Source of the DNA: Bacillota bacterium
Lineage (GTDB): Bacteria; Bacillota; Limnochordia; DTU087; JAAYGB01
Reading direction: 5' to 3'
DNA: 64,000 bases
Assembly: GCA_012727955.1 (NCBI GenBank)
Contig: JAAYGB010000023.1
Coordinates: 1-64,000 of the forward strand
Below the pieces are notes generated by a model. It had not been told where the DNA came from. It worked only from the letters and a program-made list of their open reading frames with translations, and did not search any database. This document shows, in pieces, positions 1 to 64,000 of the stretch. The stretch's first letter is position 1, and the number at the start of each line of letters is the position of its first letter. The translations under genes were made by a program, and so were the position numbers.

Positions 1-134
1 GGCCTTACTTCTCCAGGTATGGATGGTATTCGGTGAGATGTTATGCCGTCTGGCGACAACAGCAACATTCCCGACCTCTTGGCATTCCCTTAATATCTGT
101 TCTTTGAATTCTTGCGTATAATCTCTTTTTTCAT
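1..134 (-). mobile_element. 5' end of an IS3-type transposase OrfA, frameshifted near its start
   Basis: Reading the minus strand gives the N-terminal helix-turn-helix region of an IS3/IS911-type OrfA, with the pieces RDYTQEFKEQILRECQ and VARRHNISPNTIHTW. The gene runs off the left edge. An ATG at 134-132 lies 8 bases after a GGGGG ribosome site, but it is out of frame with this reading. The ATG is followed by six A's; seven would give MKKRDYTQEF in frame. So the copy has lost one A, relies on slippage on the A run, or contains a sequence error. The DNA to its right (135-331) carries no gene I can recognise and may hold the element's end, but I could not define a terminal repeat. Confidence 0.75.
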
Positions 135-331
135 GAAACTTCCCCCTGATCTGAATGATAGCAGATAAAAGGATTTTCTGCAAATCTATTAGGGGGCTAA
201 ATAGATAGAACTTGAAGGGGAATTGAGGAACAAGGGACCATGAAGGATAGCTTTCGGTGCAAAGCACAGGAAGCTGATTATTGGGTCTTCGGGGTGCCAC
301 AGCCTGCTGCCTCGGTTCCTATGAGGGGTTT

Positions 332-955
332 TCAATGATTATGTTTGTCTAACCATTTTATGATCTGCTCTGTGGTGCAATCTATGCTGCGGCCAGTGGT
401 GTCCAACAACTCGATGGGCGGCTTGGTGCGGTTGGCATTATCCTTGAACCATCGGTTGAAAGGAATCATCTCGTCAATGAAGTTTTTCTCGCCGGAGCGT
501 CGCCAAGATGGGCGATTTTGCAGCCGATTCGCCAGCGTCTCATCTTCGCATACCAAAGCCAAATAGTGGATCTTGTCGAAGTACCTTCGCTCGGCGCATT
601 GCTCGTGTTGTTCCGGAAGGGCTGTTCCACAAAGGATAACTGGCTTGCCGGCTTGACTGATGTTCTTGGCCACCGGTAACCACATTATGTGATAGGTGAC
701 ATAGTTGTCCTGCCCTTTGGTGAACTCATCATTCCAGAGGATATCGGTTTCCATGATCACGTAGTCGGAAGTCCGGGTGCTAAGCTCTAGGCACAGGGTG
801 GATTTTCCGATTCCACTGGGGCCGGTAATGACAAACAAAGGCAGCTGTTTGAATCGGTGGCGATAGCCGCAATAGTGACAGAGGGCAAATGGACCATTGG
901 GCTCGATCGCTTTGTTATCAGGGTATTGTCCGCACTCGGGACAGACGTTAAACAT
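332..955 (-). CDS. Zinc-ribbon P-loop nucleotide kinase-like protein
   Basis: The 207-residue protein starts with a four-cysteine zinc ribbon (C5, C8, C26, C29) followed by a Walker A motif, GPSGIGKST, at about residues 45-53. The P-loop, the METD acidic segment and the later arginines (ENRLQNRP-like LxNRP and SWRR) resemble the nucleoside/nucleotide kinase or zeta-toxin-like fold, so ATP-dependent phosphoryl transfer in the cytoplasm is likely. The substrate is unknown. Only a weak ribosome site precedes the ATG. It stands alone, between the transposase fragment and the Rsm22-like gene on the other strand. Fusion of a zinc ribbon to the kinase is the unusual part. Confidence 0.7.
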   Translation of the reverse strand: MFNVCPECGQYPDNKAIEPNGPFALCHYCGYRHRFKQLPLFVITGPSGIGKSTLCLELSTRTSDYVIMETDILWNDEFTKGQDNYVTYHIMWLPVAKNISQAGKPVILCGTALPEQHEQCAERRYFDKIHYLALVCEDETLANRLQNRPSWRRSGEKNFIDEMIPFNRWFKDNANRTKPPIELLDTTGRSIDCTTEQIIKWLDKHNH

Positions 956-1215
956 CGTTATCTACCCGGCTTATTAGCCCTTGGGCCGGTTCCTGTTCTC
1001 TTCCCATTGGATATTTTTCCGGCGTTCTCCTACTCTGTCACCAGCTGCCCCGCACAAGTCACCTTAGTTCGATAAACTCAAGGACGGACAGAAGGAATCG
1101 AATGATGGCCCATTGACTGCTGTCGGAGTATAATAGGACGGGCTGTCAATTGTTGGGGTGGTTTCCATTGCTGTGCTTTTGTTACTAAAGTCGCCAGATC
1201 GGAGTGAAAGAAAAA

Positions 1216-2202
1216 ATGCACATACCATTATCACTGGAGGCAGCACTTGAGTCCGAGCTATCATCGGTGTCCAGCAAAGATTTGGCCAAAGTGGTGACCG
1301 ATCTTTCGGAGCGCTATCGAGCCAAGGGCAGTTCAAAAAGAGGGAAACTTCTGCAGTCATCCCAGGACATCACTGCCTACGCCGCCTTTCGGCTGCCGGC
1401 AACTTATGCTGCGGTCTACGCCGCCCTGGAACAGGTGCGGGAGGGACAGCCGGGCTGGCAGCCACAGACCCTGATGGATGTTGGTGCCGGCCCAGGCACA
1501 GTGATGTGGGCGGCTGCGGCAGTTTGGCCCTCGTTACAACAGGTCAGTTCCCTGGAGCGGGAATCAGCGATGATTGCCCTGGGCAAAAGACTTGCTGAGC
1601 ATTCCGAGCATTCTGCACTGAAGCAGGCCAACTGGAGACAGGTGGATCTGACCACAGAGTGGGATGCTGCCTCCGCTGACCTGGTGACAGCCTCCTATGT
1701 CCTCAATGAGTTGACACAGGCAGATCGGAGGTCCTTGGTGAACAAGTTGTGGAGTCTGACGGAGACAGTACTCGTAGTGATTGAACCGGGCACCCCCGAG
1801 GGTTTTGCTGCTATTAGGGAGGTGCGGGAACAGCTGGCGGGAGAGGGCGCCCGCATTGCAGCTCCCTGTCCCCACAGCGGAGCCTGTCCCATGACGGAAC
1901 CCGATTGGTGTCACTTCTCTCAGCGGATTGCCCGCTCCCAGCTTCATCGACGGGTGAAGTCCGGCACCCTATCCTACGAAGATGAGAAATTCTCCTTTGT
2001 AGCGGCATCCAAGATTCCAGGTGAAGAAATCCCCGGGCGAATCCTCAGACACCCTCAGATTCGCAAGGGGCACATTCGGCTGGTCAGTTGTACCCCGGAA
2101 GGTCTGAAGGAAGAGGTTGTCAGCCGCAGGGACAGAGCTCTCTTCCGGCAGGCCCGCAACCTTCAGTGGGGTTCAATTTGGCCTCCCGTCGAGGATCTCT
2201 AG
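1216..2202 (+). CDS. Rsm22-family ribosomal small-subunit-associated methyltransferase-like protein
   Basis: A SAM-binding Rossmann motif, DVGAGPGT, lies at about residues 88-95 and YVLNEL follows where methyltransferase motif IV is expected. A cysteine motif (C218, C224 and C232, in CPHSGACPM...DWCHF) is typical of Rsm22 proteins and may bind a metal or Fe-S cluster. Rsm22 relatives act on or help assemble the small ribosomal subunit; the bacterial members are poorly studied. I start it at the ATG at 1216 because GGAG at 1201-1204 is correctly spaced for it; the in-frame GTG at 1204 overlaps that same site. It appears to be monocistronic. Confidence 0.8.
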   Translation: MHIPLSLEAALESELSSVSSKDLAKVVTDLSERYRAKGSSKRGKLLQSSQDITAYAAFRLPATYAAVYAALEQVREGQPGWQPQTLMDVGAGPGTVMWAAAAVWPSLQQVSSLERESAMIALGKRLAEHSEHSALKQANWRQVDLTTEWDAASADLVTASYVLNELTQADRRSLVNKLWSLTETVLVVIEPGTPEGFAAIREVREQLAGEGARIAAPCPHSGACPMTEPDWCHFSQRIARSQLHRRVKSGTLSYEDEKFSFVAASKIPGEEIPGRILRHPQIRKGHIRLVSCTPEGLKEEVVSRRDRALFRQARNLQWGSIWPPVEDL

Positions 2203-2296
2203 GAATGTATTCGCTTCCATAGGCCGGTAACATTACCAATCCTTCCCACGATTTCTCCTGGTAGAGATGGAGACAACTAGTAGGGGAGGTGTCACC

Positions 2297-2869
2297 ATGA
2301 AGAAGATTCAGGACCGGTTTGTCGCGGGAGCAATCTCCGGACTCGGTGCCAATATTGTCAAGAACATGATTCAGCGGGGCGCACTGATGTTGGGAATAGC
2401 CAAGGAAACCTCACAAAGGCAGGGCGCGGGGTTCTTTCTGCGGCGACGAAAAGTGGATCAGCCCATGGGCGACGTTATTGGCATGCTCACCGATAACGCT
2501 TTGGCCGCGGGGATAGGAGTGGTAGGATCTTATCTTTTTACTGTGACAGGAAGGGATCACCCCTTCATTAAAGGAGTTACCCACGGCCATCTCAGTTGGC
2601 TGGTGGCCTATCGCATTTTGGCGAGAATGGGTGCCAATCCCATCAAGTCTGCGGATCCGGTGACGCAGGGGGTGACTTGGTTCTCCCACGGTGCCTTTGG
2701 TATAACCCAGGCCTATCTGCTGCGGGCCATTGCCGACCCCAGCCTTTTTGAACCGGAAGCTTGGGGGATGCCCGATGCAGTCAAAGGTAAAGAAATAGGA
2801 GTTAGGGCCTATCAACCCCGGGAAAGCACAGCGGAGTATGTCGCCTCCCGGACGCTGCCCCATGATTGA
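2297..2869 (+). CDS. Uncharacterised 190-residue protein
   Basis: The start is the ATG at 2297, preceded by a very strong GGGGAGGTG site; an earlier in-frame ATG at 2267 has no such site. The protein begins MKKIQDRFVAGAISGLGAN and has two or three moderately hydrophobic, glycine-rich stretches (around IGVVGSYLFTV and GAFGITQAYLL), so it may be membrane-associated. I do not recognise a named family or catalytic motif. A hairpin terminator follows directly, so it is probably the last or only gene of its transcript. Confidence 0.7.
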   Translation: MKKIQDRFVAGAISGLGANIVKNMIQRGALMLGIAKETSQRQGAGFFLRRRKVDQPMGDVIGMLTDNALAAGIGVVGSYLFTVTGRDHPFIKGVTHGHLSWLVAYRILARMGANPIKSADPVTQGVTWFSHGAFGITQAYLLRAIADPSLFEPEAWGMPDAVKGKEIGVRAYQPRESTAEYVASRTLPHD

Positions 2870-2904
2870 TTCTCAAGTTCCGCCAAGGTTAGTTGTGATC
2901 AAGG

Positions 2905-2934
2905 GCCGCTTCTCAATCTATGGAAGCGGCTTTT
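2905..2934 (+). terminator. Intrinsic terminator
   Basis: The 8-bp stem GCCGCTTC/GAAGCGGC encloses a 10-base loop and is followed by TTTT. It sits just after the 2297-2869 gene. Confidence 0.75.
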
Positions 2935-3032
2935 GCCTTGCCGGGAAGATAGTCCTGATCACGGCAGGATACAGTCACAGCGGCAACAAGTATTAGGTAA
3001 GAAAGAGGATTTTGGGGGAGGTGCCAAGGGAC

Positions 3033-4328
3033 ATGAACACCTTTGAGGTTATCGTAGTTGGCGGGGGAACGGCCGGGACCACCGCAGCCATCGCTGCAGC
3101 CCGGCGGGGACAGAAGACACTGTTAATTGAAAGGTCGGGAGCCTTGGGCGGAAGTTCAACCCTAAGCCTTGTCACTCCGTTAATGGACAATCACTTGGCT
3201 GGACAGCCGCTCAATCGGGGACTCAACTTGGAGATTATTTCCAGGTATCAAGAATCGGTGGATTCAACGGGTCCCGAGGAGGCCAGCTGGTTTGATCCGC
3301 TGCTCTTGGCGACGGTTCTGGAGTCGATGGTTTTGGAAGCAGGAGTCACAGTGTTGTATGACGCTGTCGTCAGTGGAGTGGAGTTGGTTAGTGGTGAGAT
3401 CCTTACCCTTCAGGTAGCAACCCGCGGCGGGGTGCTGCCCATTGCTGGCAGGACGATCATCGATGCCACCGGTGATGCAGTGGTGGCTCGGATGGCCAAT
3501 TGTCCCGTCCAAATAGGAAATGAAACCGGGCAGAACCAGCCCATGAGCCTTCGGTTTATCCTGGGCAACGTAGACAAACATGCCGTTGCCCAAGCCTTTG
3601 GGGCTATCGGGGTAGAGGTTTCCTATCCCCGATTTCACGTGGGCTTTCATGAGGCTAAGGACAGCCCTATGGGCCCCTGGGTCCAGAAGGGGATAGACGC
3701 CGGTGTCCTTGCTCCCGATGATCTGGGGTACTTCCAGTTCTTCTCCTTGTTGGGTCGTCGCCATTCCCTAGCCTTTAACTGCCCCCGGTTGTCAGGGTTT
3801 GCCGCCCTTGACCCTTGGCAGATAAGTAGAGCCTATGGAGTGGGACGGCAGAAAATCCAGCGCATCGTCAGGTTCCTGCGGGAGTTTGTTCCAGGCTTTG
3901 CTGAGGCTGAGATCACCAACGTGGCGTCTTTAATCGGGATCCGGGAGTCTGTTCGAATTGTCGGGGAGTACACCTTGACGGAGGATGATTACTTCTCAGC
4001 CCGGCGCTTTGCCGATGGTATCTGCCTTAACCGCTATCCCATCGACATCCACCACCCGTCGGGGGTAGGCACCACCCTCAAGTACCTACCGGAGGGAGTC
4101 TATCACGAGATACCCTACCGTTGCCTGTTGCCCCAAGGGGTGAAGAATCTCTTGGTTACGGGACGTTGTATTTCCGCCTCCTTTGCTGCCCACGCGGCCA
4201 TCCGCATTATTCCCAACTGCCGCACCCTGGGGGAAGCTGCGGGAATTGCCGCAGCGATTGCTAATGCCGCGGGAAAATCGGTGAAGGAGATTGATGGAGC
4301 GGAAGTTAGAGCGCAAATGGAGCTGTAA
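3033..4328 (+). CDS. FAD-dependent oxidoreductase (FAD_oxidored type)
   Basis: An N-terminal dinucleotide-binding motif, VVGGGTAGTTAAIAAARRG, and the downstream glutamate of LLIERSGALGG define an FAD-binding Rossmann fold. The C-terminal part has VTGRCISASFAAHAAIR and a closing GEAAGIAAA, as expected for the FAD_oxidored (PF12831-type) family. Members are cytoplasmic flavoenzymes of largely unknown substrate, often beside sugar-degradation genes. I start at the ATG at 3033 because GGGGGAGGTG lies about 9 bases upstream; the longer TTG start at 3012 overlaps this site. It stands alone and converges with the membrane-protein gene at 4347. Confidence 0.85.
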   Translation: MNTFEVIVVGGGTAGTTAAIAAARRGQKTLLIERSGALGGSSTLSLVTPLMDNHLAGQPLNRGLNLEIISRYQESVDSTGPEEASWFDPLLLATVLESMVLEAGVTVLYDAVVSGVELVSGEILTLQVATRGGVLPIAGRTIIDATGDAVVARMANCPVQIGNETGQNQPMSLRFILGNVDKHAVAQAFGAIGVEVSYPRFHVGFHEAKDSPMGPWVQKGIDAGVLAPDDLGYFQFFSLLGRRHSLAFNCPRLSGFAALDPWQISRAYGVGRQKIQRIVRFLREFVPGFAEAEITNVASLIGIRESVRIVGEYTLTEDDYFSARRFADGICLNRYPIDIHHPSGVGTTLKYLPEGVYHEIPYRCLLPQGVKNLLVTGRCISASFAAHAAIRIIPNCRTLGEAAGIAAAIANAAGKSVKEIDGAEVRAQMEL

Positions 4329-4346
4329 TGGGCCTTGGTCAGGTTC

Positions 4347-5708
4347 CTACTGAAAAGAGAATATTAGCGGAAACCCTAGGCCCACAAGGCCCAGCCAGAG
4401 GGCGTAGAGGGGCAGGAGCCAGGATTGCCATCTTTCCAGATCGGAGAAGGCAATCCTGCCGCGGAAAAACCTGACAAAAAGCAGCGCCAGTCCCGCCAGA
4501 TTGATAAAGATCAGGATATTTTCTCCCAGGGCCGCCAACTTATTTGGGCTGATGCCGTAGGAGCTAAGCCGGGAGATGATAGCAGACAGGGCGATCCCAT
4601 CGATAATCAAAGGGGTAAGGATCAGTAGGAGACTAATCCAATCGTACATCTGTGGACGGGGCGTTCCCTTTCGAGTAGAGAGGGTATAAAAGACGATCCC
4701 CAGGACTAGGATCAGCAGCAAATCAAGTCCGATGAGTAACGAACGGTCCATCATCAGATTTGTCCCTTGGAACACCAGAACCCCCAGAAAGACCGTCAGC
4801 ACACAAAGGAGGAGCGGGGCAAAAATCCTGGCCAGGATCGGTGCGAAGTTTTCAACCACATGTCTCCGCCGATCAGCAAAATAGGCGGCGATGATCGGGG
4901 CTCCCACCGCGGTCGGTACGGCGAAGGACTGAAGGATATGCCCGGCAGCATCGATACCAATGGCGGAAAACAGGAGGCTGGTTAAGCCGCTGATCACCAC
5001 AACTCCGCAAAGAAAGAGGGTTGTGTAGACAAATAACTCACCGGTAAAGCGGAGGAAATCCATTCTTCGAGAAACACTCCTCCATTCACTTCCTGTGTAT
5101 GCCAGGCCGGTGATCAACCAAAGAAAAAGGGGAAGATGTATTGAACTCAAGAGCATTGTCTGGCTTGACTCGGCAAAGGGATGGCGATTCATCAAGAGGA
5201 TGGATAGGCCGAAGGTCATGGTGATGAAGGCCGCAGCCCGACGGGAAATTTGACGTTTCGTAGCAAAAAAGACGGCGACAAAGGGTAAGACAAAAAGGCT
5301 CAAATTCTTGAGAAAGAAGGCAGAATCTTCCCGAAAGCCGATGCCAAACAGCTTGGGCAATTGGGTCAAGAGTCCCGCGAAGATAGCCAGGCACACGGGA
5401 AGAACCCAGTCCCGTTCCTGATTTTGGTGGACTTCGGCGGGGGCAGGCTCTGGAAGCAGCCTCTGCCAGAAGCCTCGGGAATTGGTTTTCTGAAATGCTG
5501 CGGAGAGTGAGGGGAGGTCTTCCAGACGCTTCACCCCGATTAGGAAGGCTTCCTCCTCCGACAGCCCCAGCGCCGTCAGGGAGTTGATTTCCCGCCGCAG
5601 GTAATCCTCAAGTTCCTGTAGGTCTGCAATGTCGATACCGCCTGAACTCAGGCAAAGGCTTCGCCATTCCAAGATGTATTCCTCAGCTGTTCCTTTCCTG
5701 ATGGACAC
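4347..5708 (-). CDS. Multi-pass membrane protein with N-terminal permease-prefix-like domain
   Basis: The first part contains an amphipathic helical segment, LEDYLRREINSLTALGLSEE followed by EAFLIGVKRL, which matches the HAAS/permease prefix domain 1 pattern seen ahead of many Bacillota membrane proteins. About ten hydrophobic segments follow, from VLPVCLAIFAGLL to LVGLGFPLIFSF. The function is unknown. I prefer the GTG start at 5708, which has AGGGG about 7 bases upstream; a longer TTG start at 5777 has no ribosome site. The gene is divergent from ung, and the 209-bp gap holds both promoters. Confidence 0.65.
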   Translation of the reverse strand: MSIRKGTAEEYILEWRSLCLSSGGIDIADLQELEDYLRREINSLTALGLSEEEAFLIGVKRLEDLPSLSAAFQKTNSRGFWQRLLPEPAPAEVHQNQERDWVLPVCLAIFAGLLTQLPKLFGIGFREDSAFFLKNLSLFVLPFVAVFFATKRQISRRAAAFITMTFGLSILLMNRHPFAESSQTMLLSSIHLPLFLWLITGLAYTGSEWRSVSRRMDFLRFTGELFVYTTLFLCGVVVISGLTSLLFSAIGIDAAGHILQSFAVPTAVGAPIIAAYFADRRRHVVENFAPILARIFAPLLLCVLTVFLGVLVFQGTNLMMDRSLLIGLDLLLILVLGIVFYTLSTRKGTPRPQMYDWISLLLILTPLIIDGIALSAIISRLSSYGISPNKLAALGENILIFINLAGLALLFVRFFRGRIAFSDLERWQSWLLPLYALWLGLVGLGFPLIFSFQ

Positions 5709-5917
5709 TTTTGCACCCCTTCTTCCATCTTTTTTAGCCAATTGCTTCAGAAGATTCTCTTCGTATTTGTACCACAATCTATGCTGGAGCAGATGAAAAA
5801 AGTATTCGCCGCCGGTGGACTAATTCTGCCTTAGGATGGGATTGCCCCTGGACCGATACCGGAGGAATCAGGTAACCAATATAGAAATGTATGGAAGTAA
5901 GGCGGTGAGCGATACTT

Positions 5918-6592
5918 ATGGCGATACTACATAATGATTGGGCCCAGGTAGTGGGGGATGAATTTGACAAGCCCTATTACCAACAACTGCGCCAGTGGTT
6001 GATTAAAGAATACAGAACTGCCACTGTCTATCCCGATATGTACGATATCTTCAATGCCTTGCACTATACTCCCTATCACGAGGTAAAGGTCGTGATTTTA
6101 GGGCAGGATCCTTACCATGGTGAGGGGCAGGCCCACGGTCTCAGCTTTTCGGTGCAACCCGGAGTGACTCCGCCTCCTTCTCTTCGAAACATCTTCATTG
6201 AATTGCAGGCAGATCTGGGTTGCCCCATTCCCAATCACGGTTGCCTTGAGCATTGGGCAAGACAAGGTGTCTTGCTGCTCAACACGGTGTTGACGGTCCG
6301 CAAGGCCCAGCCCAATTCCCACCAGGGCCGAGGTTGGGAGCAGTTCACCGATCGGGTGATTCAGTCTTTGAATTCCAGGGAAAAGCCGGTAGTTTTCATT
6401 CTGTGGGGTAGGAAGGCTCAAGCTAAGAAGGAGCTAATCACTTCGTCCCACCATTACATCATCGAGTCGGCCCATCCCAGTCCTTACTCCGCACAGCGGG
6501 GGTTTTTTGGTAGTCGGCCCTTTTCTCGGGCCAATGAGTTTTTGGCGAGGAATGGATTGGAAGTAATTGATTGGCAAATTCCAAATCGGTAG
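5918..6592 (+). CDS. ung: Uracil-DNA glycosylase, family 1
   Basis: This enzyme removes uracil from DNA to start base-excision repair. The water-activating motif GQDPYH is at residues 62-67, with catalytic Asp64. The C-terminal uracil-binding and DNA-intercalation loop reads [19 protein letters not shown]. The length, 224 residues, is normal for the family. An AAGGCGGTG ribosome site precedes the ATG. The alpha-mannosidase gene begins only about 25 bases downstream, so the two may be co-transcribed even though their roles are unrelated. Confidence 0.97.
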
Positions 6593-6616
6593 AAAAATAT
6601 GCAGGGGGTGCAAAGG

Positions 6617-9600
6617 TTGTTTTTTACCGAGAGAAAGATCGGTGCCAGAATTAGGGAATTGGCAGAGTTTCGATATCGCGATGCCATTTCCCTGGAATCA
6701 ATGCAGTATCAGATTGATACCAGCGGTGATGTAGGTCTATATCCTCCCACCGACGGTGAGTGGAAGCCGGCGGTCATGAATCAACGCTGGCAAGGTCGGG
6801 ACCTCTACGTTTGGGTTACTGCTACCGTGGAGATTCCCGCGGAGTGGAAGGAACGGAAGGTCTTGGGACGTTTTGACTTTGGCAAAACGGGAGGCGGGGG
6901 TAACTCCGGCTTTGAGTCCCTGTTGTTTGTCAACGGTAAGCCCTACCAGGGAGTGGACTCCAATCACCATGAAGTATTTTTCCCACCGGAGCTGGTAGGA
7001 ACCACCGTGGAGTTGTCCTTCCGGTTGTGGTCCGGCCTTGAGGGCGGCGGCAAGCCCCGGGAGCAGGAAATGATGCTCCGCAAAGCAGAGATCTGTTGGC
7101 TCGATGAAGCTGCCGATGATTTGGTCTTTACCTCGTGGGCGGCCCTAGAGACGGTGAAGGAGCTGGATGAGAACCAGCCGGAGCGGTCCTTGCTGCTGAC
7201 GGCATTGGATCGGGCCTATCTGTTGGTGGATTGGTCCAAGCCTGGATCCGAAGGCTTCTACGCTTCCATCGCCGAGGCTAGAGAAGAGCTCAACAACCAG
7301 ATTGCTGCTATCGAAAAGCATCATCCCGTGACCATTCGCTGTATCGGTCACACCCATATCGACGTGGCCTGGTTGTGGCGTCTCAAGCACACCAGAGAGA
7401 AGGGTGCTCGCTCCTTCTCCACGGTTTTGCGGTTGATGGAACTGTATCCCGATTACGTATTCCTGCAAAGTCAGCCGCAGCTCTATGAGTACATCAAATC
7501 GGACTATCCTGAAATCTACAGTCAGATCAAGGAACGGGTGAAGGAAGGACGCTGGGAAGCCGAGGGAGGAATGTGGGTCGAGGCCGACTGCAACATCACC
7601 TCCGGTGAGTCCCTGGTCCGACAGCTATTGTACGGAACCCGGTTCCTTCGCGACGAGTTCGGTGTTTCCTGTAAGTACTTGTGGCTGCCCGATGTCTTTG
7701 GTTACAGCTGGGCCCTGCCGCAGATCCTTCTTAAGTCCGGGATCAAGACCTTCATGACCACCAAGATCAGCTGGAACCAGTACAATCGAATGCCCCATGA
7801 CACTTTCTGGTGGCGGGGGATGGATGGTAGTGAAATCTTGACCCACTTTATCACCACACCGACGACCGGTGGAGCTTGGTTCTACACCTATAACGGTGTG
7901 ATTACTCCCCAGACGGTCAAGGGAATTTGGGATACCTACCGGGATAAGGACCTTAACAAGGAATTGCTTCTATCCTATGGGTATGGAGACGGTGGCGGCG
8001 GAGTTAACCGGGAGATGCTGGAGCTGCGGCGTCGCCTCAATGAGATGCCGGGATTGCCTCAGGTGCTCACCGGTCGAGCCGATGAGTACTTCGATCGGCT
8101 GCACCAGACGGTGGCAGAGACGGATCAGTACGTTCACACCTGGGATGGTGAGCTGTATCTAGAGTATCACCGGGGAACCTATACTTCCCAGGCCTACAAC
8201 AAGCGGATGAACCGCAAGTTGGAGCTTCTCTATCGAGACACTGAGTGGTTGTCAACTCTGCAGAGTGTCTTTGCTTCCACCTGGGACAACTACCCGCAGC
8301 AGGATCTAGTGGCCGGATGGAAGATCCTTTTGCGCAACCAGTTCCATGATATCATTCCCGGTTCCTCGATTCGGGAGGTCTATGAAGACAGCACCCTAGA
8401 GTATGAAGAGGCAAGACAACTGGCCCAGGGTAATTGGGACAAGGCGGCACAGGCCATTGCCTCCAAGGATGAGCCCGGCGCTTATACCGTCTTTAACTCC
8501 GCTCCCTGGACCCGAGGCGGGTTGGTGGAGATTCCCGCCGAGGAAGGGATGGCCCAGGGTCGCTGGCTCGACGCCGAGGGTAACCCCTTGACCGCAGAGC
8601 TGCGGGATGGGATGTGGTTGGTGAAGGTAGACAACATGCCGGCCATGGGTTTTGCCCGCGTCTGGTTTGACCAGGAGACCGCCGGAGCCGATGCGGCTTC
8701 ACCCTTCACCTATGGGGCTAACCGTCTCACCACTCCCTATTACGATTTGAAGTGGAACGAGGCAGGGCAGTTGGTCAGTGTCTATGATCTGACCGCGGAG
8801 CGAGAGGTTCTGGCTCCAGGAGCTCGGGGCAATGTTCTGCAAGTCTTTGAGGACAAACCCATGGCCCATGATGCCTGGGATATCGACATTTTCTATCAGG
8901 AGAAGATGAGAGAGGTTACCGATCTGATGTCGGTAGATTTGGTGGAAGCAAACGCCCTGCAGGCAGTGGTTCGCTTCAACTGGCGCTACATGGATTCCAC
9001 CATCTGCCAGGATCTGGTGGTCTATGCCGACAGCCGGCGCATTGACTTTAGAACCCACGTTGATTGGCATGAACAGCACCAGCTGTTAAAGGTCGCATTC
9101 CCCGTGGACATTCGGGCGACGGAGGCCACCTATGACATCCAATTTGGTAATGTCAAGCGGTCAACCCACTGGAATACCAGCTGGGATCAGGCTCGGTTTG
9201 AGTCGGTGGGTCACCAATGGGCTGATTTGTCGGAGCAGGGATATGGCGTTAGCCTCCTCAATGACTGCAAGTACGGATATGACATTAAGGATAATCGTCT
9301 GCGATTGTCTCTGGTCAAGTCTGCTACCCATCCTGACTATGCCGCTGACCAGGGAGAGCACATCTTTACCTACGCTCTGCTGCCCCACCAAGGCAGTTGG
9401 ATCGAAGGCGGCACTGTCTTTGAGGCCTGGGACCTAAATAGTCCTTTGACCTGGGCCAAGGGAGCTCCGCAGCGGGATCGATTCTCCCTCTTTGCTCTAG
9501 ACGTTGATAATGTCATGATCGATGTTGTCAAGAAGGCTGAGGATGAGGACAAACTGGTGGTTCGCCTCCATGAGTTCACCGGAGCCAGGAACAAGGTCAC

Positions 9601-9745
9601 CCTGTCCACGGCTTTGTCCGCAGCCTCCTGGCAGGAGTGCAACCTGCTGGAGGAGCCCATGGGCGATAAGATGACCGGAGATTCCCTGGAGTTCTTCATC
9701 AAACCCTATGAAATCAAGACCTTCTTGGTGGAATTGAAGAAGTAA
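6617..9745 (+). CDS. Alpha-mannosidase, glycoside hydrolase family 38
   Basis: The GH38 signature GHTHIDVAWLW begins around residue 244, with the zinc ligands His245 and Asp247-249 region. The nucleophile motif WLPDVFGYSW carries Asp359. The all-helical middle and large beta-sandwich C-terminus give the usual length of about 1,040 residues. There is no signal peptide, so it should act in the cytoplasm on imported manno-oligosaccharides. I favour the TTG start at 6617, since GGGGGTG sits 7 bases before it; an ATG at 6599 gives six more residues but lacks a good site. A GC-rich hairpin follows the gene. Confidence 0.93.
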   Translation: MFFTERKIGARIRELAEFRYRDAISLESMQYQIDTSGDVGLYPPTDGEWKPAVMNQRWQGRDLYVWVTATVEIPAEWKERKVLGRFDFGKTGGGGNSGFESLLFVNGKPYQGVDSNHHEVFFPPELVGTTVELSFRLWSGLEGGGKPREQEMMLRKAEICWLDEAADDLVFTSWAALETVKELDENQPERSLLLTALDRAYLLVDWSKPGSEGFYASIAEAREELNNQIAAIEKHHPVTIRCIGHTHIDVAWLWRLKHTREKGARSFSTVLRLMELYPDYVFLQSQPQLYEYIKSDYPEIYSQIKERVKEGRWEAEGGMWVEADCNITSGESLVRQLLYGTRFLRDEFGVSCKYLWLPDVFGYSWALPQILLKSGIKTFMTTKISWNQYNRMPHDTFWWRGMDGSEILTHFITTPTTGGAWFYTYNGVITPQTVKGIWDTYRDKDLNKELLLSYGYGDGGGGVNREMLELRRRLNEMPGLPQVLTGRADEYFDRLHQTVAETDQYVHTWDGELYLEYHRGTYTSQAYNKRMNRKLELLYRDTEWLSTLQSVFASTWDNYPQQDLVAGWKILLRNQFHDIIPGSSIREVYEDSTLEYEEARQLAQGNWDKAAQAIASKDEPGAYTVFNSAPWTRGGLVEIPAEEGMAQGRWLDAEGNPLTAELRDGMWLVKVDNMPAMGFARVWFDQETAGADAASPFTYGANRLTTPYYDLKWNEAGQLVSVYDLTAEREVLAPGARGNVLQVFEDKPMAHDAWDIDIFYQEKMREVTDLMSVDLVEANALQAVVRFNWRYMDSTICQDLVVYADSRRIDFRTHVDWHEQHQLLKVAFPVDIRATEATYDIQFGNVKRSTHWNTSWDQARFESVGHQWADLSEQGYGVSLLNDCKYGYDIKDNRLRLSLVKSATHPDYAADQGEHIFTYALLPHQGSWIEGGTVFEAWDLNSPLTWAKGAPQRDRFSLFALDVDNVMIDVVKKAEDEDKLVVRLHEFTGARNKVTLSTALSAASWQECNLLEEPMGDKMTGDSLEFFIKPYEIKTFLVELKK

Positions 9746-9757
9746 AGTCGTAACTAC

Positions 9758-9800
9758 AGGGGCCATGGTCACCAAATTCCCGGCCACGGCCCCCGTTTGT
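9758..9800 (+). terminator. Probable intrinsic terminator after alpha-mannosidase
   Basis: An imperfect GC-rich stem, GGGGCCATGG against CCACGGCCCC, is followed by a short T-rich stretch (CGTTTGT). The weak T tract makes this less certain. Confidence 0.5.
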
Positions 9801-9836
9801 GCCTAATGATTTCGTCGGGAGGGGGAGTGGGGTCTA

Positions 9837-11864
9837 GTGCGAGCAACTACTATCACTTTGGGTGATATAACTTTGCCGGTGTACAGCTGCAACACTGTGG
9901 TAGTTGGTTCCGGAGCTGCAGGCCTTAATGCCGCGGACCGCCTGTTCACCTATGGCCAAAGGGACATAGCCCTGGTCACTGAAGGTTTGGACAGGGGTAC
10001 CTCCATCAACACCGGCTCGGACAAACAAACCTACTACAAGCTTACTTTGGCTGGGGCTGGTCAGGATTCCGTTATCGAGATGGCGGAAACTTTGGCTAGT
10101 GGGGGAGCGATGCACGGGGATATCGCTGTGATCGAGGCGGCATTGTCGGCACAGTGCTTTTACCGTCTAGTGGATATTGGAGTGCCCTTTCCCCACGATG
10201 AATTTGGGCAGTATGTGGGGTACAAAACCGACCACGATCCGCGGCAGCGGGCCACCTCAGCCGGTCCTTTAACCTCTAGGTTTATGGTGGAGCGGCTCCA
10301 GGCCCAGGTTAAGGCCAAGGGGATTAGCATCTATAAAGGTTATCAGATAATTCGGATTCTCACCGATGCCCAGGGAACTCGGTGCGTCGGGCTGTTGGCC
10401 TTAGATCACAATCACCTCGAGGATCCCCACCGGCGATATGTGTTGTTTAACTGTACCAATGTGGTGTATGCCACCGGGGGACCGGCTGGACTGTATCAAG
10501 CATCGGTCTATCCTCCTAGTCAAATCGGGGCCACGGGCTTGGCCTTTGAGGCCGGGGCCCAGGGCCAGAATTTGACGGAGTCGCAATATGGAATTGCCTC
10601 CATCAAGTTTCGCTGGAACCTGTCGGGAACATATCAGCAGGTGTTACCTCGATATGTCTCCACGGACCAAGAGGGCAGGGATGAGCGAGAATTTCTGCTG
10701 GACTATTTTCCTTCCCCGGGCAAGATGCTGGACGCGATTTTCCTCAAGGGGTATCAGTGGCCCTTTGATCCCCGGAAGGTGGTCAACTACGGTTCCTCTT
10801 TGATTGACCTGTTGGTGTACAACGAGACGGTACTGAAGGGAAGACGGGTGTGGTTAGACTACACCAGAAATCCCTCCTGTGCCATCGGCCAGGAGACAGA
10901 GGTAGACCTGGACTTTTCTCAGGTTGGAAGCGAGGCCTATGAATACCTAGAGCGTTCGGGGGCTTTGTTTGGCCGCCCCATCGATCGCCTGGCCCATATG
11001 AACCAACCGGCCATCGATCTGTACCGATCCCACGGAATCGACTTGGCTTCGGAGTATCTGGAAATCGCCGTGTGTGCCCAACACAATAACGGCGGCTTAA
11101 CAGGAGATATTTGGTGGGAAAGCAATCTGGCTCATTTCTTCCCGGTGGGAGAGGTCAACGGCAGCCACGGTGTGTATCGCCCCGGTGGTAGTGCCCTCAA
11201 CTCGGGACAAGTGGGCAGCGCCCGAGCCGCTCAGTTGATTGCCGCTCGGTATCGGGAGGAGCCCCCGGAGCTTGAGGTGTGGTTGTCCCCGGAAGTAAAG
11301 GCGCAAATTCAAGGAGTCATCGATTTTGGTCAAGGAGTATTAAATCGCTCCTCGGCCCCGATGACGCCCCACCAGCTGCTCCGTCAGCTGCAGGAACTAA
11401 CCACTAGAGTAGGGGCCCACATTCGGTCGCTGTCTGGGGTAAAGGACGGGATCCAATGGACCGCCAATCGGCTGCGTCATCTGCAGTCAGAGATGAGAAT
11501 TAATGATCTGACGGACCTGCCTTGGGCCTTTCGGGTGCGGGACCTATTGATCACGCAGTATGTTTACCTTTCGGCCATTGCCGATTACATTGCCGTTGGG
11601 GGTCAAAGTCGCGGCTCCTATTTGGTCTATAACCCCCAGGGGCAGCTGCCCTTGGACAATCTGCCCGAGGGTTTCCGGTTCCTCCTCGATGATGGTCAAT
11701 TGGCCAGCAAGGTGCAGACCGTGACTTGGGATGCCAAAACCGGTGAGTGCATCTGCCGCTGGGAACCGGTGCGGCGGATTCCAGAAGGGGCCGTAGATGG
11801 CTGGTTTGAGGAAGTCTGGGGAAGGTACCGGGAAGGGAAGATCATCGGTAGTTTTGAGTCCTAG
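9837..11864 (+). CDS. Fumarate-reductase/succinate-dehydrogenase-like FAD flavoprotein
   Basis: The 675-residue protein has an N-terminal FAD motif, VVGSGAAGLNAADRL, and the flavoprotein capping-domain order of the fumarate reductase/succinate dehydrogenase/aspartate oxidase group. The C-terminal FAD segment includes FFPVGEVNGSHGVYRPGGSALNSGQ. The substrate is not readable. The GTG start has a strong GGGAGGGGGAG site. The hydroxyacid dehydrogenase starts 26 bases downstream, so the two probably form an operon that oxidises and reduces related hydroxy/keto acids. There is no membrane anchor or Fe-S partner next to it. Confidence 0.85.
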   Translation: MRATTITLGDITLPVYSCNTVVVGSGAAGLNAADRLFTYGQRDIALVTEGLDRGTSINTGSDKQTYYKLTLAGAGQDSVIEMAETLASGGAMHGDIAVIEAALSAQCFYRLVDIGVPFPHDEFGQYVGYKTDHDPRQRATSAGPLTSRFMVERLQAQVKAKGISIYKGYQIIRILTDAQGTRCVGLLALDHNHLEDPHRRYVLFNCTNVVYATGGPAGLYQASVYPPSQIGATGLAFEAGAQGQNLTESQYGIASIKFRWNLSGTYQQVLPRYVSTDQEGRDEREFLLDYFPSPGKMLDAIFLKGYQWPFDPRKVVNYGSSLIDLLVYNETVLKGRRVWLDYTRNPSCAIGQETEVDLDFSQVGSEAYEYLERSGALFGRPIDRLAHMNQPAIDLYRSHGIDLASEYLEIAVCAQHNNGGLTGDIWWESNLAHFFPVGEVNGSHGVYRPGGSALNSGQVGSARAAQLIAARYREEPPELEVWLSPEVKAQIQGVIDFGQGVLNRSSAPMTPHQLLRQLQELTTRVGAHIRSLSGVKDGIQWTANRLRHLQSEMRINDLTDLPWAFRVRDLLITQYVYLSAIADYIAVGGQSRGSYLVYNPQGQLPLDNLPEGFRFLLDDGQLASKVQTVTWDAKTGECICRWEPVRRIPEGAVDGWFEEVWGRYREGKIIGSFES

Positions 11865-11890
11865 GGTAGGAGTGGAAGGGAGGGAAGTAG

Positions 11891-12883
11891 ATGATTAAGG
11901 GATTATACCTGCTAGGTGCGGAGTCCTACGAGAAGATTTACGGTCCCAAGGAGCGGGAGGATATTGCCAAGCTGGTGGACATTTACGCCCCGCCGCAAAC
12001 CGCGGAGTCGGTGCAAGCCAATCCCGAGATTTTGGCCGACGCGGAAGTGGTGTTTTCCGGATGGGGTTGTCCCACCCTTGACCAGCGTTTGTTGGATGCG
12101 GCACCTAAGCTTAGGGCGGTTTTCTATGGCGCCGGATCGATTAAACAGGTGGTTAGCCCCGCCTTTTGGGAGCGGGGCATCATGATTACCAGCGCCTATG
12201 CTGCCAACGGGATTCCAGTGGTAGAGTTCACCATAGCGGAGATTCTCTTTAGTCTGAAGCGGGGCTGGTACTATGTTCGTGCCATCCGTGAACTGGGGGC
12301 TTATCCGCCCCGCATCAGGGTGCCGGGGGCCTATGGCAGTACCGTGGGGATTATTTCCCTGGGAATGATTGGCCGTGGGGTCTGTGAAAGGCTGCGGTCC
12401 TTTGATGTCAAGGTCATCGCCTATGACCCCTATGTCAGTGAGGCTAAGGCGCAGGAACTGGGGGTTACCCTGGTATCCTTAGAGGACATCTTTACCCAGT
12501 CCGATGTGGTGTCCCTGCATACTCCATGGCTGCCGGAGACCGAGGGGATGATCACCGGCGAGCACTTTGCCATGATGCCAGAAGGGGCGACCTTTATCAA
12601 CACTGCTCGAGGCGCAGTGGTACGGGAAGACGAGATGATTGCGGTGCTCAGAAAGCGCCCCGATCTTTGGGCCATCTTGGATGTTACCTATCCAGAACCT
12701 CCGGAGCCAGGGTCGCCGCTGTATACTCTGCCCAATGTAGTTTTGACGCCCCACATTGCCGGGTCCCTGGACCGGGAGTGTGAGCGGATGGGTCGCTACA
12801 TGGTGGAAGAGCTGCAGCGCTATTTGGCAGGAGAGCCTCTGCGGTGGCAGATTACGAAGGAACAATCGGCCATCCTGGCTTAA
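11891..12883 (+). CDS. D-isomer-specific 2-hydroxyacid dehydrogenase
   Basis: This cytoplasmic NAD(P)-dependent enzyme interconverts a 2-hydroxyacid and a 2-ketoacid. The nucleotide-binding loop reads GIISLGMIGRGV at mid-protein. The catalytic Arg, Glu and His triad is visible as NTARGAVV, TYPEPPEPGSPLY and LTPHIAGS. The 330-residue length is normal. A ribosome site GGAAGGGAGGGAAG precedes the ATG. It lies 26 bases after the flavoprotein gene, so both probably serve one catabolic route; the actual substrate cannot be told from sequence. Confidence 0.9.
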   Translation: MIKGLYLLGAESYEKIYGPKEREDIAKLVDIYAPPQTAESVQANPEILADAEVVFSGWGCPTLDQRLLDAAPKLRAVFYGAGSIKQVVSPAFWERGIMITSAYAANGIPVVEFTIAEILFSLKRGWYYVRAIRELGAYPPRIRVPGAYGSTVGIISLGMIGRGVCERLRSFDVKVIAYDPYVSEAKAQELGVTLVSLEDIFTQSDVVSLHTPWLPETEGMITGEHFAMMPEGATFINTARGAVVREDEMIAVLRKRPDLWAILDVTYPEPPEPGSPLYTLPNVVLTPHIAGSLDRECERMGRYMVEELQRYLAGEPLRWQITKEQSAILA

Positions 12884-12934
12884 GGGAAGTTCGGTGCAGC
12901 TGTCTGGGACAAGGGCAGCCGGGAGGGTATACCT

Positions 12935-13384
12935 TTGATCAAGACAACTCTTCATCTGATTGGAGAGGTCAGTGACGATCGGCTGGATTTTGCCGTGATC
13001 TGTGCTCGGTACAGGAATCAATGGGTCTTTGTCCGGCACAAGCAGCGAAGCACCTGGGAGATTCCCGGTGGGCGTCGGAAAGAAGGAGAAAGAATTGCCG
13101 AATGTGCCTCCCGGGAACTAATGGAAGAGACGGGCGCGATCAGCTTCACTTTGGAGCCTATCTGCGACTATGGAGTAACAAGAGATGGCGTGACCAGCTA
13201 TGGAAGGCTTTTTTATGCCGAGGTAGGCAAGCTCGGCGATCTACCGGATTCTGAGGTTGGGCAGGTTTGCTTGGCTAAGGATCTCCCCGAGAAGTTGACC
13301 TATCCAGATATTCAGCCTCATCTCTATCAATGGACCACTAGATACCTAGCAAGGGAAGGAACTGGGGAAGAAAAGGTTGGGTAG
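12935..13384 (+). CDS. Nudix hydrolase
   Basis: A perfect Nudix box is present: G, five residues, E, seven residues, then REL, M, EE, T, GA, within GGRRKEGERIAECASREL and MEETGA. Such enzymes hydrolyse nucleoside diphosphates linked to another group; the substrate is unknown. The start is TTG at 12935, 7 bases after GGGAGGG. The C-terminal part is close to the 8-oxo-dGTPase-type members in size (149 residues). It follows the dehydrogenase by about 50 bases. Confidence 0.9.
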   Translation: MIKTTLHLIGEVSDDRLDFAVICARYRNQWVFVRHKQRSTWEIPGGRRKEGERIAECASRELMEETGAISFTLEPICDYGVTRDGVTSYGRLFYAEVGKLGDLPDSEVGQVCLAKDLPEKLTYPDIQPHLYQWTTRYLAREGTGEEKVG

Positions 13385-13544
13385 ATGGCAGCCAATCTCT
13401 ATTAAGGAGTAGCTTTACAGGTGCTTGCCCTTTGATTCCAAGATCGCTAACAGCGAGACTAACCTGAAATTCGATTGCCGGTGGCAATTGCTGAGCAGCT
13501 AGGATTTTTGAGAACCTAGATATCAAGAAAGGATGGGAAAAGAG

Positions 13545-14294
13545 ATGACTATTCCAATTGCATTGCAGCTTTATTCCTTAAGGGAAGAGGCAGGTAAGGA
13601 TTTTCCTGGGATGCTCAAGGCTGTAGCAGAGATGGGTTATGAAGGCGTTGAGTTTGCTGGTTACGGCGGACTTCCGGCCAAAGAGCTCAAGAAGATGCTC
13701 GACGATTTGGGACTGCGGGTTGCCGGTTCCCATGTGGGTTACAACTTTCTCACCGAGCAGTTTGAGGAGACCGTGGAGTACAATCTGGAGATTGGCAACA
13801 AGCGGCTGATCTGTCCCGCTGCCCCCCGGGACCAGTTGACCACTGGGGCTGACTGGGCTGACTTTGGCAAGAAGCTCGCAGAGATTGCCGCCAAGGCCCA
13901 AGAGCAGGGGATTCAGATTGGTTACCACAACCACGCCTTTGAGTTTGAGCAGTTCGACGGCAAGTATGCTCTGGATTTGCTCTTTGAAAACGCTGATCCT
14001 GACCTGGTCTTTGCTGAGTTAGACCTGGGTTGGGTGTTCAAGGCCGGTGTCGATCCCGCTGGCTACCTTGCTCAATATCCCGGTCGTTGTCCTTTGGTAC
14101 ATATCAAGGACTTTAAGAAGGATGGAAATCAAGTGGAAGTAGGCACCGGCGATGTGGATTGGAGCCAGGTGGTCAAGACTGCTAAGGAAGTTGGCGTCGA
14201 GTGGTATATCATTGAAACGGAAGAGTATACGATGGCGCCCCGGGACAGTGTGAAGCTTGGTTTGGACAACTTGCGGAAGATCATCGGTCAATAG
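13545..14294 (+). CDS. Sugar phosphate isomerase/epimerase (TIM barrel)
   Basis: The protein has the AP-endonuclease-2-like TIM-barrel pattern of sugar isomerases: QLYSLREE at the N-terminus, MGYEGVEFAGY, GYHNHAFEFEQFDG as a metal-site strand, ELDLGWVFKAG and HIKDFK. These enzymes use a divalent metal (His/Glu/Asp ligands) to isomerise sugars or polyols in the cytoplasm. I chose the ATG at 13545 because AAAGGA is well placed for it; the ATG at 13533 overlaps that site. A related gene lies at 23158 in the same window. Confidence 0.88.
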   Translation: MTIPIALQLYSLREEAGKDFPGMLKAVAEMGYEGVEFAGYGGLPAKELKKMLDDLGLRVAGSHVGYNFLTEQFEETVEYNLEIGNKRLICPAAPRDQLTTGADWADFGKKLAEIAAKAQEQGIQIGYHNHAFEFEQFDGKYALDLLFENADPDLVFAELDLGWVFKAGVDPAGYLAQYPGRCPLVHIKDFKKDGNQVEVGTGDVDWSQVVKTAKEVGVEWYIIETEEYTMAPRDSVKLGLDNLRKIIGQ

Positions 14295-14317
14295 ACGGGA
14301 TAGAACCAGTTGCAGAG

Positions 14318-14352
14318 AAGGCCCTAGGTGAGATTTGCCGGGGCCTTGTCTG
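14318..14352 (+). terminator. Possible hairpin after sugar isomerase
   Basis: AAGGCCC (14318-14324) pairs with GGGCCTT (14341-14347). No T tract follows, so termination here is uncertain. Confidence 0.3.
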
Positions 14353-14399
14353 GTACTCTGCCGGTGGAGCTCGGGAGATTCCATGGAGGGGGAATCGTG

Positions 14400-15182
14400 A
14401 TGAAATTCATGGTAGCCGTTGATCTGGAAGGGGTAGCCTGCGTGGTGGGCTCACCGAATAAGACCTTGACGGATTCACCGGATTTTGAGTTTGCCCGGAA
14501 ACAGGCAACGAAGGAGGCCGATGCTGCAGCTCGAGCCTTGTTTGCCGCCGGTGCTCAACAGGTAATCGTCTGGGACAATCACGGCAGCAGTCTCAATCTG
14601 CTGTATGACCAGCTGGACCGGCGATGTGATCTGGTGGTGGGTGTCGATGCACTGCATCGTTGGCCGGGACTGGATGAGAGCTTCTCCGGAGTACTGATGA
14701 TCGGTTACCATCCCATGGACAATACCGTTGACGGTGTTTTGGCCCATACTTTTAGTTCCGTGGCTTACCAATACATTAAGATCAATGGGGTAGAGGTGGG
14801 GGAAATTGCCATTGACGGGGCGATGGCAGGGGAAAGGGGAGTTCCCTTGATATTCGTCGCCAGCTGCGATAAGGGTGTGACTGAAGCCAAGAAGTTTATG
14901 CCCTGGGTAGAAACAGTGACAACCAAGAAGGGGTTGGGCCGGAATTTGGCTCTGAGTATGCATCCTGATCGGGCTGCAGAGGCTATTTATTCCGGGGTGG
15001 AAAGGGCCGTCAAGGGATTGGCGGCGATGGAACCCTTTACCTTTGCTCAACCGATGACGATGCAAATTCGCCACAAGCGCCTAGAGGGAGCCCAACAACT
15101 GGCCAGAAGTCAGACTGGGTGGAGACTCCTTGACCCCTACACTACGGAGAAAGATCTGGCGAAACTCAGTGACTACTTCTAG
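14400..15182 (+). CDS. M55-family metallopeptidase (D-aminopeptidase DppA-like)
   Basis: The N-terminal MVAVDLEGVACVVG segment is the M55 metal-site strand. VWDNHGSSLN, MIGYHPMD and GEIAIDGAMAGERGVP are further family motifs. DppA-type enzymes are zinc aminopeptidases that release D-amino acids (for example D-Ala) from short peptides in the cytoplasm. I start at the ATG at 14400, 8 bases after GGAGGGGG; a GTG at 14397 is nearly as good. No peptide transporter is adjacent. Confidence 0.88.
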   Translation: MKFMVAVDLEGVACVVGSPNKTLTDSPDFEFARKQATKEADAAARALFAAGAQQVIVWDNHGSSLNLLYDQLDRRCDLVVGVDALHRWPGLDESFSGVLMIGYHPMDNTVDGVLAHTFSSVAYQYIKINGVEVGEIAIDGAMAGERGVPLIFVASCDKGVTEAKKFMPWVETVTTKKGLGRNLALSMHPDRAAEAIYSGVERAVKGLAAMEPFTFAQPMTMQIRHKRLEGAQQLARSQTGWRLLDPYTTEKDLAKLSDYF

Positions 15183-15225
15183 GTCGTGATTGAGTGCCCA
15201 TTAAGGTAGGAACGGTGCTAATTAT

Positions 15226-15270
15226 AGGAGCCATCTCAAGTCCTGGGGCTTTGAGATGGCTCCTAATTCT
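15226..15270. terminator. Bidirectional intrinsic terminator
   Basis: A perfect 14-bp stem pairs 15226-15239 with 15251-15264 (AGGAGCCATCTCAA/TTGAGATGGCTCCT) around an 11-base loop. It lies between the convergent M55 peptidase and rtcB genes and could serve both. Confidence 0.75.
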
Positions 15271-15336
15271 TGTCCCAAGGGGCACTGGCCTGCAGCAGGG
15301 GCTAGGATGGGTATCCCAGGCCTAGCATCATCATGC

Positions 15337-16440
15337 TTAGTGAGCTTTGAAGTTGTAGATGGGCTTAATGATGTCGATGACCGTGACGGTATCGGTAATA
15401 TGCTTCAGGATCTCATCAATGGGCTTGTAGGCCATCGGTGCTTCATCGAGGGTGGCTTTGCTTACGGAAGTGGAATAGATTCCACTCATTACTTTCTTGA
15501 ATTCCTCCAAACTCAAATCAGCCTTGGCTTGGTTTCGGGACATCAGTCTGCCGGCACCGTGGGGAGCCGAGAAGTTCCAATCGGAATTTCCCTTACCGAC
15601 AGCGATGATACTGCCATCCCTCATGTTGAGGGGGATCAGAACTCTTTCCCCCTCTTGAGCGGAAATGGCGCCCTTGCGCAGGATCTTCTTTGCCATGTCA
15701 ATATAGTTGTGGATCGTGGTAAAGGCATCCTTCGCTTCTAAACCCATCTCCTGCAAGATGGTATCGGCCATGGCCCGGCGGTTTACCTCGGCGTAGGATT
15801 GAACCATGTCCATATCATGGAGATAGTCTTGAAAGTCCTTTCCCTCCAGGTAGGACAGGGCCTTGGGGATTTTGACTTTCCTTCGCCGGAGTCTGTCATA
15901 GGCGAGTTTTTGATAGTGATCCACCACCTGCTTGCCTAGGTTTCTACTCCCGGAATGGACTACGAGATAGAGGCAGCCTTCAGAGTCCCTGTTGACTTCG
16001 ATAAAATGATTGCCCCCACCCAGGGTACCCACCGACAGATAGCCCCGGTTGATATCCACGAAGTCCCGGCACCGCAATTGACTAAGGTCCACTTGGGCCG
16101 CGTACTCATGCTGGGTCTTGCGAATATTGAAGCCGGCGGGTATCTGTCGGTGAATTACTTGATCTAACTGGGCCAAGTCGAGGTCAATTCTTCCCAGTTG
16201 GACGGTATACATCCCGCAGCCGATATCAACTCCCACCAGATTGGGCACCACCTTGTCGGTAATGGTCATGGTGGTACCGATCACGCATCCCGCTCCGGCA
16301 TGGACGTCAGGCATGATTCTAATCTTAGAGCCGGAAACAAACTCCTGGTTGCATAACTCAATAATCTGATCCTTTGCTCTTGCATCGATGTTATCGGTAA
16401 AAACCTTAGCAGAGTTATACTTGCCCTTCAGCTCTAACAT
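15337..16440 (-). CDS. rtcB: RtcB-family RNA ligase
   Basis: RtcB joins RNA 2',3'-cyclic phosphate or 3'-phosphate ends to 5'-OH ends using GTP and Mn2+. The metal and GMP-site residues are visible: Asp72 and Cys75 in GVDIGCGM, Asn144-His145 in GGGNHFIEV, His162 in VVHSGSRN, His244, and the guanylylated His294 in SAPHGAGRLMSR. At 367 residues it is shorter than E. coli RtcB, as in many bacterial homologues. An AAGGAGG site precedes the ATG. It lies just downstream of the LysR gene on the same strand, and no archease gene is adjacent. Confidence 0.95.
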   Translation of the reverse strand: MLELKGKYNSAKVFTDNIDARAKDQIIELCNQEFVSGSKIRIMPDVHAGAGCVIGTTMTITDKVVPNLVGVDIGCGMYTVQLGRIDLDLAQLDQVIHRQIPAGFNIRKTQHEYAAQVDLSQLRCRDFVDINRGYLSVGTLGGGNHFIEVNRDSEGCLYLVVHSGSRNLGKQVVDHYQKLAYDRLRRRKVKIPKALSYLEGKDFQDYLHDMDMVQSYAEVNRRAMADTILQEMGLEAKDAFTTIHNYIDMAKKILRKGAISAQEGERVLIPLNMRDGSIIAVGKGNSDWNFSAPHGAGRLMSRNQAKADLSLEEFKKVMSGIYSTSVSKATLDEAPMAYKPIDEILKHITDTVTVIDIIKPIYNFKAH

Positions 16441-16498
16441 TGGACAGCCTCCTTATTTAACACATTGATTGGTCAGTGTTCTGGGCCCTCATAAAGAA

Positions 16499-17410
16499 TC
16501 ACTTACCCCGCGGGGAAGATGGGTCCACCTGTTGGATGCAATAATCCATGAAGCCGGTGATAAACTGGCTATCGGCATGGTTATCGAGATAGACAAACTG
16601 AAATTCCCGCTCCAAGTTCGTATCCATGATGGGGATGGCGCAGAGGGTCTGATTTTTAAGTTCCCTGGCCACGACCTCCCGGGAGATCACGGTAATTCCC
16701 AAATTAGCCATCACCAAGGTTCGAATCGCATTAAGATTTCCGATTTCCACATAGGAAGCAAAATCCTGGAGGGAGTATCCTTGGGTCACCAAGGCGTTTT
16801 CAAGAACCCACCGGGTACCGGAGCCCCTTTCCCGAATGATCAGTTTCTCTGGAAAAAGATCCTCAAAGGTGACGGCATCTCTGACAGCTAAGGGATGGTT
16901 AGGGGGTACTACCAGGACTAAAGAGTCTCGTTTGAGGAGTCGATGCCGGTACTTGGACCGATTAAAGGGTCCTTCCACCACTCCTAAGTCGATGTCATCT
17001 ACATCTAGCTGTCGGAGAATCGTTTCGGTATTGTGGACCGTCATCGAGATATCGATGTTGGGATGGCTGCGCCTATGGGCAATAAGAATCTCCGGGAGAA
17101 CATATTCTCCGATAGTTAAGGTAGCTCCGATTCTGTATCCCTTAACGAGCCCGGTGGAATTAGCGATGCTTCTTTTCAAGCCCGTTGACAGGGCCAAGAC
17201 CTTCTGGGCATAGTCCAGCAGCAATTCACCTTCCGGTGTCAGGTGCATATCCTTTCTTGCTCGGCAGATTAGTTGGGCACCGTAGTATTGCTCTAAGTAT
17301 TGGATATGCTGGGTCACTGCCGGTTGAGTGAGATTAAGGTGTTTGGCGGTTTTGGTATAGCTTTTTAGTCGGGCTAAGGTGACAAAGGTCTCTAACCGAT
17401 GGTCAATCAA
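16499..17410 (-). CDS. LysR-family transcriptional regulator (CysL/YeiE-like context)
   Basis: The N-terminal winged helix-turn-helix reads LKSYTKTAKHLNLTQPAVTQ, followed by a periplasmic-binding-protein-like effector domain. The gene is divergent from a YeiH-family exporter, an arrangement well known for YeiE/CysL-type regulators that control that transporter. I start at TTG 17410, where AAAGGGGGTG is well placed; the longer ATG start at 17431 lacks a ribosome site and would run into the operator. A palindrome in the 116-bp gap is the likely binding site. Confidence 0.9.
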   Translation of the reverse strand: MIDHRLETFVTLARLKSYTKTAKHLNLTQPAVTQHIQYLEQYYGAQLICRARKDMHLTPEGELLLDYAQKVLALSTGLKRSIANSTGLVKGYRIGATLTIGEYVLPEILIAHRRSHPNIDISMTVHNTETILRQLDVDDIDLGVVEGPFNRSKYRHRLLKRDSLVLVVPPNHPLAVRDAVTFEDLFPEKLIIRERGSGTRWVLENALVTQGYSLQDFASYVEIGNLNAIRTLVMANLGITVISREVVARELKNQTLCAIPIMDTNLEREFQFVYLDNHADSQFITGFMDYCIQQVDPSSPRGK

Positions 17411-17431
17411 GGCCCCACCCCCTTTCACCAA

Positions 17432-17468
17432 TATAAGTCTCTCTTATATAAGCATAAAAACCTATAAT
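17432..17468. promoter_or_regulatory. LysR operator and YeiH promoter -10
   Basis: TATAAG (17432-17437) and CTTATA (17443-17448) form a perfect inverted repeat with a 5-base spacer. The second arm is also part of the palindrome CTTATATAAG (17443-17452). A consensus TATAAT (17463-17468) follows, but the position 17 bases upstream of it (TCTCTT) is a poor -35 and overlaps the palindrome. This is what a LysR-activated promoter should look like. Confidence 0.6.
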
Positions 17469-17526
17469 TAGATTTTATCATAAAGCTGTCATAAAATGAA
17501 ATCGTATCCAAAGGGATGATCACCTT

Positions 17527-18582
17527 TTGAAACCAGAGCAAAGGAGACTGGCCTTAGCTATGAACAGGGAAAGAGTTATCAAATACGCACCAGGAGTGGG
17601 AGCTTCTCTGGTAATCGCCATTGTCGCCGTGTACCTAGGATCCTTGGTGCCGGTGATTGGAGGCAGTATCTTTGCCTTGACCATCGGGATGGTAGTGAAG
17701 ATGCTGTTGCCGAAGGCAGGCTCAATGGATTTGGGACTAACCTTTGTATCCAAGGGAGTTTTGAAATTTGCCATCATCTTGTTGGGAACGGGACTAAGCA
17801 TTACCCAGGTATTAGTGGTGGGGAAATACTCGTTGTTTATCATGGTCTTTACCCTGACGGCGGCCTTTGGTTCCGGGATAATCTTGGGCAAGCTCTTGGG
17901 GGTCAATTGGAGGATGACCAACTTGATTTCCGCGGGTACCGGAGTCTGCGGCGGGTCCGCGATCGCAACCTTGGCGCCCATTGTGGATGCCGAGGACTCC
18001 GACATTGCCTACGCGATGGCCGTTACCTTTATCTTCGATGTGGCGATGATCTTCATCTTTCCCATTGTGGGGCGGGCGATGGGGTTGTCGGACTTGGCCT
18101 TTGGATTGTGGACGGGAACGGCAGTCAATGATACCTCCTCGGTGGTGGCTACGGGATATGCCTTCAGCGAAGCCGCCGGCGACTTTGCCACCATCGTGAA
18201 GCTGACTAGAACTACTTCTATCGTTCCCATTGCGCTGATCTTTGCAGTTCTGGCGCCCTATTTGAATGCCCGGGAGAGGGCAGGCAAGGGACCGATTGGC
18301 AAAAAATCGGTGAGTGTCGGAAAGATCTTCCCCTGGTTTATCCTGTTGTTCTTGGTGAGCGCACTGCTTAACACCCTGGGACTGATTCCGACGGAGATCG
18401 GTGGTTGGCTCAAGCAGGCCAGTAAGTTTATGATGGCCATGGCTTTGGCTGCCATTGGCTTGAAAACGGACTTCGCGAGAATACTCAATGCCGGTATTCA
18501 GCCCATGGTGCTGGGATTCTTGGTATCACTGATTGTGGCGGTGGTTTCCCTATCCGTTCAGCTGCTCAATGGGCAGGTCTAA
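17527..18582 (+). CDS. YeiH-family putative sulfate/anion exporter
   Basis: The 351-residue integral membrane protein has about ten hydrophobic segments. It carries the family stretches AIILLGTGLSITQV, SAGTGVCGGSAIATLAP and WTGTAVNDTSSVVATGYAFS. The family (PF03601) is annotated as putative sulfate exporters, but transport has hardly been tested. The LysR gene is divergent and probably controls it. TTG 17527 has AAGGG 11 bases upstream; ATG 17560 behind AAAGGAG is an alternative that removes 11 residues. Confidence 0.88.
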   Translation: MKPEQRRLALAMNRERVIKYAPGVGASLVIAIVAVYLGSLVPVIGGSIFALTIGMVVKMLLPKAGSMDLGLTFVSKGVLKFAIILLGTGLSITQVLVVGKYSLFIMVFTLTAAFGSGIILGKLLGVNWRMTNLISAGTGVCGGSAIATLAPIVDAEDSDIAYAMAVTFIFDVAMIFIFPIVGRAMGLSDLAFGLWTGTAVNDTSSVVATGYAFSEAAGDFATIVKLTRTTSIVPIALIFAVLAPYLNARERAGKGPIGKKSVSVGKIFPWFILLFLVSALLNTLGLIPTEIGGWLKQASKFMMAMALAAIGLKTDFARILNAGIQPMVLGFLVSLIVAVVSLSVQLLNGQV

Positions 18583-18588
18583 TTACTT

Positions 18589-18608
18589 GGGCGGCACAGC
18601 GGCCGCCC
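18589..18608 (+). terminator. GC-rich hairpin after YeiH gene
   Basis: GGGCGGC pairs with GCCGCCC around a 6-base loop just after the stop codon. No T tract follows, so it may be a weak terminator or a 3'-end-stabilising hairpin. Confidence 0.35.
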
Positions 18609-18792
18609 ATGGACATCAGACATAGTCCTGAACATCCAGATACCGAAGGGTTTCCCTTCCAACGTTAACTAAATTGCAACATTGTGAAGTCGTGCATTTG
18701 GGATTTCCCTATGGTACGCTACTCAGGCGCAGTAATCACCGGTGATCTTGCTTGCCTTCTTGTCAGTGAATGACAAAAACGGAGGGATAAAT

Positions 18793-19737
18793 GTGTATCT
18801 GGATGTGAAACGGATCGAGTTTTTGGTAACCTTGAACTGTACCGGTAAGTGTAAGCACTGCCAGGCCAGTGAGATGTTGAACACAGGAGAACGCTTTAGT
18901 ATAGATGCCGTGAAGGCCTGCGAAGCAGTCACCAAATTGACCAAGATATTTGATGTTAATTATGTCTTGACCTTTGGCGGGGAACCACTACTGGCCTGGG
19001 AGATTGTATGTGCAATCCAACAGGCCGCTTATGATAGTGGGGTTGAAGGCCGGGGAGTGATTACCAACGGATACTTCAGCAAGGATCCGGCTCAAATTGC
19101 CAAGGTTGCCCAGCATCTGGCTGCGGCCCCGATTAGAGGGATCTTGCTTTCCGTGGACGCCTTTCATCAGGAGACCATTCCAGTGGAACCGGTACGTCTC
19201 TTCGCTGAAGAGCTGCTGAAGGCCGGCATGCAAAATCTTCGTCTGCATCCGGCCTGGGTGGTGGATGCCAGTCATCCTAATCCATACAATCGGCGTACTA
19301 AGGAGCTCTTGGGGAAATTTGCCGATCTAGACATCGAGGTCTCCGATGGCAACAATATCTTCTTAATGGGAAATGCAGCTAAGTATTTGGCGGAGTACTA
19401 CGATGAGCCAACTCTGGATCTCTCCCTTGGTTGTGGAAGGATGCCCTATACCGAGCCCCTAGACGCCATGACCAGCATTTCAATCCTACCCAATGGTGAT
19501 GTGAAGGTATGTTGGTTTACCATCGGCAATATATATCGAGAAGATATTGACACCATCGTCACTCGCTACAATCCCTATGAGCACCAGCTGATGAGAATTG
19601 TCTTAAGGGAAGGTGTAGCCGGGTTAGTAGGCTATGCCAAGACCATGGGAATTGAGATAGATCTCGGGAAGTACTACACTGCCTGCGGTGTCTGCCAGGC
19701 AGTTGGGGAGAAGATTGTGCAGAGGTTGGCTTCCTAG
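18793..19737 (+). CDS. Radical SAM protein with C-terminal cysteine region
   Basis: The Fe-S cluster motif is CTGKCKHC near residue 15, followed by LTFGGEPLL, a GGE-type SAM contact. C-terminal cysteines (LGCGRMPYTE, VKVCWF, TACGVCQAVG) suggest an extra, SPASM-like cluster. The reaction is unknown. The start is GTG 18793 behind GGAGGG; an overlapping ATG two bases earlier is out of frame. The gene stands alone, and I see no small precursor peptide next to it. It converges with the SDR gene across a shared terminator. Confidence 0.85.
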   Translation: MYLDVKRIEFLVTLNCTGKCKHCQASEMLNTGERFSIDAVKACEAVTKLTKIFDVNYVLTFGGEPLLAWEIVCAIQQAAYDSGVEGRGVITNGYFSKDPAQIAKVAQHLAAAPIRGILLSVDAFHQETIPVEPVRLFAEELLKAGMQNLRLHPAWVVDASHPNPYNRRTKELLGKFADLDIEVSDGNNIFLMGNAAKYLAEYYDEPTLDLSLGCGRMPYTEPLDAMTSISILPNGDVKVCWFTIGNIYREDIDTIVTRYNPYEHQLMRIVLREGVAGLVGYAKTMGIEIDLGKYYTACGVCQAVGEKIVQRLAS

Positions 19738-19759
19738 CATCTAACCCCTGTCGTTAGTG

Positions 19760-19790
19760 AGAGCCCACCGATGTTGGTGGGCTCTTAGGT
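19760..19790. terminator. Bidirectional intrinsic terminator
   Basis: AGAGCCCACC (19760-19769) pairs perfectly with GGTGGGCTCT (19776-19785) around a 6-base loop, between two convergent genes. Confidence 0.7.
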
Positions 19791-19795
19791 TTGCC

Positions 19796-20581
19796 CTAAC
19801 CTCTGAGAAAGCCTCCTTCGGAGTGGATGATTTGCCCGGTAATCCAACAGGCCTCATCACTGGCGAGAAAGGCTACCAGGCGGGCAGCATCCTCTGGTTG
19901 TCCAATTCGCCCGAAGGGGAATTGAGGCAGCAGTGATTTCTTCAAATCCTCTGTCATCCATCCGGTATCCGTTGGGCCGGGATTGACGGCATTGACGGTA
20001 ATTCCTAGGTGAGCTACTTCCACAGCCAATGTCTGGGTGAAGGCTTCGACGGCACCCTTGGTGGCTACGTAGGCCAATTCGTTGGGCATTGGTCCCAGGG
20101 ACTGGCCCGATGTCAGGTTGATGATCCGCCCGCCTTCCGAGTTCTGGAAACCCTTGGCAAACTCCACGGATAGTAATGCCATAGCCCTGAGGTTTACAGC
20201 ATAATGGGCGTCCAGCGCGGCGGCATCAAGATCCCTATAGCTGTTGTTAGTCGAATGGGTAGCGTTGTTGACAAGAATCATTGGAGGTCCCAGGGATTCC
20301 TGGACTTGCCGCAGCAGAATCTTTGGCGAATCGGGTTTGGACAGATCGATGGCCATGCTCTCGCACCGCACGCCCAAGGATGTTAGCTCTGCGGTCAGTT
20401 GGCTGGGAAAATCCGTATCTTCTCCCCAGGGCATAGCTGCGTCGTAGGGGCTCCAATAGGTAAAGAAAATATCGGCACCGGCCTGGGCCAAGGCTCGGCA
20501 GATGGCCGCTCCGATCCCCTTCTGTCGGCTGGCCCCGGTAACCACTGCAATCCGTCCCTGCAAAGGCCTTTGGTTGTTCAA
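19796..20581 (-). CDS. Short-chain dehydrogenase/reductase
   Basis: This NAD(P)-dependent oxidoreductase has the cofactor motif TGASRQKGIG near the N-terminus, NNAT, a catalytic serine in INLTSGQS, and the YxxxK pair in YVATKGAVEA. The tail PGPTDTGWM and ITGQIIHSEGGF are typical of 3-ketoacyl-reductase-like SDRs (261 residues). The start is TTG at 20581, 7 bases after AAGGAGG. The substrate is unknown; annotators often call this group 3-ketoacyl-ACP reductase without proof. Confidence 0.9.
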   Translation of the reverse strand: MNNQRPLQGRIAVVTGASRQKGIGAAICRALAQAGADIFFTYWSPYDAAMPWGEDTDFPSQLTAELTSLGVRCESMAIDLSKPDSPKILLRQVQESLGPPMILVNNATHSTNNSYRDLDAAALDAHYAVNLRAMALLSVEFAKGFQNSEGGRIINLTSGQSLGPMPNELAYVATKGAVEAFTQTLAVEVAHLGITVNAVNPGPTDTGWMTEDLKKSLLPQFPFGRIGQPEDAARLVAFLASDEACWITGQIIHSEGGFLRG

Positions 20582-21027
20582 GGTAATTACCTCCTTCTTC
20601 TCTTGCTAGCTTGTGCAAGAAGGCCATCAACTCTTCCATATAACCTGCCGCAGTTCCTGTTTTTTCCCCGTACTCAAGGAGCAAGAGGGAAAAATTACTC
20701 TTACAGTGAATTTATCTATGAACGCCGGTCTAGTTTGGTAGAAACGCCCCTGGAGAAGGGTGGATCAGGTTGTGGCTCCGTGGAGAACCCCCTTCAAATA
20801 GGACCCTGGCGTGTACATAACCATCGGGATGGGCCCGATGGGGTGAGAATGGAACTGGCCCAAAGGGACCAAGACTAAGATTGTTGTTGTCCCCCCGCTG
20901 GGGTAGACAGGAAAACCCCAATTGATTGGAAAATATAGCCGTGAGCATCCTTTCCCCTGCGGCCCCTTGACCTTTGCCGGTCAAAGGTTGGTATTGGTGC
21001 CAAGCATGAAATCAAGGAGGTTATTTG
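20582..21027 (+). other. 446-bp gap upstream of beta-galactosidase with several hairpins
   Basis: I see no convincing gene here. Structures include CATCGGG...CCCGATG near 20822-20840, and just before the GH42 gene the overlapping, mutually exclusive stems TTGACC/GGTCAA and CCTTTG/CAAAGG within about 20968-20986. No riboswitch class I know fits. It probably contains the divergent promoters of the SDR and GH42 genes. Confidence 0.4.
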
Positions 21028-23067
21028 GTGATCAACAAGAAGTTGCCCAAAATTTGGTATGGCGGGGACTATAACCCCGATCAGTGGCCGAAGGAGATCT
21101 GGCACGAAGATATGCGCCTGTTCAAGAAGGCCTATATCGACGTGGCTTCCCTGCCGGTATTTAGCTGGTCCTTGCTTCAGCCTGAGGAGGAGCGCTACGA
21201 CTTTGAGTGGCTCGATGAAATCCTCGATTTGATGGCGGAGAACGGAATCTACGCATGTCTGGCTACATCCACTGCCGCTCATCCGGCCTGGATGGCTCGC
21301 CGGTACCCGGACATCCTGCGGGTGGATTTCCAGGGCCGGAAGCACCGGTTTGGACAAAGACACAACTCCTGTCCCAACAGCCCAACCTATCGGAAATATG
21401 CCCCTCGGCTGGCCGCTAAGCTTGCTGAGCGCTACAAGGATCATCCCACGCTGGTAGCCTGGCACGTTTCCAATGAATACGGGGGCGTTTGTTACTGCGA
21501 CAATTGTGCCAAGGCCTTCCGTGTGTGGCTGCAGAAGCGCTATGGTACCATCGAAGAGGTAAACCGACGCTGGAACACCCGCTTTTGGAATCACACCTTC
21601 TACGATTGGGACGAGATTGTTCCTCCTAATATCCTAAGTGAACATATGTCTGAACTGGATCCGACTCGGACGGCTTATCAGGGAATCTCCCTGGACTACA
21701 GTCGCTTTATGTCCGACAGCCTGCTGGAATGTTACAAACTGGAGTACGAAGCCATTAAAGAGCACACCCCTGACGTGATGGTAACCACCAACTTCATGGG
21801 TACTTACAAGCCTCTTAACTACTTTGCTTGGGCTCCCTATTTGGACATCATCTCCTGGGACAACTATCCTTCCAACAAAGCCGATATGTCCAACATTGCT
21901 CTGCGCCACGACTTGATGCGGGGACTCAAAGAGGGGCAACCCTTTATGCTGATGGAGCAGACCCCCAGTCAACAAAACTGGCAACCCTACAACGGGCTCA
22001 AGCGACCGGGCGTGATGCGGTTATGGAGCTATCAGGCGGTGGCCCATGGCGCTGATACGGTAATGTTCTTCCAGCTTCGTCGGTCCCGAGGGGCCTGTGA
22101 GAAGTACCACGGCGCTGTAATTGCCCATTGTGGCCATGAAAATACCCGGGTTTTCCGCGAGTGCGCCGAGCTGGGCAAGGAGTTAGCGGACTTGGGCGAT
22201 ACTATCCTGGATTCCCGGATTGACGCCAAGGCGGCAATCATGTTTGACTGGGAAAACTGGTGGGCCCTCGAGTACTCCAGCGGTCCCAGCCAGGACCTGA
22301 AGTATCTTCCTCAGATCGAGAAGTATTATCGTGCCTTTTGGAGCCAGAATATCCCAGTAGATCTGATTCATCCCAATATGGACCTGAGCAAGTACAAGGT
22401 TGTGGTGGCACCGGTAGCTTACATGACCCAACCTGGCAGCGCTGAGAAGATTGAGGAGTTTGTCGCCGGCGGTGGAACCTTCGTCACCACCTTCTTTAGC
22501 GGAATCGTCGATGAGAACGATCGGGTTATTCTAGGCGGATATCCCGGAAAGCTGCGGAAGGTCATGGGAATCTGGGCTGAGGAGATCGATGCACTATTTC
22601 CCGATATGACCAATTCCATCGAGATTTCGCCAGAGGCTTCCCCGGCACTGCAGGGCAGCCATACCTGTGGACTTCTCTGTGATCTGATCCACGCCGAGAC
22701 CGCGGAGGTTATCGGTACCTATGGAACGGACTTCTATGCTGGGCGTCCAGCCTTGACCTGCAATCACTTCGGCAGTGGCCAGGCCTGGTACGTGGCTTCT
22801 GACCCCAACCAGGAGTTTGTCAATACGCTGATTAGGTATCTTTGTGAGCAGCAGTCAGTTACACCGCTCTTGGAGACGCCTGACCAAGTTGAGGTTACTC
22901 GGCGCAGCAAGGACGGCAAGGAATTCACCTTTGTCCTTAACCACAATCCCGAGCCCGTCGAAGTGGACTTGGGTGATGATGGGTTTATCAATTTGCTGAC
23001 CAAGGAAGAGATGACCGGCAAGGTCACCTTGGCAGGAAGGGATCTGCTGATTCTAGCTAATAAGTAG
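21028..23067 (+). CDS. Beta-galactosidase, glycoside hydrolase family 42
   Basis: The N-terminal TIM barrel has WYGGDYNPDQWP. The acid/base is Glu150 in HVSNEYGG and the nucleophile is Glu310 in LMEQTPS. Four cysteines (115, 155, 157 and 160; CYCDNC) match the GH42 zinc cluster. A trimerisation domain and a small C-terminal beta domain complete the 679 residues. There is no signal peptide, so it should hydrolyse imported beta-galactosides in the cytoplasm. The GTG start lies 7 bases after AAGGAGG. Confidence 0.95.
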   Translation: MINKKLPKIWYGGDYNPDQWPKEIWHEDMRLFKKAYIDVASLPVFSWSLLQPEEERYDFEWLDEILDLMAENGIYACLATSTAAHPAWMARRYPDILRVDFQGRKHRFGQRHNSCPNSPTYRKYAPRLAAKLAERYKDHPTLVAWHVSNEYGGVCYCDNCAKAFRVWLQKRYGTIEEVNRRWNTRFWNHTFYDWDEIVPPNILSEHMSELDPTRTAYQGISLDYSRFMSDSLLECYKLEYEAIKEHTPDVMVTTNFMGTYKPLNYFAWAPYLDIISWDNYPSNKADMSNIALRHDLMRGLKEGQPFMLMEQTPSQQNWQPYNGLKRPGVMRLWSYQAVAHGADTVMFFQLRRSRGACEKYHGAVIAHCGHENTRVFRECAELGKELADLGDTILDSRIDAKAAIMFDWENWWALEYSSGPSQDLKYLPQIEKYYRAFWSQNIPVDLIHPNMDLSKYKVVVAPVAYMTQPGSAEKIEEFVAGGGTFVTTFFSGIVDENDRVILGGYPGKLRKVMGIWAEEIDALFPDMTNSIEISPEASPALQGSHTCGLLCDLIHAETAEVIGTYGTDFYAGRPALTCNHFGSGQAWYVASDPNQEFVNTLIRYLCEQQSVTPLLETPDQVEVTRRSKDGKEFTFVLNHNPEPVEVDLGDDGFINLLTKEEMTGKVTLAGRDLLILANK

Positions 23068-23096
23068 ACCCCCAATAGAAAGGGAAGGCAACAACT

Positions 23097-23127
23097 AAAG
23101 GCGACACCAAAGGGTGTCGCCTTTATG
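23097..23127. terminator. Bidirectional intrinsic terminator
   Basis: AAAGGCGACACC (23097-23108) pairs perfectly with GGTGTCGCCTTT (23113-23124) around four bases. It separates the convergent GH42 and sugar isomerase genes. Confidence 0.85.
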
Positions 23128-23157
23128 CTCAGCTTCTTTACATTTCTGGAGTTTAGC

Positions 23158-23916
23158 CTACAGACCCATTGCCTTCATGTTTCTCAGGCTGATGGCCAAG
23201 CTTTCGAAGGGATCCCGCTCGCAGCGGTCCTGTTCGACGATATACCACTGGACTCCTGCTTCCTTGCAGGCGTCGATGATGGCAGGCCAATTTAGATTGC
23301 CTTCGCCGATTTCGGCGAAGATCTGTTTCCGGTCGCGGATGGCCATATCCTTGAAGTGAACCACGTGGGCCCGGCCCTTGAGATCTCGGATCCACTGGGC
23401 AGGATCGCCACCGCCGGCTTGGATCCAGTAGGTATCGATTTCACTGGTGAACAACTCAGGATCGCTTTCGGAGTAGAGGATCTCCAGCCCCGTCCTGCCA
23501 TCAAACTTCTCCAGCTCAAAGTCGTGGTTGTGATAACCAAAGGTTAGACCACCGGCCTTCAGCCGACGAGCTACTTCTGTAGCTTCCTTGGCAAACTGGT
23601 AGTAGCCATCACGATTGCGATACTCCACCGGTAATCCACCAATGGCCACAAAATCACAGCCCCACAGCTTATGTTCCGCTATTACCTGGTCCGTTTCATC
23701 CCGCAACCGCTCATAGGGAACGTGGGTAGCCACTACCTTCAGTTGGACCTCATCGAGCATGGCCTTGATTTCCTCAGCGGTGATATCGGCTCCGTGTCCC
23801 GACAACTGGACTGCTTCATAGCCCAGCTCCTTGACCTTCCGCAGGCTTTTGGCCATATCCTCTGCAGTCTGGCAGAACTCACGAAGGGTATACATTTGTG
23901 CAGCTATTCCAGCCAT
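23158..23916 (-). CDS. Sugar phosphate isomerase/epimerase (TIM barrel)
   Basis: This resembles the gene at 13545: QMYTLREFC, LGYEAVQLSGHG, GYHNHDFELEKFDG as the metal-site strand, EIDTYWIQAGGGDP and HFKDMA. It should be a divalent-metal-dependent sugar or polyol isomerase in the cytoplasm. The GYHNHDFE and EIDTYW residues provide the expected His/Glu/Asp ligands. The ATG at 23916 has GGGAGATGG upstream; a TTG two codons earlier is possible. It ends at the shared terminator with the GH42 gene. Confidence 0.88.
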   Translation of the reverse strand: MAGIAAQMYTLREFCQTAEDMAKSLRKVKELGYEAVQLSGHGADITAEEIKAMLDEVQLKVVATHVPYERLRDETDQVIAEHKLWGCDFVAIGGLPVEYRNRDGYYQFAKEATEVARRLKAGGLTFGYHNHDFELEKFDGRTGLEILYSESDPELFTSEIDTYWIQAGGGDPAQWIRDLKGRAHVVHFKDMAIRDRKQIFAEIGEGNLNWPAIIDACKEAGVQWYIVEQDRCERDPFESLAISLRNMKAMGL

Positions 23917-24002
23917 ATTCAATCCATCTCCCTTGCCCTGTAGTTACGTTGGGTACGATCGAAACCTTCCCCAATCTTTGGCAAGTCCCTTTTTCTTCCT
24001 GC

Positions 24003-24347
24003 CTAATAAAAGGTGATATTCTGCTTTGCTAGTTTTTCTTCCCAGAGAAGGCGCAGCTCTTGCAAGTCCTTGGAGTAATCGGTCTTGGACTCATCCTCGG
24101 CGTATTCCAGTTGGTCAAGGATCTCGATACTGAAATTGTCTTCGCCGTATCTAGTCCAGTCCTGCTGCAGCTCTCGATGGGGGTGAATACCTGCTTTTAG
24201 TTTGAACTTGGTGGCGTTAATGGCACTTTTTAGGTCCTGAGTTTCCTCGAGATAATGCTTTTCGTTGGCCTTGGAGCGAATCATGAATACTCCCATATCC
24301 GGTTTCATTTCCCTGTACTGTGCTTTTAGCTGCTTGCGTCTATCCAT
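24003..24347 (-). CDS. GIY-YIG nuclease-fold family protein
   Basis: The 114-residue protein has the pattern of small Bacillota GIY-YIG-like proteins: MGVFMIRSKANEKHYLEET, then INATKFKLKAGIHPHRELQQ and WTRYGEDNFSIEILDQLE. The GIY and YIG triads themselves are altered (GVF, and no clear YIG), so nuclease activity is not assured. Function unknown. An AAAGGAG site lies 7 bases before the ATG. Confidence 0.75.
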   Translation of the reverse strand: MDRRKQLKAQYREMKPDMGVFMIRSKANEKHYLEETQDLKSAINATKFKLKAGIHPHRELQQDWTRYGEDNFSIEILDQLEYAEDESKTDYSKDLQELRLLWEEKLAKQNITFY

Positions 24348-24498
24348 TGCTGTACTCCTTTCTCTGGGGTTCTCTCTGATCTCCTGGCCTTGTTCTTGCT
24401 TTTTGCTAGGGACTGCTTAGTTAATCAGCGGTAGTAAGCGTGCCCCTTGTTCTTACTCTACCAAAAAGCGGCCCGTTTGTATCGGTGGATACCAACTA

Positions 24499-24547
24499 TT
24501 GACAGATTTAATTTAGCCAAGTACAATTTGGATTAGCAAAGTCTAAT
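24499..24547 (+). promoter_or_regulatory. Sigma-A-type promoter and ArsR-type operator
   Basis: A consensus -35 TTGACA (24499-24504) and -10 TACAAT (24522-24527) are separated by exactly 17 bases. The inverted repeat ATTAG (24532-24536)/CTAAT (24543-24547) covers the expected start point. This fits an autoregulated ArsR promoter. Confidence 0.8.
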
Positions 24548-24587
24548 ATAAACACCCTGCGAGAAAGAAAAGGAAGGAGTGAGGGAA

Positions 24588-24920
24588 GTGGTGACGGGCA
24601 TGGATCAGCTCCTGCAGAGGTTCACTGCCTTGGCCCACCGCAATCGTTTGGAGATCATTAGGTTGCTGCTGCAGGCCAACTACTGTGTTCAGGCTTTGGC
24701 CCACCGCCTGGAGATATCCCAAGGGGCGGTCTCCCAACATCTGAAGATCCTGCGGGAGGCCGGTCTAGTGAGGGGAGAAAAGCGAGGCTATCAGACCCAT
24801 TATCAGGTGGAAAGGGAAGTGGTAGCAGAAATCGCCCAGGCCTTAACTGCAATGATTGCAGACTCCCCCGACAAGTGCCACGGGTGCTGCGAGCGCCACC
24901 AGTCATCCCCAGCGGAATAG
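24588..24920 (+). CDS. ArsR/SmtB-family transcriptional repressor
   Basis: This is a small winged-helix regulator, about 110 residues, with FTALAHRNRLEIIRLLL and the recognition region LEISQGAVSQHLKILREAGL. The C-terminus ends in a cysteine/histidine cluster, DKCHGCCERH, that could bind a metal or thiol-reactive inducer. It heads an operon with an ABC exporter, whose ATPase gene starts directly after its stop codon. I favour the GTG at 24588, 8 bases after AAGGAG; earlier in-frame GTG 24579 overlaps that site. Confidence 0.9.
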   Translation: MVTGMDQLLQRFTALAHRNRLEIIRLLLQANYCVQALAHRLEISQGAVSQHLKILREAGLVRGEKRGYQTHYQVEREVVAEIAQALTAMIADSPDKCHGCCERHQSSPAE

Positions 24921-25955
24921 GTGAGCGAATCGGCAGTTGTGCGGTCGCGATACAGCACGGTTAGAGAAGGGGAGGGGATTGCACTGATTCTATTGTCTGC
25001 TGAGAATCTGTCAAAGCACTATGGAGATTTTGTGGCGGTGGAGGATGTCAACCTCGACATCAAAGAGGGGGAGATCTTCGGATTGTTGGGACCCAACGGT
25101 GCCGGCAAGACCACCACCATCAACATGCTGATTGGATTGGCCAGAATCACCGCTGGTTCAGTGACTATCGCGGGAACCAGGTATACCGATCTAGTGGGAG
25201 CTGCCCAGGGACTGATGGGAGTGGTTCCCGATGAAAGCAACTTGTATGACGAGTTGACCGGGTTTGAAAATCTTTGTTTTTGCGGATCGTTGTACGGTAT
25301 GAGGAAGGGGCAGCGGGAGCTTAGGGCCAGGCAGTTGCTGGAGATCTTTGACCTAGCCAAGGTTGGGGACAAGCCCTTTAGAACCTATTCTAAGGGGATG
25401 AAACGAAAACTGACCATTGCCGCGGGAATCATTCACAGCCCCAAGATCCTTTTCCTCGATGAACCGACAACGGGGATTGATGTGGCCAGTGCCCGGGAGA
25501 TTCGACGCCTGATCACTGCCTTGAATGAGCAGGGAACTACGGTTTTCCTTACTACCCATTACATAGAGGAGGCAGAGCGGTTGTGTCATCGCATTGCCTT
25601 TATCGTCAGCGGCAAGATTGTCCAGGTAGGTGCCACCGGGGATCTGCTGCGCCAGGGGCGGCGGGATCACGTTGTCCAGTTTACCCTGGATCGGGATCTG
25701 CAAGGGGTGAGAGGGGATCTTGAGACAGCCTTTCCAGAGTTTACCATTACCGATGGTGGCGATGGCATCGTGAGAATGGCTTCACAGAATCCCATCGACT
25801 TGATACCGGTGATGGAGTGGCTGAAGGACCAAGGACTGAAGGTGTGGGAGGCTAAGCTGATTCAGCCGTCTCTGGAGGATGTGTTCGTCAGGGTCACTGG
25901 GATCGAATTGGCCAAGATGAACAAGGAGAAGGAAGGAAGAGGTGGAAAGCGATGA
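24921..25955 (+). CDS. ABC exporter ATP-binding protein (DrrA-like)
   Basis: Walker A is GPNGAGKTT, the signature is YSKGMKRKL (a variant of LSGGQ) and Walker B is ILFLDEPTTG. The C-terminal ~100 residues form the extra domain common in DrrA/multidrug-type ATPases. It powers the permease encoded by the next gene, with a 4-base overlap. The start is uncertain: GTG 24921 directly follows the ArsR stop, while a GGGGAGGGG at about 24968 suggests a start near 24984-24993, which would put the first residues at LLSAENLSKHYG. Confidence 0.9.
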   Translation: MSESAVVRSRYSTVREGEGIALILLSAENLSKHYGDFVAVEDVNLDIKEGEIFGLLGPNGAGKTTTINMLIGLARITAGSVTIAGTRYTDLVGAAQGLMGVVPDESNLYDELTGFENLCFCGSLYGMRKGQRELRARQLLEIFDLAKVGDKPFRTYSKGMKRKLTIAAGIIHSPKILFLDEPTTGIDVASAREIRRLITALNEQGTTVFLTTHYIEEAERLCHRIAFIVSGKIVQVGATGDLLRQGRRDHVVQFTLDRDLQGVRGDLETAFPEFTITDGGDGIVRMASQNPIDLIPVMEWLKDQGLKVWEAKLIQPSLEDVFVRVTGIELAKMNKEKEGRGGKR

Positions 25956-26686
25956 AGCCCTGGATTGCCGTCTGGAACATTCTCAAGAAGGATATGAAGA
26001 CCTACTACCTAAAGCCACCGAATATCAGTTGGGGGATTATCTTTCCCTTTGCCTGGACCCTAATGACCCTGCTTCGCTCTCAAGGGCAACTGGACGTCTA
26101 TCAGGTGCTGCCCGGGGTGATGGCGATGTCGATTCTATTTGGAACCACCTCGATGTTGGCGGTAACTATCACCTTTGAACGGCGGAGTCGCTGCTTTGAA
26201 CGCCTGTTGTTGGCACCGATTAATCTCAACCTTCTAATCTTGGCTAAGATCAGTGGGGCCATCATATTTGGAGTCTGTAATGCCTTTGTCCCTGTGGTTA
26301 TTGCCCTGTTCGTGGTAGATCTGGCAGGAGTAAACTGGGGGCTGGTCTGCCTGAGTGTGCTGCTGATGGCCATCGCTTCAACCCTTTTGGGATTGTTTGT
26401 GGCAGTCTCTGTCCGAGAGGTCTTTGAAGCCCAGACTTTCTCGAACTTTTTTCGGTTCCCAATGCTCTTTCTCTGTGGTCTTTTCATTCCCATTTCACAG
26501 TTACCGGCGCTTATTCGCCCCCTATCCTACCTACTTCCCCTCACCTATGGAGTTAATTTGCTGCAGATTGCGGTAGTTAGGACCGGAACCATCGATCCCT
26601 GGTTTAGTGTTTTGGCTCTAGGGGGCTTTATCGCGGTGCTGTTTACCTGGAGCATGGCTAGGGTGAAGAGAAGGTGGATAGTTTGA
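25952..26686 (+). CDS. ABC-2-type exporter permease
   Basis: The 244-residue protein has six hydrophobic segments and the ABC-2 pattern, with FERRSRCFERLLLAPI before the middle helices and FLCGLFIPISQLP in the last loop. It should form the membrane channel for the preceding ATPase. ATG overlaps the ATPase stop by four bases, showing translational coupling. The cargo (drug, lipid or metal complex) is unknown; repression by the upstream ArsR protein suggests a toxic compound. Confidence 0.88.
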   Translation: MKPWIAVWNILKKDMKTYYLKPPNISWGIIFPFAWTLMTLLRSQGQLDVYQVLPGVMAMSILFGTTSMLAVTITFERRSRCFERLLLAPINLNLLILAKISGAIIFGVCNAFVPVVIALFVVDLAGVNWGLVCLSVLLMAIASTLLGLFVAVSVREVFEAQTFSNFFRFPMLFLCGLFIPISQLPALIRPLSYLLPLTYGVNLLQIAVVRTGTIDPWFSVLALGGFIAVLFTWSMARVKRRWIV

Positions 26687-26748
26687 CAAGCAAATTGTTT
26701 GAGTTTAGTATAAAATTAAATTGGGAAAAATTGGTGGGGACTGGGTTA

Positions 26749-26769
26749 ATCTCAGTCAAACTTTGAGAT
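26749..26769 (+). promoter_or_regulatory. Inverted repeat upstream of chemoreceptor gene
   Basis: ATCTCA (26749-26754) and TGAGAT (26764-26769) form a 6-bp inverted repeat with a 9-base spacer in the leader of the chemoreceptor gene. It may be an operator or an RNA hairpin. Confidence 0.35.
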
Positions 26770-26829
26770 GATTACGGATAGAGCAAGGGCACACAGAAAC
26801 AGACTTCAGTTGGGAAGGCGGAGAAGGTA

Positions 26830-28407
26830 GTGAGATGGAGAAACTTGCGGATTGGGAGAAAAATTGGCATTGGATTTGGATTGGTACTCGCGCTGCTGGG
26901 CTCTCTAGCCATTTCAAACTACATTAGTGTTCAGCGGATTCATAGCAGTGCAGAGCAGGTACTCGATAGCGGAGAATTGATACATACTCTAATGATGCGG
27001 GAAATTGACCACCTTCTGTGGGTGGACAACCTTCGGACAATCCTCGATTCCCAGGGACCCTCTGAGGTGGAATTGGAACTGGATCCCGACAGATGTCGGC
27101 TGGGGCAGTGGCTAAACAGTGAAGAACGCAGGCAGCTTGAGGAACTGTCACCCAGTGTCATGGCCGCTCTAGCGGAACTGGATGTTCACCATCGCAGGAT
27201 GCACGAAAGTGCACGCCAGATACAGGTTGACGTGACCGCAAATGCTTCTTTAGCTAGACAGACATACATGAATGAGACTAGGCAAGACCTATTGGTTGTC
27301 AGGGAGCGCCTGGCCCAGGTGACCTCAGTGGTGGATCAGCATCGTCTGGCGGCCGCCAAGGAGATGGATGCGATTACCCATGGTGCCTTGAACAGAAGTA
27401 TATACCTCCCCGTTGCTGCTCTTGTCGTTGGGGTTGTGATGGCCGTTGCCATTACCAGCAGCATCAGTCGACCGGTGCGGCTGCTGGCGGGAGCCATGAT
27501 CGAGGCGGCAGAAGGTAACTTAAATGTATCCGTGGATTATCAGGCGGAGGATGAGGCGGGACAGATGGTGACAGCCTTTAACGCAATGATCACTGCCCTG
27601 CAGCGGATCATCGCTGTTTCGAAACGAACGGTCACCGACACTGTCAATGCCAGCCAGCTTTTGTCTACGGCCAGCGAAGAACTCAGCGCTGCCGTTCAAG
27701 AGGTCGCCAGCAGCGCTACCTATTTTGCTACCAGTGCCACGGAAATTAGCGAGGAGACTCAAGGCATTAACGAGGCAGCCCGCAAGACAGGAGAGCTGGC
27801 CAAGACCAGTTCGGAGAAGACAGCCTCGTGCATGGAGACGATGCTCAGCATTCAACGGGCCTCCCATGAGACCGCTGCCGCCATCGACAGCCTAAAAAGT
27901 GCCTCGGAACAGATCGGCAAGATCGTCCAAGTGGTGACCAATATCGCCGATCAGACCAATCTGTTGTCTCTCAACGCTGCTATTGAGGCGGCCCGGGCGG
28001 GGGAATATGGGCAGGGGTTTGCCGTAGTTGCCGATGAAGTCCGACATCTGGCGGAGCAGACGAAATCCAGCCTCCAAGAGATTGATGGGATCGTGGCTAA
28101 TTTGAAGAGCCAGATGGATACCACCATTCACTTTACAAATTCCAGTCGGGAAGAAGTGGACCGGGGAACGGCGGTGGTGAAGGAAACCACTGAGTCACTG
28201 AATCAAATTGTTTCTCAGGTCAGTGAGATTATGGGTCAACTGCAGACCATTGCCGTGAGAACCCAGGAACAAGCAGCCACCAGTGAGGAGATCGCCGCTA
28301 TGACCCAGGAGCAAGCGGCTTCCACGGAAGAGGTGGCGGGCTCTGCGGCACAACTGGCTCAGATTGCTCAGAATCTGGAGAGCACTCTGGAGCAGTTGTC
28401 TGTCTAG
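26830..28407 (+). CDS. Methyl-accepting chemotaxis protein with extracytoplasmic CZB-like domain
   Basis: A first membrane helix (about residues 11-30) and a second (about 192-210) enclose a helical sensor region. This region carries the CZB zinc-binding pattern: His61 in DHLLW, Cys89 in CRLGQW, and His120/121 with His125 in VHHRRMH. A HAMP domain ([15 protein letters not shown]) and the receptor tip ([18 protein letters not shown]) follow. It should bind zinc outside the membrane and signal to CheA/CheW. The GTG start follows a GGAGAAGG site. No other chemotaxis gene is nearby. Confidence 0.92.
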
Positions 28408-28448
28408 GTGAGGTTGGACGAAGGTAAGTTTCCCACAAGGATGTTAGT

Positions 28449-28495
28449 CACAGGGCTCATGAGGGCAATCCTCTTGAGCCCTGTGGCTTTTTTTG
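28449..28495 (+). terminator. Strong intrinsic terminator
   Basis: CACAGGGCTCA (28449-28459) pairs perfectly with TGAGCCCTGTG (28475-28485), with inner GAGG/CCTC pairing, followed by an 8-T tract. Confidence 0.92.
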
Positions 28496-28640
28496 TCAAC
28501 TACCGCCAGCCCATCGCAAGAATTTGGTAGGGGAACTTATCTCTCGGGAGAAGATAAGTATGTGGTGACAACCACTGTGCCTTTGGAAATAGGCCGGAAA
28601 AGTTGAAGTTAACAAGTTGCCAGAGAAGGAGCGGTCATCA

Positions 28641-28868
28641 GTGCTTAAGTGGCTATTGAAACGAGAGGTCATAGGATTCACCGGCTTTTTTGCAGTGGTC
28701 TTGGTGATTTTCGATTTGATTTACGGCAGGGACTTTAACAGCGAATTGCTGCTCAGTCGCTTGTCGATGGTCTTGGCCATCTGGGTAGTCTATGCCTTTA
28801 TCGAAAGGTCCAACGCCAAAAGGGACCAAAAGAAGAAGGGCAGAGATAAAGAAGAAAAACAGCGTTAG
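28641..28868 (+). CDS. Small two-helix membrane protein
   Basis: The 75-residue protein has two hydrophobic segments (IGFTGFFAVVLVIFDLIYG and LLLSRLSMVLAIWVVYAFI) and a very basic tail rich in K and R, which should stay in the cytoplasm. I do not recognise a family. GTG 28641 has AGAAGGAG about 10 bases upstream; a longer TTG start at 28617 lacks a site. The URO-D-like gene begins 19 bases after its stop, so the two may share a transcript. Confidence 0.6.
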   Translation: MLKWLLKREVIGFTGFFAVVLVIFDLIYGRDFNSELLLSRLSMVLAIWVVYAFIERSNAKRDQKKKGRDKEEKQR

Positions 28869-28887
28869 TTCCTAAGAGGTGAAGAGC

Positions 28888-30018
28888 ATGGCAGGACAGT
28901 CCGTGTTAAGACCCCAGGCGCCCTATACTGAAGAGATGACGCCTCGGGAGCGGTGGCAGCGAGTGATGCATTTTCAGAGTGTAGATCGCATTCCCCACTA
29001 TGAGTTTGGGTACTGGGATGAGTTGTACAGTGAGTGGCATGAGCAGGGGTTACCTCGCAGCATTGACAATGAGGCCCAGGCCAACGCCTATTTCGGCTTT
29101 GACGAAAGGATCGAGGTGGGGCCTCGTTTGGGCGTGATCCCGACCTTTCCCCGGGAGGTAGTGAGGGAAGAGGGGGACAACCTAATTGTCTATGACAGCG
29201 AAGGGGTCCTGTGTGCTGTGCCAAAGGAGGGCTCTTCGATCCCCCATTACCTAGATTTCCCTATTAAGGACCGTCGCACCTGGGAGGAGTATAAGCATCG
29301 GTTGGATCCCAATGATCCCCAGCGGATTCCTTCCGAGGAGGAACTAGATGAATTGGCTGCCCAGTTGCGCCAAGCCACGGTGCCGGTGGGGATCAATATC
29401 GGGTCTTTGTTTGGCAAGCCTCGAGATCGCATGGGTTTTGAAGGGATCGCCCTGATGATGTATGACGATCCAGAACTGATGGATGAAATCATTGAAACCC
29501 AGTGTAGGATGATCGAAGTAGGTATCGAGCCCTATCTCCAGCGGATTCAGTTTGATTTTGCTGCCGGTTGGGAGGACATTTGTTTTAACAACGGGTGCAT
29601 CATTGGGCCGGCGATGTTCCGAGAATTCTTGCTGCCGAGATATCAGCGGATTGCCAAGCTGGTCCACCGTTATGGCGTTGATGTGATTTATACGGATTGT
29701 GATGGCAACATCAACGGGGTAGTTGACATCTGGCTTGAGGCAGGATACAACTGCATGTTTCCCGTGGAGGTTCGAGCGGGGTCTGATCCCGTGGAACTTC
29801 GTCGCCGTTACGGCAAGGATCTGTTGATGCTCGGTGGCTTCGATAAGATGGCCTTGTTGGCGGGGAAGGAAGCTATCCTCCAGGAGCTGAAACGCCTGGT
29901 GCCGATCATCGAGGAGGGAGGATACATACCCCACGTCGATCACCGGGTGCCCGCGGGAGTCAAATTAGAGGACTATAAATATTACCTCACCGAAAAGCGA
30001 GCTGTCTTGGGTTTCTAG
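28888..30018 (+). CDS. Uroporphyrinogen decarboxylase-family protein (MtaA-like)
   Basis: The protein (376 residues from ATG 28888) has the URO-D/MtaA TIM-barrel pattern: MTPRERWQRVMHFQSVDRIP at the start, VIYTDCDGN, GYNCMFPVEVRAG and GGFDKMALLAGKE. Members outside heme synthesis usually transfer methyl groups to or from corrinoid proteins or thiols, as in MtaA and related demethylases. No other heme-synthesis gene is near, and a MetH-reactivation-like gene sits at 33320, which favours a methyltransferase role. A start at 28879 (GTG) is possible, but AGAGGTG fits ATG 28888. Confidence 0.85.
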   Translation: MAGQSVLRPQAPYTEEMTPRERWQRVMHFQSVDRIPHYEFGYWDELYSEWHEQGLPRSIDNEAQANAYFGFDERIEVGPRLGVIPTFPREVVREEGDNLIVYDSEGVLCAVPKEGSSIPHYLDFPIKDRRTWEEYKHRLDPNDPQRIPSEEELDELAAQLRQATVPVGINIGSLFGKPRDRMGFEGIALMMYDDPELMDEIIETQCRMIEVGIEPYLQRIQFDFAAGWEDICFNNGCIIGPAMFREFLLPRYQRIAKLVHRYGVDVIYTDCDGNINGVVDIWLEAGYNCMFPVEVRAGSDPVELRRRYGKDLLMLGGFDKMALLAGKEAILQELKRLVPIIEEGGYIPHVDHRVPAGVKLEDYKYYLTEKRAVLGF

Positions 30019-30036
30019 GGGTGAAGCAACATCATC

Positions 30037-31035
30037 ATGGTCGTCAAGGTAGCATATGTTTTTTTCTCCAGGAGCATAGACCCTTGGTACAACTTGGCTG
30101 TGGAGGAATGGTTGTTAAGGCGAGTTGAGCCGGGACAAGTAATTTTGTATTTGTGGCAAAATCATCATACCGTAGTTATTGGCCGGAATCAAAATGCCTG
30201 GAAGGAGTGCCGCTGCCAAGAGCTAGAGGCCTCGGGAGGCAAGTTGGCTCGGCGGCTGTCTGGGGGAGGCGCGGTTTACCACGACTTAGGCAATCTTAAT
30301 TTCACCTTTCTTGCCGGCCGGGATGTCTATGACGTAGAGCGTCAACTCCAGGTGATCCTAGACGCGGTGCGGTCCGTGGGAATCGAGGCGGAGTTTTCCG
30401 GGCGCAACGATCTCGAAGTTTCGGGAAGAAAATTCTCGGGAAATGCCTTTTATCTAGAGCGACAGGCGGCTTTTCACCATGGCACGGTAATGGTAAATTG
30501 TGACTTTACCAAGCTCAGTCGCTTCCTGCAGGTGTCATCGGCGAAGATGGCGGCCAAGGGCGTGGAATCACTGCGGGCTCGGGTGATCAATCTGGCAGAG
30601 CTGAATCCCACTTTGACGGTGGCAGCTGTGCAGCAAAGGATCGTCGAACACTTCGCCGCTGCTTACAGTAATTTCCAGGGAGAGATACCCCTTCTTCCTC
30701 AAGGCGGGGAGTTTGACCGGTTGGTGGCCAAGTACAGCTCTTGGCAGTGGCGCTACGGGCAGACGCCCCAGTTTGCCGTGACCTTTGAGACCCGCTTTCC
30801 TTGGGGCGGGATCGAGTTGGCGCTGAATTTAAGGCAGGGACGGATCTGTGAAGCGAAGATTTTTTCCGACGCGATGGATGCCGACTTGGTGGAGGCCATG
30901 GCTACCAGTTTGCTGGGAGTGCCCTTTACTCAATCGGCTATGGCTCAGGCCGTGGCTGATGTGGCAACGGATTCGAACTCCGCCGCATCTATAGTTTCCG
31001 ATGTCAGTGACTGGATCAGCTGCCTGGTCCTATAG
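30037..31035 (+). CDS. Lipoate--protein ligase
   Basis: The 332-residue enzyme attaches lipoate to E2 or glycine-cleavage H protein. The biotin/lipoate-ligase fold motifs are RRLSGGGAVYHD (lipoate-site), GNLNFTF, GRNDLEVSGRKFSGNAF and HHGTVMVN. The accessory C-terminal domain is present. The ATG has AGGGGTGAAG upstream. It follows the URO-D-like gene by 18 bases and probably shares its transcript; no E2 or GcvH gene is visible in the window. Confidence 0.93.
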   Translation: MVVKVAYVFFSRSIDPWYNLAVEEWLLRRVEPGQVILYLWQNHHTVVIGRNQNAWKECRCQELEASGGKLARRLSGGGAVYHDLGNLNFTFLAGRDVYDVERQLQVILDAVRSVGIEAEFSGRNDLEVSGRKFSGNAFYLERQAAFHHGTVMVNCDFTKLSRFLQVSSAKMAAKGVESLRARVINLAELNPTLTVAAVQQRIVEHFAAAYSNFQGEIPLLPQGGEFDRLVAKYSSWQWRYGQTPQFAVTFETRFPWGGIELALNLRQGRICEAKIFSDAMDADLVEAMATSLLGVPFTQSAMAQAVADVATDSNSAASIVSDVSDWISCLVL

Positions 31036-31073
31036 CGGGCGGTTACCGACAATACTACCGACGGAGTGATAGA

Positions 31074-31946
31074 GTGGATAACACGAAACTGGCGTACTTC
31101 GGTGTAGGAGTCAACGTCGCCTTGTTTGGGATGAAGCTTTGGGCCGGAACGGCATCGGGCAGTATCGCCGCGGTCTCCGATGCCCTTAACTCCCTTCTGG
31201 ACGTATTCTCTTACACTGCTTTAAGTATTGCTGTCTGGCTGCACAATCAGGAGCCCGATGAGGACCATCCCTTTGGTCATCGGCGGGCTGAGCCTCTGGC
31301 GGGGTTTATTATTGCCATTGTAGCTGCCATCCTAGGTGGGACGATTATCAAGGATGCCATCGTCGCCTTTATCGTCGACGAGCCCCTGCATGTGACATCA
31401 AGGATTCTGATGGTACTGATTGCCGCAGTGGTGATTAAAGCCTTTCAGGCAGTGCTTTACTATGCGGCAGCTCGCCGCAGTCGGAGCAAAGCGCTGATGG
31501 CAGGATTCATCGATGCCCGTAACGACATTCTCTCCTCGTTGGTGGTGTTTATTGGTGTGTTTGTCGGTGGACGCTACGATGAGTTAGCGGCCTTGTTCAT
31601 CGGGGCCTGGATTCTTTTTTCCGGGATTCGGATTGGGATGGAAAACGCCGGATACCTCATGGGTAGAGCTGCCGATCCTGAGACCATTGCGATGATTGAA
31701 AAAACCGCCTTGGCTATTGCCGGTGTGAAGGGGATTGATGAAATCCGTGCCCACTTTGTCGGGGATCGCATCCATGCCGACGTGCATATCGAGGTGGATT
31801 CCCGTTTATCGGTGGGGGAGGCCCATGACATCAGCGAGCAGGTGAAATGGGCAGTGGATGCCTTGCCGGAAATTGATAACACCTTCGTTCATGTGGATCT
31901 TTTTGTCGGTGATAACACCGAGAAAGAGAAGGAATTTACTGGCTAA
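31074..31946 (+). CDS. Cation diffusion facilitator (metal efflux) transporter
   Basis: The six-helix membrane domain includes the metal-site motif DALNSLLDVFSY and the family signature HPFGHRRAEPL. A cytoplasmic ferredoxin-like C-terminal domain follows, with HADVHIEVD. CDF proteins exchange Zn2+, Fe2+, Mn2+ or Co2+ for protons. The first-site residues here are D-N...DV and the H/D pair of the family signature; I cannot tell the metal. GTG start with GGAGTGAT. It lies 38 bases after the lipoate ligase gene. Confidence 0.92.
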   Translation: MDNTKLAYFGVGVNVALFGMKLWAGTASGSIAAVSDALNSLLDVFSYTALSIAVWLHNQEPDEDHPFGHRRAEPLAGFIIAIVAAILGGTIIKDAIVAFIVDEPLHVTSRILMVLIAAVVIKAFQAVLYYAAARRSRSKALMAGFIDARNDILSSLVVFIGVFVGGRYDELAALFIGAWILFSGIRIGMENAGYLMGRAADPETIAMIEKTALAIAGVKGIDEIRAHFVGDRIHADVHIEVDSRLSVGEAHDISEQVKWAVDALPEIDNTFVHVDLFVGDNTEKEKEFTG

Positions 31947-31968
31947 TTCCCTAATGTTGTCGTGATGG

Positions 31969-31991
31969 GTTTAGTACTTGGATCACTAAAC
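31969..31991 (+). promoter_or_regulatory. Operator-like inverted repeat upstream of sulfatase
   Basis: GTTTAGT (31969-31975) and ACTAAAC (31985-31991) are perfect 7-bp arms with a 9-base spacer, 6 bases ahead of the sulfatase ribosome site. It looks like a repressor site or a short RNA hairpin. No regulator gene is adjacent. Confidence 0.45.
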
Positions 31992-32005
31992 ATAGGAGGA
32001 AGACG

Positions 32006-33310
32006 ATGCGCAACATTCTCTACGTTCATACCCATGACACCGGTCGATACATCCAGCCCTATGGTTACGGGGTACCGACCCCGAATCTGATGACGCTGGC
32101 AGAGACCGGTACCCTGTTTCGCCAAGCCTACAACGCAGCTCCGACCTGTTCGCCCAGTCGCGCCGCTTTGCTCACAGGAATGGCTCCCCATTCCTGCGGG
32201 ATGATCGGCCTTGCCCACCGGGGTTTTAGTCTCAATGACTACAGCAAGCACCTAGCTAACTTCCTGGGTGATAAGGGATTTGAAACAGTCCTGTGCGGGG
32301 TGCAACATGAAGCTGCCAATGCCGAGGACATCGGTTACGATAGGATTCTGCCTACCTCAGGAAAGAACGCCATCGAAGTAGACCTGTCGGGAGCAGCTGC
32401 CGTGGCGGAGTACCTGAAATCGCCCCATGAGAAGCCCTTTTTCCTGTCCTTCGGGATGCAGAATACCCACAGGCCCTTTCCCGAGATAGATCCCGACGTC
32501 AATCCCGATTATGTTCAACCCCCGCTGCCCTTGCCCGACACCAAAGAAGTTCGGGAAGACATGGCGGCCTTCATCACCTCTGCTAAGGTGGTCGATCGCT
32601 GTGTTGGTATCGTAATGGAGGCCCTGGAGCAGTCGGGTCTGAAGGATGAAACCTTGGTGATTTTCACCACGGATCACGGAATTGCCTTTCCGAAGATGAA
32701 GTGCAATCTCTATGACACCGGAACGGGAGTGGCTTTGATCTTCAACTACCCCAACAATCCTGCTAAGGGCAAAGCCATCGACAGTCTCGTCTCTCACATC
32801 GACGTCTTCCCAACGATTTGCGACATGTTTAACCATGAAAAACCCGAGTGGCTGCAGGGTAATTCTATGGTTCCTCTGTTTACCGGGGAGAAGGAGGAAA
32901 TTCGGAAGGAGCTGTTCACCGAGGTCACATACCATGCAGCCTACGAGCCAATGCGAGCTATTAGAACTAAGCGGTACAAACTGATCAAGCTCTTTGATGA
33001 TCACGATCGCTATGTTCCGGCCAACATTGACGATTCCCTAAGTAAGTCTTTGCTGGTGGACAACGGGCTGATGGAGCTGGCTCGGGACAAGGAGATGCTC
33101 TTTGACCTGTATCACGATCCGCTGGAGCGGGTGAATCTCGTGGACGATCCTCGCTACGAGGCTGTGTACAAGGACCTATCACAGCGGTTGAGGGATTGGA
33201 TGGAGCAGACAGAGGATCCTCTATTGCAGGGTCATCGGGTACCTAAGCCCGAGGGAGCGATGGTGAACACTCGCACCACCCTCAGCCCCAATTCTGGAGA
33301 ATGGGAGTAG
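32006..33310 (+). CDS. Cysteine-type sulfatase
   Basis: The formylglycine motif is C48-S-P-S-R followed by AALLTG, the standard type I sulfatase pattern. A metal-binding acidic region (HTHDTGR) is at the N-terminus and VIFTTDHG marks the C-terminal metal site. It should hydrolyse sulfate esters, likely on sugars, after the cysteine is oxidised by a maturase not seen in the window. There is no signal peptide, so it acts inside the cell. An AGGAGGA site lies upstream. The MetH-activation-like gene follows by 9 bases. Confidence 0.9.
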   Translation: MRNILYVHTHDTGRYIQPYGYGVPTPNLMTLAETGTLFRQAYNAAPTCSPSRAALLTGMAPHSCGMIGLAHRGFSLNDYSKHLANFLGDKGFETVLCGVQHEAANAEDIGYDRILPTSGKNAIEVDLSGAAAVAEYLKSPHEKPFFLSFGMQNTHRPFPEIDPDVNPDYVQPPLPLPDTKEVREDMAAFITSAKVVDRCVGIVMEALEQSGLKDETLVIFTTDHGIAFPKMKCNLYDTGTGVALIFNYPNNPAKGKAIDSLVSHIDVFPTICDMFNHEKPEWLQGNSMVPLFTGEKEEIRKELFTEVTYHAAYEPMRAIRTKRYKLIKLFDDHDRYVPANIDDSLSKSLLVDNGLMELARDKEMLFDLYHDPLERVNLVDDPRYEAVYKDLSQRLRDWMEQTEDPLLQGHRVPKPEGAMVNTRTTLSPNSGEWE

Positions 33311-33319
33311 GGATAGACT

Positions 33320-34000
33320 GTGAAACCAAAGGTGTTAGATAACATTGTCCTGGAGCTTGGGCTGGACCAAGTTCTCAGCCGGCTTCACATTGACCCCGAT
33401 AGTGAGGATGCTGTCTGGGTAGAGCAGATGGTAAAGGAAGCTCGCCAGATAGCTCGGCCGAAAGTGATCTATGCACCCTTTGACATCGATGAGAAGGGTG
33501 ACGACTACGTGGTGATCGGCGGGATCCGCTTTGAGAGTCGGATTCTGCGAGTTAACCTGGATAGTGCCCATCGCGTCTTTGCGTACGTGGCTTCCTGTGG
33601 TCGGGAGCTGCAGGAGTGGATGGAATTCTTCGATGATATGTTGATGCAATACGCCGCGGACGAGATCTGTCGGCTGGGTTTAAATGCTGCTGTAGAGGCC
33701 TTTCTTAAGGATATCAATAAGGTGCTGCCGGGAAAGAGTGCCTCGATGAATCCAGGTTCCTTGCCCGACTGGCCCTTGCCCGAGCAGCAAAAGCTTTTTG
33801 CTTTGCTGGGAGGTTCACCTTTGGTTATCGGAGTGGAGCTCAGTGACTCTTCATTGATGCGTCCCATTAAATCCATATCTGGATTTCGGTTTGCAACGGA
33901 GCACAACTTTGAGAATTGTCAGCTTTGCCCCCGGGAGAACTGTCCCGGAAGACGGGCACCCTACGATGAAGGGCTATACCAGGCTCGCTACGCAGGTTAG
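33320..34000 (+). CDS. Vitamin-B12-dependent methionine-synthase activation-domain-like protein
   Basis: The 226-residue protein has the signature of MetH-activation-domain-like proteins: MNPGSLPDWPLPEQQ, GVELSDSSLMRPIKSISGF, and a C-terminal three-cysteine tail (C200, C203, C208; ENCQLCPRENCPG). Such stand-alone proteins help reductively reactivate corrinoid proteins. No methionine synthase gene is next to it, but an MtaA/URO-D-like protein is encoded in the same cluster. The tail resembles a metal or Fe-S binding site. GTG start with AGGGATAG; a terminator follows. Confidence 0.88.
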   Translation: MKPKVLDNIVLELGLDQVLSRLHIDPDSEDAVWVEQMVKEARQIARPKVIYAPFDIDEKGDDYVVIGGIRFESRILRVNLDSAHRVFAYVASCGRELQEWMEFFDDMLMQYAADEICRLGLNAAVEAFLKDINKVLPGKSASMNPGSLPDWPLPEQQKLFALLGGSPLVIGVELSDSSLMRPIKSISGFRFATEHNFENCQLCPRENCPGRRAPYDEGLYQARYAG

Positions 34001-34016
34001 GGTTGACGACAAACAC

Positions 34017-34063
34017 AAAGCCATCTCTGGGTCCCAACGCCTCGGGCCCGAGATGGCTTTTTT
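34017..34063. terminator. Bidirectional intrinsic terminator
   Basis: AAAGCCATCTC (34017-34027) pairs with GAGATGGCTTT (34050-34060) and CCC/GGG inside, followed by T's. It lies between convergent genes. Confidence 0.85.
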
Positions 34064-34708
34064 CTACAGATCAACCCGTTCAAATCGGCTAGCGGAGATC
34101 CGGTAGGCCGCAATATTCCCGGTGATGTACACCACTACACCAGTAAGCAAGATGGGCAGCTGGCGCACCAGCATAGCCGGCTCTACACTGTCCAGCCAGG
34201 CAAACCTGGGAAAATGCACGATGATCTCCATGGCCAACACTGCTAAAGCGGCGGGAGTAACCGCTAGTAAGAAGGCAATTCCCACCTTGTGCGCGTCCCT
34301 AAAGAACTGGGTCAGGAAAATCACGTTGAAGATGGTGTAAATCACCAGGCCAAAGCCGTAGTAGGCCACGTTGGCCTCAATCCCGGCGGGATTACCTCCT
34401 GGAAGCAAGCCCACCCGCAGCACAGCGAAGGGAAGGGAAATGAGGAGCTGTGTCATCTGGGCCAACACCAACAGCAGGCACTTCGCCTTCACCGTGTCCC
34501 GTTTCTTCACCGGAAGCAGGGCCGTATAGTAAATGTCATTGGTCTCCCGTCCATACATGAAGGTAATAAAGGGGGCGAGGCAGCCGAAGATAAAGACCAT
34601 TCCGTAGGGGTAGGCCGGAACAATGACCAGAACACCCAGGAATGTGAATATAAACAGATTAGGGTGGGCCGCGAGCCGCAGTTCCTTATACAGAAGATCA
34701 AACATCAC
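34064..34708 (-). CDS. ABC-2 transporter permease (small, ABC2_membrane_5-like)
   Basis: The 214-residue protein has six hydrophobic segments. The N-terminus reads LLYKELRLAAHPNLF and the middle YGRETNDIYYTALLPVKKRD, both typical of the ABC2_membrane_5 family that pairs with YtrB/BcrA-type ATPases in Bacillota. It overlaps the ATPase gene by 11 bases. Together they form a small ABC exporter, perhaps for peptides or lipids. The terminator at 34017-34063 ends the operon. Confidence 0.85.
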   Translation of the reverse strand: MMFDLLYKELRLAAHPNLFIFTFLGVLVIVPAYPYGMVFIFGCLAPFITFMYGRETNDIYYTALLPVKKRDTVKAKCLLLVLAQMTQLLISLPFAVLRVGLLPGGNPAGIEANVAYYGFGLVIYTIFNVIFLTQFFRDAHKVGIAFLLAVTPAALAVLAMEIIVHFPRFAWLDSVEPAMLVRQLPILLTGVVVYITGNIAAYRISASRFERVDL

Positions 34709-35444
34709 AGCTGCTCCTTTCCGTACGGATCATGATTTCCTCTAAGGATAGCTCTTTGCTTTCCCCGGGGTTTTTCAAGTATTGGAAGGACTCAATGAAA
34801 GCAGCCTTTTCGGCACTTCGCAGCAGTCTTCCGTCCTTGATATAGGTGATGTCATCGGCACATTTTTCCAGATCCGAGGTGATGTGGGTGGAATAGAGGA
34901 TGCTTCGCTGCCCGTCTTTGACCAACTGGCGAAACAGTGTCAAGAGATCGTTCCGCGATACCGGGTCCAGTCCACTGGTGGGCTCGTCAAAGATCAACAG
35001 TTTCGCATTGTGGGACAATGCCAAGGCGATCATGTACTTGACCTTCATCCCAGAGGAAAGCTCCTTCACCCTCTTTGTGGGGTCGAGGGAAAACATCTCT
35101 AGATACCTTTGGTAAGCCCTTTCGTCCCAGTCTGTGTAAAAACGCTTTGTGACCTTAGTGATATCTGCCAGCTTCTTATGTCTATAGAAATCTATTCCCC
35201 CTAAGACAACTCCGATTTTCTGTTTGCAGCTCTCTTCTTGGGCTCTGAAGTCCATGCCAAACATTTCCACATGGCCGGAGTCTGGGTTCACCAGATTCAG
35301 GATTGATTTTAGCGTGGTGGTTTTTCCAGCACCATTCTTTCCAATCAACCCCATGATTCGACCTGGAGCCAGCGAGAAGCTAACATCTTCAAGTATGAAA
35401 TTGGGATAACGCTTGGTCAATCCCGCTACAGACAAAACTGTCAT
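34698..35444 (-). CDS. ABC transporter ATP-binding protein (YtrB/BcrA-like)
   Basis: The protein (248 residues) has Walker A in GLIGKNGAGKTTTLK, the signature LSSGMKVKY and Walker B LLIFDEPTSG. It drives the permease encoded downstream. It follows the XRE-AbrB regulator gene by 6 bases, so this is a regulator-ATPase-permease operon. AAAGGAGA precedes the ATG. This layout resembles small stress- or cell-envelope-responsive ABC exporters such as YtrBC, but the regulator type differs (XRE-AbrB, not GntR). Confidence 0.92.
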   Translation of the reverse strand: MTVLSVAGLTKRYPNFILEDVSFSLAPGRIMGLIGKNGAGKTTTLKSILNLVNPDSGHVEMFGMDFRAQEESCKQKIGVVLGGIDFYRHKKLADITKVTKRFYTDWDERAYQRYLEMFSLDPTKRVKELSSGMKVKYMIALALSHNAKLLIFDEPTSGLDPVSRNDLLTLFRQLVKDGQRSILYSTHITSDLEKCADDITYIKDGRLLRSAEKAAFIESFQYLKNPGESKELSLEEIMIRTERSSCDV

Positions 35445-35450
35445 ATTCAG

Positions 35451-35912
35451 CTAATCTCCTTTGTTACCAAATATACTTTCTATGGCATATCCCGTCATAT
35501 TCAGGAAAGAACGACTATCTACCAACGCGATTCCAGGGGTGGCTGGATTTGTGTCTCCTAATACCACTAGGGTATCTCCCGGCTGCAAGTGGAAGATGTC
35601 CCTGGCTTTCTTGGGCAGTACAATCTGTCCCCTCTCACCTAAGGTTACCACCCCAAAGAGATGCTTATTTCGTGGGGGGATGGGCATTCCCGTGCTCTTT
35701 GGATCGTAGCGCACCAGGTCATTCAAGGATACGTCATACAAATCTGCCAAAGCTTCGCAGTTAATAATATCGGGAAGAGATTCACCCTTTTCCCATTTGG
35801 CCACAGCCTGGCGACTTACGCCGATTTTTTCGGCAACTTCCTCCTGGGACATGCGGTTGATTTTCCGCAGGTGGCAAAGGTTAGCAGCAATGTTATCTCG
35901 GGGATTATTCAT
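35451..35912 (-). CDS. XRE helix-turn-helix fused to AbrB/SpoVT DNA-binding domain
   Basis: The first half (residues 1-65) has an XRE helix-turn-helix: MSQEEVAEKIGVSRQAVAKW and EKGESLP. The second half has an AbrB/MazE/SpoVT swapped-hairpin barrel: LGERGQIVLPKKARDIFHLQ and PGDTLVVL. It should bind DNA and control the ABC genes behind it. The ATG at 35912 immediately follows AGGAGGT, unusually close, and a TATACT sits just upstream. A much longer in-frame reading upstream has no family match and should not be used. Confidence 0.85.
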   Translation of the reverse strand: MNNPRDNIAANLCHLRKINRMSQEEVAEKIGVSRQAVAKWEKGESLPDIINCEALADLYDVSLNDLVRYDPKSTGMPIPPRNKHLFGVVTLGERGQIVLPKKARDIFHLQPGDTLVVLGDTNPATPGIALVDSRSFLNMTGYAIESIFGNKGD

Positions 35913-35925
35913 ACCTCCTGGACCC

Positions 35926-35931
35926 AGTATA
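35926..35931 (-). promoter_or_regulatory. -10 element of the XRE-AbrB operon
   Basis: TATACT is preceded by TG and, about 15 bases further up, by TTGTTT. The predicted transcription start falls around 35919, giving a leader of fewer than about ten bases that holds little more than the AGGAGG. Confidence 0.5.
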
Positions 35932-36141
35932 CACCGTAAAATGCGAAAACAACACCAACGGATCCCCACATTACTTGTTAATGTTGGTTGCGTCACCGGG
36001 CAGGATGGAAGGTCCGGGTAAAAGCCGACTTGGGAGAAGGGGGGGACAACTAGCTGTATTGGGTAATAAAGGTACACTTGGGCAATTGTGGAAGTATTTG
36101 CGCAAGACAGAAATGGTGTACCAAATGTCGGAGGCGATAGG

Positions 36142-36861
36142 ATGGACGAGGATTGGGTAACTCGATTTACTGCTAAGCAGAGGTTGGCTGGAAGGTTGAC
36201 ACAAACCTCTACAGAAAAGGGCATCGCATATATCGAAACCCTGATCGATGATCTGTTGGACGGTGACGATGAAGCGATTGGGCCTTCTACGATATTTGGC
36301 GATGTAAAGCGCCTGCAAGAGCTGCAAAGAGAGTTGGAATCCCTGGTTTGTTCCACCTACAATCTTGCTAAGATGGCGGTTCTGGTGCCCAGCGGCCTAT
36401 GGGGTCTGTCGAAGGGACTTGTCGCGCCGGATCTGGATATTCGTCTCTTGGGCATTGGCAACCATCGCTTCTTCTTGTTTCATAGTGCCCTGGGTCTTGT
36501 TGCCCTTCGGAAGCTGTATCGGATGTGGGTTCAGTCCACAGAGGATAAGAACCATTTGTGGCCCTATCGGGTTGTTCACAAGGTTACTGGCACGGTTTTG
36601 GGTGCCTATGCCGTTGGTGTTGGCATTCATTTGGCTGTAGATGTCTTTCAACCAAAGGCTGTCATCTTCCCATTTTTCGGGTCCCTGGTGAAGGGCACCC
36701 TGATTGATGACAGACTGTGGCTCCTAGGAAACTCTTTGTGGGCCTTTCAAATCGCTAATGACCTTTTCGCTTTGGTGCTGGCGGACGAGGTGGAAACAGC
36801 CCGTACTTACGTTGCAGAAACCTTTCGAGATATTACTGGACACTCGTTCCAAAGGGGGTGA
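36142..36861 (+). CDS. Uncharacterised membrane-associated protein
   Basis: The 239-residue protein starts at ATG 36142, with GGAGG 8 bases upstream, and has no family I recognise. Residues 1-75 are charged and helical (DEDWVTRFTAKQRLAG, VKRLQELQRELES). Hydrophobic stretches follow: LFHSALGLVALRKLY, VTGTVLGAYAVGVGIHLAVD and WLLGNSLWAFQIANDLFALV. The next gene starts four bases after its stop, so the two almost surely act together. The pair is divergent from the XRE-AbrB regulator. Confidence 0.6.
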   Translation: MDEDWVTRFTAKQRLAGRLTQTSTEKGIAYIETLIDDLLDGDDEAIGPSTIFGDVKRLQELQRELESLVCSTYNLAKMAVLVPSGLWGLSKGLVAPDLDIRLLGIGNHRFFLFHSALGLVALRKLYRMWVQSTEDKNHLWPYRVVHKVTGTVLGAYAVGVGIHLAVDVFQPKAVIFPFFGSLVKGTLIDDRLWLLGNSLWAFQIANDLFALVLADEVETARTYVAETFRDITGHSFQRG

Positions 36862-36865
36862 TGGC

Positions 36866-37810
36866 ATGTTGTTCATGATAGGGCTGGACAGACTTTCCCG
36901 GGAGGAGAAGATCGCCCTGTTGGCCCAGCTGAACGCCATCAACAGCCGCAATGTCTTGTCCGAGGGCGCCCAACAGGGATTGAAAAGGGGAAAGGACCTG
37001 GTATTCCAGGTGTCCCAGCTGCTCCTGGGTCAGTTTTCATCGGATTGGGCCGAGGGTGTGAAGCGGATGAAGGAACAGTTGGATTGGGATGTCAACACCC
37101 TGCAAGCAGCTATTGAACGGGAATACAGGCAATTGGATGCCCTCGGTGAGTTTGATCTAGGCAAAAATCTGCTTGTCCGGATGGCGCAGATAGCCGGTGT
37201 GGATCCTACGTCCAGCACCTCTGCCGTTAGTGAAGCCCTAATCAAAAGAGCGGCCAAGGCGTGCAAAATCCCGATAGACCAAGACATAGAAGTATTAGAA
37301 GCCCTGGTCTTCGAGCACTGTCTGGAAGAAAAAATCGCCCAGATCCAGGAGCAATTGACTCAGATGACAGACTCTGAGCTGGAGGAGCTTGAGGCAGTCT
37401 TAAGGGAAGAGATCCAGAGTCTAAGCCAAGCGGAACAGGAAGCCATCAGAACAACGATGGGGCTTGACGAGCTTTCTGCCAAGCATGTGATTACTTTCCT
37501 TAAGCAGGCGTCGGGTATAGCCCTGGCGCAGATGATCATTTCTGGATTTGGTTTTGGGGCATATCTGTTCTTGACCACGCTGATCAAGTCCTTCAGCCTA
37601 TTGCTGGGAGTGACCTTCAGCTTTGGTGTCTATACCACAGCAACATCAGCCTTAGCATTTTTGTTGTCCGGCCCCTTCTTACTCCTAGCTAGCCTCATGG
37701 GTTTTGGTCTCATGTATCGAAAGGCGGGGCATACAATTTATGACGAACTAGCGAAGCTGCTTGTCTTTGGCGGTCGCAGTGCTTTTTTACAGATGAATGT
37801 TGTCCAATAG
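36866..37810 (+). CDS. YaaW/UPF0174-like protein with C-terminal hydrophobic domain
   Basis: The 314-residue protein begins with a helical domain, LDRLSREEKIALLAQLNA, has a coiled-coil-like middle (QIQEQLTQMTDSELEEL, EAVLREEIQSLSQAEQEA) and ends in two or three long hydrophobic segments (ALAQMIISGFGFGAYLFL, LLGVTFSFGVY and FLLSGPFLLLASLMGFGLM). The layout recalls E. coli YaaW and the UPF0174 group, whose function is unknown; this assignment is tentative. It is translated four bases after the 36142 gene. Start ATG 36866 behind AGGGGGTG. Confidence 0.55.
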   Translation: MLFMIGLDRLSREEKIALLAQLNAINSRNVLSEGAQQGLKRGKDLVFQVSQLLLGQFSSDWAEGVKRMKEQLDWDVNTLQAAIEREYRQLDALGEFDLGKNLLVRMAQIAGVDPTSSTSAVSEALIKRAAKACKIPIDQDIEVLEALVFEHCLEEKIAQIQEQLTQMTDSELEELEAVLREEIQSLSQAEQEAIRTTMGLDELSAKHVITFLKQASGIALAQMIISGFGFGAYLFLTTLIKSFSLLLGVTFSFGVYTTATSALAFLLSGPFLLLASLMGFGLMYRKAGHTIYDELAKLLVFGGRSAFLQMNVVQ

Positions 37811-37855
37811 CCTGTACCGGTACGAGAAAGGGCGTGTCTTAACCACAGACATTCA

Positions 37856-37895
37856 GAAAAGGACAAGGCTAAGGTTTGACACCTTGCCTTGTCCT
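37856..37895 (-). terminator. Intrinsic terminator for the CsgG-like lipoprotein gene
   Basis: The near-perfect stem AGGACAAGGC/GCCTTGTCCT with inner AAGGT/ACCTT pairing is followed, on the minus strand, by TTTTCTG. It may also stop the plus-strand gene ending at 37810. Confidence 0.7.
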
Positions 37896-37931
37896 AGTTG
37901 ATTCAATGGGCTTTTTGTGGGGGGCTGACAT

Positions 37932-38552
37932 CTAAATGCAAGCGGCCAAGTGGTTGACCGCCTTAGCAATGGCATCCCTACAAGCTTTGCCTAATAAGGA
38001 GCCCTCCCACCCAGTGTTGCCGATCTCGATGTCTAGCACTCGACCAGAGGCTTGGGTGGCGCTGCCAAAGCAGTCAAAGGCCTCAACGATAGTACCGGTG
38101 GCCACTTCAATGACCTGCAAAGTTACGCTTACCGTTGCCTTGTGGCCTTGAAAACTCAGATCTGCGACGCTCATTCTCACCGGTTCCACTCGGGCTTGAT
38201 TGACGCTGCCGGTAATCAAGTATTTGGCCCCTACCATCTCCCCAGTCCGAACCGCCCGCTCAGGATGCAAGTACAGATTTTGGTAAATCTGCTCCCGCAG
38301 GATGGCATTCCATTGATGCCGGGAAATCACCTGATACCGCTGGGTTTGGACCAGATCGGCCTCTAACATGTCGGCAACGCCTCGTCCAATTCCAGCAGAG
38401 TTCGTGGCATTGGTAAAGTCGACGACGGCAATTTCCGGTCGCTGGGACAACGGCCGGGGTTGCACGGAAATTTCCGTTGGAGGGCTGTCACATCCGACAA
38501 CGAACAGGAGGGTGAGAATTAGCCCCAAGATTACTGTGATTCTTCGCAGCAA
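37932..38552 (-). CDS. CsgG/LpoB-like lipoprotein
   Basis: The N-terminus has a lipoprotein signal with the lipobox FVVG before Cys21. The mature part has the CsgG/LpoB pattern: EIAVVDFTNATNS, GRGVADMLEADLVQTQRYQV, GAKYLITGSVNQ and VTLQVIEVATGTIVEAF. In this anaerobe it is more likely an envelope or scaffold lipoprotein than a curli exporter, because no csg genes are seen and the family is widely distributed. The start is TTG 38552, about 6 bases after AAGGGGATG. Confidence 0.85.
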   Translation of the reverse strand: MLRRITVILGLILTLLFVVGCDSPPTEISVQPRPLSQRPEIAVVDFTNATNSAGIGRGVADMLEADLVQTQRYQVISRHQWNAILREQIYQNLYLHPERAVRTGEMVGAKYLITGSVNQARVEPVRMSVADLSFQGHKATVSVTLQVIEVATGTIVEAFDCFGSATQASGRVLDIEIGNTGWEGSLLGKACRDAIAKAVNHLAACI

Positions 38553-38630
38553 GGAAACATCCCCTTTCTGAAGGGGATGGTCTGGTGGGTTAACCTAGAC
38601 ATATATTAGCAGCTAAGAAGAAAGATTCCT

Positions 38631-39743
38631 CTATTTTCTCTCTGCGATGATTTGAGCCAACTGGTTCGAATGGACATCAACTCCCGCCTGATAGCTGAAA
38701 AGGATGCAGTCATCAATCCCAGCCAAGGCCAGCTTTTCAAGGGTGGTGGCCAGCAGTGGATCTCCAGCCCAAATAATGGGGATTACCCGGCAGGAATCGG
38801 CCACCAAAGCCTTGGCCGCCAAGGTTTCGTTGACCACACCCTCCGGGGCCATCGCCAGCAGATTCCCTTCTCGGGTAAAGGGCAGACCGGTGGAGCTAAT
38901 TAGATCCTCTAGGCAACGGGCCCGATCCAGTTCCCTGCCCTTTGCCAAAAACTCTGCCATCGTCTCCAGCTCCTGGTTAATGGTCGCTGGTCCCGGCACA
39001 GTGGGGTAGTTGCGGTAGATCATGGGGGAGATAATGGCCAGATGGTGCGAAAGGCGGTAGTAGTCTTGCCCCACAAAGTAGGCCAGCGCCGGTTGGAAGA
39101 GGAATCCGCATAACTGGGTACTGGTTGCTGCAAGTTGCTGAGCTGCTTTCTCGGTGAATTCATCGATGCAGTCCACCTTGTAGCAAAGCCACTGCTGAAG
39201 GCCGGGAAAGCGGGTAGTAAGGCCAAACCAGCCACTGGGAGAAACCATCGCCTTCAGGAGGCAGCTTGCTTGGTCCACCGGTCCCTTAAGGAGAATCTCA
39301 GCCAGTCTTTGCACATCGCCTTGGATTACCCTTGGGTCGTATCCCTTAGCCTGCATATCCCGTTGACAGCGAGGGCAGAAGCAGGAAAAGAAGGCGCTGG
39401 GCGAAGGTGAGGACCCGAAGGATGGGAAACGAACCCCATCTAAGAACACTCCCGCAACCTGGGATTTTATTGCGGCTAGGGAATTGAAAAACTTACTGCG
39501 GCTGCCGGCAGAGTTGGGGCAGGCAGAGCCGAACCATTCGATGGGTCGCCCCCACACGTCCTGGGCTAGATCCTCTTGGTCGTCGGTGGTGGGAAAGGCA
39601 TGCAGCACTGTATAGGAAGTTAAGCCCTCTGCTTGGGCAGCGGCGAGGGCCTCACCTCGGGCAACTACCCTGCTGACTCCCGCTTGCTTTAGGGCCCTTA
39701 GTGCTTCTGAGCTTGTCGGTGAGCCGAAGAGCCAAATATCCAT
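38631..39743 (-). CDS. Uncharacterised 370-residue protein, possibly a TIM-barrel glycosidase-like protein
   Basis: I do not recognise this family. The start GSPTSSEALRALKQAGVSRVV, then GVFLDGVRFPSFGSS (an Asp-rich strand end), a four-cysteine-like FFSCFCPRCQRDM and IISPMIYRNYP resemble TIM-barrel glycosidase-like families, but this is a loose impression. A strong AGGAGG site lies before the ATG. The creatininase-family gene is divergent. Confidence 0.5.
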   Translation of the reverse strand: MDIWLFGSPTSSEALRALKQAGVSRVVARGEALAAAQAEGLTSYTVLHAFPTTDDQEDLAQDVWGRPIEWFGSACPNSAGSRSKFFNSLAAIKSQVAGVFLDGVRFPSFGSSPSPSAFFSCFCPRCQRDMQAKGYDPRVIQGDVQRLAEILLKGPVDQASCLLKAMVSPSGWFGLTTRFPGLQQWLCYKVDCIDEFTEKAAQQLAATSTQLCGFLFQPALAYFVGQDYYRLSHHLAIISPMIYRNYPTVPGPATINQELETMAEFLAKGRELDRARCLEDLISSTGLPFTREGNLLAMAPEGVVNETLAAKALVADSCRVIPIIWAGDPLLATTLEKLALAGIDDCILFSYQAGVDVHSNQLAQIIAERK

Positions 39744-39919
39744 GGCAACAAACCTCCTAAAACATAGAGTTCCTCCTTGGTTCTAACTCTAGGCCTATCG
39801 CGGTGATTGGCAGGTAAGCCCAGAGCCGGCCAAGAAGAATAAGGCTGAAGATCACGTTAAGCACAAGGTGAACAATTCCTTCGTATGACCGGAAGCAAAC
39901 CACTGGGGAGGTAAGAGCT

Positions 39920-40750
39920 TTGAGTGAAGTCAGGTATCATATGTTGCGACCGCAGCAAATCGTGGAAAGAAGAAAGGCTTGTCCCGTAGTCTACATTCCC
40001 CTGGGTAACTTGGAGTGGCATGGAGTTCACAACCCTGTAGGTGCCGATACCCTGCAAGCCATGGGATTGGCGGAGCTTTGTGCTCGAAAGGGAGGTGGAT
40101 TGGTTTTTCCACCCCTTTGGTACGGTGACAGCCGCTCCGAGGGGTTGATGGAGGCCAATTCTGGCGACAAGGAGGATATTGCCGCGGCTATGGAGCTGCC
40201 GGTGGAGAACTTTTCCCCGGAGCGGCAGCCCTTCACGGCCACGGAGCAGGCGCTCAACTACCACAAGTTACTTCTGCACATCTTGGCACAGGCAGAGAGT
40301 TTGGGCTTTAGGTTGGGGGTGTTAGTTGCCGGACATTATCCTCTGATCGATCATGCTCGAGCCGCGGTTTGTCAGTTTAACCAACGGGAATACAGCCGCT
40401 ATCATGGTATGTTGGCCTGGGCCTGTGTCGACTATCTCCTCATCAAGGACCGGTTTGATTGTGCCGGCGACCATGCCGGTGGATGGGAGACTTCTCATTT
40501 GATGGCCCTGCACCCCGAAACGGTGGATCTGAGTTTGCTGCCACCGAAGGGGGAAAGAATCGTCGGCGCGGGAGGAAAACTGGCTCCCCAGGATGCCACT
40601 GCGGAGTTTGGTCAACTGACCCTAGAGGCGGCTGCTGACGTGATTGTCAAGGAAGTACATCATCGGCTGGCCAACGAGAGCATTTATCGAGCCCATGGGT
40701 GCAGCCTCTTGGAGGGGTTGTGGCGCCGAGAGGAACCAAAAGGGGAGTGA
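39920..40750 (+). CDS. Creatininase-family amidohydrolase
   Basis: This family of metal-dependent amidohydrolases has VYIPLGNLEWHG, then a GADT strand, VLVAGHYPLIDHA and the metal-site GDHAGGWETSHLM, all present here. Members act on creatinine or on cyclic or pyrimidine amides in other pathways, so the substrate is open. The start is TTG 39920, with GGGGAGGTAAG upstream. Its TGA overlaps the region just before the DUF4097 gene; the two are likely co-transcribed. Confidence 0.85.
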   Translation: MSEVRYHMLRPQQIVERRKACPVVYIPLGNLEWHGVHNPVGADTLQAMGLAELCARKGGGLVFPPLWYGDSRSEGLMEANSGDKEDIAAAMELPVENFSPERQPFTATEQALNYHKLLLHILAQAESLGFRLGVLVAGHYPLIDHARAAVCQFNQREYSRYHGMLAWACVDYLLIKDRFDCAGDHAGGWETSHLMALHPETVDLSLLPPKGERIVGAGGKLAPQDATAEFGQLTLEAAADVIVKEVHHRLANESIYRAHGCSLLEGLWRREEPKGE

Positions 40751-40755
40751 AACAG

Positions 40756-41628
40756 GTGAAGGTAGCCCTTGCGTTGGTGGTTTGTCTCGCTATCCTACTG
40801 GGGTGGACTCCCAAGTCAGCGGTGAGTGAGGCCCGGGTGACCCGGCAACGGGAGTTTGCAATCGACAGCAAAACTACCATCCTTGAGATCGAGACCTACA
40901 ACGGCAGCATTACCTGGCAGCCGGGCAGTGAAGCTAAGATTACCGTCAAGCTAAGTGTCCAGGGATTTCTTCCCGGCGCTATGGGCAGTTACCTAGAGGA
41001 AATCGATGTCCTTTGGGACTCAACGGGCAGTCGGGCAAGGTTGGCAGTTCGCAGACCCCGTTGGCGATGGGGAGTGATCAGCTCCAACACCGCCATCACC
41101 GTACAATTGCCGGCAGACCAGCTAGAAGCCCTTCGGGCCACTACCAGCAACGGCACAATCGTCGTTGCCGATGCCAAGGCCAACCTAGATCTGACCACCA
41201 GTAATGGGAGCATCGAGGTACTTTCCTTTAAGGGAGATATTAGCTTGCGAAGCAGCAACGGTCGGTTGCTGGTGCAAAGGGGCGTAGGCAGAGTCAATCT
41301 CCGGACCTCTAACGGAGCAATCTCCCTGGACGGAGTCACCATCACCGATTCCAGTACGGTGAGGACCAGCAACGGTGCAATTAGGGGAAAAGTAGACTTT
41401 GCCGGCCGTGGCCAGCATACCTTTGAGACTTCTAACGGATCGGTGAATCTTAAGGTTCCCGCCGGGACTCAAGGCCGCTTTGAGCTGGGTACCTCCAATG
41501 AAAGTGCTGTAATTGACCTCGGTGGCAATCATATCCGTGGCAGGCGGGTAGAAACCACCATTGGCGATGACGGGGTCACAGTGAGGATCAGGACCTCCAA
41601 TGGTGGGATTTCAGTAGTAGAGATGTAG
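40756..41628 (+). CDS. Secreted DUF4097-type repeat protein
   Basis: A signal peptide (VALALVVCLAILLGW) starts the 290-residue protein. The rest is a beta-repeat domain with at least eight copies of a TSNGxI-type unit: TSNGTIVV, TSNGSIEV, SSNGRLLV, TSNGAISL, TSNGAIRG, TSNGSVNL, TSNESAVI and TSNGGISV, spaced about 20 residues apart. This is the DUF4097 pattern, thought to form a right-handed beta-helix-like stack. Function unknown. GTG 40756 lies 8 bases after GGGGAG, five bases beyond the creatininase stop. Confidence 0.88.
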   Translation: MKVALALVVCLAILLGWTPKSAVSEARVTRQREFAIDSKTTILEIETYNGSITWQPGSEAKITVKLSVQGFLPGAMGSYLEEIDVLWDSTGSRARLAVRRPRWRWGVISSNTAITVQLPADQLEALRATTSNGTIVVADAKANLDLTTSNGSIEVLSFKGDISLRSSNGRLLVQRGVGRVNLRTSNGAISLDGVTITDSSTVRTSNGAIRGKVDFAGRGQHTFETSNGSVNLKVPAGTQGRFELGTSNESAVIDLGGNHIRGRRVETTIGDDGVTVRIRTSNGGISVVEM

Positions 41629-41645
41629 ATAAGGTAAGACGTATT

Positions 41646-41707
41646 CAGCCCACTGTCTTGAAAATCCCAATCGTGGGGATTCGATGACGCAGACAGTGGG
41701 CTGTTTG
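41646..41707. terminator. Bidirectional intrinsic terminator
   Basis: CAGCCCACTGTCT (41646-41658) pairs with AGACAGTGGGCTG (41691-41703), with an inner AATCCC/GGGATT hairpin. It separates convergent genes. Confidence 0.8.
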
Positions 41708-41711
41708 AATT

Positions 41712-42533
41712 CTAGGCCAGAGCGAAATATCCGAGGACCAAGAGGCCCAGGAGGATGCGGTACCAACCGAAGGCTTTGAAGTCGTTGTTCTTGATGTAGA
41801 CCAACAGAAAGCGGATGGCTATCACCGAGACAACGAAGGCGACAATCATTCCGGTGAGCAAAAGGGCGATTTCCATGGCTGTGAAGCTCAAGCCGAACTT
41901 GACCAGCTTTAGGGCGCTGGCGCCAAACATCACCGGGATCGAAAGGAAAAAGGAGTATTCCGCGGCGATGTGTCGTGACGTCCCCAGGATAATTCCCCCG
42001 AGGATAGTCGCTCCAGAACGGGAGGTGCCGGGAATCAGCGACAGTACCTGAAACAATCCGATGCCAAAGGCAGTGGCGTAGGAGAGTTGTCCAAAGCCCT
42101 TAATCCGGGGCTGTCTTTCCTTGTTTCGGTTTTCGATAACGATAAAAAGCACGCCATATAGGATCAGTGTCACCGCGACGGTAATATAGTTGTAGAAACG
42201 TTCGTTGAGCCAGTCGTCAAAGAGCAACCCCAGCACTGCGGCGGGAATCACTCCAACTATCACCTTATACCAAATCGCCATCGTGTCCCTTTTAGCCTGG
42301 GAAGACTTATTGGACGCAAAGGGGTTTAGTTTGTGGAAATACAAAAGAACGACGGCCATAATCGCTCCCAGTTGAATCACGACCAGAAACATTTCCTTAA
42401 AGGCCTCGGAAGCATTGAGGCGGACAAACTCATCGAGTAGAATCATATGACCGGTACTGCTGATGGGCAGCCACTCCGTGATCCCTTCAAGGATACCGAT
42501 CAGGACGACCTTGACCAATTCCATCCACAGCAT
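41712..42533 (-). CDS. uppP: Undecaprenyl-diphosphate phosphatase
   Basis: This integral membrane enzyme (BacA/UppP) recycles undecaprenyl diphosphate to the monophosphate lipid carrier for peptidoglycan synthesis, and confers bacitracin tolerance. The active-site motifs are [14 protein letters not shown] near the N-terminus and [10 protein letters not shown] in the middle. It has about eight membrane segments and is 273 residues, the normal size. A GGGGG site precedes the ATG. Confidence 0.97.
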
Positions 42534-42598
42534 CTAAATAACCCCCTATGCATTCCACATCCGTTGAAATCTGAGCCCAATACTGCTAAATATTACCA

Positions 42599-43462
42599 TT
42601 ATTCCTTCGGTGGCGCAAGATGAGTCGAAGCCTCGTCACCGCTGTCTGCCAAGGTCCTAACCCACTGATAGACATCATCATACCACCGCCGCATTCTGTT
42701 GGCAAAGGCTGGCTCCTGGGCTAAGCTGCTGGGCAGGGTGACATGGTCTAGGAGCAAATCGATGATCTGCTTCGGCCTTTGTGCCGGCATTTCTTGGCTA
42801 ACACCATCTGCATTGGAAGTGCCAACGGCTAAGTTCGGCTCCTCTTCGGTTAGCCAAAAGGCCTTGGGATCCACCCAGTGACCCTGGGCCAGCACCACCC
42901 CGTTGATGGTGGTGGCCGGGCCTTCTACTCGCGGCCTTGACCGGGGGGCTAGGGAGGTGAGTTCAGTGATGAACTTCTCCCAAGGCTTGCCCCGCAGGGC
43001 AAAGAGCTGCCGGGGATCCCGTGCCGATTTTATCCCCATCTCATGAAGCACTGCCACGATATGTTTGCAGGGGGAGACCCAGTCGGGGCAATTACAGCTA
43101 AAGGACATCTCCTGCCCTTTGGGGATCAGACTCAGGTCGCCATCTAGGGCGTCATCGATGGCTTCAGCCACTGGGGTAGGGAAGCGTCCCTGATTAAGGG
43201 TGGTGATCCACCGATTCCAATTTGGCAGCAGCAGCAGACTCTGCCACTCCTTCTGGGTGAACTCGGGAAAAGTGATGTTGACGGAGTAGGGTTCTGCTCT
43301 AGTGCCAAGAACCCGTCCTCCGATATATCCGGCGTCAAAGTACATGGCCTGGACATGACCCTTTCTGGCATAGGCTCTGCCTCGCTCCACTCTTTGGCCA
43401 CTACCGACGGAATTCATCCAAGCCGCCAGTATCCACCGATTTTCCCGCGGAATACGCGCCAT
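42599..43462 (-). CDS. SWIM zinc-finger protein
   Basis: The SWIM motif (CxCx~7CxH) is seen as FSCNCPDWVSPCKHI near residue 135. The rest of the 287 residues matches SWIM proteins that accompany SNF2-family helicases. SWIM domains bind DNA or proteins. The gene starts 24 bases after the SNF2 gene and has an AAGGAGG site, so the two form one operon. Their joint function in bacteria is not established. Confidence 0.88.
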   Translation of the reverse strand: MARIPRENRWILAAWMNSVGSGQRVERGRAYARKGHVQAMYFDAGYIGGRVLGTRAEPYSVNITFPEFTQKEWQSLLLLPNWNRWITTLNQGRFPTPVAEAIDDALDGDLSLIPKGQEMSFSCNCPDWVSPCKHIVAVLHEMGIKSARDPRQLFALRGKPWEKFITELTSLAPRSRPRVEGPATTINGVVLAQGHWVDPKAFWLTEEEPNLAVGTSNADGVSQEMPAQRPKQIIDLLLDHVTLPSSLAQEPAFANRMRRWYDDVYQWVRTLADSGDEASTHLAPPKE

Positions 43463-43486
43463 TCTGTTGCCTCCTTTTCCTTGCCC

Positions 43487-46400
43487 CTAGTCCAATAAAT
43501 CCGGTGAACGCAGTGTGATCACGTCCCGCAGTTCTTCGTTTGACAGCTCAGTGAGCCAGCTTTCCCCGGCTCCCACGACGCTGTCAGCTAACTCCCGTTT
43601 TGACTCGATGATCTCGTCGATGCGCTCCTCCAGGGTGCCACCGCAGATAAACTTGTGAACTTGAACACGGTGTTGTTGTCCAATGCGAAAGGCCCTATCC
43701 GTTGCCTGATTCTCCACGGCGGGGTTCCACCACCGGTCAAAGTGAAAGACATGGGTAGCCGCGGTCAAATTGAGCCCTGTGCCTCCTGCACGCAGAGAGA
43801 GGATGAAGATGGGACACTGACCGACGGACTCACTTTGGAAGCGTTCCACCATCGCCGTTCGCTGTTCCTGGGGAACGCCTCCATGCAAGAAGGGCACTTC
43901 ACATCGCAGTCGCGACCTTAGGTAGTCCTGGAGCAGTCTGCCCATGGCCGCGTACTGGGTGAAGATCAATGCCTTTTCGCCCTGGGCGATCACTTCCGTG
44001 AGCATTTCCAGTAACAGCTGCACCTTACCGGACCGTCCCCGCAATTTCTGCTCCTTAAGAAACAACGAGGGGTGATTAACAATCTGCTTCAAGTGAGTCA
44101 AGGTACGGAGCACCAATCCTCGGCGTCTCATCTGGGAGAGTGAGCTGGTCTCTAAGGTCCTGGTGAGATCATCGACGACAGCTTGATACAACTGTGCCTG
44201 CTCACTGGTGAGGCTGCAGTAGATCTTGCTTTCGATCTTTTCCGGAAGTTCCGGCACAATTTCCGGATCCGTTTTCAGGCGCCGGAGGATAAAGGGACGG
44301 ATTAACCGCTGTAGACGGCGCAGGGTCGCCCGGTCCCCTCGGCGTTGGATCGGATTCACGTATCGCTGCCGAAATTGCTCTAGACTTCCCAGGAACCCGG
44401 GATTGAGAAAGTGCATAATGGACCACAGCTCAACGAGGTTGTTTTCAATGGGTGTTCCTGTCAGAGCAATCCGAAAACCTCCAGTCAAGTTACGAACGCC
44501 CTGGGCTGTCTTGGTATGGGGGTTTTTAATATTCTGGGCTTCATCCAGGACAATGCCGGCCCAATGGACCTGCTGCAAAGTGTTGCGGTCACGATGGATC
44601 AGTCCGTAGGTGGTCAAGACAACATCAACCTCAGCGGTGTCGGCAACCATCTCTACGCCGGTGGGGCGATGGGGCCCGTAGTGGACCGCCAACCGCAAAG
44701 CGGGCGCAAAGCGCTGAATCTCCCGGCGCCAGTTGCCGATTACCGAAGTGGGGCAGACAATTAGCGTCGGCCCGGTGACCTGTTCCCCGGTCTGGTCTGG
44801 GGAGCTATTATCACCGTGGTAAAGGGATAACAATAGGGCAATCACCTGAATTGTCTTTCCTAAACCCATGTCGTCGGCAAGACAGGCTCCGATGCCTCGG
44901 GCCTGCATGAACTTCAACCACGCATAGCCTCGCAGTTGATAGGGGCGCATCACACCGTTAAAACCCTGGGGCTGGGGAAGGGGCTGCCAGGTGGCTTCGC
45001 CGGAGATGGCCTCCTCCAACTTGGCCAGCCAACTGTTGGGGGCAAACTCAATCTCCACATCGGCCCCGGAGTGGGCCTTAAGTTCCAGCGCTTCAGCTAC
45101 CCCTAGGGGACGGGAACTCACCCGGTTCCAGAGGGATAACAGGCGTCTCGCCCGATCCTGAGGAATAGTGACAAACCGATCCCGAATCCGCAGAATCGGC
45201 AGGCGTAAAGCTACCATGCGGGCAAATTCCTCTTGGGAGACCTCTACATCATCGATGGCCAGCTGCCAATCAAAGTTCAGCAGTTTCTCCAGGGCTAGTT
45301 TGCCTTGGGAATCCTCAAGCTCGCTGCCCTGAATCGCCTTCAGTTTGACCTCGGCTACCATAGTGGAGGGAACCCGAAGGGAGAGTCCAGCGGCTTCGCT
45401 GACCGCTTCAGGCAGCTGCAGCAGTTGACTGAAGGTGTCAGCGGACACCACAATCTTACTATTTAGTTCCTTCTGATAGGCCCTTTCCAGCGGGGGAAAA
45501 GCCTTGGCCGCTTTGATGAGAGCGGTGCGAAGCGGGGCGGTGTATTGGCTGTACCCCAGGTCCTTTGCCGGCAGATCCAACCCATCGTCGGGGTGAATAA
45601 TTCCCTCTGCCGGAATCATAATCGACGGGTCCTGCAAATTGGTGAGAAAGATCTCCAGTTCCCAGGATTCAGGGAGCAGAGCTGATTCCTCACCTGACTC
45701 TGCGGCTTCCTCCAGCGGGTAGGCAGTGAGGCAGATCCCCCAATTTTCCGGCGTGGGCATGGTGATGGAATCCTGCCACCGGCTGACCTCTTCCCGCAGT
45801 TGGTTAATGTCCTTCGGATCGTGGCGTTCTGTGTCTACCCTTTGGCCCTGCAACAGCCGAAGCCAATCTTCTACCAGAGCGTGGGCAGGTTGTTGGGTAA
45901 TGGGGGCTTCACTCTCCTCGGTGGATTGCTTGGCCCGGGCAGCGATGGCGGTGACGGTCTTGTCTACCACTCGGCGCAGGAAGTCTTCCAGCAGTTTTTC
46001 CGGGGGATGGGGAATGCGCCGAAAGGTTGCTCCATAGCGATGGAGATAGGCCACTGTTGCCGGAGGTGCTTTCGCCGCCAGTTGAGTCACTTGAGCCGTT
46101 AGATCCACCGCCTCATCACAAATGGACCAAGCTGCAGCTAGGACATGGGGGTTCCTTCGCGCTGCCTCTACCTGCGGCAAGTATTGCCCCTGTTGGAGAA
46201 TATCCAGGGCGAGGTCTCCGGCCTGCATCCAAAAGGCAAAGTCGGGAGCGAGGAACAGTTTTTGGGGATTGGTTCTGGCCAATCTTCGCACTTGGGCAAA
46301 AACTGAAAGCACCAGTTCGTGGGGAAGGTACACCCCAGCAACGGTCCACACTTCCAGGGTGGCAGCATCCGACGGCAAGCTGGTGTCACCCCAGACCGAC

Positions 46401-46702
46401 ACCGGCATGTTGTTAGCAGAGGGCAGCAGCAATTGATAGGGATGTAGGGTGCTGAGATTCAAGGGTAATGGCCCGAGGATTTGGAACAGATCCTGGGATC
46501 CGGCCAAATAGGGATGCATGGGAGGTGAAGCGGCATCGTCAGCAACCTCCACGTTGGATCCGAGAATCGGGGTCTTGTCGGTTTCGATCTTTTCGGCCCA
46601 AAAAAAGAAGCGGTGGGCCCCAGCTTCCAGAATCGCGGTCTCGTGGACAGGTTTATGATGGCGGGGCGGCACGTAGCCGCCATGTAGTACGATCATCGGC
46701 AA
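43487..46702 (-). CDS. SNF2-family helicase-like ATPase
   Basis: The 1,071-residue protein has a large N-terminal region of unknown structure followed by the SNF2 ATPase core. Walker A (DDMGLGKT) is near residue 612, the Walker B box reads VLDEAQNIKNP, and the helicase C-terminal half has IFTQYAAMGRL, HFDRWWNPAVENQ and QATDRAFRIGQ. It should remodel or translocate on DNA. Start: TTG 46702 is 6 bases after GGGAG; ATG 46696 and TTG 46708 are alternatives. Confidence 0.92.
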   Translation of the reverse strand: MPMIVLHGGYVPPRHHKPVHETAILEAGAHRFFFWAEKIETDKTPILGSNVEVADDAASPPMHPYLAGSQDLFQILGPLPLNLSTLHPYQLLLPSANNMPVSVWGDTSLPSDAATLEVWTVAGVYLPHELVLSVFAQVRRLARTNPQKLFLAPDFAFWMQAGDLALDILQQGQYLPQVEAARRNPHVLAAAWSICDEAVDLTAQVTQLAAKAPPATVAYLHRYGATFRRIPHPPEKLLEDFLRRVVDKTVTAIAARAKQSTEESEAPITQQPAHALVEDWLRLLQGQRVDTERHDPKDINQLREEVSRWQDSITMPTPENWGICLTAYPLEEAAESGEESALLPESWELEIFLTNLQDPSIMIPAEGIIHPDDGLDLPAKDLGYSQYTAPLRTALIKAAKAFPPLERAYQKELNSKIVVSADTFSQLLQLPEAVSEAAGLSLRVPSTMVAEVKLKAIQGSELEDSQGKLALEKLLNFDWQLAIDDVEVSQEEFARMVALRLPILRIRDRFVTIPQDRARRLLSLWNRVSSRPLGVAEALELKAHSGADVEIEFAPNSWLAKLEEAISGEATWQPLPQPQGFNGVMRPYQLRGYAWLKFMQARGIGACLADDMGLGKTIQVIALLLSLYHGDNSSPDQTGEQVTGPTLIVCPTSVIGNWRREIQRFAPALRLAVHYGPHRPTGVEMVADTAEVDVVLTTYGLIHRDRNTLQQVHWAGIVLDEAQNIKNPHTKTAQGVRNLTGGFRIALTGTPIENNLVELWSIMHFLNPGFLGSLEQFRQRYVNPIQRRGDRATLRRLQRLIRPFILRRLKTDPEIVPELPEKIESKIYCSLTSEQAQLYQAVVDDLTRTLETSSLSQMRRRGLVLRTLTHLKQIVNHPSLFLKEQKLRGRSGKVQLLLEMLTEVIAQGEKALIFTQYAAMGRLLQDYLRSRLRCEVPFLHGGVPQEQRTAMVERFQSESVGQCPIFILSLRAGGTGLNLTAATHVFHFDRWWNPAVENQATDRAFRIGQQHRVQVHKFICGGTLEERIDEIIESKRELADSVVGAGESWLTELSNEELRDVITLRSPDLLD

Positions 46703-47042
46703 ATTCAACTCCCAAATCGATAGGCGTCAATCCCAAAGGAGACAACAACTATATATATTTCTAGAAACCCCAGCTTTTGCCTGTTAATTTCTGCCCTTGG
46801 CCCAGGAAACAGGGCCTTATCTAGTGTCTCCGGGTCGGGCTCTGGGGCATGCGCTAACCTATTCTTAGGCAAGGAAAAACCTACCCCCAGGATGAGGTAG
46901 GCTTGACTAGTTACAGTGACTAGGTTAATTGGATTCCTCTTGCGGCTGTGGCTCAAGGCTCTTTACCTGGTGAAGGGAAATTAGTCCTGAGTCAGAATAG
47001 ATGGTGCAAGGGCATAGCTTGACTTCGGCAGTGGTCAACGGA
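46703..47042. other. 340-bp gap between SNF2 and PHP phosphatase genes
   Basis: No convincing gene is seen. Apart from the SNF2 promoter region it contains the minus-strand terminator listed separately. A minus-strand reading across 46705-46956 has no family match. Confidence 0.5.
46872..46901 (-). terminator. Intrinsic terminator of the PHP phosphatase gene
   Basis: On the minus strand CCTACC pairs with GGTAGG around a 10-base loop and is followed by TTTTT. It lies about 140 bases beyond the gene end. Confidence 0.6.
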
Positions 47043-47804
47043 TTAGATGAGGGGCTCATTGATGATGGTTAGACCATAGCCCTCGATCAGTTTCCGGGCA
47101 GCATCGACATCTTGCTTTCTAGCAAATACATGGGGTTGATGGGCGTCGGCACCGAGAATAATGGAATTACCCACAGCCTTGGCGGCCCGCAGAAGCGTTG
47201 TCGTTGGGTAGTGTCGGTTGTCTCGGGCTCCCAGGAGGTTGTACTCAACGGGCATATTTAATTCTTTTAGCTTTTGGCAGATGGTAACCAAGGCATTAAA
47301 CATGTTTTCCTCTGGGCCTTGGTAGTTGATCATATCGGGATGGGCCAGATACAGGAATTTCCCAGTTTCCAGTCCGGCAAGAACTTGATCCACATAATCC
47401 TGGAGGCTTTGGTCATCTCCGCAGTTTCCCACGGCTCTGCCATCCTGCTCACGGCCTAGATAGTGTTGTCCTAAGATGAGAAAGTCATAGCCATATTGCT
47501 CAAGGTGGGCAATCATGGAAGCAAATTCATCGGGATAATACTCAGCTTCGTATCCCAAGAGGATCCTGATATCGGATTTGTATTCCTGTTGCAGGCTTCT
47601 GATGGAATTCACGTAACCTTCCAGTTCATCCATGGCCATGCGGGAACTGGAGACAAATCCATCGGCAAAGGGAATGGGGGCATGATCGGAAAATCCTACT
47701 ACCTTGATTCCTGCTGCAATGGCTGCCTCGACATATTCTCTGTCTGTTCCCTCGGCGTGTCGACAGCGGTAGGTGTGGGTATGGTAATTTACCTTCATGT
47801 GCAT
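47043..47804 (-). CDS. PHP-family histidinol-phosphatase-like hydrolase (HisJ-type)
   Basis: The 253-residue protein has the PHP metal motifs NYHTHTYRC (His8, His10), GFSDHAPIP, ILGQHYLG, YLAHPDM and LGADAHQPHV. PHP-type HisJ enzymes dephosphorylate histidinol phosphate in the histidine pathway. No other his gene is near, so it could act on another phosphate ester. Start ATG 47804; an in-frame ATG is two codons in. Confidence 0.88.
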   Translation of the reverse strand: MHMKVNYHTHTYRCRHAEGTDREYVEAAIAAGIKVVGFSDHAPIPFADGFVSSSRMAMDELEGYVNSIRSLQQEYKSDIRILLGYEAEYYPDEFASMIAHLEQYGYDFLILGQHYLGREQDGRAVGNCGDDQSLQDYVDQVLAGLETGKFLYLAHPDMINYQGPEENMFNALVTICQKLKELNMPVEYNLLGARDNRHYPTTTLLRAAKAVGNSIILGADAHQPHVFARKQDVDAARKLIEGYGLTIINEPLI

Positions 47805-47924
47805 GAATCCACTCTTTCTATGGACATATATTAGGACGCCTGTTTCGATCTACTTCAGTATGACATCCCTAGATTTCAAAGTCAATTATAGTACCGATAC
47901 CTAAGGTTGAAGGATGTGAAGCCA

Positions 47925-49016
47925 ATGCCAGCCTTAATTCCACGGGAAATAGCTGTCACGGTAGATATGGCTGGGTGTCCCAATCGCTGTCGCCACTGCT
48001 GGCTTGGAAGGGCTCCCAATGGTTCGGTGTCTGAGGAGTCCCTGCGCTGGATCGTTGAGCAGTTTAGAAATTATGTTCATCCAAGGGAATCTACCCCTTA
48101 CTTTCGGCAAATGACGGTGCAGACCTGGTATCGGGAGCCGGATTTTGCACCACATTATCGAAGGCTATGGGAGCTGGAACAGGAGTTGAGTGATTCTGGA
48201 AAGGCTCTTCGTTTTGAGTTGGCCAGCATCTGGCGTTTGGCCCGAGATCCCGACTATGCCCAGTGGCTGAAGTCCCTTGGTACCCAGACGGTGCAGATTA
48301 CCTTCTTTGGACTGGAGGCCAACACCGACTACTTCACCAGAAGACCGGGGGCCTTCCGGGATAGTCTGGTGGCCACGGAGCGATTGCTGGCCCAGGGCAT
48401 CTTTCCCCGGTGGCAGTTGTTCCTGACCCAGCACTGCTTGGGAGAACTAGAGGAGTTTGTGGGGCTAATTCAGTCACTGGAGCTGGATAGAAGGGTAGAA
48501 GGATTAGGCGGGGAGTTTTCCGTCTTTGTTAATACTCCAGCTCCCGAAGGAGAGGCCTTTGATATTGAGCACTTGCGTCCAACGACAAAGGCGATAGACA
48601 TTATTCCGACCTATCTCAAGGAAAAAACGGTGAAGCACTTCAACGCGCCGGATATCCATACTGCTTTGGGAAAGGCGGAAGCCCAGTGGCTAAAAGAGCT
48701 TCGGGATCGCCAGGAACCCTACGCCAGTATGCCCCAGATATTAGCCTTTATGGTCACTCCTAGCCTTGAAGTGTATAGCAACATAGGTGAGACGAGGTCC
48801 TGGTGGAGCCTAGGGAATCTAAGAACCGATGGAATCGATGTGATTATGCAGCGCTTTGCAGGGGACGCTGTGCCGGGGCTATACGCAATGTTTCATATCC
48901 CCATTGCGCAGCTGGCGAAAAGGTATGGACGGGAAGATAGTCCGCTGCTTTATACCAGGTCGGACCTCATTCGCCGGTGGCTTCACCTTTGGGGAGAAGA
49001 GTACCAAAGGAGTTGA
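47925..49016 (+). CDS. Radical SAM protein (uncharacterised subfamily)
   Basis: The cluster motif GCPNRCRHCW is at about residues 18-27. The rest includes QITFFGLEANTDYFTRRPGA as a substrate or SAM-binding strand, and no SPASM cysteines. Reaction unknown. I start at ATG 47925, 7 bases after AAGGATGTG; TTG 47907 is possible. The next gene (GNAT) overlaps its 3' end by about 92 bases, so the two are probably translated from one message. Confidence 0.82.
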   Translation: MPALIPREIAVTVDMAGCPNRCRHCWLGRAPNGSVSEESLRWIVEQFRNYVHPRESTPYFRQMTVQTWYREPDFAPHYRRLWELEQELSDSGKALRFELASIWRLARDPDYAQWLKSLGTQTVQITFFGLEANTDYFTRRPGAFRDSLVATERLLAQGIFPRWQLFLTQHCLGELEEFVGLIQSLELDRRVEGLGGEFSVFVNTPAPEGEAFDIEHLRPTTKAIDIIPTYLKEKTVKHFNAPDIHTALGKAEAQWLKELRDRQEPYASMPQILAFMVTPSLEVYSNIGETRSWWSLGNLRTDGIDVIMQRFAGDAVPGLYAMFHIPIAQLAKRYGREDSPLLYTRSDLIRRWLHLWGEEYQRS

Positions 49017-49476
49017 GGAGCAGCGCAGGGTTCTGCCCGTTGGACTGGATACTTCGGAAGCTGTTCAGCTGACGGGGTCAGATTACAGCGACTATCTTGC
49101 ATTTTTCCAGTCGGTGCATCCAAGCTCCAACCCCGAGGGATGGCTGGCTGAGTATTTTGCCTGTTTAGCAGACAGGGGATTGTCCTGGGGATTGTCCTGG
49201 GGCGTGTACCGAGACGGTCGATTAGCCAGTGCCACCGATGCTCCCGATGTGCCCTTTATGAAGGATGTCGTGGTGGAGATGGGGATCAATACTCTACCGG
49301 AGTACCCCAGGCAGGGCCTTGCCAAGACTGTGACAGGGGCGCTGATCAAATACCTCTTGGAAAGGGGAAGGGTTCCCCTTTGGTCTTGCTCCAGCGACAA
49401 ATTCGCCTCCCAGGGTTTGGCAGCGAGTCTTGGTTTTGTGAGATTTGCTGATGTGATTGCGGTGACGCTGGATTAG
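48925..49476 (+). CDS. GNAT acetyltransferase, possibly N-terminally truncated
   Basis: The C-terminal part has the acetyl-CoA fold: VVVEMGINTLPEYPRQGLAK, TVTGALIKYLLERG and WSCSSDKFASQGLAASLGFV, as in GNAT family members with an extra N-terminal domain (about 250 residues). Here only about 183 residues are available, and the first 30 overlap the radical SAM gene in another frame. A 12-bp tandem duplication encodes GLSWGLSWG (49181-49204), a likely recent slippage. It could be a shortened, functional protein or an eroding gene. Confidence 0.55.
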   Translation: MDGKIVRCFIPGRTSFAGGFTFGEKSTKGVEEQRRVLPVGLDTSEAVQLTGSDYSDYLAFFQSVHPSSNPEGWLAEYFACLADRGLSWGLSWGVYRDGRLASATDAPDVPFMKDVVVEMGINTLPEYPRQGLAKTVTGALIKYLLERGRVPLWSCSSDKFASQGLAASLGFVRFADVIAVTLD

Positions 49477-49602
49477 CCCCTCGGGGGTTAGTCTGAGTTG
49501 GAACGATAGGCCCAAGACACAGGTCAAGGGCCTACTGGTGAATGGCAATAGATTTACTCCATGAAAGCAGACATTACCTACTTACATATGAGGTGACAAT
49601 CC

Positions 49603-50163
49603 ATGGGTTTAGATCAATCCTATTATAAAGAAATCCAGCTAAGAAACGGTCAGTTGTTAACCTTGAGGAATCCGGTAGTAGACGATGCAGAACAGATGAT
49701 AGCCTATCTTAACACCGTTGGCGGAGAGACCGACAACCTCTCCTTTGGCGGCGGCGAATTTCCTCTCACTGTGGAAGAGGAACGGGAGTACCTGAGAAAG
49801 GCACAGGAGAATCCAAACATTTTCATGGTGCTGGGAATCATTGATGGCGAGGTCGTCAGCCTGGCAGATATCAGCAGCCCCAGTCGGAAAAGGCTGGCCC
49901 ACAACAGCCAGATAGGTATCTCAGTCAGAAAAGACTATTGGGGTCTTGGGATAGGAACTGCTGTCATGCATGAGCTGATTCAGTTTGCCAAGGGCACAGG
50001 CAGGATCAGGAACATCAGCCTTGGAGTCAAAGCGAGTAACACCAGGGCCATCAGACTCTATGAGAGGTTTGGATTTGTGAAGGTCGGTGTTCATAAAGAC
50101 TTTTTCAATATCAATGGCGTATACGACGACGAGATCCTGATGGACTTACAGATAGACCTTTGA
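49603..50163 (+). CDS. GNAT-family N-acetyltransferase
   Basis: The 186-residue protein has LRNPVVDDAEQMIAYLN at the N-terminus, the acetyl-CoA-binding segment ISVRKDYWGLGIGTAVMHEL (QxxGxG/A loop variant) and ASNTRAIRLYERFGFVKVG. It transfers an acetyl group to an amine; the substrate is unknown. Preceded by a GAGGTGAC site. A terminator follows. Two related, differently preserved GNAT genes flank it. Confidence 0.9.
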   Translation: MGLDQSYYKEIQLRNGQLLTLRNPVVDDAEQMIAYLNTVGGETDNLSFGGGEFPLTVEEEREYLRKAQENPNIFMVLGIIDGEVVSLADISSPSRKRLAHNSQIGISVRKDYWGLGIGTAVMHELIQFAKGTGRIRNISLGVKASNTRAIRLYERFGFVKVGVHKDFFNINGVYDDEILMDLQIDL

Positions 50164-50195
50164 GGGAAAGTTACCTGAATACTACGTTTCCCAAG

Positions 50196-50240
50196 CCCGG
50201 TATGCAAGGACAGAGTCTTACATGCCGGGTTTTGTTGTTT
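50196..50240 (+). terminator. Intrinsic terminator
   Basis: CCCGGTATG (50196-50204) pairs with CATGCCGGG (50221-50229), with one G-U pair, followed by TTTTGTTGTTT. Confidence 0.85.
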
Positions 50241-50329
50241 GGCTGGGTTGGAAAAGGGATCCAGTTTGATCAGGAGAAAGTCTAGGCAAGCAAAGACGAG
50301 CGTTGACTAGAGGTCAAGGAGGGGATTGA

Positions 50330-51781
50330 ATGGTCAAGGCACCAAATATCTTATTGATCACAACGGATCAACAGCGCTTTGATACAGCCGGAACGGCTGC
50401 ACCGAGTTTCATGCGCACACCGCATTTTGACCTCCTGCAAAGGGAGGGAATTACCTTTTCCCGGGCCTACTCTGACTGCCCCATTTGTGTGGCTGCTAGG
50501 GTGGGCATCATGACAGGGCGGTTTGTTGGCAATCACGGGATGATGGGGAATGGACCCACCAGCTCGGTGATGGGCAGAGACGACACTTTGCCCGCGTACC
50601 TTCGGAGACTGGGCTACCAGACCGCTGCCATTGGTAAAATGCACTTTACGCCGGAGCGAGCCAGGCATGGATTCGATGAAATGATTCTACCCGCCGATTA
50701 CTACCGGGAGATGGCTCGATCGGGCTATCCCCTACAGCCGATGCGCCACGGTCTAGGCCAAAACGAGCTGTATCCTGGGATGGCAACTGTGCCAGAAGCG
50801 ATGACATTGACCTCTTGGATTTCTGAACAGTGTGTGGAGTACATTCGGGAGAGACGAGATCCGACGGCACCCTTCTTCCTGTGGTGCTCCTACAGCAAAC
50901 CCCACCCGCCCTTGGATCCACCGGAGCCCTACTACTCGATGTATCGCAACTGCCCGATCCCAGAGCCCTTTGTCGGGGAATGGGCCCTTGACAGTTCCTG
51001 CCCGGAGCCAATTCAACGACTAAGGCAGAGTTGGTCCTTGGACCAGATTCCCCCAGAGGTAATTAGAGAAGCCCGGGCTGCCTATTACGGTTTGATTACC
51101 CAAATTGACTACAATATGGGACGGATATTTGCGGCTCTGCAGGATTTCGACCTGTTCAATGACACGCTAATTATCTATACCTCGGACCACGGTGAGTTTC
51201 TCGGTGATCATAACACCGGAGGAAAGGTGTTTTTCCATGAATCCTCTGCCCATATCCCCTTTGTCCTTAGGCTGCCCAAGAGTTGGGAAAATCGGCAGCA
51301 TGGAGCCACGGTGACTACTCCTGTTACCTTTGCTGACATTGTGCCAACTCTAGTTAAGGCTGCCGGAGGGGAGATCCCCGAAGGTGTCGATGGTATGGAT
51401 CTGACTGCCCTGGCTAGGGGAGAGATTGATCAGCCTCGCCGCTACGTAGAAGCCATGGCCGGCGGAGACCATTTGTATCTGGCCATCACCGATGGAACTT
51501 GGAAATACATGTGGTATCCCGAGGGTGGTCAGGAACAGCTTTTCAATCTCGCTGAGGATCCCCATGAGCTAAGGAATTTGGCCGAGAGTGAAGAGTACCG
51601 AGAAAAGTGCCTGGAACTCCATCGCGAGCTGGTGATCCGAGATCAAGCCAGAAGCGGCCAATTCTCCGATGGTGATCGGCTAATTACCCTACCCCGCAAG
51701 GGAGATTTGGAACGAGACCGTCGCAACCGTGCCTGGCCGGGATTTCATACAGAGCACTACCATGTTGATGTTCGCCATTAG
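50330..51781 (+). CDS. Cysteine-type sulfatase (CxAAR variant)
   Basis: The formylglycine site is C53-V-A-A-R, followed by VGIMTGRF, the CxAxR variant used by many bacterial sulfatases. NILLITTDQQRFDTAG and the C-terminal IIYTSDHGEFLGDH hold the metal ligands. It should hydrolyse sulfate esters. There is no signal peptide, so it is a cytoplasmic enzyme. GGAGGGG precedes ATG 50330. A strong terminator follows. It shares no operon with the sulfatase at 32006. Confidence 0.92.
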   Translation: MVKAPNILLITTDQQRFDTAGTAAPSFMRTPHFDLLQREGITFSRAYSDCPICVAARVGIMTGRFVGNHGMMGNGPTSSVMGRDDTLPAYLRRLGYQTAAIGKMHFTPERARHGFDEMILPADYYREMARSGYPLQPMRHGLGQNELYPGMATVPEAMTLTSWISEQCVEYIRERRDPTAPFFLWCSYSKPHPPLDPPEPYYSMYRNCPIPEPFVGEWALDSSCPEPIQRLRQSWSLDQIPPEVIREARAAYYGLITQIDYNMGRIFAALQDFDLFNDTLIIYTSDHGEFLGDHNTGGKVFFHESSAHIPFVLRLPKSWENRQHGATVTTPVTFADIVPTLVKAAGGEIPEGVDGMDLTALARGEIDQPRRYVEAMAGGDHLYLAITDGTWKYMWYPEGGQEQLFNLAEDPHELRNLAESEEYREKCLELHRELVIRDQARSGQFSDGDRLITLPRKGDLERDRRNRAWPGFHTEHYHVDVRH

Positions 51782-51806
51782 CTCACAGAGCGATGCGTTC
51801 AGTCCG

Positions 51807-51835
51807 AAAGGGAGGAGCTAGGCTCCTCCCTTTTC
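51807..51835 (+). terminator. Intrinsic terminator
   Basis: AAAGGGAGGAGC (51807-51818) pairs perfectly with GCTCCTCCCTTT (51822-51833) around three bases. Confidence 0.88.
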
Positions 51836-51909
51836 AGTAGGGGCATGGGATTGAAGTATTACATAATCAGAGGATGGTTTTGGGTGATACCGTTAAGGAG
51901 GTAGTCACG

Positions 51910-52401
51910 TTGCAAGAGGTGACGTCCAACAACTCAAATCATCTATGTAGGCGATGGATTACGGCTGAGGGCCTATGACGGCAGCTTTCATCAGGCGGTG
52001 CCCTGGTATCGGGACGGAGAAGTTTTCCATGGTTTCGAAGGAATAACGGACAAATCCCAGATTCCCGATGGGGACTATGTCTGGGCATGTATGAGTACCT
52101 GTCTGATCATGGCCAGCTGTACTTCATTGAGGTCCTGGAAAACGGGAACTTTGTCCCGAACGGTGATGTTGCGCCAAAGGCCGAGACCCATCTATTCTTA
52201 TTGGTGTAGGTTGGTATCGGGGCCGCGACATTGGAAAGAAGGTGATCAGGACCATCATTGATCGTGCCCGCCAGTTAGGGGGTGTACGGTTCTAGGATCT
52301 ATGACTACAATATTGCGTCTCAGAGGCTGCATGAGTCCCTGGGCTCTATGTGCATTGGTAAACAGAGTAAGGAATTGATCCATGAGTTAGATCTTGAATG
52401 A
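51910..52401 (+). pseudogene. GNAT acetyltransferase pseudogene with several frameshifts
   Basis: Three reading frames in turn give a recognisable acetyltransferase: YVGDGLRLRAYDGSFHQAVP and WYRDGEVFHGFEGITDKS (from 51938), then MYEYLSDHGQLYFIEVLENG (from 52087), then LIGVGWYRGRDIGKKVIRT (from 52197), then RIYDYNIASQRLHESLGS to a stop at 52399-52401. Each boundary needs a single-base insertion or deletion, and a further one is needed near the TTG start at 51910 (behind AAGGAGG). The decay is recent, since the sequence is still clear. Confidence 0.9.
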
Positions 52402-52553
52402 GGGGATTGTCGACGGCTCCAGTGGCAATGGCTGGGTGACGGGACAGGGCTCAAAAATTGGGTCAGCTTGATGTGAGTCGTGAGGGTAATCCCGGTATAG
52501 TAGCTTCTGACAGACAAATCATAGGTATTCCTCATATTTTTAGCCCAAATCCC

Positions 52554-52581
52554 TTGACTAAGTCTGGGGATGTGGTATGAT
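52554..52581 (+). promoter_or_regulatory. Sigma-A-type promoter of the riboswitch operon
   Basis: TTGACT (52554-52559) and TATGAT (52576-52581) are separated by 16 bases, about 50 bases upstream of the riboswitch aptamer. Confidence 0.75.
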
Positions 52582-52629
52582 TGAGATGTCAGCTTTTCTT
52601 GCCAAGATATAATCAAAACATACATATGT

Positions 52630-52750
52630 ACGTTATCTCCGAATTCCGTTAGGAAATGGGGGACCCTATCAAAGTGGGGTGAATCCTGGCTTGCGGTTTG
52701 CCAGGTAGGGCAACTTGGGAGCCCGAACCCGTCAGCTAACCCCGTAGGAG
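52630..52750 (+). promoter_or_regulatory. Cyclic-di-AMP riboswitch (ydaO-yuaA class)
   Basis: The aptamer has the hallmark ydaO/yuaA conserved segments in order: CCGAATTCCGTTAGG, GGGGGACCC, GGGGTGAATC, GGTAGGGCAAC, GAGCCCGAACCCGTCAGC and TAACCCCGTAGG. I recognise these from the known class (RF00379). These RNAs bind c-di-AMP and usually turn off downstream expression when it is high. A terminator follows at 52757, and the SulP gene lies behind it. Confidence 0.93.
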
Positions 52751-52756
52751 TGATCC

Positions 52757-52806
52757 AAGCGTAGTGTATTAGTCCCGTAGAGGGTCTTTGCATGCGCTTT
52801 TTTTTG
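52757..52806 (+). terminator. Intrinsic terminator acting as riboswitch expression platform
   Basis: AAGCG (52757-52761) pairs with CGCTT (52795-52799) as the base of a long imperfect hairpin with a CCC/GGG inner stem, followed by a run of eight or more T's. It is positioned to switch transcription of SulP and the Mrp genes. Confidence 0.8.
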
Positions 52807-52878
52807 TGTCTGCGCATCCTTCGGCGTTGATATAGATGGTTCACTACGAGGTATTACTAGGTATACGGGGGGATCTGT

Positions 52879-54438
52879 GTGCGTTCTTGGTGGGGACGTT
52901 ATCGCGGTGATGTGGCGGGTGGGCTTACCGCGGCGATTGTAGCTTTGCCCTTGGCATTGGCCTTTGGAATTGCTAGCGGCGCGGGAGCTATAGCTGGCTT
53001 GTATGCATCCATTTTTGGTGGCTTGGTGGCTTCGGTCTTTGGCGGCTGCGGGGTTCAGATCTCTGGGCCTACTGGAGCGATGACCGCAATCCTGGTCAGT
53101 CTGGTTGCCAAACATGGGTTGGGCGGTATGCTTTTGGCTGGTATCTTGGCAGGGCTGATGCAAATTGGTCTTGGCCTTTTGCGTTTAGGTAAGTTTGTGA
53201 AATATCTTCCTCAGCCGGTGATTGCCGGTTTCACCAATGGTATATCAATCTTGTTTTTCATGACAGCCATCGGTGATGCCGTTCAAGAACCTATCATCAC
53301 TTTGTTTACCGCGCTAGTGATCGTTCTTGCTGCACAACTCTTCAAGAGAGTCCCCGATTCTCTCTTTGGATTAGTCGCCGGTCTTGCCCTCAATCAATTT
53401 ATTGGTTCGTCACACGTAGTAGGCGAAGTTGCCTTTACAATACCGAAATTTACCTTTGGATTAATGCCGCTAGAGCACATTGGTTCTTTGATCATGCCTG
53501 CAGTTAGTATCTGCTTGCTGGGTAGCATATCGGCGTTATTGTCGGCACAGGTCACCGACAGCATGACCGAAAGCCAGCACGATAGTAACCGTGAGCTGGT
53601 AGGGCAGGGCCTGGGGAACCTTGTCTCCTGTGCAATTGGTGGTGTTCCCATTACTGGGGCCGTGGCTCGCTCCGGCATCAACGTTTACGCCGGGGGTCGT
53701 ACCCGAGTTTCCGGTATTCTTCATTCCTTGTTTCTCGGGTTTATGGTCTTGGTCTTACAGCCCGTGGTAAGACGGATTCCGATGGCATCCTTGGCAGCGA
53801 TTTTGATGGTATCGTCGGTGCGTACCGCTGATTGGAAGAGCTTAAGATTGATACCGCGAGCGCGGTGGTCCTACGGTGCCATTCTCATCTTCACCACCAT
53901 ACTCACCGTGGTTCAGGATTTAGCAATAGCAGTAGTCGCGGGAGTAATCTTGGCCGTGATTGGGGTAGTAGTGGAGTTGGCTGCTTTGCCCCAGGGAAGG
54001 GAAGTATCCCATAAAGAAGAGCGGGAGCCTGCCTTATCTTACCAGGTACATAACGCCGTTCAGGTGTTGGCTTTTCATGGGCCGTTGTTCTTTGTAGGAG
54101 TGGAACAGGCAAGAAACCAGATCAAGCAGCTGGCCAACAAACCTATCTTGGTTCTAGATTTATCCGATGTTTCGATCCTCGATGAGACCGCTGCCTTGGC
54201 GCTACTGGACTTGGCAAGACGTCTGCAAGGACAGGGCAAGGCGCTCTATGTAGCGGGATTGAGTAAGAAGGCATTGCGCATGGTAACCCGGATGGGGTTG
54301 GTTAAGGAACTGGGACGGCAGCGGCTATGCAGAGATATTAATTGTGCCTTGCGACGGGCAGTTCGTGAGGCTATACAGCTGGAATCGGAAGAGTATACAT
54401 CTCCCAGTTGGCCCCCTGTGGCAGAGTTGAGTAGCTAG
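52879..54438 (+). CDS. SulP-family anion transporter with STAS domain
   Basis: The 519-residue protein has a membrane domain of about 12-14 segments with the SulP signatures GGLTAAIVALPLALAFGIAS, IFGG, ISGPTGAMTAI and VIAGFTNGISI. A cytoplasmic STAS domain (ILVLDLSDVSILDETAALAL) ends it. SulP members carry sulfate, chloride or bicarbonate; cyanobacterial BicA is a Na+-dependent bicarbonate importer. Downstream Na+/H+ antiporter genes make Na+-coupled import likely here, but the anion is not readable. GTG start behind GGGGGG. Controlled by the upstream riboswitch. Confidence 0.93.
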   Translation: MRSWWGRYRGDVAGGLTAAIVALPLALAFGIASGAGAIAGLYASIFGGLVASVFGGCGVQISGPTGAMTAILVSLVAKHGLGGMLLAGILAGLMQIGLGLLRLGKFVKYLPQPVIAGFTNGISILFFMTAIGDAVQEPIITLFTALVIVLAAQLFKRVPDSLFGLVAGLALNQFIGSSHVVGEVAFTIPKFTFGLMPLEHIGSLIMPAVSICLLGSISALLSAQVTDSMTESQHDSNRELVGQGLGNLVSCAIGGVPITGAVARSGINVYAGGRTRVSGILHSLFLGFMVLVLQPVVRRIPMASLAAILMVSSVRTADWKSLRLIPRARWSYGAILIFTTILTVVQDLAIAVVAGVILAVIGVVVELAALPQGREVSHKEEREPALSYQVHNAVQVLAFHGPLFFVGVEQARNQIKQLANKPILVLDLSDVSILDETAALALLDLARRLQGQGKALYVAGLSKKALRMVTRMGLVKELGRQRLCRDINCALRRAVREAIQLESEEYTSPSWPPVAELSS

Positions 54439-54503
54439 CCTCTTAAGGCCTGGCTCGGGGGGGGAGGTAGCAAGATTAGTAGTAAGGTAGGAGGGCGGTT
54501 ATT

Positions 54504-55079
54504 TTGCGCAGGCGGGAAGTAATTATAGCTGGCTTGCTGTTATCCTTCTGGCTGGTATTAGCCGAAAGCTTTGATCTACAGCATATTTTAGCGGGTTTGG
54601 TACTAGCCGTGGGGACGGTGTGGCTGTGGCGGGATTTGTTTCCATATCTACCACGGGTTGCGGTGAAGGAAATGGTTCTTCTTGGGAGACTGGTGGTGCG
54701 GCTAATTGGTTTCGTGATTGCATCGAATATTGCCGTAGCCAAGACTGTTCTCTTTAATGGTCCTTCAGTGACGCCGACGATTATCATTATGCGGCCTCCC
54801 TTGGAAACTAATTGGGCCAGGGTACTTTTGGCCAATTGCATTACCATTACCCCGGGAACTGTAACGATTGATGTTCATCCGGAGACGGGGGAATTCATGG
54901 TGCACGCTTTGACCACGGAGACGGCAGCAGATCTCCTGGATTGGCAGCTAATTCGAGAGATTGAAGAGATTGAGTTGTGGAGAAAGGAGAGGAAGGCACG
55001 TGGTTTGGTTGTTGGTAGGGCTGATGACACTAATCCTCTTGGCTCTGTTGCGAGCCATTCTGGGTCCGACGGCCATTGA
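54504..55079 (+). CDS. mnhE: Mrp antiporter subunit MnhE/MrpE
   Basis: The 191-residue protein has two or three hydrophobic segments and the MrpE pattern FNGPSVTPTIIIMRPP, followed by NCITITPGTVTIDVHPETGE. It is an accessory subunit needed for assembly of Mrp-type Na+(K+)/H+ antiporters. Its 3' end overlaps the start of MnhF by about 80 bases. TTG 54504 has GGAGG upstream. First of the ten Mrp genes behind the SulP gene. Confidence 0.92.
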   Translation: MRRREVIIAGLLLSFWLVLAESFDLQHILAGLVLAVGTVWLWRDLFPYLPRVAVKEMVLLGRLVVRLIGFVIASNIAVAKTVLFNGPSVTPTIIIMRPPLETNWARVLLANCITITPGTVTIDVHPETGEFMVHALTTETAADLLDWQLIREIEEIELWRKERKARGLVVGRADDTNPLGSVASHSGSDGH

Positions 55080-55311
55080 TCGTCTACTGGCCATTAATGC
55101 CATTAGCAGTATGATCGTGGCGATTATTCTATTACTCGCTTTCTTCCACGATAATTACAGCTTCGTCGACGTGGCCATAGTCTTTGTCTTGTGCGGATTT
55201 ATTGGAAACCTGTGGATACTTCGGGTGTTGGCTCCCGACAGCTGGAACCAGCGATTGTCACAGGTAAAGGGGATTCTAGAAAAGGAAGAGGAAGTGGTCT
55301 CTAGTGATTAG
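55000..55311 (+). CDS. mnhF: Mrp antiporter subunit MnhF/MrpF
   Basis: A small three-helix membrane subunit with LRAILGPTAIDRLLAINAIS and ALVFVLCGFIGN-like AIVFVLCGFIGN, both typical of MrpF. GTG 55000 has AGGAGAGG upstream and gives the expected ~104 residues; a TTG at 54961 would add an unrelated tail. It overlaps MnhE, and the next gene overlaps it by eight bases. Confidence 0.9.
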   Translation: MVWLLVGLMTLILLALLRAILGPTAIDRLLAINAISSMIVAIILLLAFFHDNYSFVDVAIVFVLCGFIGNLWILRVLAPDSWNQRLSQVKGILEKEEEVVSSD

Positions 55312-55615
55312 GTGGCTAGCAGGGATATGTTTCGTCGGGTCTTTTCTAGCCTTTACTATCAGCACCCTGGGATTATTTCGCCTTCCTGATCCCTATAGCC
55401 GGCTGCACGGAGTTTCGGTAGGTGACACTCTTGGGATAGGTCTGGTTGGTTTGGGCCTAGTTCTTCTAAGTCCTACTGCTGCTCTTCGGATTAAGCTTCT
55501 GGTGGTGCTGATCCTGTTCTGGCTCATCAATCCAGTCATGAGCCATATGGTTGCTAAGGGCGGTCTTGTAAGGGGAGTGCGACCCACTCAGGGTACAAAG
55601 GTGATGCGGGAGTGA
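55304..55615 (+). CDS. mnhG: Mrp antiporter subunit MnhG/MrpG
   Basis: The 103-residue subunit has three membrane segments and the MrpG motif RLPDPYSRLHGVSVGDTLGI. It is required for ion exchange but does not carry it. GTG 55304 overlaps the MnhF stop; its own stop overlaps the next gene by four bases, showing tight coupling. Confidence 0.92.
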   Translation: MIRWLAGICFVGSFLAFTISTLGLFRLPDPYSRLHGVSVGDTLGIGLVGLGLVLLSPTAALRIKLLVVLILFWLINPVMSHMVAKGGLVRGVRPTQGTKVMRE

Positions 55616-55872
55616 CAGAAGTGGCGATGACTGGTACAGATTATGGCATTATGGCTATGCTCAGTTTGCTTATTATTGCGTCCTTAGCGATGTATTGGAT
55701 CAAGGACTTGATTCACGCTGTTGTTGTTTACGGAGCCTATAGTTTGGTTATGGCCTTGGTGTGGCTGGCGATGAATACTCCAGATTTAGCTATAACCGAA
55801 GCAGCAGCGGGGATAGGGACGACGGTGTTGATGATGGTTGTTATCTACCGAACCAACCGGAGGGAGGAATGA
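55612..55872 (+). CDS. DUF4040 (MbhD-like) membrane subunit, part of split MrpA
   Basis: The 86-residue protein has three hydrophobic segments with DLIHAVVVYGAYSLVMALVW and TPDLAITEAAAGIGTTVLMM. In full-length MrpA this region is fused to the C-terminus of the antiporter part; here it is a stand-alone protein. It overlaps MnhG and the next gene. Confidence 0.88.
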   Translation: MTEVAMTGTDYGIMAMLSLLIIASLAMYWIKDLIHAVVVYGAYSLVMALVWLAMNTPDLAITEAAAGIGTTVLMMVVIYRTNRREE

Positions 55873-56171
55873 AGATGAAATTTCGCAGATTATTATTTTT
55901 TCTCCTCGCTCTGTTGGTCGGTTACGTGATGGTGGTTACTATTGCAGAGTTGCCGCCCTATGGAATTCCCCAGGGCCCTTCGGATAATATCGTTAGTCAA
56001 CGGTATATTCACAATGCCTTGGAAGATACTGGTGCCACCAACATGATCACTGCCATCGTCGTAGACTACCGAGCCTATGATACGTTGTTTGAGACGACGG
56101 TTCTCTTTACAGCTGTTATGGCAGTACTTGTCACCCTCAAGACCGGTGTAGGAAAGAAGGGAGACCAATGA
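55869..56171 (+). CDS. MbhE-like membrane subunit, part of split MrpA
   Basis: The 100-residue protein has two membrane segments with VVTIAELPPYGIPQGPSDNI, YDTLFETTVLFTAVMAVLVT. It matches MbhE, the second small piece corresponding to the MrpA C-terminus. ATG 55869 follows GGAGGGAGGA and overlaps the MbhD-like stop by four bases. A longer reading upstream in this frame is not protein-like. Confidence 0.85.
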   Translation: MKMKFRRLLFFLLALLVGYVMVVTIAELPPYGIPQGPSDNIVSQRYIHNALEDTGATNMITAIVVDYRAYDTLFETTVLFTAVMAVLVTLKTGVGKKGDQ

Positions 56172-56593
56172 GAGATCTAATTCTAAAGCGGATTCTTACC
56201 ATACTTCTTCCCTTTATCCAAATGTATGGATTGTATGTGATCTTTCATGGACATCTTTCTCCCGGCGGTGGATTCGCTGGTGGAATGATTGTAGGGTTAG
56301 GATTTATTGGCTTTGCTACTGTGTTTGGCTTGGAGCGAGGAAGTGACAAGTTGCCCCACTGGGTGACCACCATGGCGGAGAGCTTTGGCACTCTGTGGTA
56401 CGGGGCTATCGGTTTGGTGGGTATTCTGCGGGGAACTTCATTCTTGATGAACAAGCAGGCCGGTGTGCCGGTAGGTCAAGCCGGAGACTTGTTCTCTGGT
56501 GGGTTAGTCTTTCTTATTACATTGGGCATCGGGGTAAAGGTAGCGAGCACGATGGTTACTCTGTTCTTCGCCCTAACGGAGGAGGAGAACTGA
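56168..56593 (+). CDS. mnhB: Mrp antiporter subunit MnhB/MrpB
   Basis: The 141-residue four-helix subunit carries the MrpB motif GHLSPGGGFAGGMIVGLGFI and AGDLFSGGLVFLITLGIGVK. It overlaps the MbhE-like gene by four bases and shares one base with the next. Confidence 0.93.
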   Translation: MRDLILKRILTILLPFIQMYGLYVIFHGHLSPGGGFAGGMIVGLGFIGFATVFGLERGSDKLPHWVTTMAESFGTLWYGAIGLVGILRGTSFLMNKQAGVPVGQAGDLFSGGLVFLITLGIGVKVASTMVTLFFALTEEEN

Positions 56594-56976
56594 TGAGCAG
56601 TCTTTGGGGCAGGGTGTTGATCAACTACCCATACTTCATGGCGGCGATCTTGTTCGTCATTGGAGTCGTGACGGTACTGACTCGGTCTAACCTGTTTAAG
56701 AAGCTACTGGGAATCAACATCATGGAAAGTGCCATTTATCTTACCTTTGTTGCCGCCAGTAATCGCCGGGATGGAGTAGTGCCTATTCTGGATCTAGCTA
56801 ATCCAGAGCAGCCTTACATTAACCCTTTGCCATCGGCCCTGATGTTGACCGGAATCGTGGTTAGTGTTAGCGTTACTGCCTTTGCCTTGGCTCTGATTGT
56901 CAGGTTGTATCGTTCTTATCACACAACCGATGCCCGGCAGATTTCGCGGATGAAAGATGAGGTGACGAATGGATGA
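56593..56976 (+). CDS. mnhC: Mrp antiporter subunit MnhC/MrpC (NuoK-like)
   Basis: The 127-residue three-helix protein is NuoK-like, with LFKKLLGINIMESAIYLTFV (conserved glutamate in membrane) and LPSALMLTGIVVSVSVTAFA. ATG 56593 overlaps the MnhB stop. An earlier start in the same frame lies inside MnhB and is not used. Confidence 0.92.
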   Translation: MSSLWGRVLINYPYFMAAILFVIGVVTVLTRSNLFKKLLGINIMESAIYLTFVAASNRRDGVVPILDLANPEQPYINPLPSALMLTGIVVSVSVTAFALALIVRLYRSYHTTDARQISRMKDEVTNG

Positions 56977-58466
56977 CGGCAACATTGAAGCAACATTTAC
57001 CAGTACTATTAGTCGTTGGCCCTTTGCTCGTCGCCTATATCCTTCCAGTATTATTCCGAAGAACCCGGTTGATTAGGGGTCTGACTGTCGCCATCGTAGC
57101 TCTGGGCCTATTGGGAACCGGGTACTTGGCAATTTTTCTCCTTCCCTCTGTCGGTTCGTCCATTGTCTACGGGGTGGGAGGTTGGTCAGCGCCCTGGGGA
57201 ATAGAACTTGTGGCGGGAAACCTCGGCGTATTCTTTGCATTGATGGTTACGGGAGTGGGGTTGCCGATATCCCTATATGCCTGCGGCGCTCTGGGTCAAG
57301 AGGTGAGCCCTTCAGAAACGAGGAGTAAGTTTCTCGTCCTCTATCTGTTGTTAACGGGTGCTTTGGCTGGAATGGCCTTTACCAATGACATGTTCAATAT
57401 CTTTGTTCTAGTGGAAGTAGCTACTTTGAGCTGTTGTGGTCTGGTTAGTGCTCGCAGGGGAGCTAAAGCGGCATCGGCTGCCTTCAACTATCTGGTCTTG
57501 GCTACGATTGGCTCAAGCTTCATTCTAGCCGGGATCGGAATGGTTTACATTACGACTGGACACCTCAACATAGGCTTTGCCAACGGAGAATTAGTCAAGG
57601 CTTGGTCAACGTATCCCCATGTGATTTGGCTGGCGGTTAGTTTCTTCTTAGTGGGTTTTGGTGTCAAGGGAGCGTTATTTCCTCTACATGTTTGGCTGCC
57701 TGACGCGCATTCCAGTGCGCCAACTCCTGCCAGTGCCATCCTCTCGGCTTTGGCCGTTAAGGGATATGCCCTATGTCTGATGAAAATCTTGTACGGTGTC
57801 TTCGGTGCTTCCTTGATTACCACCCTAGGGGTGAACCGGATTTTGGTTATCTTGGGGATGGTCGGAACTATGGCGGCATCGATTCTGGCCTTGGGCCAGG
57901 AAGAGCTCAAGCGTCGGTTGGCCTTTTCAACGGTGGCTCAAGTGGGTTATGTCTTCTTGGGTTTGGGACTGGTGAATGTCACCGGTCTGACCGGTACTCT
58001 CTATCACATGGCTAGTCACGCCATGATCAAGTCCAGTCTGTTCTTGGCGGCCGGAACGATAGTTACTACCACAGGGAAGACCCGAATTAGTGAGCTGGCG
58101 GGCATCGGCAAGAAGATGCCGGTCACAATGGCGGTTTTCACCATCGCTAGTCTTGGCCTCGTTGGCATACCCCTGTTTTCAGGTTTCGTAGGCAAATGGT
58201 ATCTACTGCTGGGAAGTCTGGAAGTCGGGGGGGTCCTGGCAGCGGCGGTGATTATTCTTGGCAGCGTTCTCTGTGCCGCGTATCTCTTTCCCATTATTCG
58301 GGTGGCTTATTTTGAGCCTGCCCCTCAGGAAGATTGGCAGGATCCCGGTGTACTAGAGAAGATCGCTATGATTGGACTAGCCGTTGGAGTACTAGTCCTT
58401 GGCACTGTTCCAGGATCATATTTGGAGATGGCTGTACAAGCTGCTTCGGAACTACTGTTCAAATAA
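56973..58466 (+). CDS. mnhD: Antiporter-like subunit 1 (MnhD/MrpD, NuoN/M-like)
   Basis: The 497-residue protein has about 14 membrane segments. The proton-path residues are all present: Glu148 in FVLVEVATLS, Lys232 in FGVKGALFPLHVWLPDAH, Lys263 in LAVKGYA and Lys in HAMIKSSLFLAAG. It should conduct H+ or Na+ as part of the Mrp complex. ATG overlaps the MnhC stop by four bases. It is one of three such subunits in the operon. Confidence 0.93.
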   Translation: MTATLKQHLPVLLVVGPLLVAYILPVLFRRTRLIRGLTVAIVALGLLGTGYLAIFLLPSVGSSIVYGVGGWSAPWGIELVAGNLGVFFALMVTGVGLPISLYACGALGQEVSPSETRSKFLVLYLLLTGALAGMAFTNDMFNIFVLVEVATLSCCGLVSARRGAKAASAAFNYLVLATIGSSFILAGIGMVYITTGHLNIGFANGELVKAWSTYPHVIWLAVSFFLVGFGVKGALFPLHVWLPDAHSSAPTPASAILSALAVKGYALCLMKILYGVFGASLITTLGVNRILVILGMVGTMAASILALGQEELKRRLAFSTVAQVGYVFLGLGLVNVTGLTGTLYHMASHAMIKSSLFLAAGTIVTTTGKTRISELAGIGKKMPVTMAVFTIASLGLVGIPLFSGFVGKWYLLLGSLEVGGVLAAAVIILGSVLCAAYLFPIIRVAYFEPAPQEDWQDPGVLEKIAMIGLAVGVLVLGTVPGSYLEMAVQAASELLFK

Positions 58467-58489
58467 ACCGGAAAGTGGAGGTGGGGTAG

Positions 58490-59935
58490 GTGAGCAACTT
58501 AACTTTGGCTCTGCTCAGTGGGGTCCTGGGAGCGGTGGTTTTGTCCTTCACGGACCGAGTCAGGAGCGGGATACGCAATACACTGACATTGGCCTTTGCA
58601 CTTTCCGGCGCTTGGTTTACTTGGCAGGTGGCCCTAGCTGTAATGGCCGGGGAGTCGGTGGGTCTGACAATGAGGTTGGGTGGGCTGACCTGGAGTCTTC
58701 GGGCTGATCCACTGGGCGTAGTCTTTGGTCTTATAGTCTCATCCCTGTGGGTACTGGCTACCGTCTATTCCTTCGGATATATGAATGGCGAACCCAGGCA
58801 ACGCACTTATTATACATTCTTCCTGTTATCCTTTGCTGTGACTTTGGGGGTGGCCTTTTCTGGCAACTTGTTGACTCTGTATTTGTGTTATGAGTTGTTA
58901 ACCTTTGCCACCTATCCCTTGGTGATTCATCAGCGGGATGAGGAAGCGGTTAAGGCAGGATCCAAGTACATTATCTATAGTCTATCCGGTGCTGGAGCGA
59001 TTTTGGTAGCGATGGTGGTTACCTATCTCTTGGCAGGTAGCCTAGAATTTACCGGTAGACCTCTATTGGCAGCGGTGGGATCCCGGCGGGGCCTGGGCTG
59101 GCTCTTGGCTCTGTTTGTCGCAGGATTTGGAGTTAAGGCTGCGCTGATGCCCTTGCATCGGTGGTTGCCCGCAGCCATGGTGGCTCCCACTCCAGTAAGC
59201 GCTTTGCTCCACGCCGTGGCTGTAGTTAACTCTGGGGTTTTTGGTCTACTGCGGGTAATCTATTCCATCTTTGGCCCTGAGCTGGTGTCACAGCTGGCCC
59301 TGGGACGATGGTTGCCCTGGATCGCGGCCTTTACAATCCTGGCCGGTTCTGTGATTGCCCTGCGGCAGGACGTTCTAAAGAGAAGACTGGCGTATTCCAC
59401 CATCAGTCAACTGTCCTATATTCTCATGGGGGCCTTTATCCTACATCCCTGGGCTCTGGCTGGGGCTCTGATCCACATGGTGAGCCATTCTCTTTTGAAG
59501 ATGGCACTGTTTTTTGGGGCAGGGATTGTCGCCAAGGGGACGGGCAGGGTGAATGTTAGCCAGATGCCGGGTGTCGGTTGGCAGTTTCCCTTGACCTTTG
59601 GTGCCTTTGGTGTGGCTTGTCTTGGTATGATCGGTATGCTGCCCCTTAACGCCTTCTGGGGCAAGTATTATCTGATGAAGGGCGGCATCGCCAGCGGAAG
59701 TTGGCCCCTAGCTTTGGTGTTGATTGTCAGTGGTCTATTGAACGCCTGCTACTTTGTCCCCATTGTGGTCTCAGCCTTTAGCGGCGAGGCTTCTGGTAGA
59801 AAGTTGGAAAGGGGCGGGCAGGTTGTTTGGATGTTGGCTCCGACCCTTGGTTTGGTGGTAGGGGCATTGGTCATGGGTGTAGCGCCAGGAATTGTCTGGC
59901 CGGCTATTACAGCTATCGTTGATGCTTTCTTCTAA
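58490..59935 (+). CDS. Antiporter-like subunit 2, lacking the TM8 lysine
   Basis: The 481-residue protein has the same fold, with Glu135 in LCYELLTFA, Lys216 in FGVKAALMPLHRWLP and Lys in HSLLKMALFFGAG. At the usual second-lysine site it has VAVVNSG (Val246-Asn247) where subunits 1 and 3 have a lysine, so its channel residues differ. GTG 58490 behind GGAGGTGGGG. It may act as the MrpA-like or an auxiliary subunit. Confidence 0.9.
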   Translation: MSNLTLALLSGVLGAVVLSFTDRVRSGIRNTLTLAFALSGAWFTWQVALAVMAGESVGLTMRLGGLTWSLRADPLGVVFGLIVSSLWVLATVYSFGYMNGEPRQRTYYTFFLLSFAVTLGVAFSGNLLTLYLCYELLTFATYPLVIHQRDEEAVKAGSKYIIYSLSGAGAILVAMVVTYLLAGSLEFTGRPLLAAVGSRRGLGWLLALFVAGFGVKAALMPLHRWLPAAMVAPTPVSALLHAVAVVNSGVFGLLRVIYSIFGPELVSQLALGRWLPWIAAFTILAGSVIALRQDVLKRRLAYSTISQLSYILMGAFILHPWALAGALIHMVSHSLLKMALFFGAGIVAKGTGRVNVSQMPGVGWQFPLTFGAFGVACLGMIGMLPLNAFWGKYYLMKGGIASGSWPLALVLIVSGLLNACYFVPIVVSAFSGEASGRKLERGGQVVWMLAPTLGLVVGALVMGVAPGIVWPAITAIVDAFF

Positions 59936-59954
59936 AATAAAGGGGTGAAACAGC

Positions 59955-61880
59955 ATGACTTGGATGGCTCTTCCCCTCATACCGGCCTTGGCAGCTGTCC
60001 TCTTGGCTCTGAGGCCAAGGGCGGGCAGGTATCTGCCCTTTGCAGCCAGTTCCTTGGTATTGCTTTTAAGTGGGTGGAAGTTAGGCGGCATTTTGGGTGG
60101 TGAAGTGTTCACATATCAATGGAATTTGGTGGGTCCCTTCAGCCCCAGCCTACGGGTTGACCCACTATCGGGGATTTTTCTCCTGGTGACGGCCTTTGTG
60201 TGGTGGGTGGCTTCCCTGTATGCACCGGAGTACATGAACCACGAGGGCAGGGAAGGGAGATTTACTCTCTGGCTGTTGCTGACTCAGACAGCGGTCCTCG
60301 GGGTATTTTTGGCTGGGGACCTTTTGACCCTGCTGCTTTGTTTTGAGTTAATGACCATTACTTCATGGTTTTGGGTAATTCATCGGGGTAATCAAGAGGC
60401 CCTGAGAGCCGGGTATTTCTACCTGTTCTTTAGTATAGCTGCCGGGTTATTTGTCGCCATTGGTGCTGTGCTCATTGGGCAAGCCGGTGGAACCCTGACC
60501 ATCGGATTGGGTACCCTAGCTCAGTTACTTCCCAATACCCATGTGGTTTGGGGTCTGGTGGCTGTTGCCCTAGGGTTTGCAGTTAAAGCCGGGATGGTAC
60601 CCCTGCATCTGTGGCTTCCTCATGCTCACTCGGTGGCTCCGACACCGGCCAGTGCTCTCCTTTCCGGTATCTTGATCAAGGCCGGGGCCTATGGTTTGCT
60701 TCGGGTGGGTCAGGTGGTGGGCTGGGATTCTGCGCTGCTTAGCGGCACCAAGGGATTGGGTCTTTGCCTTACAGTCTTGGGCGCGGCCACTATGCTGGTG
60801 GGCGTCGGTGCTGCCTTGCTGCAAAGTGATGCCAAGCGCCTATTGGCCTATCACAGCGTCAGCCAGATGGGATATATCCTCCTGGGATTAGGCGCAGCCT
60901 GGTTCCTCGGTCAATCCGGGGGGATGGCTCTGACGGGAGCGATTTATCATGTGATTAACCACGCCCTCTTTAAGGCCGCTTTGTTTCTCGGGGTTGGCGT
61001 TGTCTATGTGCGCACCAAGGAAACCAACCTATACAATCTCGGGGGTCTGTGGCGTTCCTTCCCGATTACCGCGGTGCTGATGTTTCTGGCGGTTTTGGGG
61101 ATTACTGGGGCACCGGGACTTAATGGATACGCCAGTAAGACTTTGTTACATCATGGGATAAGTCAGGCTGCCGGTACCGGTTTGCCGTTAATGATTTGGA
61201 TAGAAAGATGCTTCCTTCTGGTGGGAGTAGGTACTGCTGCTTCCTTTGCAAAGCTCTACTGCCTGATGTTTCTCAGAAAAGGGAAATCCACGGGTATTGT
61301 CCGGGGTGAGACTTGGCAGTTTAGCACCGCGATGGCTTCGCTGGCTGCGGTCATGCTTGTGATTGGATTACGGCCAGAGCTTGTTTTGAGAAGGTTTGCA
61401 ATTCCGGCGGCTAGGGTGCTGGGGATAGAGCAGGTCGAAGGATTGATCATGGGCTTTTCCTTCTGGTCTGGGGCCGATGTCATGGGGATGGTAATTACTC
61501 TAGGCCTAGGGATAGTCGTAGCTTGGCTTGGCCTAACCACTGGAGCCTTCCACTGGCAGCCTCCCAAGGTGCTCACTTTGGAGGGCTTGATGGGAAGTAT
61601 CCTCCGTGGGTTACTCATCCTGGGGCGAAAAGCCGAGGGTGTATACCACAGTGTGGTAGGCGCACTGTCTGGGCAGTTGAGGATGGGAGCCCGTAACCTG
61701 TGGGTTGCCTGTCAAAGGCTAGACCGATCCGGCGGAGTGACCATTGCCGGTGGGTTCCTCTCTGAACTGAGTGCCAATGTGGGTTTGATCGTGGTGGTTC
61801 TGATCACCCTACTTGTTGGTTATATCTGTGTCGAACTGATTACCCGTGGTCTGAGTGTACCACTGGTTATGATGAAGTAG
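59955..61880 (+). CDS. Antiporter-like subunit 3 with C-terminal extension (MrpA/NuoL-like)
   Basis: The 641-residue protein has Glu131 in CFELMTITSW, Lys211 in FAVKAGMVPLHLWLPHAH, Lys242 in ILIKAGAYG and Lys in HALFKAALFLGVG. After the antiporter domain about 150 residues continue to two further membrane segments, ending in VVVLITLLVGYICVELI. The extension resembles the NuoL/MrpA lateral-helix region in position only. It may be the MrpA-like N-terminal partner of the split complex. Start ATG 59955 with AGGGGTG. Last gene of the operon. Confidence 0.9.
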   Translation: MTWMALPLIPALAAVLLALRPRAGRYLPFAASSLVLLLSGWKLGGILGGEVFTYQWNLVGPFSPSLRVDPLSGIFLLVTAFVWWVASLYAPEYMNHEGREGRFTLWLLLTQTAVLGVFLAGDLLTLLLCFELMTITSWFWVIHRGNQEALRAGYFYLFFSIAAGLFVAIGAVLIGQAGGTLTIGLGTLAQLLPNTHVVWGLVAVALGFAVKAGMVPLHLWLPHAHSVAPTPASALLSGILIKAGAYGLLRVGQVVGWDSALLSGTKGLGLCLTVLGAATMLVGVGAALLQSDAKRLLAYHSVSQMGYILLGLGAAWFLGQSGGMALTGAIYHVINHALFKAALFLGVGVVYVRTKETNLYNLGGLWRSFPITAVLMFLAVLGITGAPGLNGYASKTLLHHGISQAAGTGLPLMIWIERCFLLVGVGTAASFAKLYCLMFLRKGKSTGIVRGETWQFSTAMASLAAVMLVIGLRPELVLRRFAIPAARVLGIEQVEGLIMGFSFWSGADVMGMVITLGLGIVVAWLGLTTGAFHWQPPKVLTLEGLMGSILRGLLILGRKAEGVYHSVVGALSGQLRMGARNLWVACQRLDRSGGVTIAGGFLSELSANVGLIVVVLITLLVGYICVELITRGLSVPLVMMK

Positions 61881-62335
61881 GGAAAGAAGAGTTCAAATAG
61901 TAAGTCGTGTTTGCTTTCTGGCAAATGTAACTTGGCTCCTTAGGGTATCGCTCCCGGTGAATCAGCCTATCTATCCTCCTAGAAGCTGAATGATGTCGTA
62001 CCAGTCCATCAAGCAGAGTCACATTAACCCGGGGGCGACGCCTTCACATATTTCCGTCAAGCAGAGGTAGATTTTGCTCTAGTGGATTACGTAGATCGAT
62101 GGATCTAGCGAAATGTCTATTTAAACTAGCGATTAAATCTTGCTTGCTCCTCTTCCTTCAGCAGCAAGTGCCTAGGAAATCAGCCAGTCTGCCGCCTTGG
62201 GGCGGTGGGAGCTGGCTGATTTTCCATAAACAGGAAATTGTTAACCCTCGGTGAAGTCAAGAAGGGGAAGGGTTCACCTTCGCAATCAAGACCATGCTTA
62301 AGTATTAGCCTCAACAGGGATAGGAGGAATTATGG
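61881..62335. other. 455-bp gap after the Mrp operon
   Basis: No gene is seen. It holds a perfect TAGATC/GATCTA inverted repeat (62092-62107), two near-copies of a 14-base word (62005-62018 and 62053-62066, one mismatch), and the terminator listed next. It also carries the MFS promoter region. Confidence 0.5.
62175..62226 (+). terminator. Intrinsic terminator
   Basis: GGAAATCAGCCAG (62175-62187) pairs with CTGGCTGATTTTCC (62212-62225), enclosing a GCCGCC/GGCGG inner stem. It lies about 300 bases beyond the Mrp operon. Confidence 0.7.
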
Positions 62336-63565
62336 TTGTCATCGGATTCGAAACGGGTAGATGAACCAAGACGAGAGCAAGCCTTCACACTACTACTGAT
62401 TTGTATCGGTTCAGCATTGGCCTTCGCCTCCTTGGGGATGACTCGCCCCTTGGTAGTATTGCTGGCCAACAATTTGGGTGCTTCGTCCCTTTGGATTGGG
62501 ATTATCGTGGCCTCCTACGCCTTTATTCCCTTCTTTCTTGCCCTCCATGTGGGAGCAGCTACTGATCAGTATGGACCACGCCTGTTGATCATCATCGGCA
62601 GCCTGGGGTTTGCCGCAGCCATGGTGATTATCGCGGTTTTTCCCAGTGTGTCGGGAATTCTAATTTCGCAGACCCTCGCGGGTATCTGTCAGCTTTGTTC
62701 CGTCGTCGCCTTCCAAACCTATGCCTCATCCATTGGCAGCTCCCAGGACCTAGAGTCAAACTTTGGGTGGTATACCGCGGCCGGTAGTGTCGGACAACTG
62801 ACCGGGCCTATCTTAGGTGGACTGATTGCAGACCACATCTCCTATCAGGCTACCTTCTGGATTAGTGCCTTGTTGAGCGTTGCTACCGCGGTGGTTATTA
62901 GCATCTTACCTAAGGTCAAACCGATAATGAGGGGCAACGAAGGGCTCTATATTGATAAGCCCCTGGTCAGGGATCTGCTTCGTCGGGGTGGCATCAAGGT
63001 CGCGATGTTGTCCAGCTTTGCGGTGTTGTTTGCCATGGGAGCCAGGGATGCCTTTTTTCCCCTGCTGCTCCAAAGTCTAGGTTACCAGGCAACCCAGGTG
63101 GGTCTGCTTAACTCCATTCAAGCGGGAGCAGGGCTTTTGGCTCGCCCCTTCATGGGACAAGCTGTTAAGCTCATCGGTAATCGGCTAAACACCCTAGTGG
63201 TGATGATTTCCTTTGCCGGAATCGGGTTGCTTCTCATTCCTGTCGGACAAAGTCTTCTTTTTTTCACCTTCGTATCCCTTCTAATCGGTGTTGGGACTGG
63301 ACTTGCCCAGCCCCTTAGTATGCTGATCGTAGCCGACAACTCGGGATCCCAGGAGCGGGGTCTGGCCATGGGACTGCGCTTGATGGGCAATCGACTGGCG
63401 CAACTGGTCAATCCCTTGTTATTCGGGGTGATCACCAGCCTTAGTGGATTGGGTGCCGCCTTTGTTACCGGAGGTTCTATCCTGTTGGGTAGTGCCCTAG
63501 CTCTCAATCACTGGCGAGACAGAAAAGGCCCCAGGAAGTCTGTCAAAGAGGGTCTACCCTCATAG
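62336..63565 (+). CDS. MFS transporter
   Basis: The 409-residue protein has 12 predicted membrane segments and the MFS loop GAATDQYGPRLL (a GxxxDRxGRR variant), with a second half beginning around MLSSFAVLFAMGARD. It is a secondary transporter of unknown substrate, closest in appearance to drug-efflux or sugar-efflux MFS. TTG 62336 lies 7 bases after AGGAGG; an ATG at 62332 in another frame gives only ten codons and overlaps the start. Confidence 0.9.
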   Translation: MSSDSKRVDEPRREQAFTLLLICIGSALAFASLGMTRPLVVLLANNLGASSLWIGIIVASYAFIPFFLALHVGAATDQYGPRLLIIIGSLGFAAAMVIIAVFPSVSGILISQTLAGICQLCSVVAFQTYASSIGSSQDLESNFGWYTAAGSVGQLTGPILGGLIADHISYQATFWISALLSVATAVVISILPKVKPIMRGNEGLYIDKPLVRDLLRRGGIKVAMLSSFAVLFAMGARDAFFPLLLQSLGYQATQVGLLNSIQAGAGLLARPFMGQAVKLIGNRLNTLVVMISFAGIGLLLIPVGQSLLFFTFVSLLIGVGTGLAQPLSMLIVADNSGSQERGLAMGLRLMGNRLAQLVNPLLFGVITSLSGLGAAFVTGGSILLGSALALNHWRDRKGPRKSVKEGLPS

Positions 63566-63617
63566 GGAGATTCCTTTCGTAGTTTTACTATGATACATGG
63601 GAGGATGGTGATGTAAG

Positions 63618-64000
63618 GTGGTCGTTACCATCAGATTAGCAACAGTCGAAGATGCCGCAGAGCTTGCCAGGCTGAACCAAGAATTTAACGGTGGGAAGTT
63701 AAGGGCTGAGGAGAAAGTACGGGCTAGGCTAGCTGGTAACCAGGAGCTGGTGGCGGTGGCAGAGGCTAAGGGTGGGCTGGTTGGCTTTGCCTGCGCCCAG
63801 AGTTTCTCCTCCTTTTGCTATGAGGAGCTGCAGGGGGAAATCACTGAGCTGTATGTCCAGCCCTCGGCTCGCAGGCAGGGAGTAGCCAAGGGCCTAATCT
63901 CGCTGCTGGAGACGCAGCTGCGGGAGCGTGGGGTCAATGAAGTGAAGGTACTGACCGGTCAGGACAATCACAAGGCCATAGGGTGTTATCAAAGCTGTGG
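63618..64000 (+). CDS. GNAT-family N-acetyltransferase, cut by the right edge
   Basis: The visible 127 residues include TIRLATVEDAAELARLNQ, EITELYVQPSARRQGVAKGL (acetyl-CoA loop RRQGVA) and TGQDNHKAIGCYQSCG. It is the N-terminal and central part of a GNAT enzyme. The likely start is GTG 63618, with GGGAGGATGG upstream. Its end lies beyond the window. Confidence 0.85.
   Translation, partial: MVVTIRLATVEDAAELARLNQEFNGGKLRAEEKVRARLAGNQELVAVAEAKGGLVGFACAQSFSSFCYEELQGEITELYVQPSARRQGVAKGLISLLETQLRERGVNEVKVLTGQDNHKAIGCYQSC

Follow-up and report, generated by a model that had tools for sequence, protein, structure and literature searches.

A protein with the MetH reactivation-domain fold as a probable helper of the corrinoid activase RACo in a Limnochordia genome

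A run of five genes in a Limnochordia genome begins with a URO-D-like gene and ends with a gene for a stand-alone protein resembling the activation domain of methionine synthase (MetH), which raises the question of whether the run is a corrinoid methyl-transfer unit and of what the last protein does. Corrinoid methyltransferases are sometimes trapped in a dead Co(II) form from which they need to be rescued; for this MetH uses AdoMet and anaerobes use ATP via the activases RACo/RamA. The window analysed here comprises positions 1 to 64,000 of contig 23 (JAAYGB010000023.1), and the analysis suggests that the protein encoded at 33320-34000 is probably an AdoMet-independent helper of RACo in corrinoid-protein reactivation, with the cluster otherwise incidental.

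All five open reading frames are present, contiguous and on the forward strand, with intergenic gaps of 18, 38, 59 and 9 bp. They encode a 379-aa protein of a divergent URO-D subfamily (28879-30018, with a GTG start at 28879, the previously given 28888 being an in-frame ATG), the lipoate-protein ligase LplA (30037-31035; TIGR00545 349 bits, above cut-off), a cation diffusion facilitator (CDF) exporter (31074-31946; TIGR01297 184 bits), a sulfatase (32006-33310; PF00884 121.5 bits) and the 226-aa MetH-reactivation-fold protein, a member of a RACo-associated clade (33320-34000). The lipoate ligase, metal exporter and sulfatase that the first-pass annotation had read between the two outer genes are thus borne out by family matches. 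A terminator-like hairpin lies directly 3' of the last gene on the same strand (34044-34059); such sites occur at chance level (7 found against 5.5 expected). Across 80 loci holding relatives of the last gene, some of them on short contigs and seven of them with the MetH-like gene itself lost by the gene caller, LplA and CDF genes were found near the relative in none and a sulfatase-like gene in three. The arrangement is therefore not conserved, a five-gene corrinoid operon was rejected, the earlier view of the whole cluster as a corrinoid unit is not supported, and the ligase, exporter and sulfatase are probably incidental neighbours as far as a corrinoid role is concerned.

The predicted structure of the last protein (pLDDT 92.6) clearly has the MetH reactivation-domain fold, as all 19 structural matches to the model with E<=0.001 contain that domain and one of them, 1j6r, is matched at E 6.4e-10 (VIA Z 16.5, 184 residues, 2.9 A). 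Against the Pfam family PF02965 the protein scores 20.5 bits, below the cut-off of 25 and matching residues 154-195 only, while its relative L038 passes with 27.3 bits. In MetH the domain docks onto the B12 domain and binds AdoMet through the motif RxxxGY, which is kept in all 12 of the MetH-fused domains read but is absent from all 68 aligned rows of the window protein's alignment. Where the motif stands the window protein reads SMNPGS, and by alignment the stretch MNPGSL (residues 143-148; 33746-33763, forward strand) takes its place, with M, P, G, S and L conserved in 68/68 rows and N in 64/68. The cysteines of the tail C200-x2-C203-x4-C208 (33917-33943, forward strand) are exactly where the first-pass annotation had placed them and are invariant in all 68 rows, making the tail a candidate Fe-S or Zn site. 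It is no peculiarity of the window gene, being found in 45 of the 55 stand-alone relatives with an intact motif (one of the 10 lacking it is cut short), and since it also occurs in this MetH-linked class it does not constitute a RACo-specific relay. Compared with the stand-alone MetH reactivation domain TM0269 (1j6r; PF02965), the likeness is one of fold over residues 1-193 and of a small, stand-alone protein, and extends to the Cys tail in the motif-intact class; the differences are the missing RxxxGY, the separate RACo-going clade and a genome in which no MetH domain was found.

Loss of the motif and association with RACo go together among the relatives. In a sample of 398 genomes of the phylum, 79 stand-alone relatives were divided into 55 with an intact and 24 with a broken motif. 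The intact class has MetH in the locus in 52/55 cases and RACo in the genome in 9/55, whereas the broken class has RACo in the genome in 23/24 and MetH in the locus in 0/24 (p 1e-11 for RACo in the genome, p 3e-17 for MetH in the locus). The window's own family matches 27 of the 398 genomes, seven of them weakly, and RACo is present in all 27, compared with 190 of the 371 genomes without the family (Fisher p 3.5e-8); with the weak matches omitted the count is 20/20 (p 3.5e-6). The genomes of this co-occurrence span 17 taxonomic families, kinship being allowed for only via family counts, and five genomes are shared between the 27/27 count and the count of 24 proteins. The domain is also fused to RACo in four genomes of two families, with the domains identified by family search in L164 and L162; in the fusion L163 the frame begins inside the domain, the first part of which lies in another frame. 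These fusions are RACo-positive by construction, and omitting them leaves 19/20 broken-motif relatives with RACo. In the tree the 24 broken-motif proteins and 18 rows of the window's family lie together on one side of a branch with support 99/92 (bootstrap not fully settled), and the window protein groups with RACo-linked and RACo-fused proteins.

Gene sets around the relatives point in the same direction. Combinations observed were RACo, a relative of the window protein, MtaA and MtgC (L094); MtaA, MtgC, RACo and the relative (L117); a pterin methyltransferase, MttB, RACo, a transporter, a PocR-like gene, MtgC and the relative (L043); RACo, PocR, MtgC and the relative (L070); and, within the window's class, MtaA, the relative and RACo with overlapping ends (L218). 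On the other side, in 71 of the 80 related loci no RACo was recognised within the available DNA, some contigs being short. With RACo in all 27 genomes that carry the family, and with RACo, a corrinoid protein and MtaA or MttB in the gene sets of relatives, the corrinoid reactivation previously suggested for the last gene is supported.

Other readings of the last protein have to be set against this evidence. It could work as in MetH, binding AdoMet via altered residues to methylate a corrinoid protein reductively; electrons would enter at the Cys tail, and RACo would only co-occur. The fold is the same as that of the MetH reactivation domain, a stretch with conserved S177, L179, M180, P182, K184, S187 and G188 matches MetH, three motif-intact proteins adjoin the RACo-side clade in the tree (one of them, L144, lying by RACo), and seven broken-class rows retain the Arg and are without the Tyr only, including RLSPGH in the fusions L162 and L163. 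However, the motif is lost in every aligned row and kept in every MetH-fused domain read, and the fusions join the domain to RACo, an activase not known to require AdoMet. A MetH-like mode of action appears unlikely. A still less probable role, in this lineage, is service to a neighbouring B12-type radical-SAM enzyme rather than to a methyltransferase corrinoid protein: in all 11 relatives of the order, which belong to one family, the gene is directly followed by a radical-SAM gene, several overlapping it, and not by a corrinoid gene. Yet in the window no radical-SAM gene is adjacent to the last gene, such a gene was recognised in just 11 of the 80 loci, all with the arrangement typical of the order, and a Pfam scan of a single such protein (L038) gave Radical_SAM alone (33.2 bits) and no B12-binding family, the best specific family match being weak (19.7 against 360 bits).

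Candidate partners for a RACo helper are present elsewhere in the window's genome. RACo (PF14574, E 4.8e-78) is encoded on contig 4 next to an MtgC-type corrinoid protein, and an MtaA-type URO-D with the His-Cys-Cys site, found in one of the 11 aligned URO-Ds of this genome, is encoded on contig 36. The last gene, on contig 23, is not physically linked to RACo, and partner types that cluster around its relatives are scattered here. The first-pass annotation had seen no corrinoid protein gene in the cluster, which is right for the cluster, and had looked for the partner elsewhere, where the MtgC-type protein now provides a candidate; it had also listed HemE membership of the URO-D together with a complete heme pathway and a lack of corrinoid proteins as counter-evidence. 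That combination was not observed: the genome does encode a corrinoid protein, and all 12 of the URO-D genes scored stay below the HemE cut-off, the best with 69.3 against 303 bits. The 12 include a contig 20 gene missed by the Pfam search and leave out one 64-codon fragment at a contig end (C44). A third B12-binding match, at 25.1 bits short of the cut-off, sits within a contig 61 gene labelled, by reading, as iron-alcohol-dehydrogenase-like and was taken as false. In keeping with the absence of methionine synthase noted earlier, no match to PF02574, PF00809 or PF01717 at E<=0.01, and hence no domain of MetH, MetE or a pterin-type methyltransferase, was found in the genome, which is 97% complete.

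The probable explanation for these observations is that the protein, with the MetH reactivation-domain fold kept and the AdoMet-binding motif lost, is a helper of RACo. It would dock onto a corrinoid protein inactivated by oxidation of its cobalt to Co(II) and hold it in a reduction-ready conformation. RACo, through its 2Fe-2S domain and ATP-driven ASKHA domain, would then drive an electron into the corrinoid protein, possibly via a metal cluster that the C200/C203/C208 tail would bind. The partners here would be the contig 4 RACo and MtgC-type corrinoid protein and the contig 36 MtaA-type methyltransferase. The window protein would thus likely act in the same reaction as the RACo/RamA activases (PF14574), to which some of its relatives are fused or adjacent, but it shows no ATPase or 2Fe-2S domain and would be an added helper. 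A more general and more tentative suggestion, which we hold with somewhat less than even confidence, is that RACo reactivation commonly has a third, so far unnamed part: an adaptor of MetH-reactivation fold which no longer uses AdoMet and relays electrons by way of a Cys-bound cluster of its own. The AdoMet-driven (MetH) and ATP-driven (RACo) routes would then be evolutionarily joined via one docking domain. A dedicated partner of this kind, if real, would show how an AdoMet-driven rescue domain became an ATP-driven one, would mark such systems at the gene level where a genome has no recognisable methionine synthase, and would allow the way in which RACo finds its corrinoid protein to be tested directly.

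The role of the URO-D gene is a separate matter. The protein belongs to the URO-D superfamily by the Pfam cut-off (49.2 against 23.9 bits), which upholds that half of its previous MtaA/URO-D-like label; by curated cut-offs it is neither HemE (TIGR01464, no match at E<=0.001) nor MtaA, scoring 24.8 bits against the MtaA/CmuA model TIGR01463, far below the cut-off of 235.4, which the MtaA-type URO-Ds of contigs 36 and 8 also miss (117.2 and 167.7 bits). In the region of the His-x-Cys of MtaA-type enzymes it carries T272-D273-C274-D275 (29692-29703, forward strand; residue correspondence alignment-dependent), invariant in 8/8 rows of alignment A3, with D-x-D-G kept in the relatives L126 and L129; the third (Cys) ligand place aligns with H355 (29941-29943, forward strand). 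MAFFT pairs T272 and C274 with the His and Cys, giving T-C-H, hand alignment of the DG gives D273, D275 and H355, hence D-D-H, and under neither alignment is there a His in the first ligand place. All 17 structural matches with E<=0.001 are URO-D/HemE and no MtaA- or MtbA-named structure is among the best 50, matches that are weak (TM about 0.45) given the low confidence of the model (pLDDT 63.8). Of the demethylation or corrinoid reactivation once suggested for the first and last genes, reactivation is supported for the last gene; an MtaA-type role of the URO-D, which lacks the His-Cys-Cys site, is not supported.

The 11 genomes of the 398 that carry the URO-D family are all RACo-positive (p 0.001), so the protein may have a corrinoid role and with it methyltransferase activity. 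One form of this would be a demethylation pair with the last gene, in which a carboxylate-containing site of the URO-D would handle O- or N-methyl groups. The family lies near relatives of the last gene in L052, L070 (beside RACo-PocR-MtgC) and L095, and sections of PMC10418091 link carboxylate ligands to O-methyl substrates and give His-Cys-Cys zinc ligands as the rule for S-methyltransferases. However, the two families, whose co-occurrence had been proposed as a check, are found together in only 3 of the 11 genomes (p 0.03) and on one contig in the window only, and the missing His ligand and HemE-type structural matches of the weak model also tell against a pair, which seems doubtful. Considerably more plausible, if still short of probable, is that the URO-D serves sugar or aromatic metabolism as a non-corrinoid enzyme, in a run assembled by chance: several URO-D paralogues in this genome adjoin Gfo/Idh/MocA-type dehydrogenases or glycosidase-like genes (labelled by reading), and the lipoate ligase and CDF genes do not recur near the last gene's relatives, although RACo in all 11 genomes with the family argues the other way.

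Among described systems, the type 1 mlp clusters presented in PMC10418091 combine an MtaA-like URO-D with a corrinoid protein and RACE and lack a folate methyltransferase. Components of these kinds are likewise present in this genome, where no PF00809 match occurs anywhere, but scattered: Mlp2, Mlp3, corrinoid protein and RACE are not co-located, with MtaA-type URO-Ds on contigs 36 and 8 and RACo plus MtgC on contig 4. The terms 'activation domain' and 'reactivation' do not occur in the main text of that paper. The three-part methionine synthase of Phaeobacter, as outlined in parts of PMC5764234, resembles this genome in pairing a RamA-like activase with a corrinoid protein that stands alone, but no match to its homocysteine and pterin parts was found in the genome. 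Among the best literature matches in open-licence PMC, no paper names a RACo-linked MetH-activation-like protein. The excerpted text of PMC5764234, whose DUF4445 is the RACo/RamA family (PF14574), ties DUF1638 to corrinoid reactivation as a second protein beside a RamA-like activase and names it without a proposed role there; in this it resembles the window protein, the likeness being one of description only. DUF1638 and the MecG/MecH of PMC9768040 were considered as possibly the same protein as the one in the window, by description only.

The protein encoded at 33320-34000 (+, 226 aa) gives a weak match to the MetH activation domain that spans 42 residues and misses the Pfam cut-off, and its structure model, built from a 68-row alignment (pLDDT 92.6), places it in the MetH reactivation fold, the domain held by all 19 PDB matches at E<=0.001, of which the stand-alone TM0269 domain (1j6r) was the best (residues 1-193, Z 16.5). 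The RxxxGY motif, which we take to be the AdoMet motif from its role in MetH, is present as RxxxGYP in all 12 MetH-fused domains read. In the close relatives of the window protein (the window family) it is replaced by xMNPGS, with M, P, G, S and the following L conserved in 68/68 rows and N in 64/68. Past residue 193, the tail carries invariant C200, C203, C208 and R211. All 12 genomes of the order have a relative, the 11 others all belonging to a single family; relatives also occupy at least 80 loci (113 found, 80 kept) from Bacillota, Chloroflexi, Planctomycetota, Atribacteria, Deltaproteobacteria and others.

Across a phylum sample of 398 genomes, the window family (profile E<=1e-20) was detected in 27, spanning 17 taxonomic families, and the ATP-driven corrinoid activase RACo (PF14574) in 217. 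RACo was present in 27/27 genomes with the window family compared with 190/371 without it (p = 3.5e-8), and in 20/20 when the seven weak matches (75-84 bits) were left out (p = 3.5e-6). A comparison set of 79 other stand-alone activation-like proteins from 78 loci divided by motif state. Among the 55 motif-intact proteins, MetH was in the locus for 52 and RACo in the genome for 9, whereas among the 24 motif-broken proteins (22 genomes) MetH was in the locus of none and RACo in the genome for 23, or 19 of 20 without fusions, and in the same locus for 10, four of these being fusions. Five genomes are common to the two RACo tests. In a tree of the 79 proteins and 18 window-family rows, with bootstrap not fully settled and some long branches, all 42 motif-broken rows fell on one side of a branch with support 99/92; three motif-intact proteins from RACo genomes adjoin this side, and the remaining 52 group together, with RACo in 6/52.

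In four genomes from two families (L162-L165), the domain, including its tail, is fused to the RACo N-terminus in frames of 810-859 codons, the tail sitting directly before the RACo 2Fe-2S domain; the L163 frame starts within the domain, with the domain's beginning encoded in a different frame. By Pfam, L164 is a single chain in which the activation domain (20.4 bits, short of the cut-off) stands together with 2Fe-2S, linker, middle and ASKHA domains, and by NCBIfam L162 matches AcsV over residues 241-856 (460.7 bits, under the cut-off of 800) and MetH weakly over residues 40-199. Of the 80 related loci, 9 have a recognisable RACo, 10 a corrinoid protein, 9 MttB-like genes and 5 an MtaA-like URO-D. 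Clear sets run, in order, as pterin methyltransferase, MttB, RACo, transporter-like gene, PocR-like regulator, MtgC-type corrinoid protein and the window-gene relative in L043; RACo, the relative, MtaA and MtgC in L094; MtaA, MtgC, RACo, the relative and homocysteine methyltransferase in L117; and RACo, PocR, MtgC and the relative in L070. In L218, from the window's own class, the MtaA gene overlaps that of the motif-broken domain, which in turn overlaps RACo. In deltaproteobacterial L116 and L117, a homocysteine S-methyltransferase gene comes after RACo and the MetH-like gene; in L117 it matches PF02574 (229.9 bits), and in L116, where a hydantoinase-like gene intervenes, it was assigned by reading.

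The suggestion that the partner lies elsewhere was borne out by candidates on other contigs of the window genome (2.27 Mb, 66 contigs, 97% complete). Its one RACo (contig 4, 258.8 bits) is preceded by FolD and two flavoprotein genes and directly followed by an MtgC-type protein (NF047996, 238.5 bits, under the cut-off of 370) with both B12-binding Pfam domains over their cut-offs. An MtaA-type URO-D on contig 36, with His-Cys-Cys at the zinc site and a score of 117.2 bits against the MtaA/CmuA cut-off of 235.4, adjoins a PocR-AraC regulator and is 57-63% identical to MtaA-type proteins of L051, L070, L094, L218 and L220; from this kinship and the contig 4 pair, the gene set clustered in relatives is present here, split over three places. 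Contig 8 carries a second MtaA-type URO-D (Phe-Cys-Cys, thioredoxin-like end). The reported lack of methionine synthase extends genome-wide: PF02574, PF00809 and PF01717 had no match, so that neither a MetH, MetE, core-MetE or FolP-type domain nor a methyltransferase domain of the homocysteine, pterin or MetE type was found; FolD and formate-tetrahydrofolate ligase are present.

The proposed mechanism is that the domain docks on a corrinoid protein in the Co(II) state, just as it does in MetH, while RACo provides the electron with ATP as the driving force, which would make AdoMet unnecessary; the tail may hold a cluster relaying the electron. Its basis is the fold, the AdoMet-motif loss, the conserved Cys tail, the invariable co-occurrence with RACo in the sample, the RACo fusion and the corrinoid-protein gene sets. 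Against it, the Cys tail is also common in the MetH-linked class, the window gene is not adjacent to RACo in its genome, and seven motif-broken rows keep the Arg of the AdoMet motif. The finding worth keeping is a branch of the MetH reactivation domain that is linked to RACo and lacks the AdoMet motif; searches of open-licence literature turned up no paper naming such a protein. In 11/11 order relatives (L029-L039), a radical-SAM gene of about 500 codons, absent at the window's locus, directly follows the MetH-like gene, often overlapping it, and the protein may therefore have a side role in those genomes; the radical-SAM gene of L038 is weakly like MJ_0865, a methyl-coenzyme M reductase glutamine C-methyltransferase (19.7 of 360 bits).

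The first-pass annotation had placed this gene in a corrinoid-methyl-transfer-like cluster of five genes, and the link to corrinoid reactivation was right for the last gene, but the grouping as such is probably incidental. All five same-strand genes are present in the window, which covers bases 1-64000 of contig 23: URO-D (28879-30018), lipoate ligase (30037-31035), cation exporter (31074-31946), sulfatase (32006-33310) and the MetH-activation-domain-like gene, with gaps of 18, 38, 59 and 9 bp. Terminator-like hairpins at 28476 and 34044 flank the run, such sites being about as common as in shuffled sequence (7 found vs 5.5 expected). The URO-D and last-gene families co-occur in three phylum-sample genomes, sharing a contig only in the window, and lie near each other in 3/80 loci (L052, L070, L095).

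Relatives of the window URO-D occur in 8/12 order genomes (E<=1e-20), in six, its own included, at >=38% identity, and in 11/398 phylum genomes (E<=1e-60), all 11 with RACo (p = 0.001; eight families, uncorrected for kinship). The protein is far from both MtaA and HemE cut-offs, and its structure model, although weak (63.8), best resembles HemE structures, which speaks against the MtaA-like name it had been given. At the His, Cys and Cys positions of MtaA-type enzymes it has an invariant T-D-C-D-G and H355, read as T-C-H by MAFFT or as D-D-H with DG aligned by hand, the latter fitting L126 and L129, in which D-x-D-G is retained; on either alignment, the predicted zinc-site His is gone. The URO-D superfamily in this 2.3 Mb genome comprises twelve genes (contigs 6, 8, 20, 23, 36, 37, 41 and 53; loci L021-L027 and L129), none reaching the HemE cut-off, along with one fragment at the contig 44 terminus, and several adjoin genes read as Gfo/Idh/MocA-type dehydrogenases or glycosidase-like. 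Elsewhere in the window, a c-di-AMP riboswitch (RF00379, 52627-52766, 89.7 bits) lies directly upstream of an ORF read as transporter-like (52879-54438), followed by a run of ORFs read as antiporter-like to about 61880.

Follow-up and report, generated by a model that had tools for sequence, protein, structure and literature searches.

In the 64,000-nt window analysed here (contig JAAYGB010000023.1 of the Bacillota bacterium assembly GCA_012727955.1), a ydaO-class riboswitch for c-di-AMP very probably controls a single transcript for a SulP anion transporter and all ten genes of an Mrp-type cation/proton antiporter, turning expression OFF at high c-di-AMP. The riboswitch class is known, and its SulP-Mrp target operon is new. 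c-di-AMP is a messenger known to hold back the uptake of K+ and osmolytes, and the reported targets of its riboswitches are mainly K+ transporters, osmolyte/amino-acid transport and cell-wall genes (PMC7266159, PMC3766115). An earlier note on this DNA, made from the letters alone, counted no SulP-Mrp operon among known ydaO targets. This agrees with the literature that we searched, outside which lay the original lists (Block 2010, Nelson 2013): it contained no earlier description of a c-di-AMP link to Mrp or SulP.

The riboswitch leader and its operon

The features of the locus are collected in Table 1. The aptamer match covered the whole RF00379 model (1-134) with a score well above the gathering cut-off of 38 bits, and it was the only match in the 2.27-Mb, 97%-complete assembly, in which a diadenylate cyclase gene is also encoded. 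The promoter consensus scan returned 10 sites against 9.9 expected by chance, so the scan alone stands at chance level; the promoter is believable because the TTGACT...TGTGNTATNAT block is kept in the same place 5′ of the aptamer in most relatives. The fold of the leader terminator had a z-score of −3.1, was matched in strength by none of 200 shuffles and ends in eight T. Thus, the promoter, the full ydaO aptamer and the terminator that the earlier note had placed before SulP were all recovered.

Table 1. Features of the SulP-Mrp locus (window coordinates).
Feature	Position	Strand	Evidence
Intrinsic terminator of upstream sulfatase gene	51805..51835	+	13-pair hairpin, −22 kcal/mol, then TTTT
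Putative promoter TTGACT, 16 nt, TATGAT, extended TG	52554..52581	+	consensus scan and conservation in relatives
c-di-AMP (ydaO) riboswitch aptamer, RF00379	52627..52766	+	covariance model, 89.7 bits, E 1.2e-19
Pseudoknot loop strand CUUGG	52714..52718	+	pairs with 52755-52759
Pseudoknot tail strand CCAAG	52755..52759	+	overlaps terminator foot
Intrinsic terminator (AAGCGUAG...UGCGCUUUUUUUU), expression platform	52757..52805	+	−21 kcal/mol, covariation across leaders
Shine-Dalgarno-like GGGGGGA of SulP	52867..52873	+	sequence
SulP anion transporter, STAS domain, 519 aa	52879..54438	+	PF00916 (Sulfate_transp) 1.7e-55, PF01740 (STAS)
MrpE/MnhE	54504..55079	+	PF01899 1.2e-28
MrpF	55021..55311	+	PF04066 1.4e-11
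MrpG	55304..55615	+	PF03334 1.1e-19
MbhD-like (MrpA C-terminal part, separate gene)	55612..55872	+	PF13244 1e-16
MbhE-like	55860..56171	+	PF20501 1.1e-10
MnhB/MrpB	56168..56593	+	PF04039 1.5e-24
MrpC (NuoK-like)	56590..56976	+	PF00420 4.7e-25
MrpD-like antiporter subunit 1	56973..58466	+	PF00361 1.5e-54
MrpD-like antiporter subunit 2	58490..59935	+	PF00361 3.8e-55
MrpD/MrpA-like antiporter subunit 3, 641 aa	59955..61880	+	hydrogenase-4 subunit B / MrpD profiles
Intrinsic terminator, operon end	62180..62223	+	−28.9 kcal/mol hairpin, then TTTT

Alignment of 30 leaders revealed an aptamer core almost without variation and a terminator kept in most of them. The loop-tail pseudoknot was paired in 98% of cells, a value reached by none of 500 shuffles, and two of its pairs had changed on both sides, with CUUGG/CCAAG becoming CUUUU/AAAAG. 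By analogy with other members of the riboswitch family, the aptamer would bind c-di-AMP and act with OFF polarity, as do the kdp riboswitch of Bacillus thuringiensis (PMC6488665) and the Dehalobacter tandem riboswitch (PMC9337991), both proven OFF switches with a terminator. At low c-di-AMP, as when potassium or turgor is low, transcription would continue past the terminator of the leader and yield SulP and Mrp; at high c-di-AMP, the folded aptamer would favour the terminator, and both would drop together.

A search for the antiterminator gave no candidate that stood out. The best one, which looked promising in the window, would pair UACGUU from the 5′ flank of the aptamer with AAGCGUA at the foot of the terminator. 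It was paired in 61% against 59% in shuffles; paired changes occurred in a small number of relatives (L041, L089), but the covariation of some slid controls was equally high, and this candidate was rejected. Folding of the nascent leader gave no dominant alternative pairing. A conserved CCACUAC...GGGGUGA element 5′ of the SulP start has apparent complementarity to the aptamer tail, and this pairing was also set aside, its own pairs being not clearly above cross pairs (p = 0.07).

The aptamer could instead be a relic or have reversed polarity, such that the operon is not switched off at high c-di-AMP. The failure of the antiterminator candidate to exceed shuffles is in keeping with this, as are damaged terminators in three relatives (L088, L096, L037), where control may be weak or lost. 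We consider it very improbable, however, given the near-invariant core, the paired changes that preserve both the pseudoknot and the terminator, and the intact terminator of this genome.

Downstream of the leader, domain profiles gave exactly the ten Mrp-type genes that had been claimed to follow SulP, in the order E, F, G, MbhD, MbhE, B, C, D, D, D. All Mrp subunits A to G are represented, A by separate MbhD, MbhE and D-type genes, and the proton-path Glu/Lys residues are kept in all three D-type subunits except for the TM8 Lys of the second. By its family, the antiporter would drive Na+ (or K+) out of the cell while taking up H+. Strong plus-strand terminators bound the operon at both ends and none lies within it, which bears out the claim of a terminator-free gene series; nor did any internal promoter stand out above chance. 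The terminator at 51805-51835 insulates the operon at the 5′ end. Synteny and gene overlaps suggest that Mrp lies on the same transcript as SulP.

In another reading, the riboswitch acts on SulP only and the Mrp genes, with a promoter of their own, merely adjoin it. The gap between SulP and MrpE, which measures 65 nt here and reaches about 115 nt in relatives, leaves room for this. The gap holds no terminator, however, and the separate promoter between 54438 and 54504 that the earlier note had named as grounds against a common transcript was not seen: the consensus scan found no promoter-like site in 54439-54503, although one recognized by a different sigma factor could escape such a scan.

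Conservation of the linkage among relatives

The aptamer was found just 5′ of SulP in all 15 close SulP homologues within the class, and 10/10 orthologues from a separate pattern scan also carry it, their gene order matching this one up to the contig ends. Further aptamer-SulP/Mrp cases occur in other families of the phylum. The neighbourhood survey that the earlier note had proposed thus placed the linkage in many genomes, and it is not a local accident. The analysis supports the earlier view that the SulP-Mrp operon begins with a c-di-AMP riboswitch, which would act through its terminator as an OFF switch.

Among these homologues, nearly all SulPs with at least 60% identity run on into the same Mrp operon, whereas divergent SulPs (41-53% identical) keep the aptamer without Mrp. 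In six relatives, from two divergent SulP groups, the aptamer-SulP pair was seen and Mrp was not detected on the contig stretch examined. In the SulP tree, aptamer-linked SulPs group together and the Mrp-linked ones form a 100/100 clade, which includes one paralogue with neither aptamer nor Mrp; L067 (G134) was tagged as Mrp-linked in this tree, but L119 has no Mrp on its contig stretch, with the clade unchanged. The divergent SulPs with aptamer but without Mrp indicate that the switch and SulP were paired first and that the Mrp operon is a later addition.

Since that addition, decay of SulP has not parted the switch from Mrp. SulP is reduced to a short remnant in G001 and lacks an internal stretch in G011, with aptamer and Mrp still there in both; in G057 and G072 it is absent and the aptamer lies directly 5′ of MrpE, the G072 locus being cut by a contig end. 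In G018, the aptamer heads a canonical mrpABCDEFG operon. Most same-type Mrp operons without SulP are also without the aptamer; therefore, the aptamer link is not generic to Mrp. Although the six Mrp-less relatives favour control of SulP only, that reading is unlikely in view of the aptamers retained before MrpE with SulP decayed or absent and of the G018 operon. Joint control of SulP and Mrp is the reading that we follow below.

The SulP transporter and its relation to BicA

The tree places the SulP, with full support, in the part of its family to which BicA belongs. The BicA branch is long and identity to BicA is low, so the BicA substrate is not transferable to this SulP. In BicA, a Na+/HCO3− symporter, Na+ is held by Asp258, Thr262, Gly300 and Thr302 (PMC13249358). 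The corresponding residues for Asp258, Thr262 and Thr302 are Ser, Ser and Val here, and Ser occupies the Asp258 position throughout the Mrp-linked clade, while Thr69 and Ala301, which contact bicarbonate, are retained. Assignment as BicA was rejected, since the score was 272 bits against the curated equivalog cut-off of 880 and the Na+ ligands are replaced. The earlier description as a probable Na+-coupled anion importer was thus not borne out; judged from these residues, the SulP is probably a transporter of some anion that is not Na+-coupled.

These data also bear on the purpose of the operon. It might serve bicarbonate uptake, with Mrp powering a BicA-type SulP through low Na+ and c-di-AMP reporting the carbon rather than the osmotic state, which is compatible with the riboswitch itself. 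The tree position and the kept contacts fit this, and in cyanobacteria, Na+ exporters including Mrp support BicA and the carbon regulator SbtB reads c-di-AMP (PMC13249358). On the other side, the Na+ ligands are replaced, the relation to BicA is distant, and the other ydaO targets in relatives, a Trk-type K+ transporter, an ABC transporter and lysine 2,3-aminomutase (translations read by eye), fit osmotic control. We regard bicarbonate uptake as rather doubtful.

Implications and comparison with known systems

Because the arrangement is conserved across many relatives, c-di-AMP probably governs sodium/pH balance besides potassium. More tentatively, and still short of likely, we propose that c-di-AMP also rules a dedicated Na+/H+ and anion module by riboswitch, so that one signal sets both K+ import and Na+ expulsion with counter-anion traffic; in the clade that gained Mrp, SulP would have given up the acidic residue for coupling (Glu to Ser, where BicA has Asp258) and might let anions pass uncoupled alongside the Mrp pump. 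If true, the Mrp-SulP link would extend the c-di-AMP regulon to Na+/pH balance and to the anion accompanying cation movement. The natural series of leaders, before SulP alone, SulP-Mrp, decayed SulP-Mrp, Mrp alone and canonical Mrp, offers comparisons for the real target gene.

Among known systems, the kdpFABC riboswitch of B. thuringiensis (PMC6488665) likewise combines an RF00379 aptamer, a leader terminator and an ion-transporter operon under presumed OFF control, but its target is a K+ importer, whereas here it is an anion transporter with an Mrp cation/proton antiporter. The Dehalobacter tandem Na+ and c-di-AMP riboswitch (PMC9337991) similarly ties a c-di-AMP switch to sodium/osmotic physiology; in that leader, the Na+ aptamer precedes the c-di-AMP aptamer and the product of the gene forms a precursor of an osmolyte, whereas the present leader has no Na+ aptamer and its targets are ion transporters. 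With the Mrp (Mnh/Pha) group that has separate MbhD/MbhE and several D subunits, the operon shares E, F, G, B, C and D-type subunits and the proton-path Glu/Lys, and differs in having no full-length MrpA, ten genes, three D-type subunits and SulP in front. The SulP, finally, has in common with BicA the TM1 LP(L/M)ALAFG motif, the TM3 PTG, the TM10 GA and the STAS domain, but carries Ser/Val at Asp258/Thr302 of the Na+ site and an ARSG motif in TM10.

The riboswitch leader and its operon

As the earlier note had proposed from the sequence, a c-di-AMP riboswitch heads the operon: RF00379 matched full-length at 89.7 bits (cut-off 38), and the aptamer is followed by an intrinsic terminator of -21 kcal/mol (z -3.1) with eight T. 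Across the whole assembly, no further RF00379 copy was found. At another locus, the source genome encodes a diadenylate cyclase domain in a 387-codon frame, so that the organism is probably able to make c-di-AMP.

Coordinates of the features (window positions, + strand where given, unless a relative's contig is named)
Feature	Position	Strand	Remark
Terminator, upstream border of operon	51805-51835		strong
Degenerate reading frame	51890-52400	+	between sulfatase gene and promoter
RF00379 aptamer	52627-52766	+	
Leader terminator	52757-52805		
SulP start	GTG 52879	+	behind GGGGGGA
Ten genes after SulP, in order		+	MrpE, F, G, MbhD, MbhE, MnhB, MrpC, three MrpD-like subunits
Second MrpD-like subunit	58490-59935	+	
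Terminator, downstream border of operon	62180-62223		strong
RF00379 of canonical mrpAB-C-D-E-F-G operon, G018	L111 (G018:C1) 8758-8892	-	
Tandem RF00379 pairs in other genomes	G160:C9:22417-22712; G261:C49:83916-84257; G174:C1:1575434-1575934		same strand within each pair

By agreement with the consensus, the promoter TTGACT-16-TATGAT is at chance level (10 sites against 9.9 expected), but this block recurs at the identical place 5′ of the aptamer in the majority of 21 relatives compared. The CUUGG/CCAAG pseudoknot, between loop and tail, is strongly conserved, with 98% of cells paired and 0 of 500 shuffles as high; its tail adjoins the foot of the leader terminator with a slight overlap, and paired changes are present in that terminator. 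In the relatives' loci L088, L096 and L037, the aptamer is intact, yet the leader terminator is damaged. An element CCACUAC...GGGGUGA, conserved 5′ of the SulP start (L038, L041, L062 and others), is partly complementary to the aptamer tail (pairing test, p = 0.07).

Most of the ten Mrp-type genes overlap or stand a few bases apart, and no strong terminator lies inside the operon, in agreement with the proposal of uninterrupted genes. The degenerate frame ahead of the promoter is broken by frameshifts and is probably an acetyltransferase (GNAT-like) remnant, a name drawn from translated fragments only.

Conservation of the linkage and order of events

Ten orthologues (63-68% identity) emerged when 84,980 species genomes were pattern-scanned with SulP, all with RF00379 just upstream and with the gene order kept as far as contigs reach. 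Among 73 genomes of the class, comparison of SulP with RF00379 positions placed the aptamer directly upstream of all 15 SulP matches (E<=1e-60; 14 genomes), the RF00379 positions for L098, L092 and L095 being taken from a separate locus examination. Among 399 genomes drawn evenly from the phylum, aptamer and Mrp also accompany the SulPs of 62-68% identity from three more families (f35, f64, f76); those at 41-53% (f8, f11, f12, f40) keep the aptamer with no Mrp seen, and those under about 40% have no aptamer. The clear exception is a SulP paralogue in G091 (L082/L115, G091:C22), a member of the Mrp-linked clade having neither aptamer nor Mrp. In G134, SulP is split, with the aptamer present and no Mrp nearby; in G452, an apparent third exception, a contig end cuts the locus, on which the final portion of the aptamer can still be seen.

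A maximum-likelihood tree of 46 SulPs groups the aptamer-linked sequences together and places all Mrp-linked ones in one 100/100 clade inside that cluster. The simplest reading of the tree is that the switch controlled SulP first and the Mrp operon joined later. The switch would afterwards have become Mrp's own: aptamer and MrpE are separated in G001 by no more than a short SulP remnant and in G011 by a SulP with internal loss, and in G057 MrpE directly follows the aptamer with no SulP, likewise in G072 at a contig end. MrpE stands behind the aptamer in at least 15 of the 41 MrpE-bearing genomes of the class and at least 5 of 77 sampled outside it (all of the SulP-Mrp kind), both lower bounds because of contig breaks. 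No aptamer was seen on the examined stretch of eleven other same-type SulP-less Mrp operons, of which L100, probably the remaining part of the operon of G057, and L107 are only partly covered. Another genome of this class, G018, has the aptamer at the head of a canonical operon beginning with a 944-aa MrpAB-like protein; this looks like a separate, independent capture of Mrp by the switch.

Other RF00379 arrangements include the tandem pairs tabulated and, in relatives, an aptamer preceding an oligopeptide-binding protein gene, with a cobalamin riboswitch back to back on the opposite strand (L003, L005, L014, L015).

Transported ions, switch polarity and known systems

The SulP of the window falls on the BicA side of its family, away from SLC26Dg, in the maximum-likelihood tree. 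BicA binds Na+ through Asp258, Thr262, Gly300 and Thr302, and contacts bicarbonate through Thr69 and Ala301 (PMC13249358). Thr69, Gly300 and Ala301 are retained in the window protein; Ser, Ser and Val stand at positions 258, 262 and 302. This replacement of Na+ ligands tells against the earlier note's probable Na+-coupled anion importer, a role that appears unlikely from the residues. All members of the Mrp-linked clade have Ser at position 258, and the aptamer-linked SulPs lacking Mrp outside it have Glu. The proton-path Glu and Lys are kept in all three D-type Mrp subunits, except the TM8 Lys of the second, which is Asn here and Asn or Tyr throughout its subfamily. The predicted Mrp antiporter could move Na+ or K+.

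A competing antiterminator was sought in the leader and none could be established, so the polarity is assigned by analogy. ydaO riboswitches have been shown experimentally to end transcription upon c-di-AMP binding (kdpFABC, PMC6488665; Dehalobacter, PMC9337991), and c-di-AMP binding here would probably likewise cause termination at the leader terminator. In the kdpFABC system, K+ limitation lowers c-di-AMP (PMC6488665).

The literature searched makes no mention of Mrp or SulP under a ydaO switch; Block 2010 and Nelson 2013, which gave the first lists of targets, lie outside that search and may already name them. Reviews name K+ and amino-acid transporters and cell-wall and osmotic genes as ydaO targets (PMC7266159, PMC3766115). 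Set beside these, we rate the riboswitch class as known and the target operon as new, conserved and physiologically telling.
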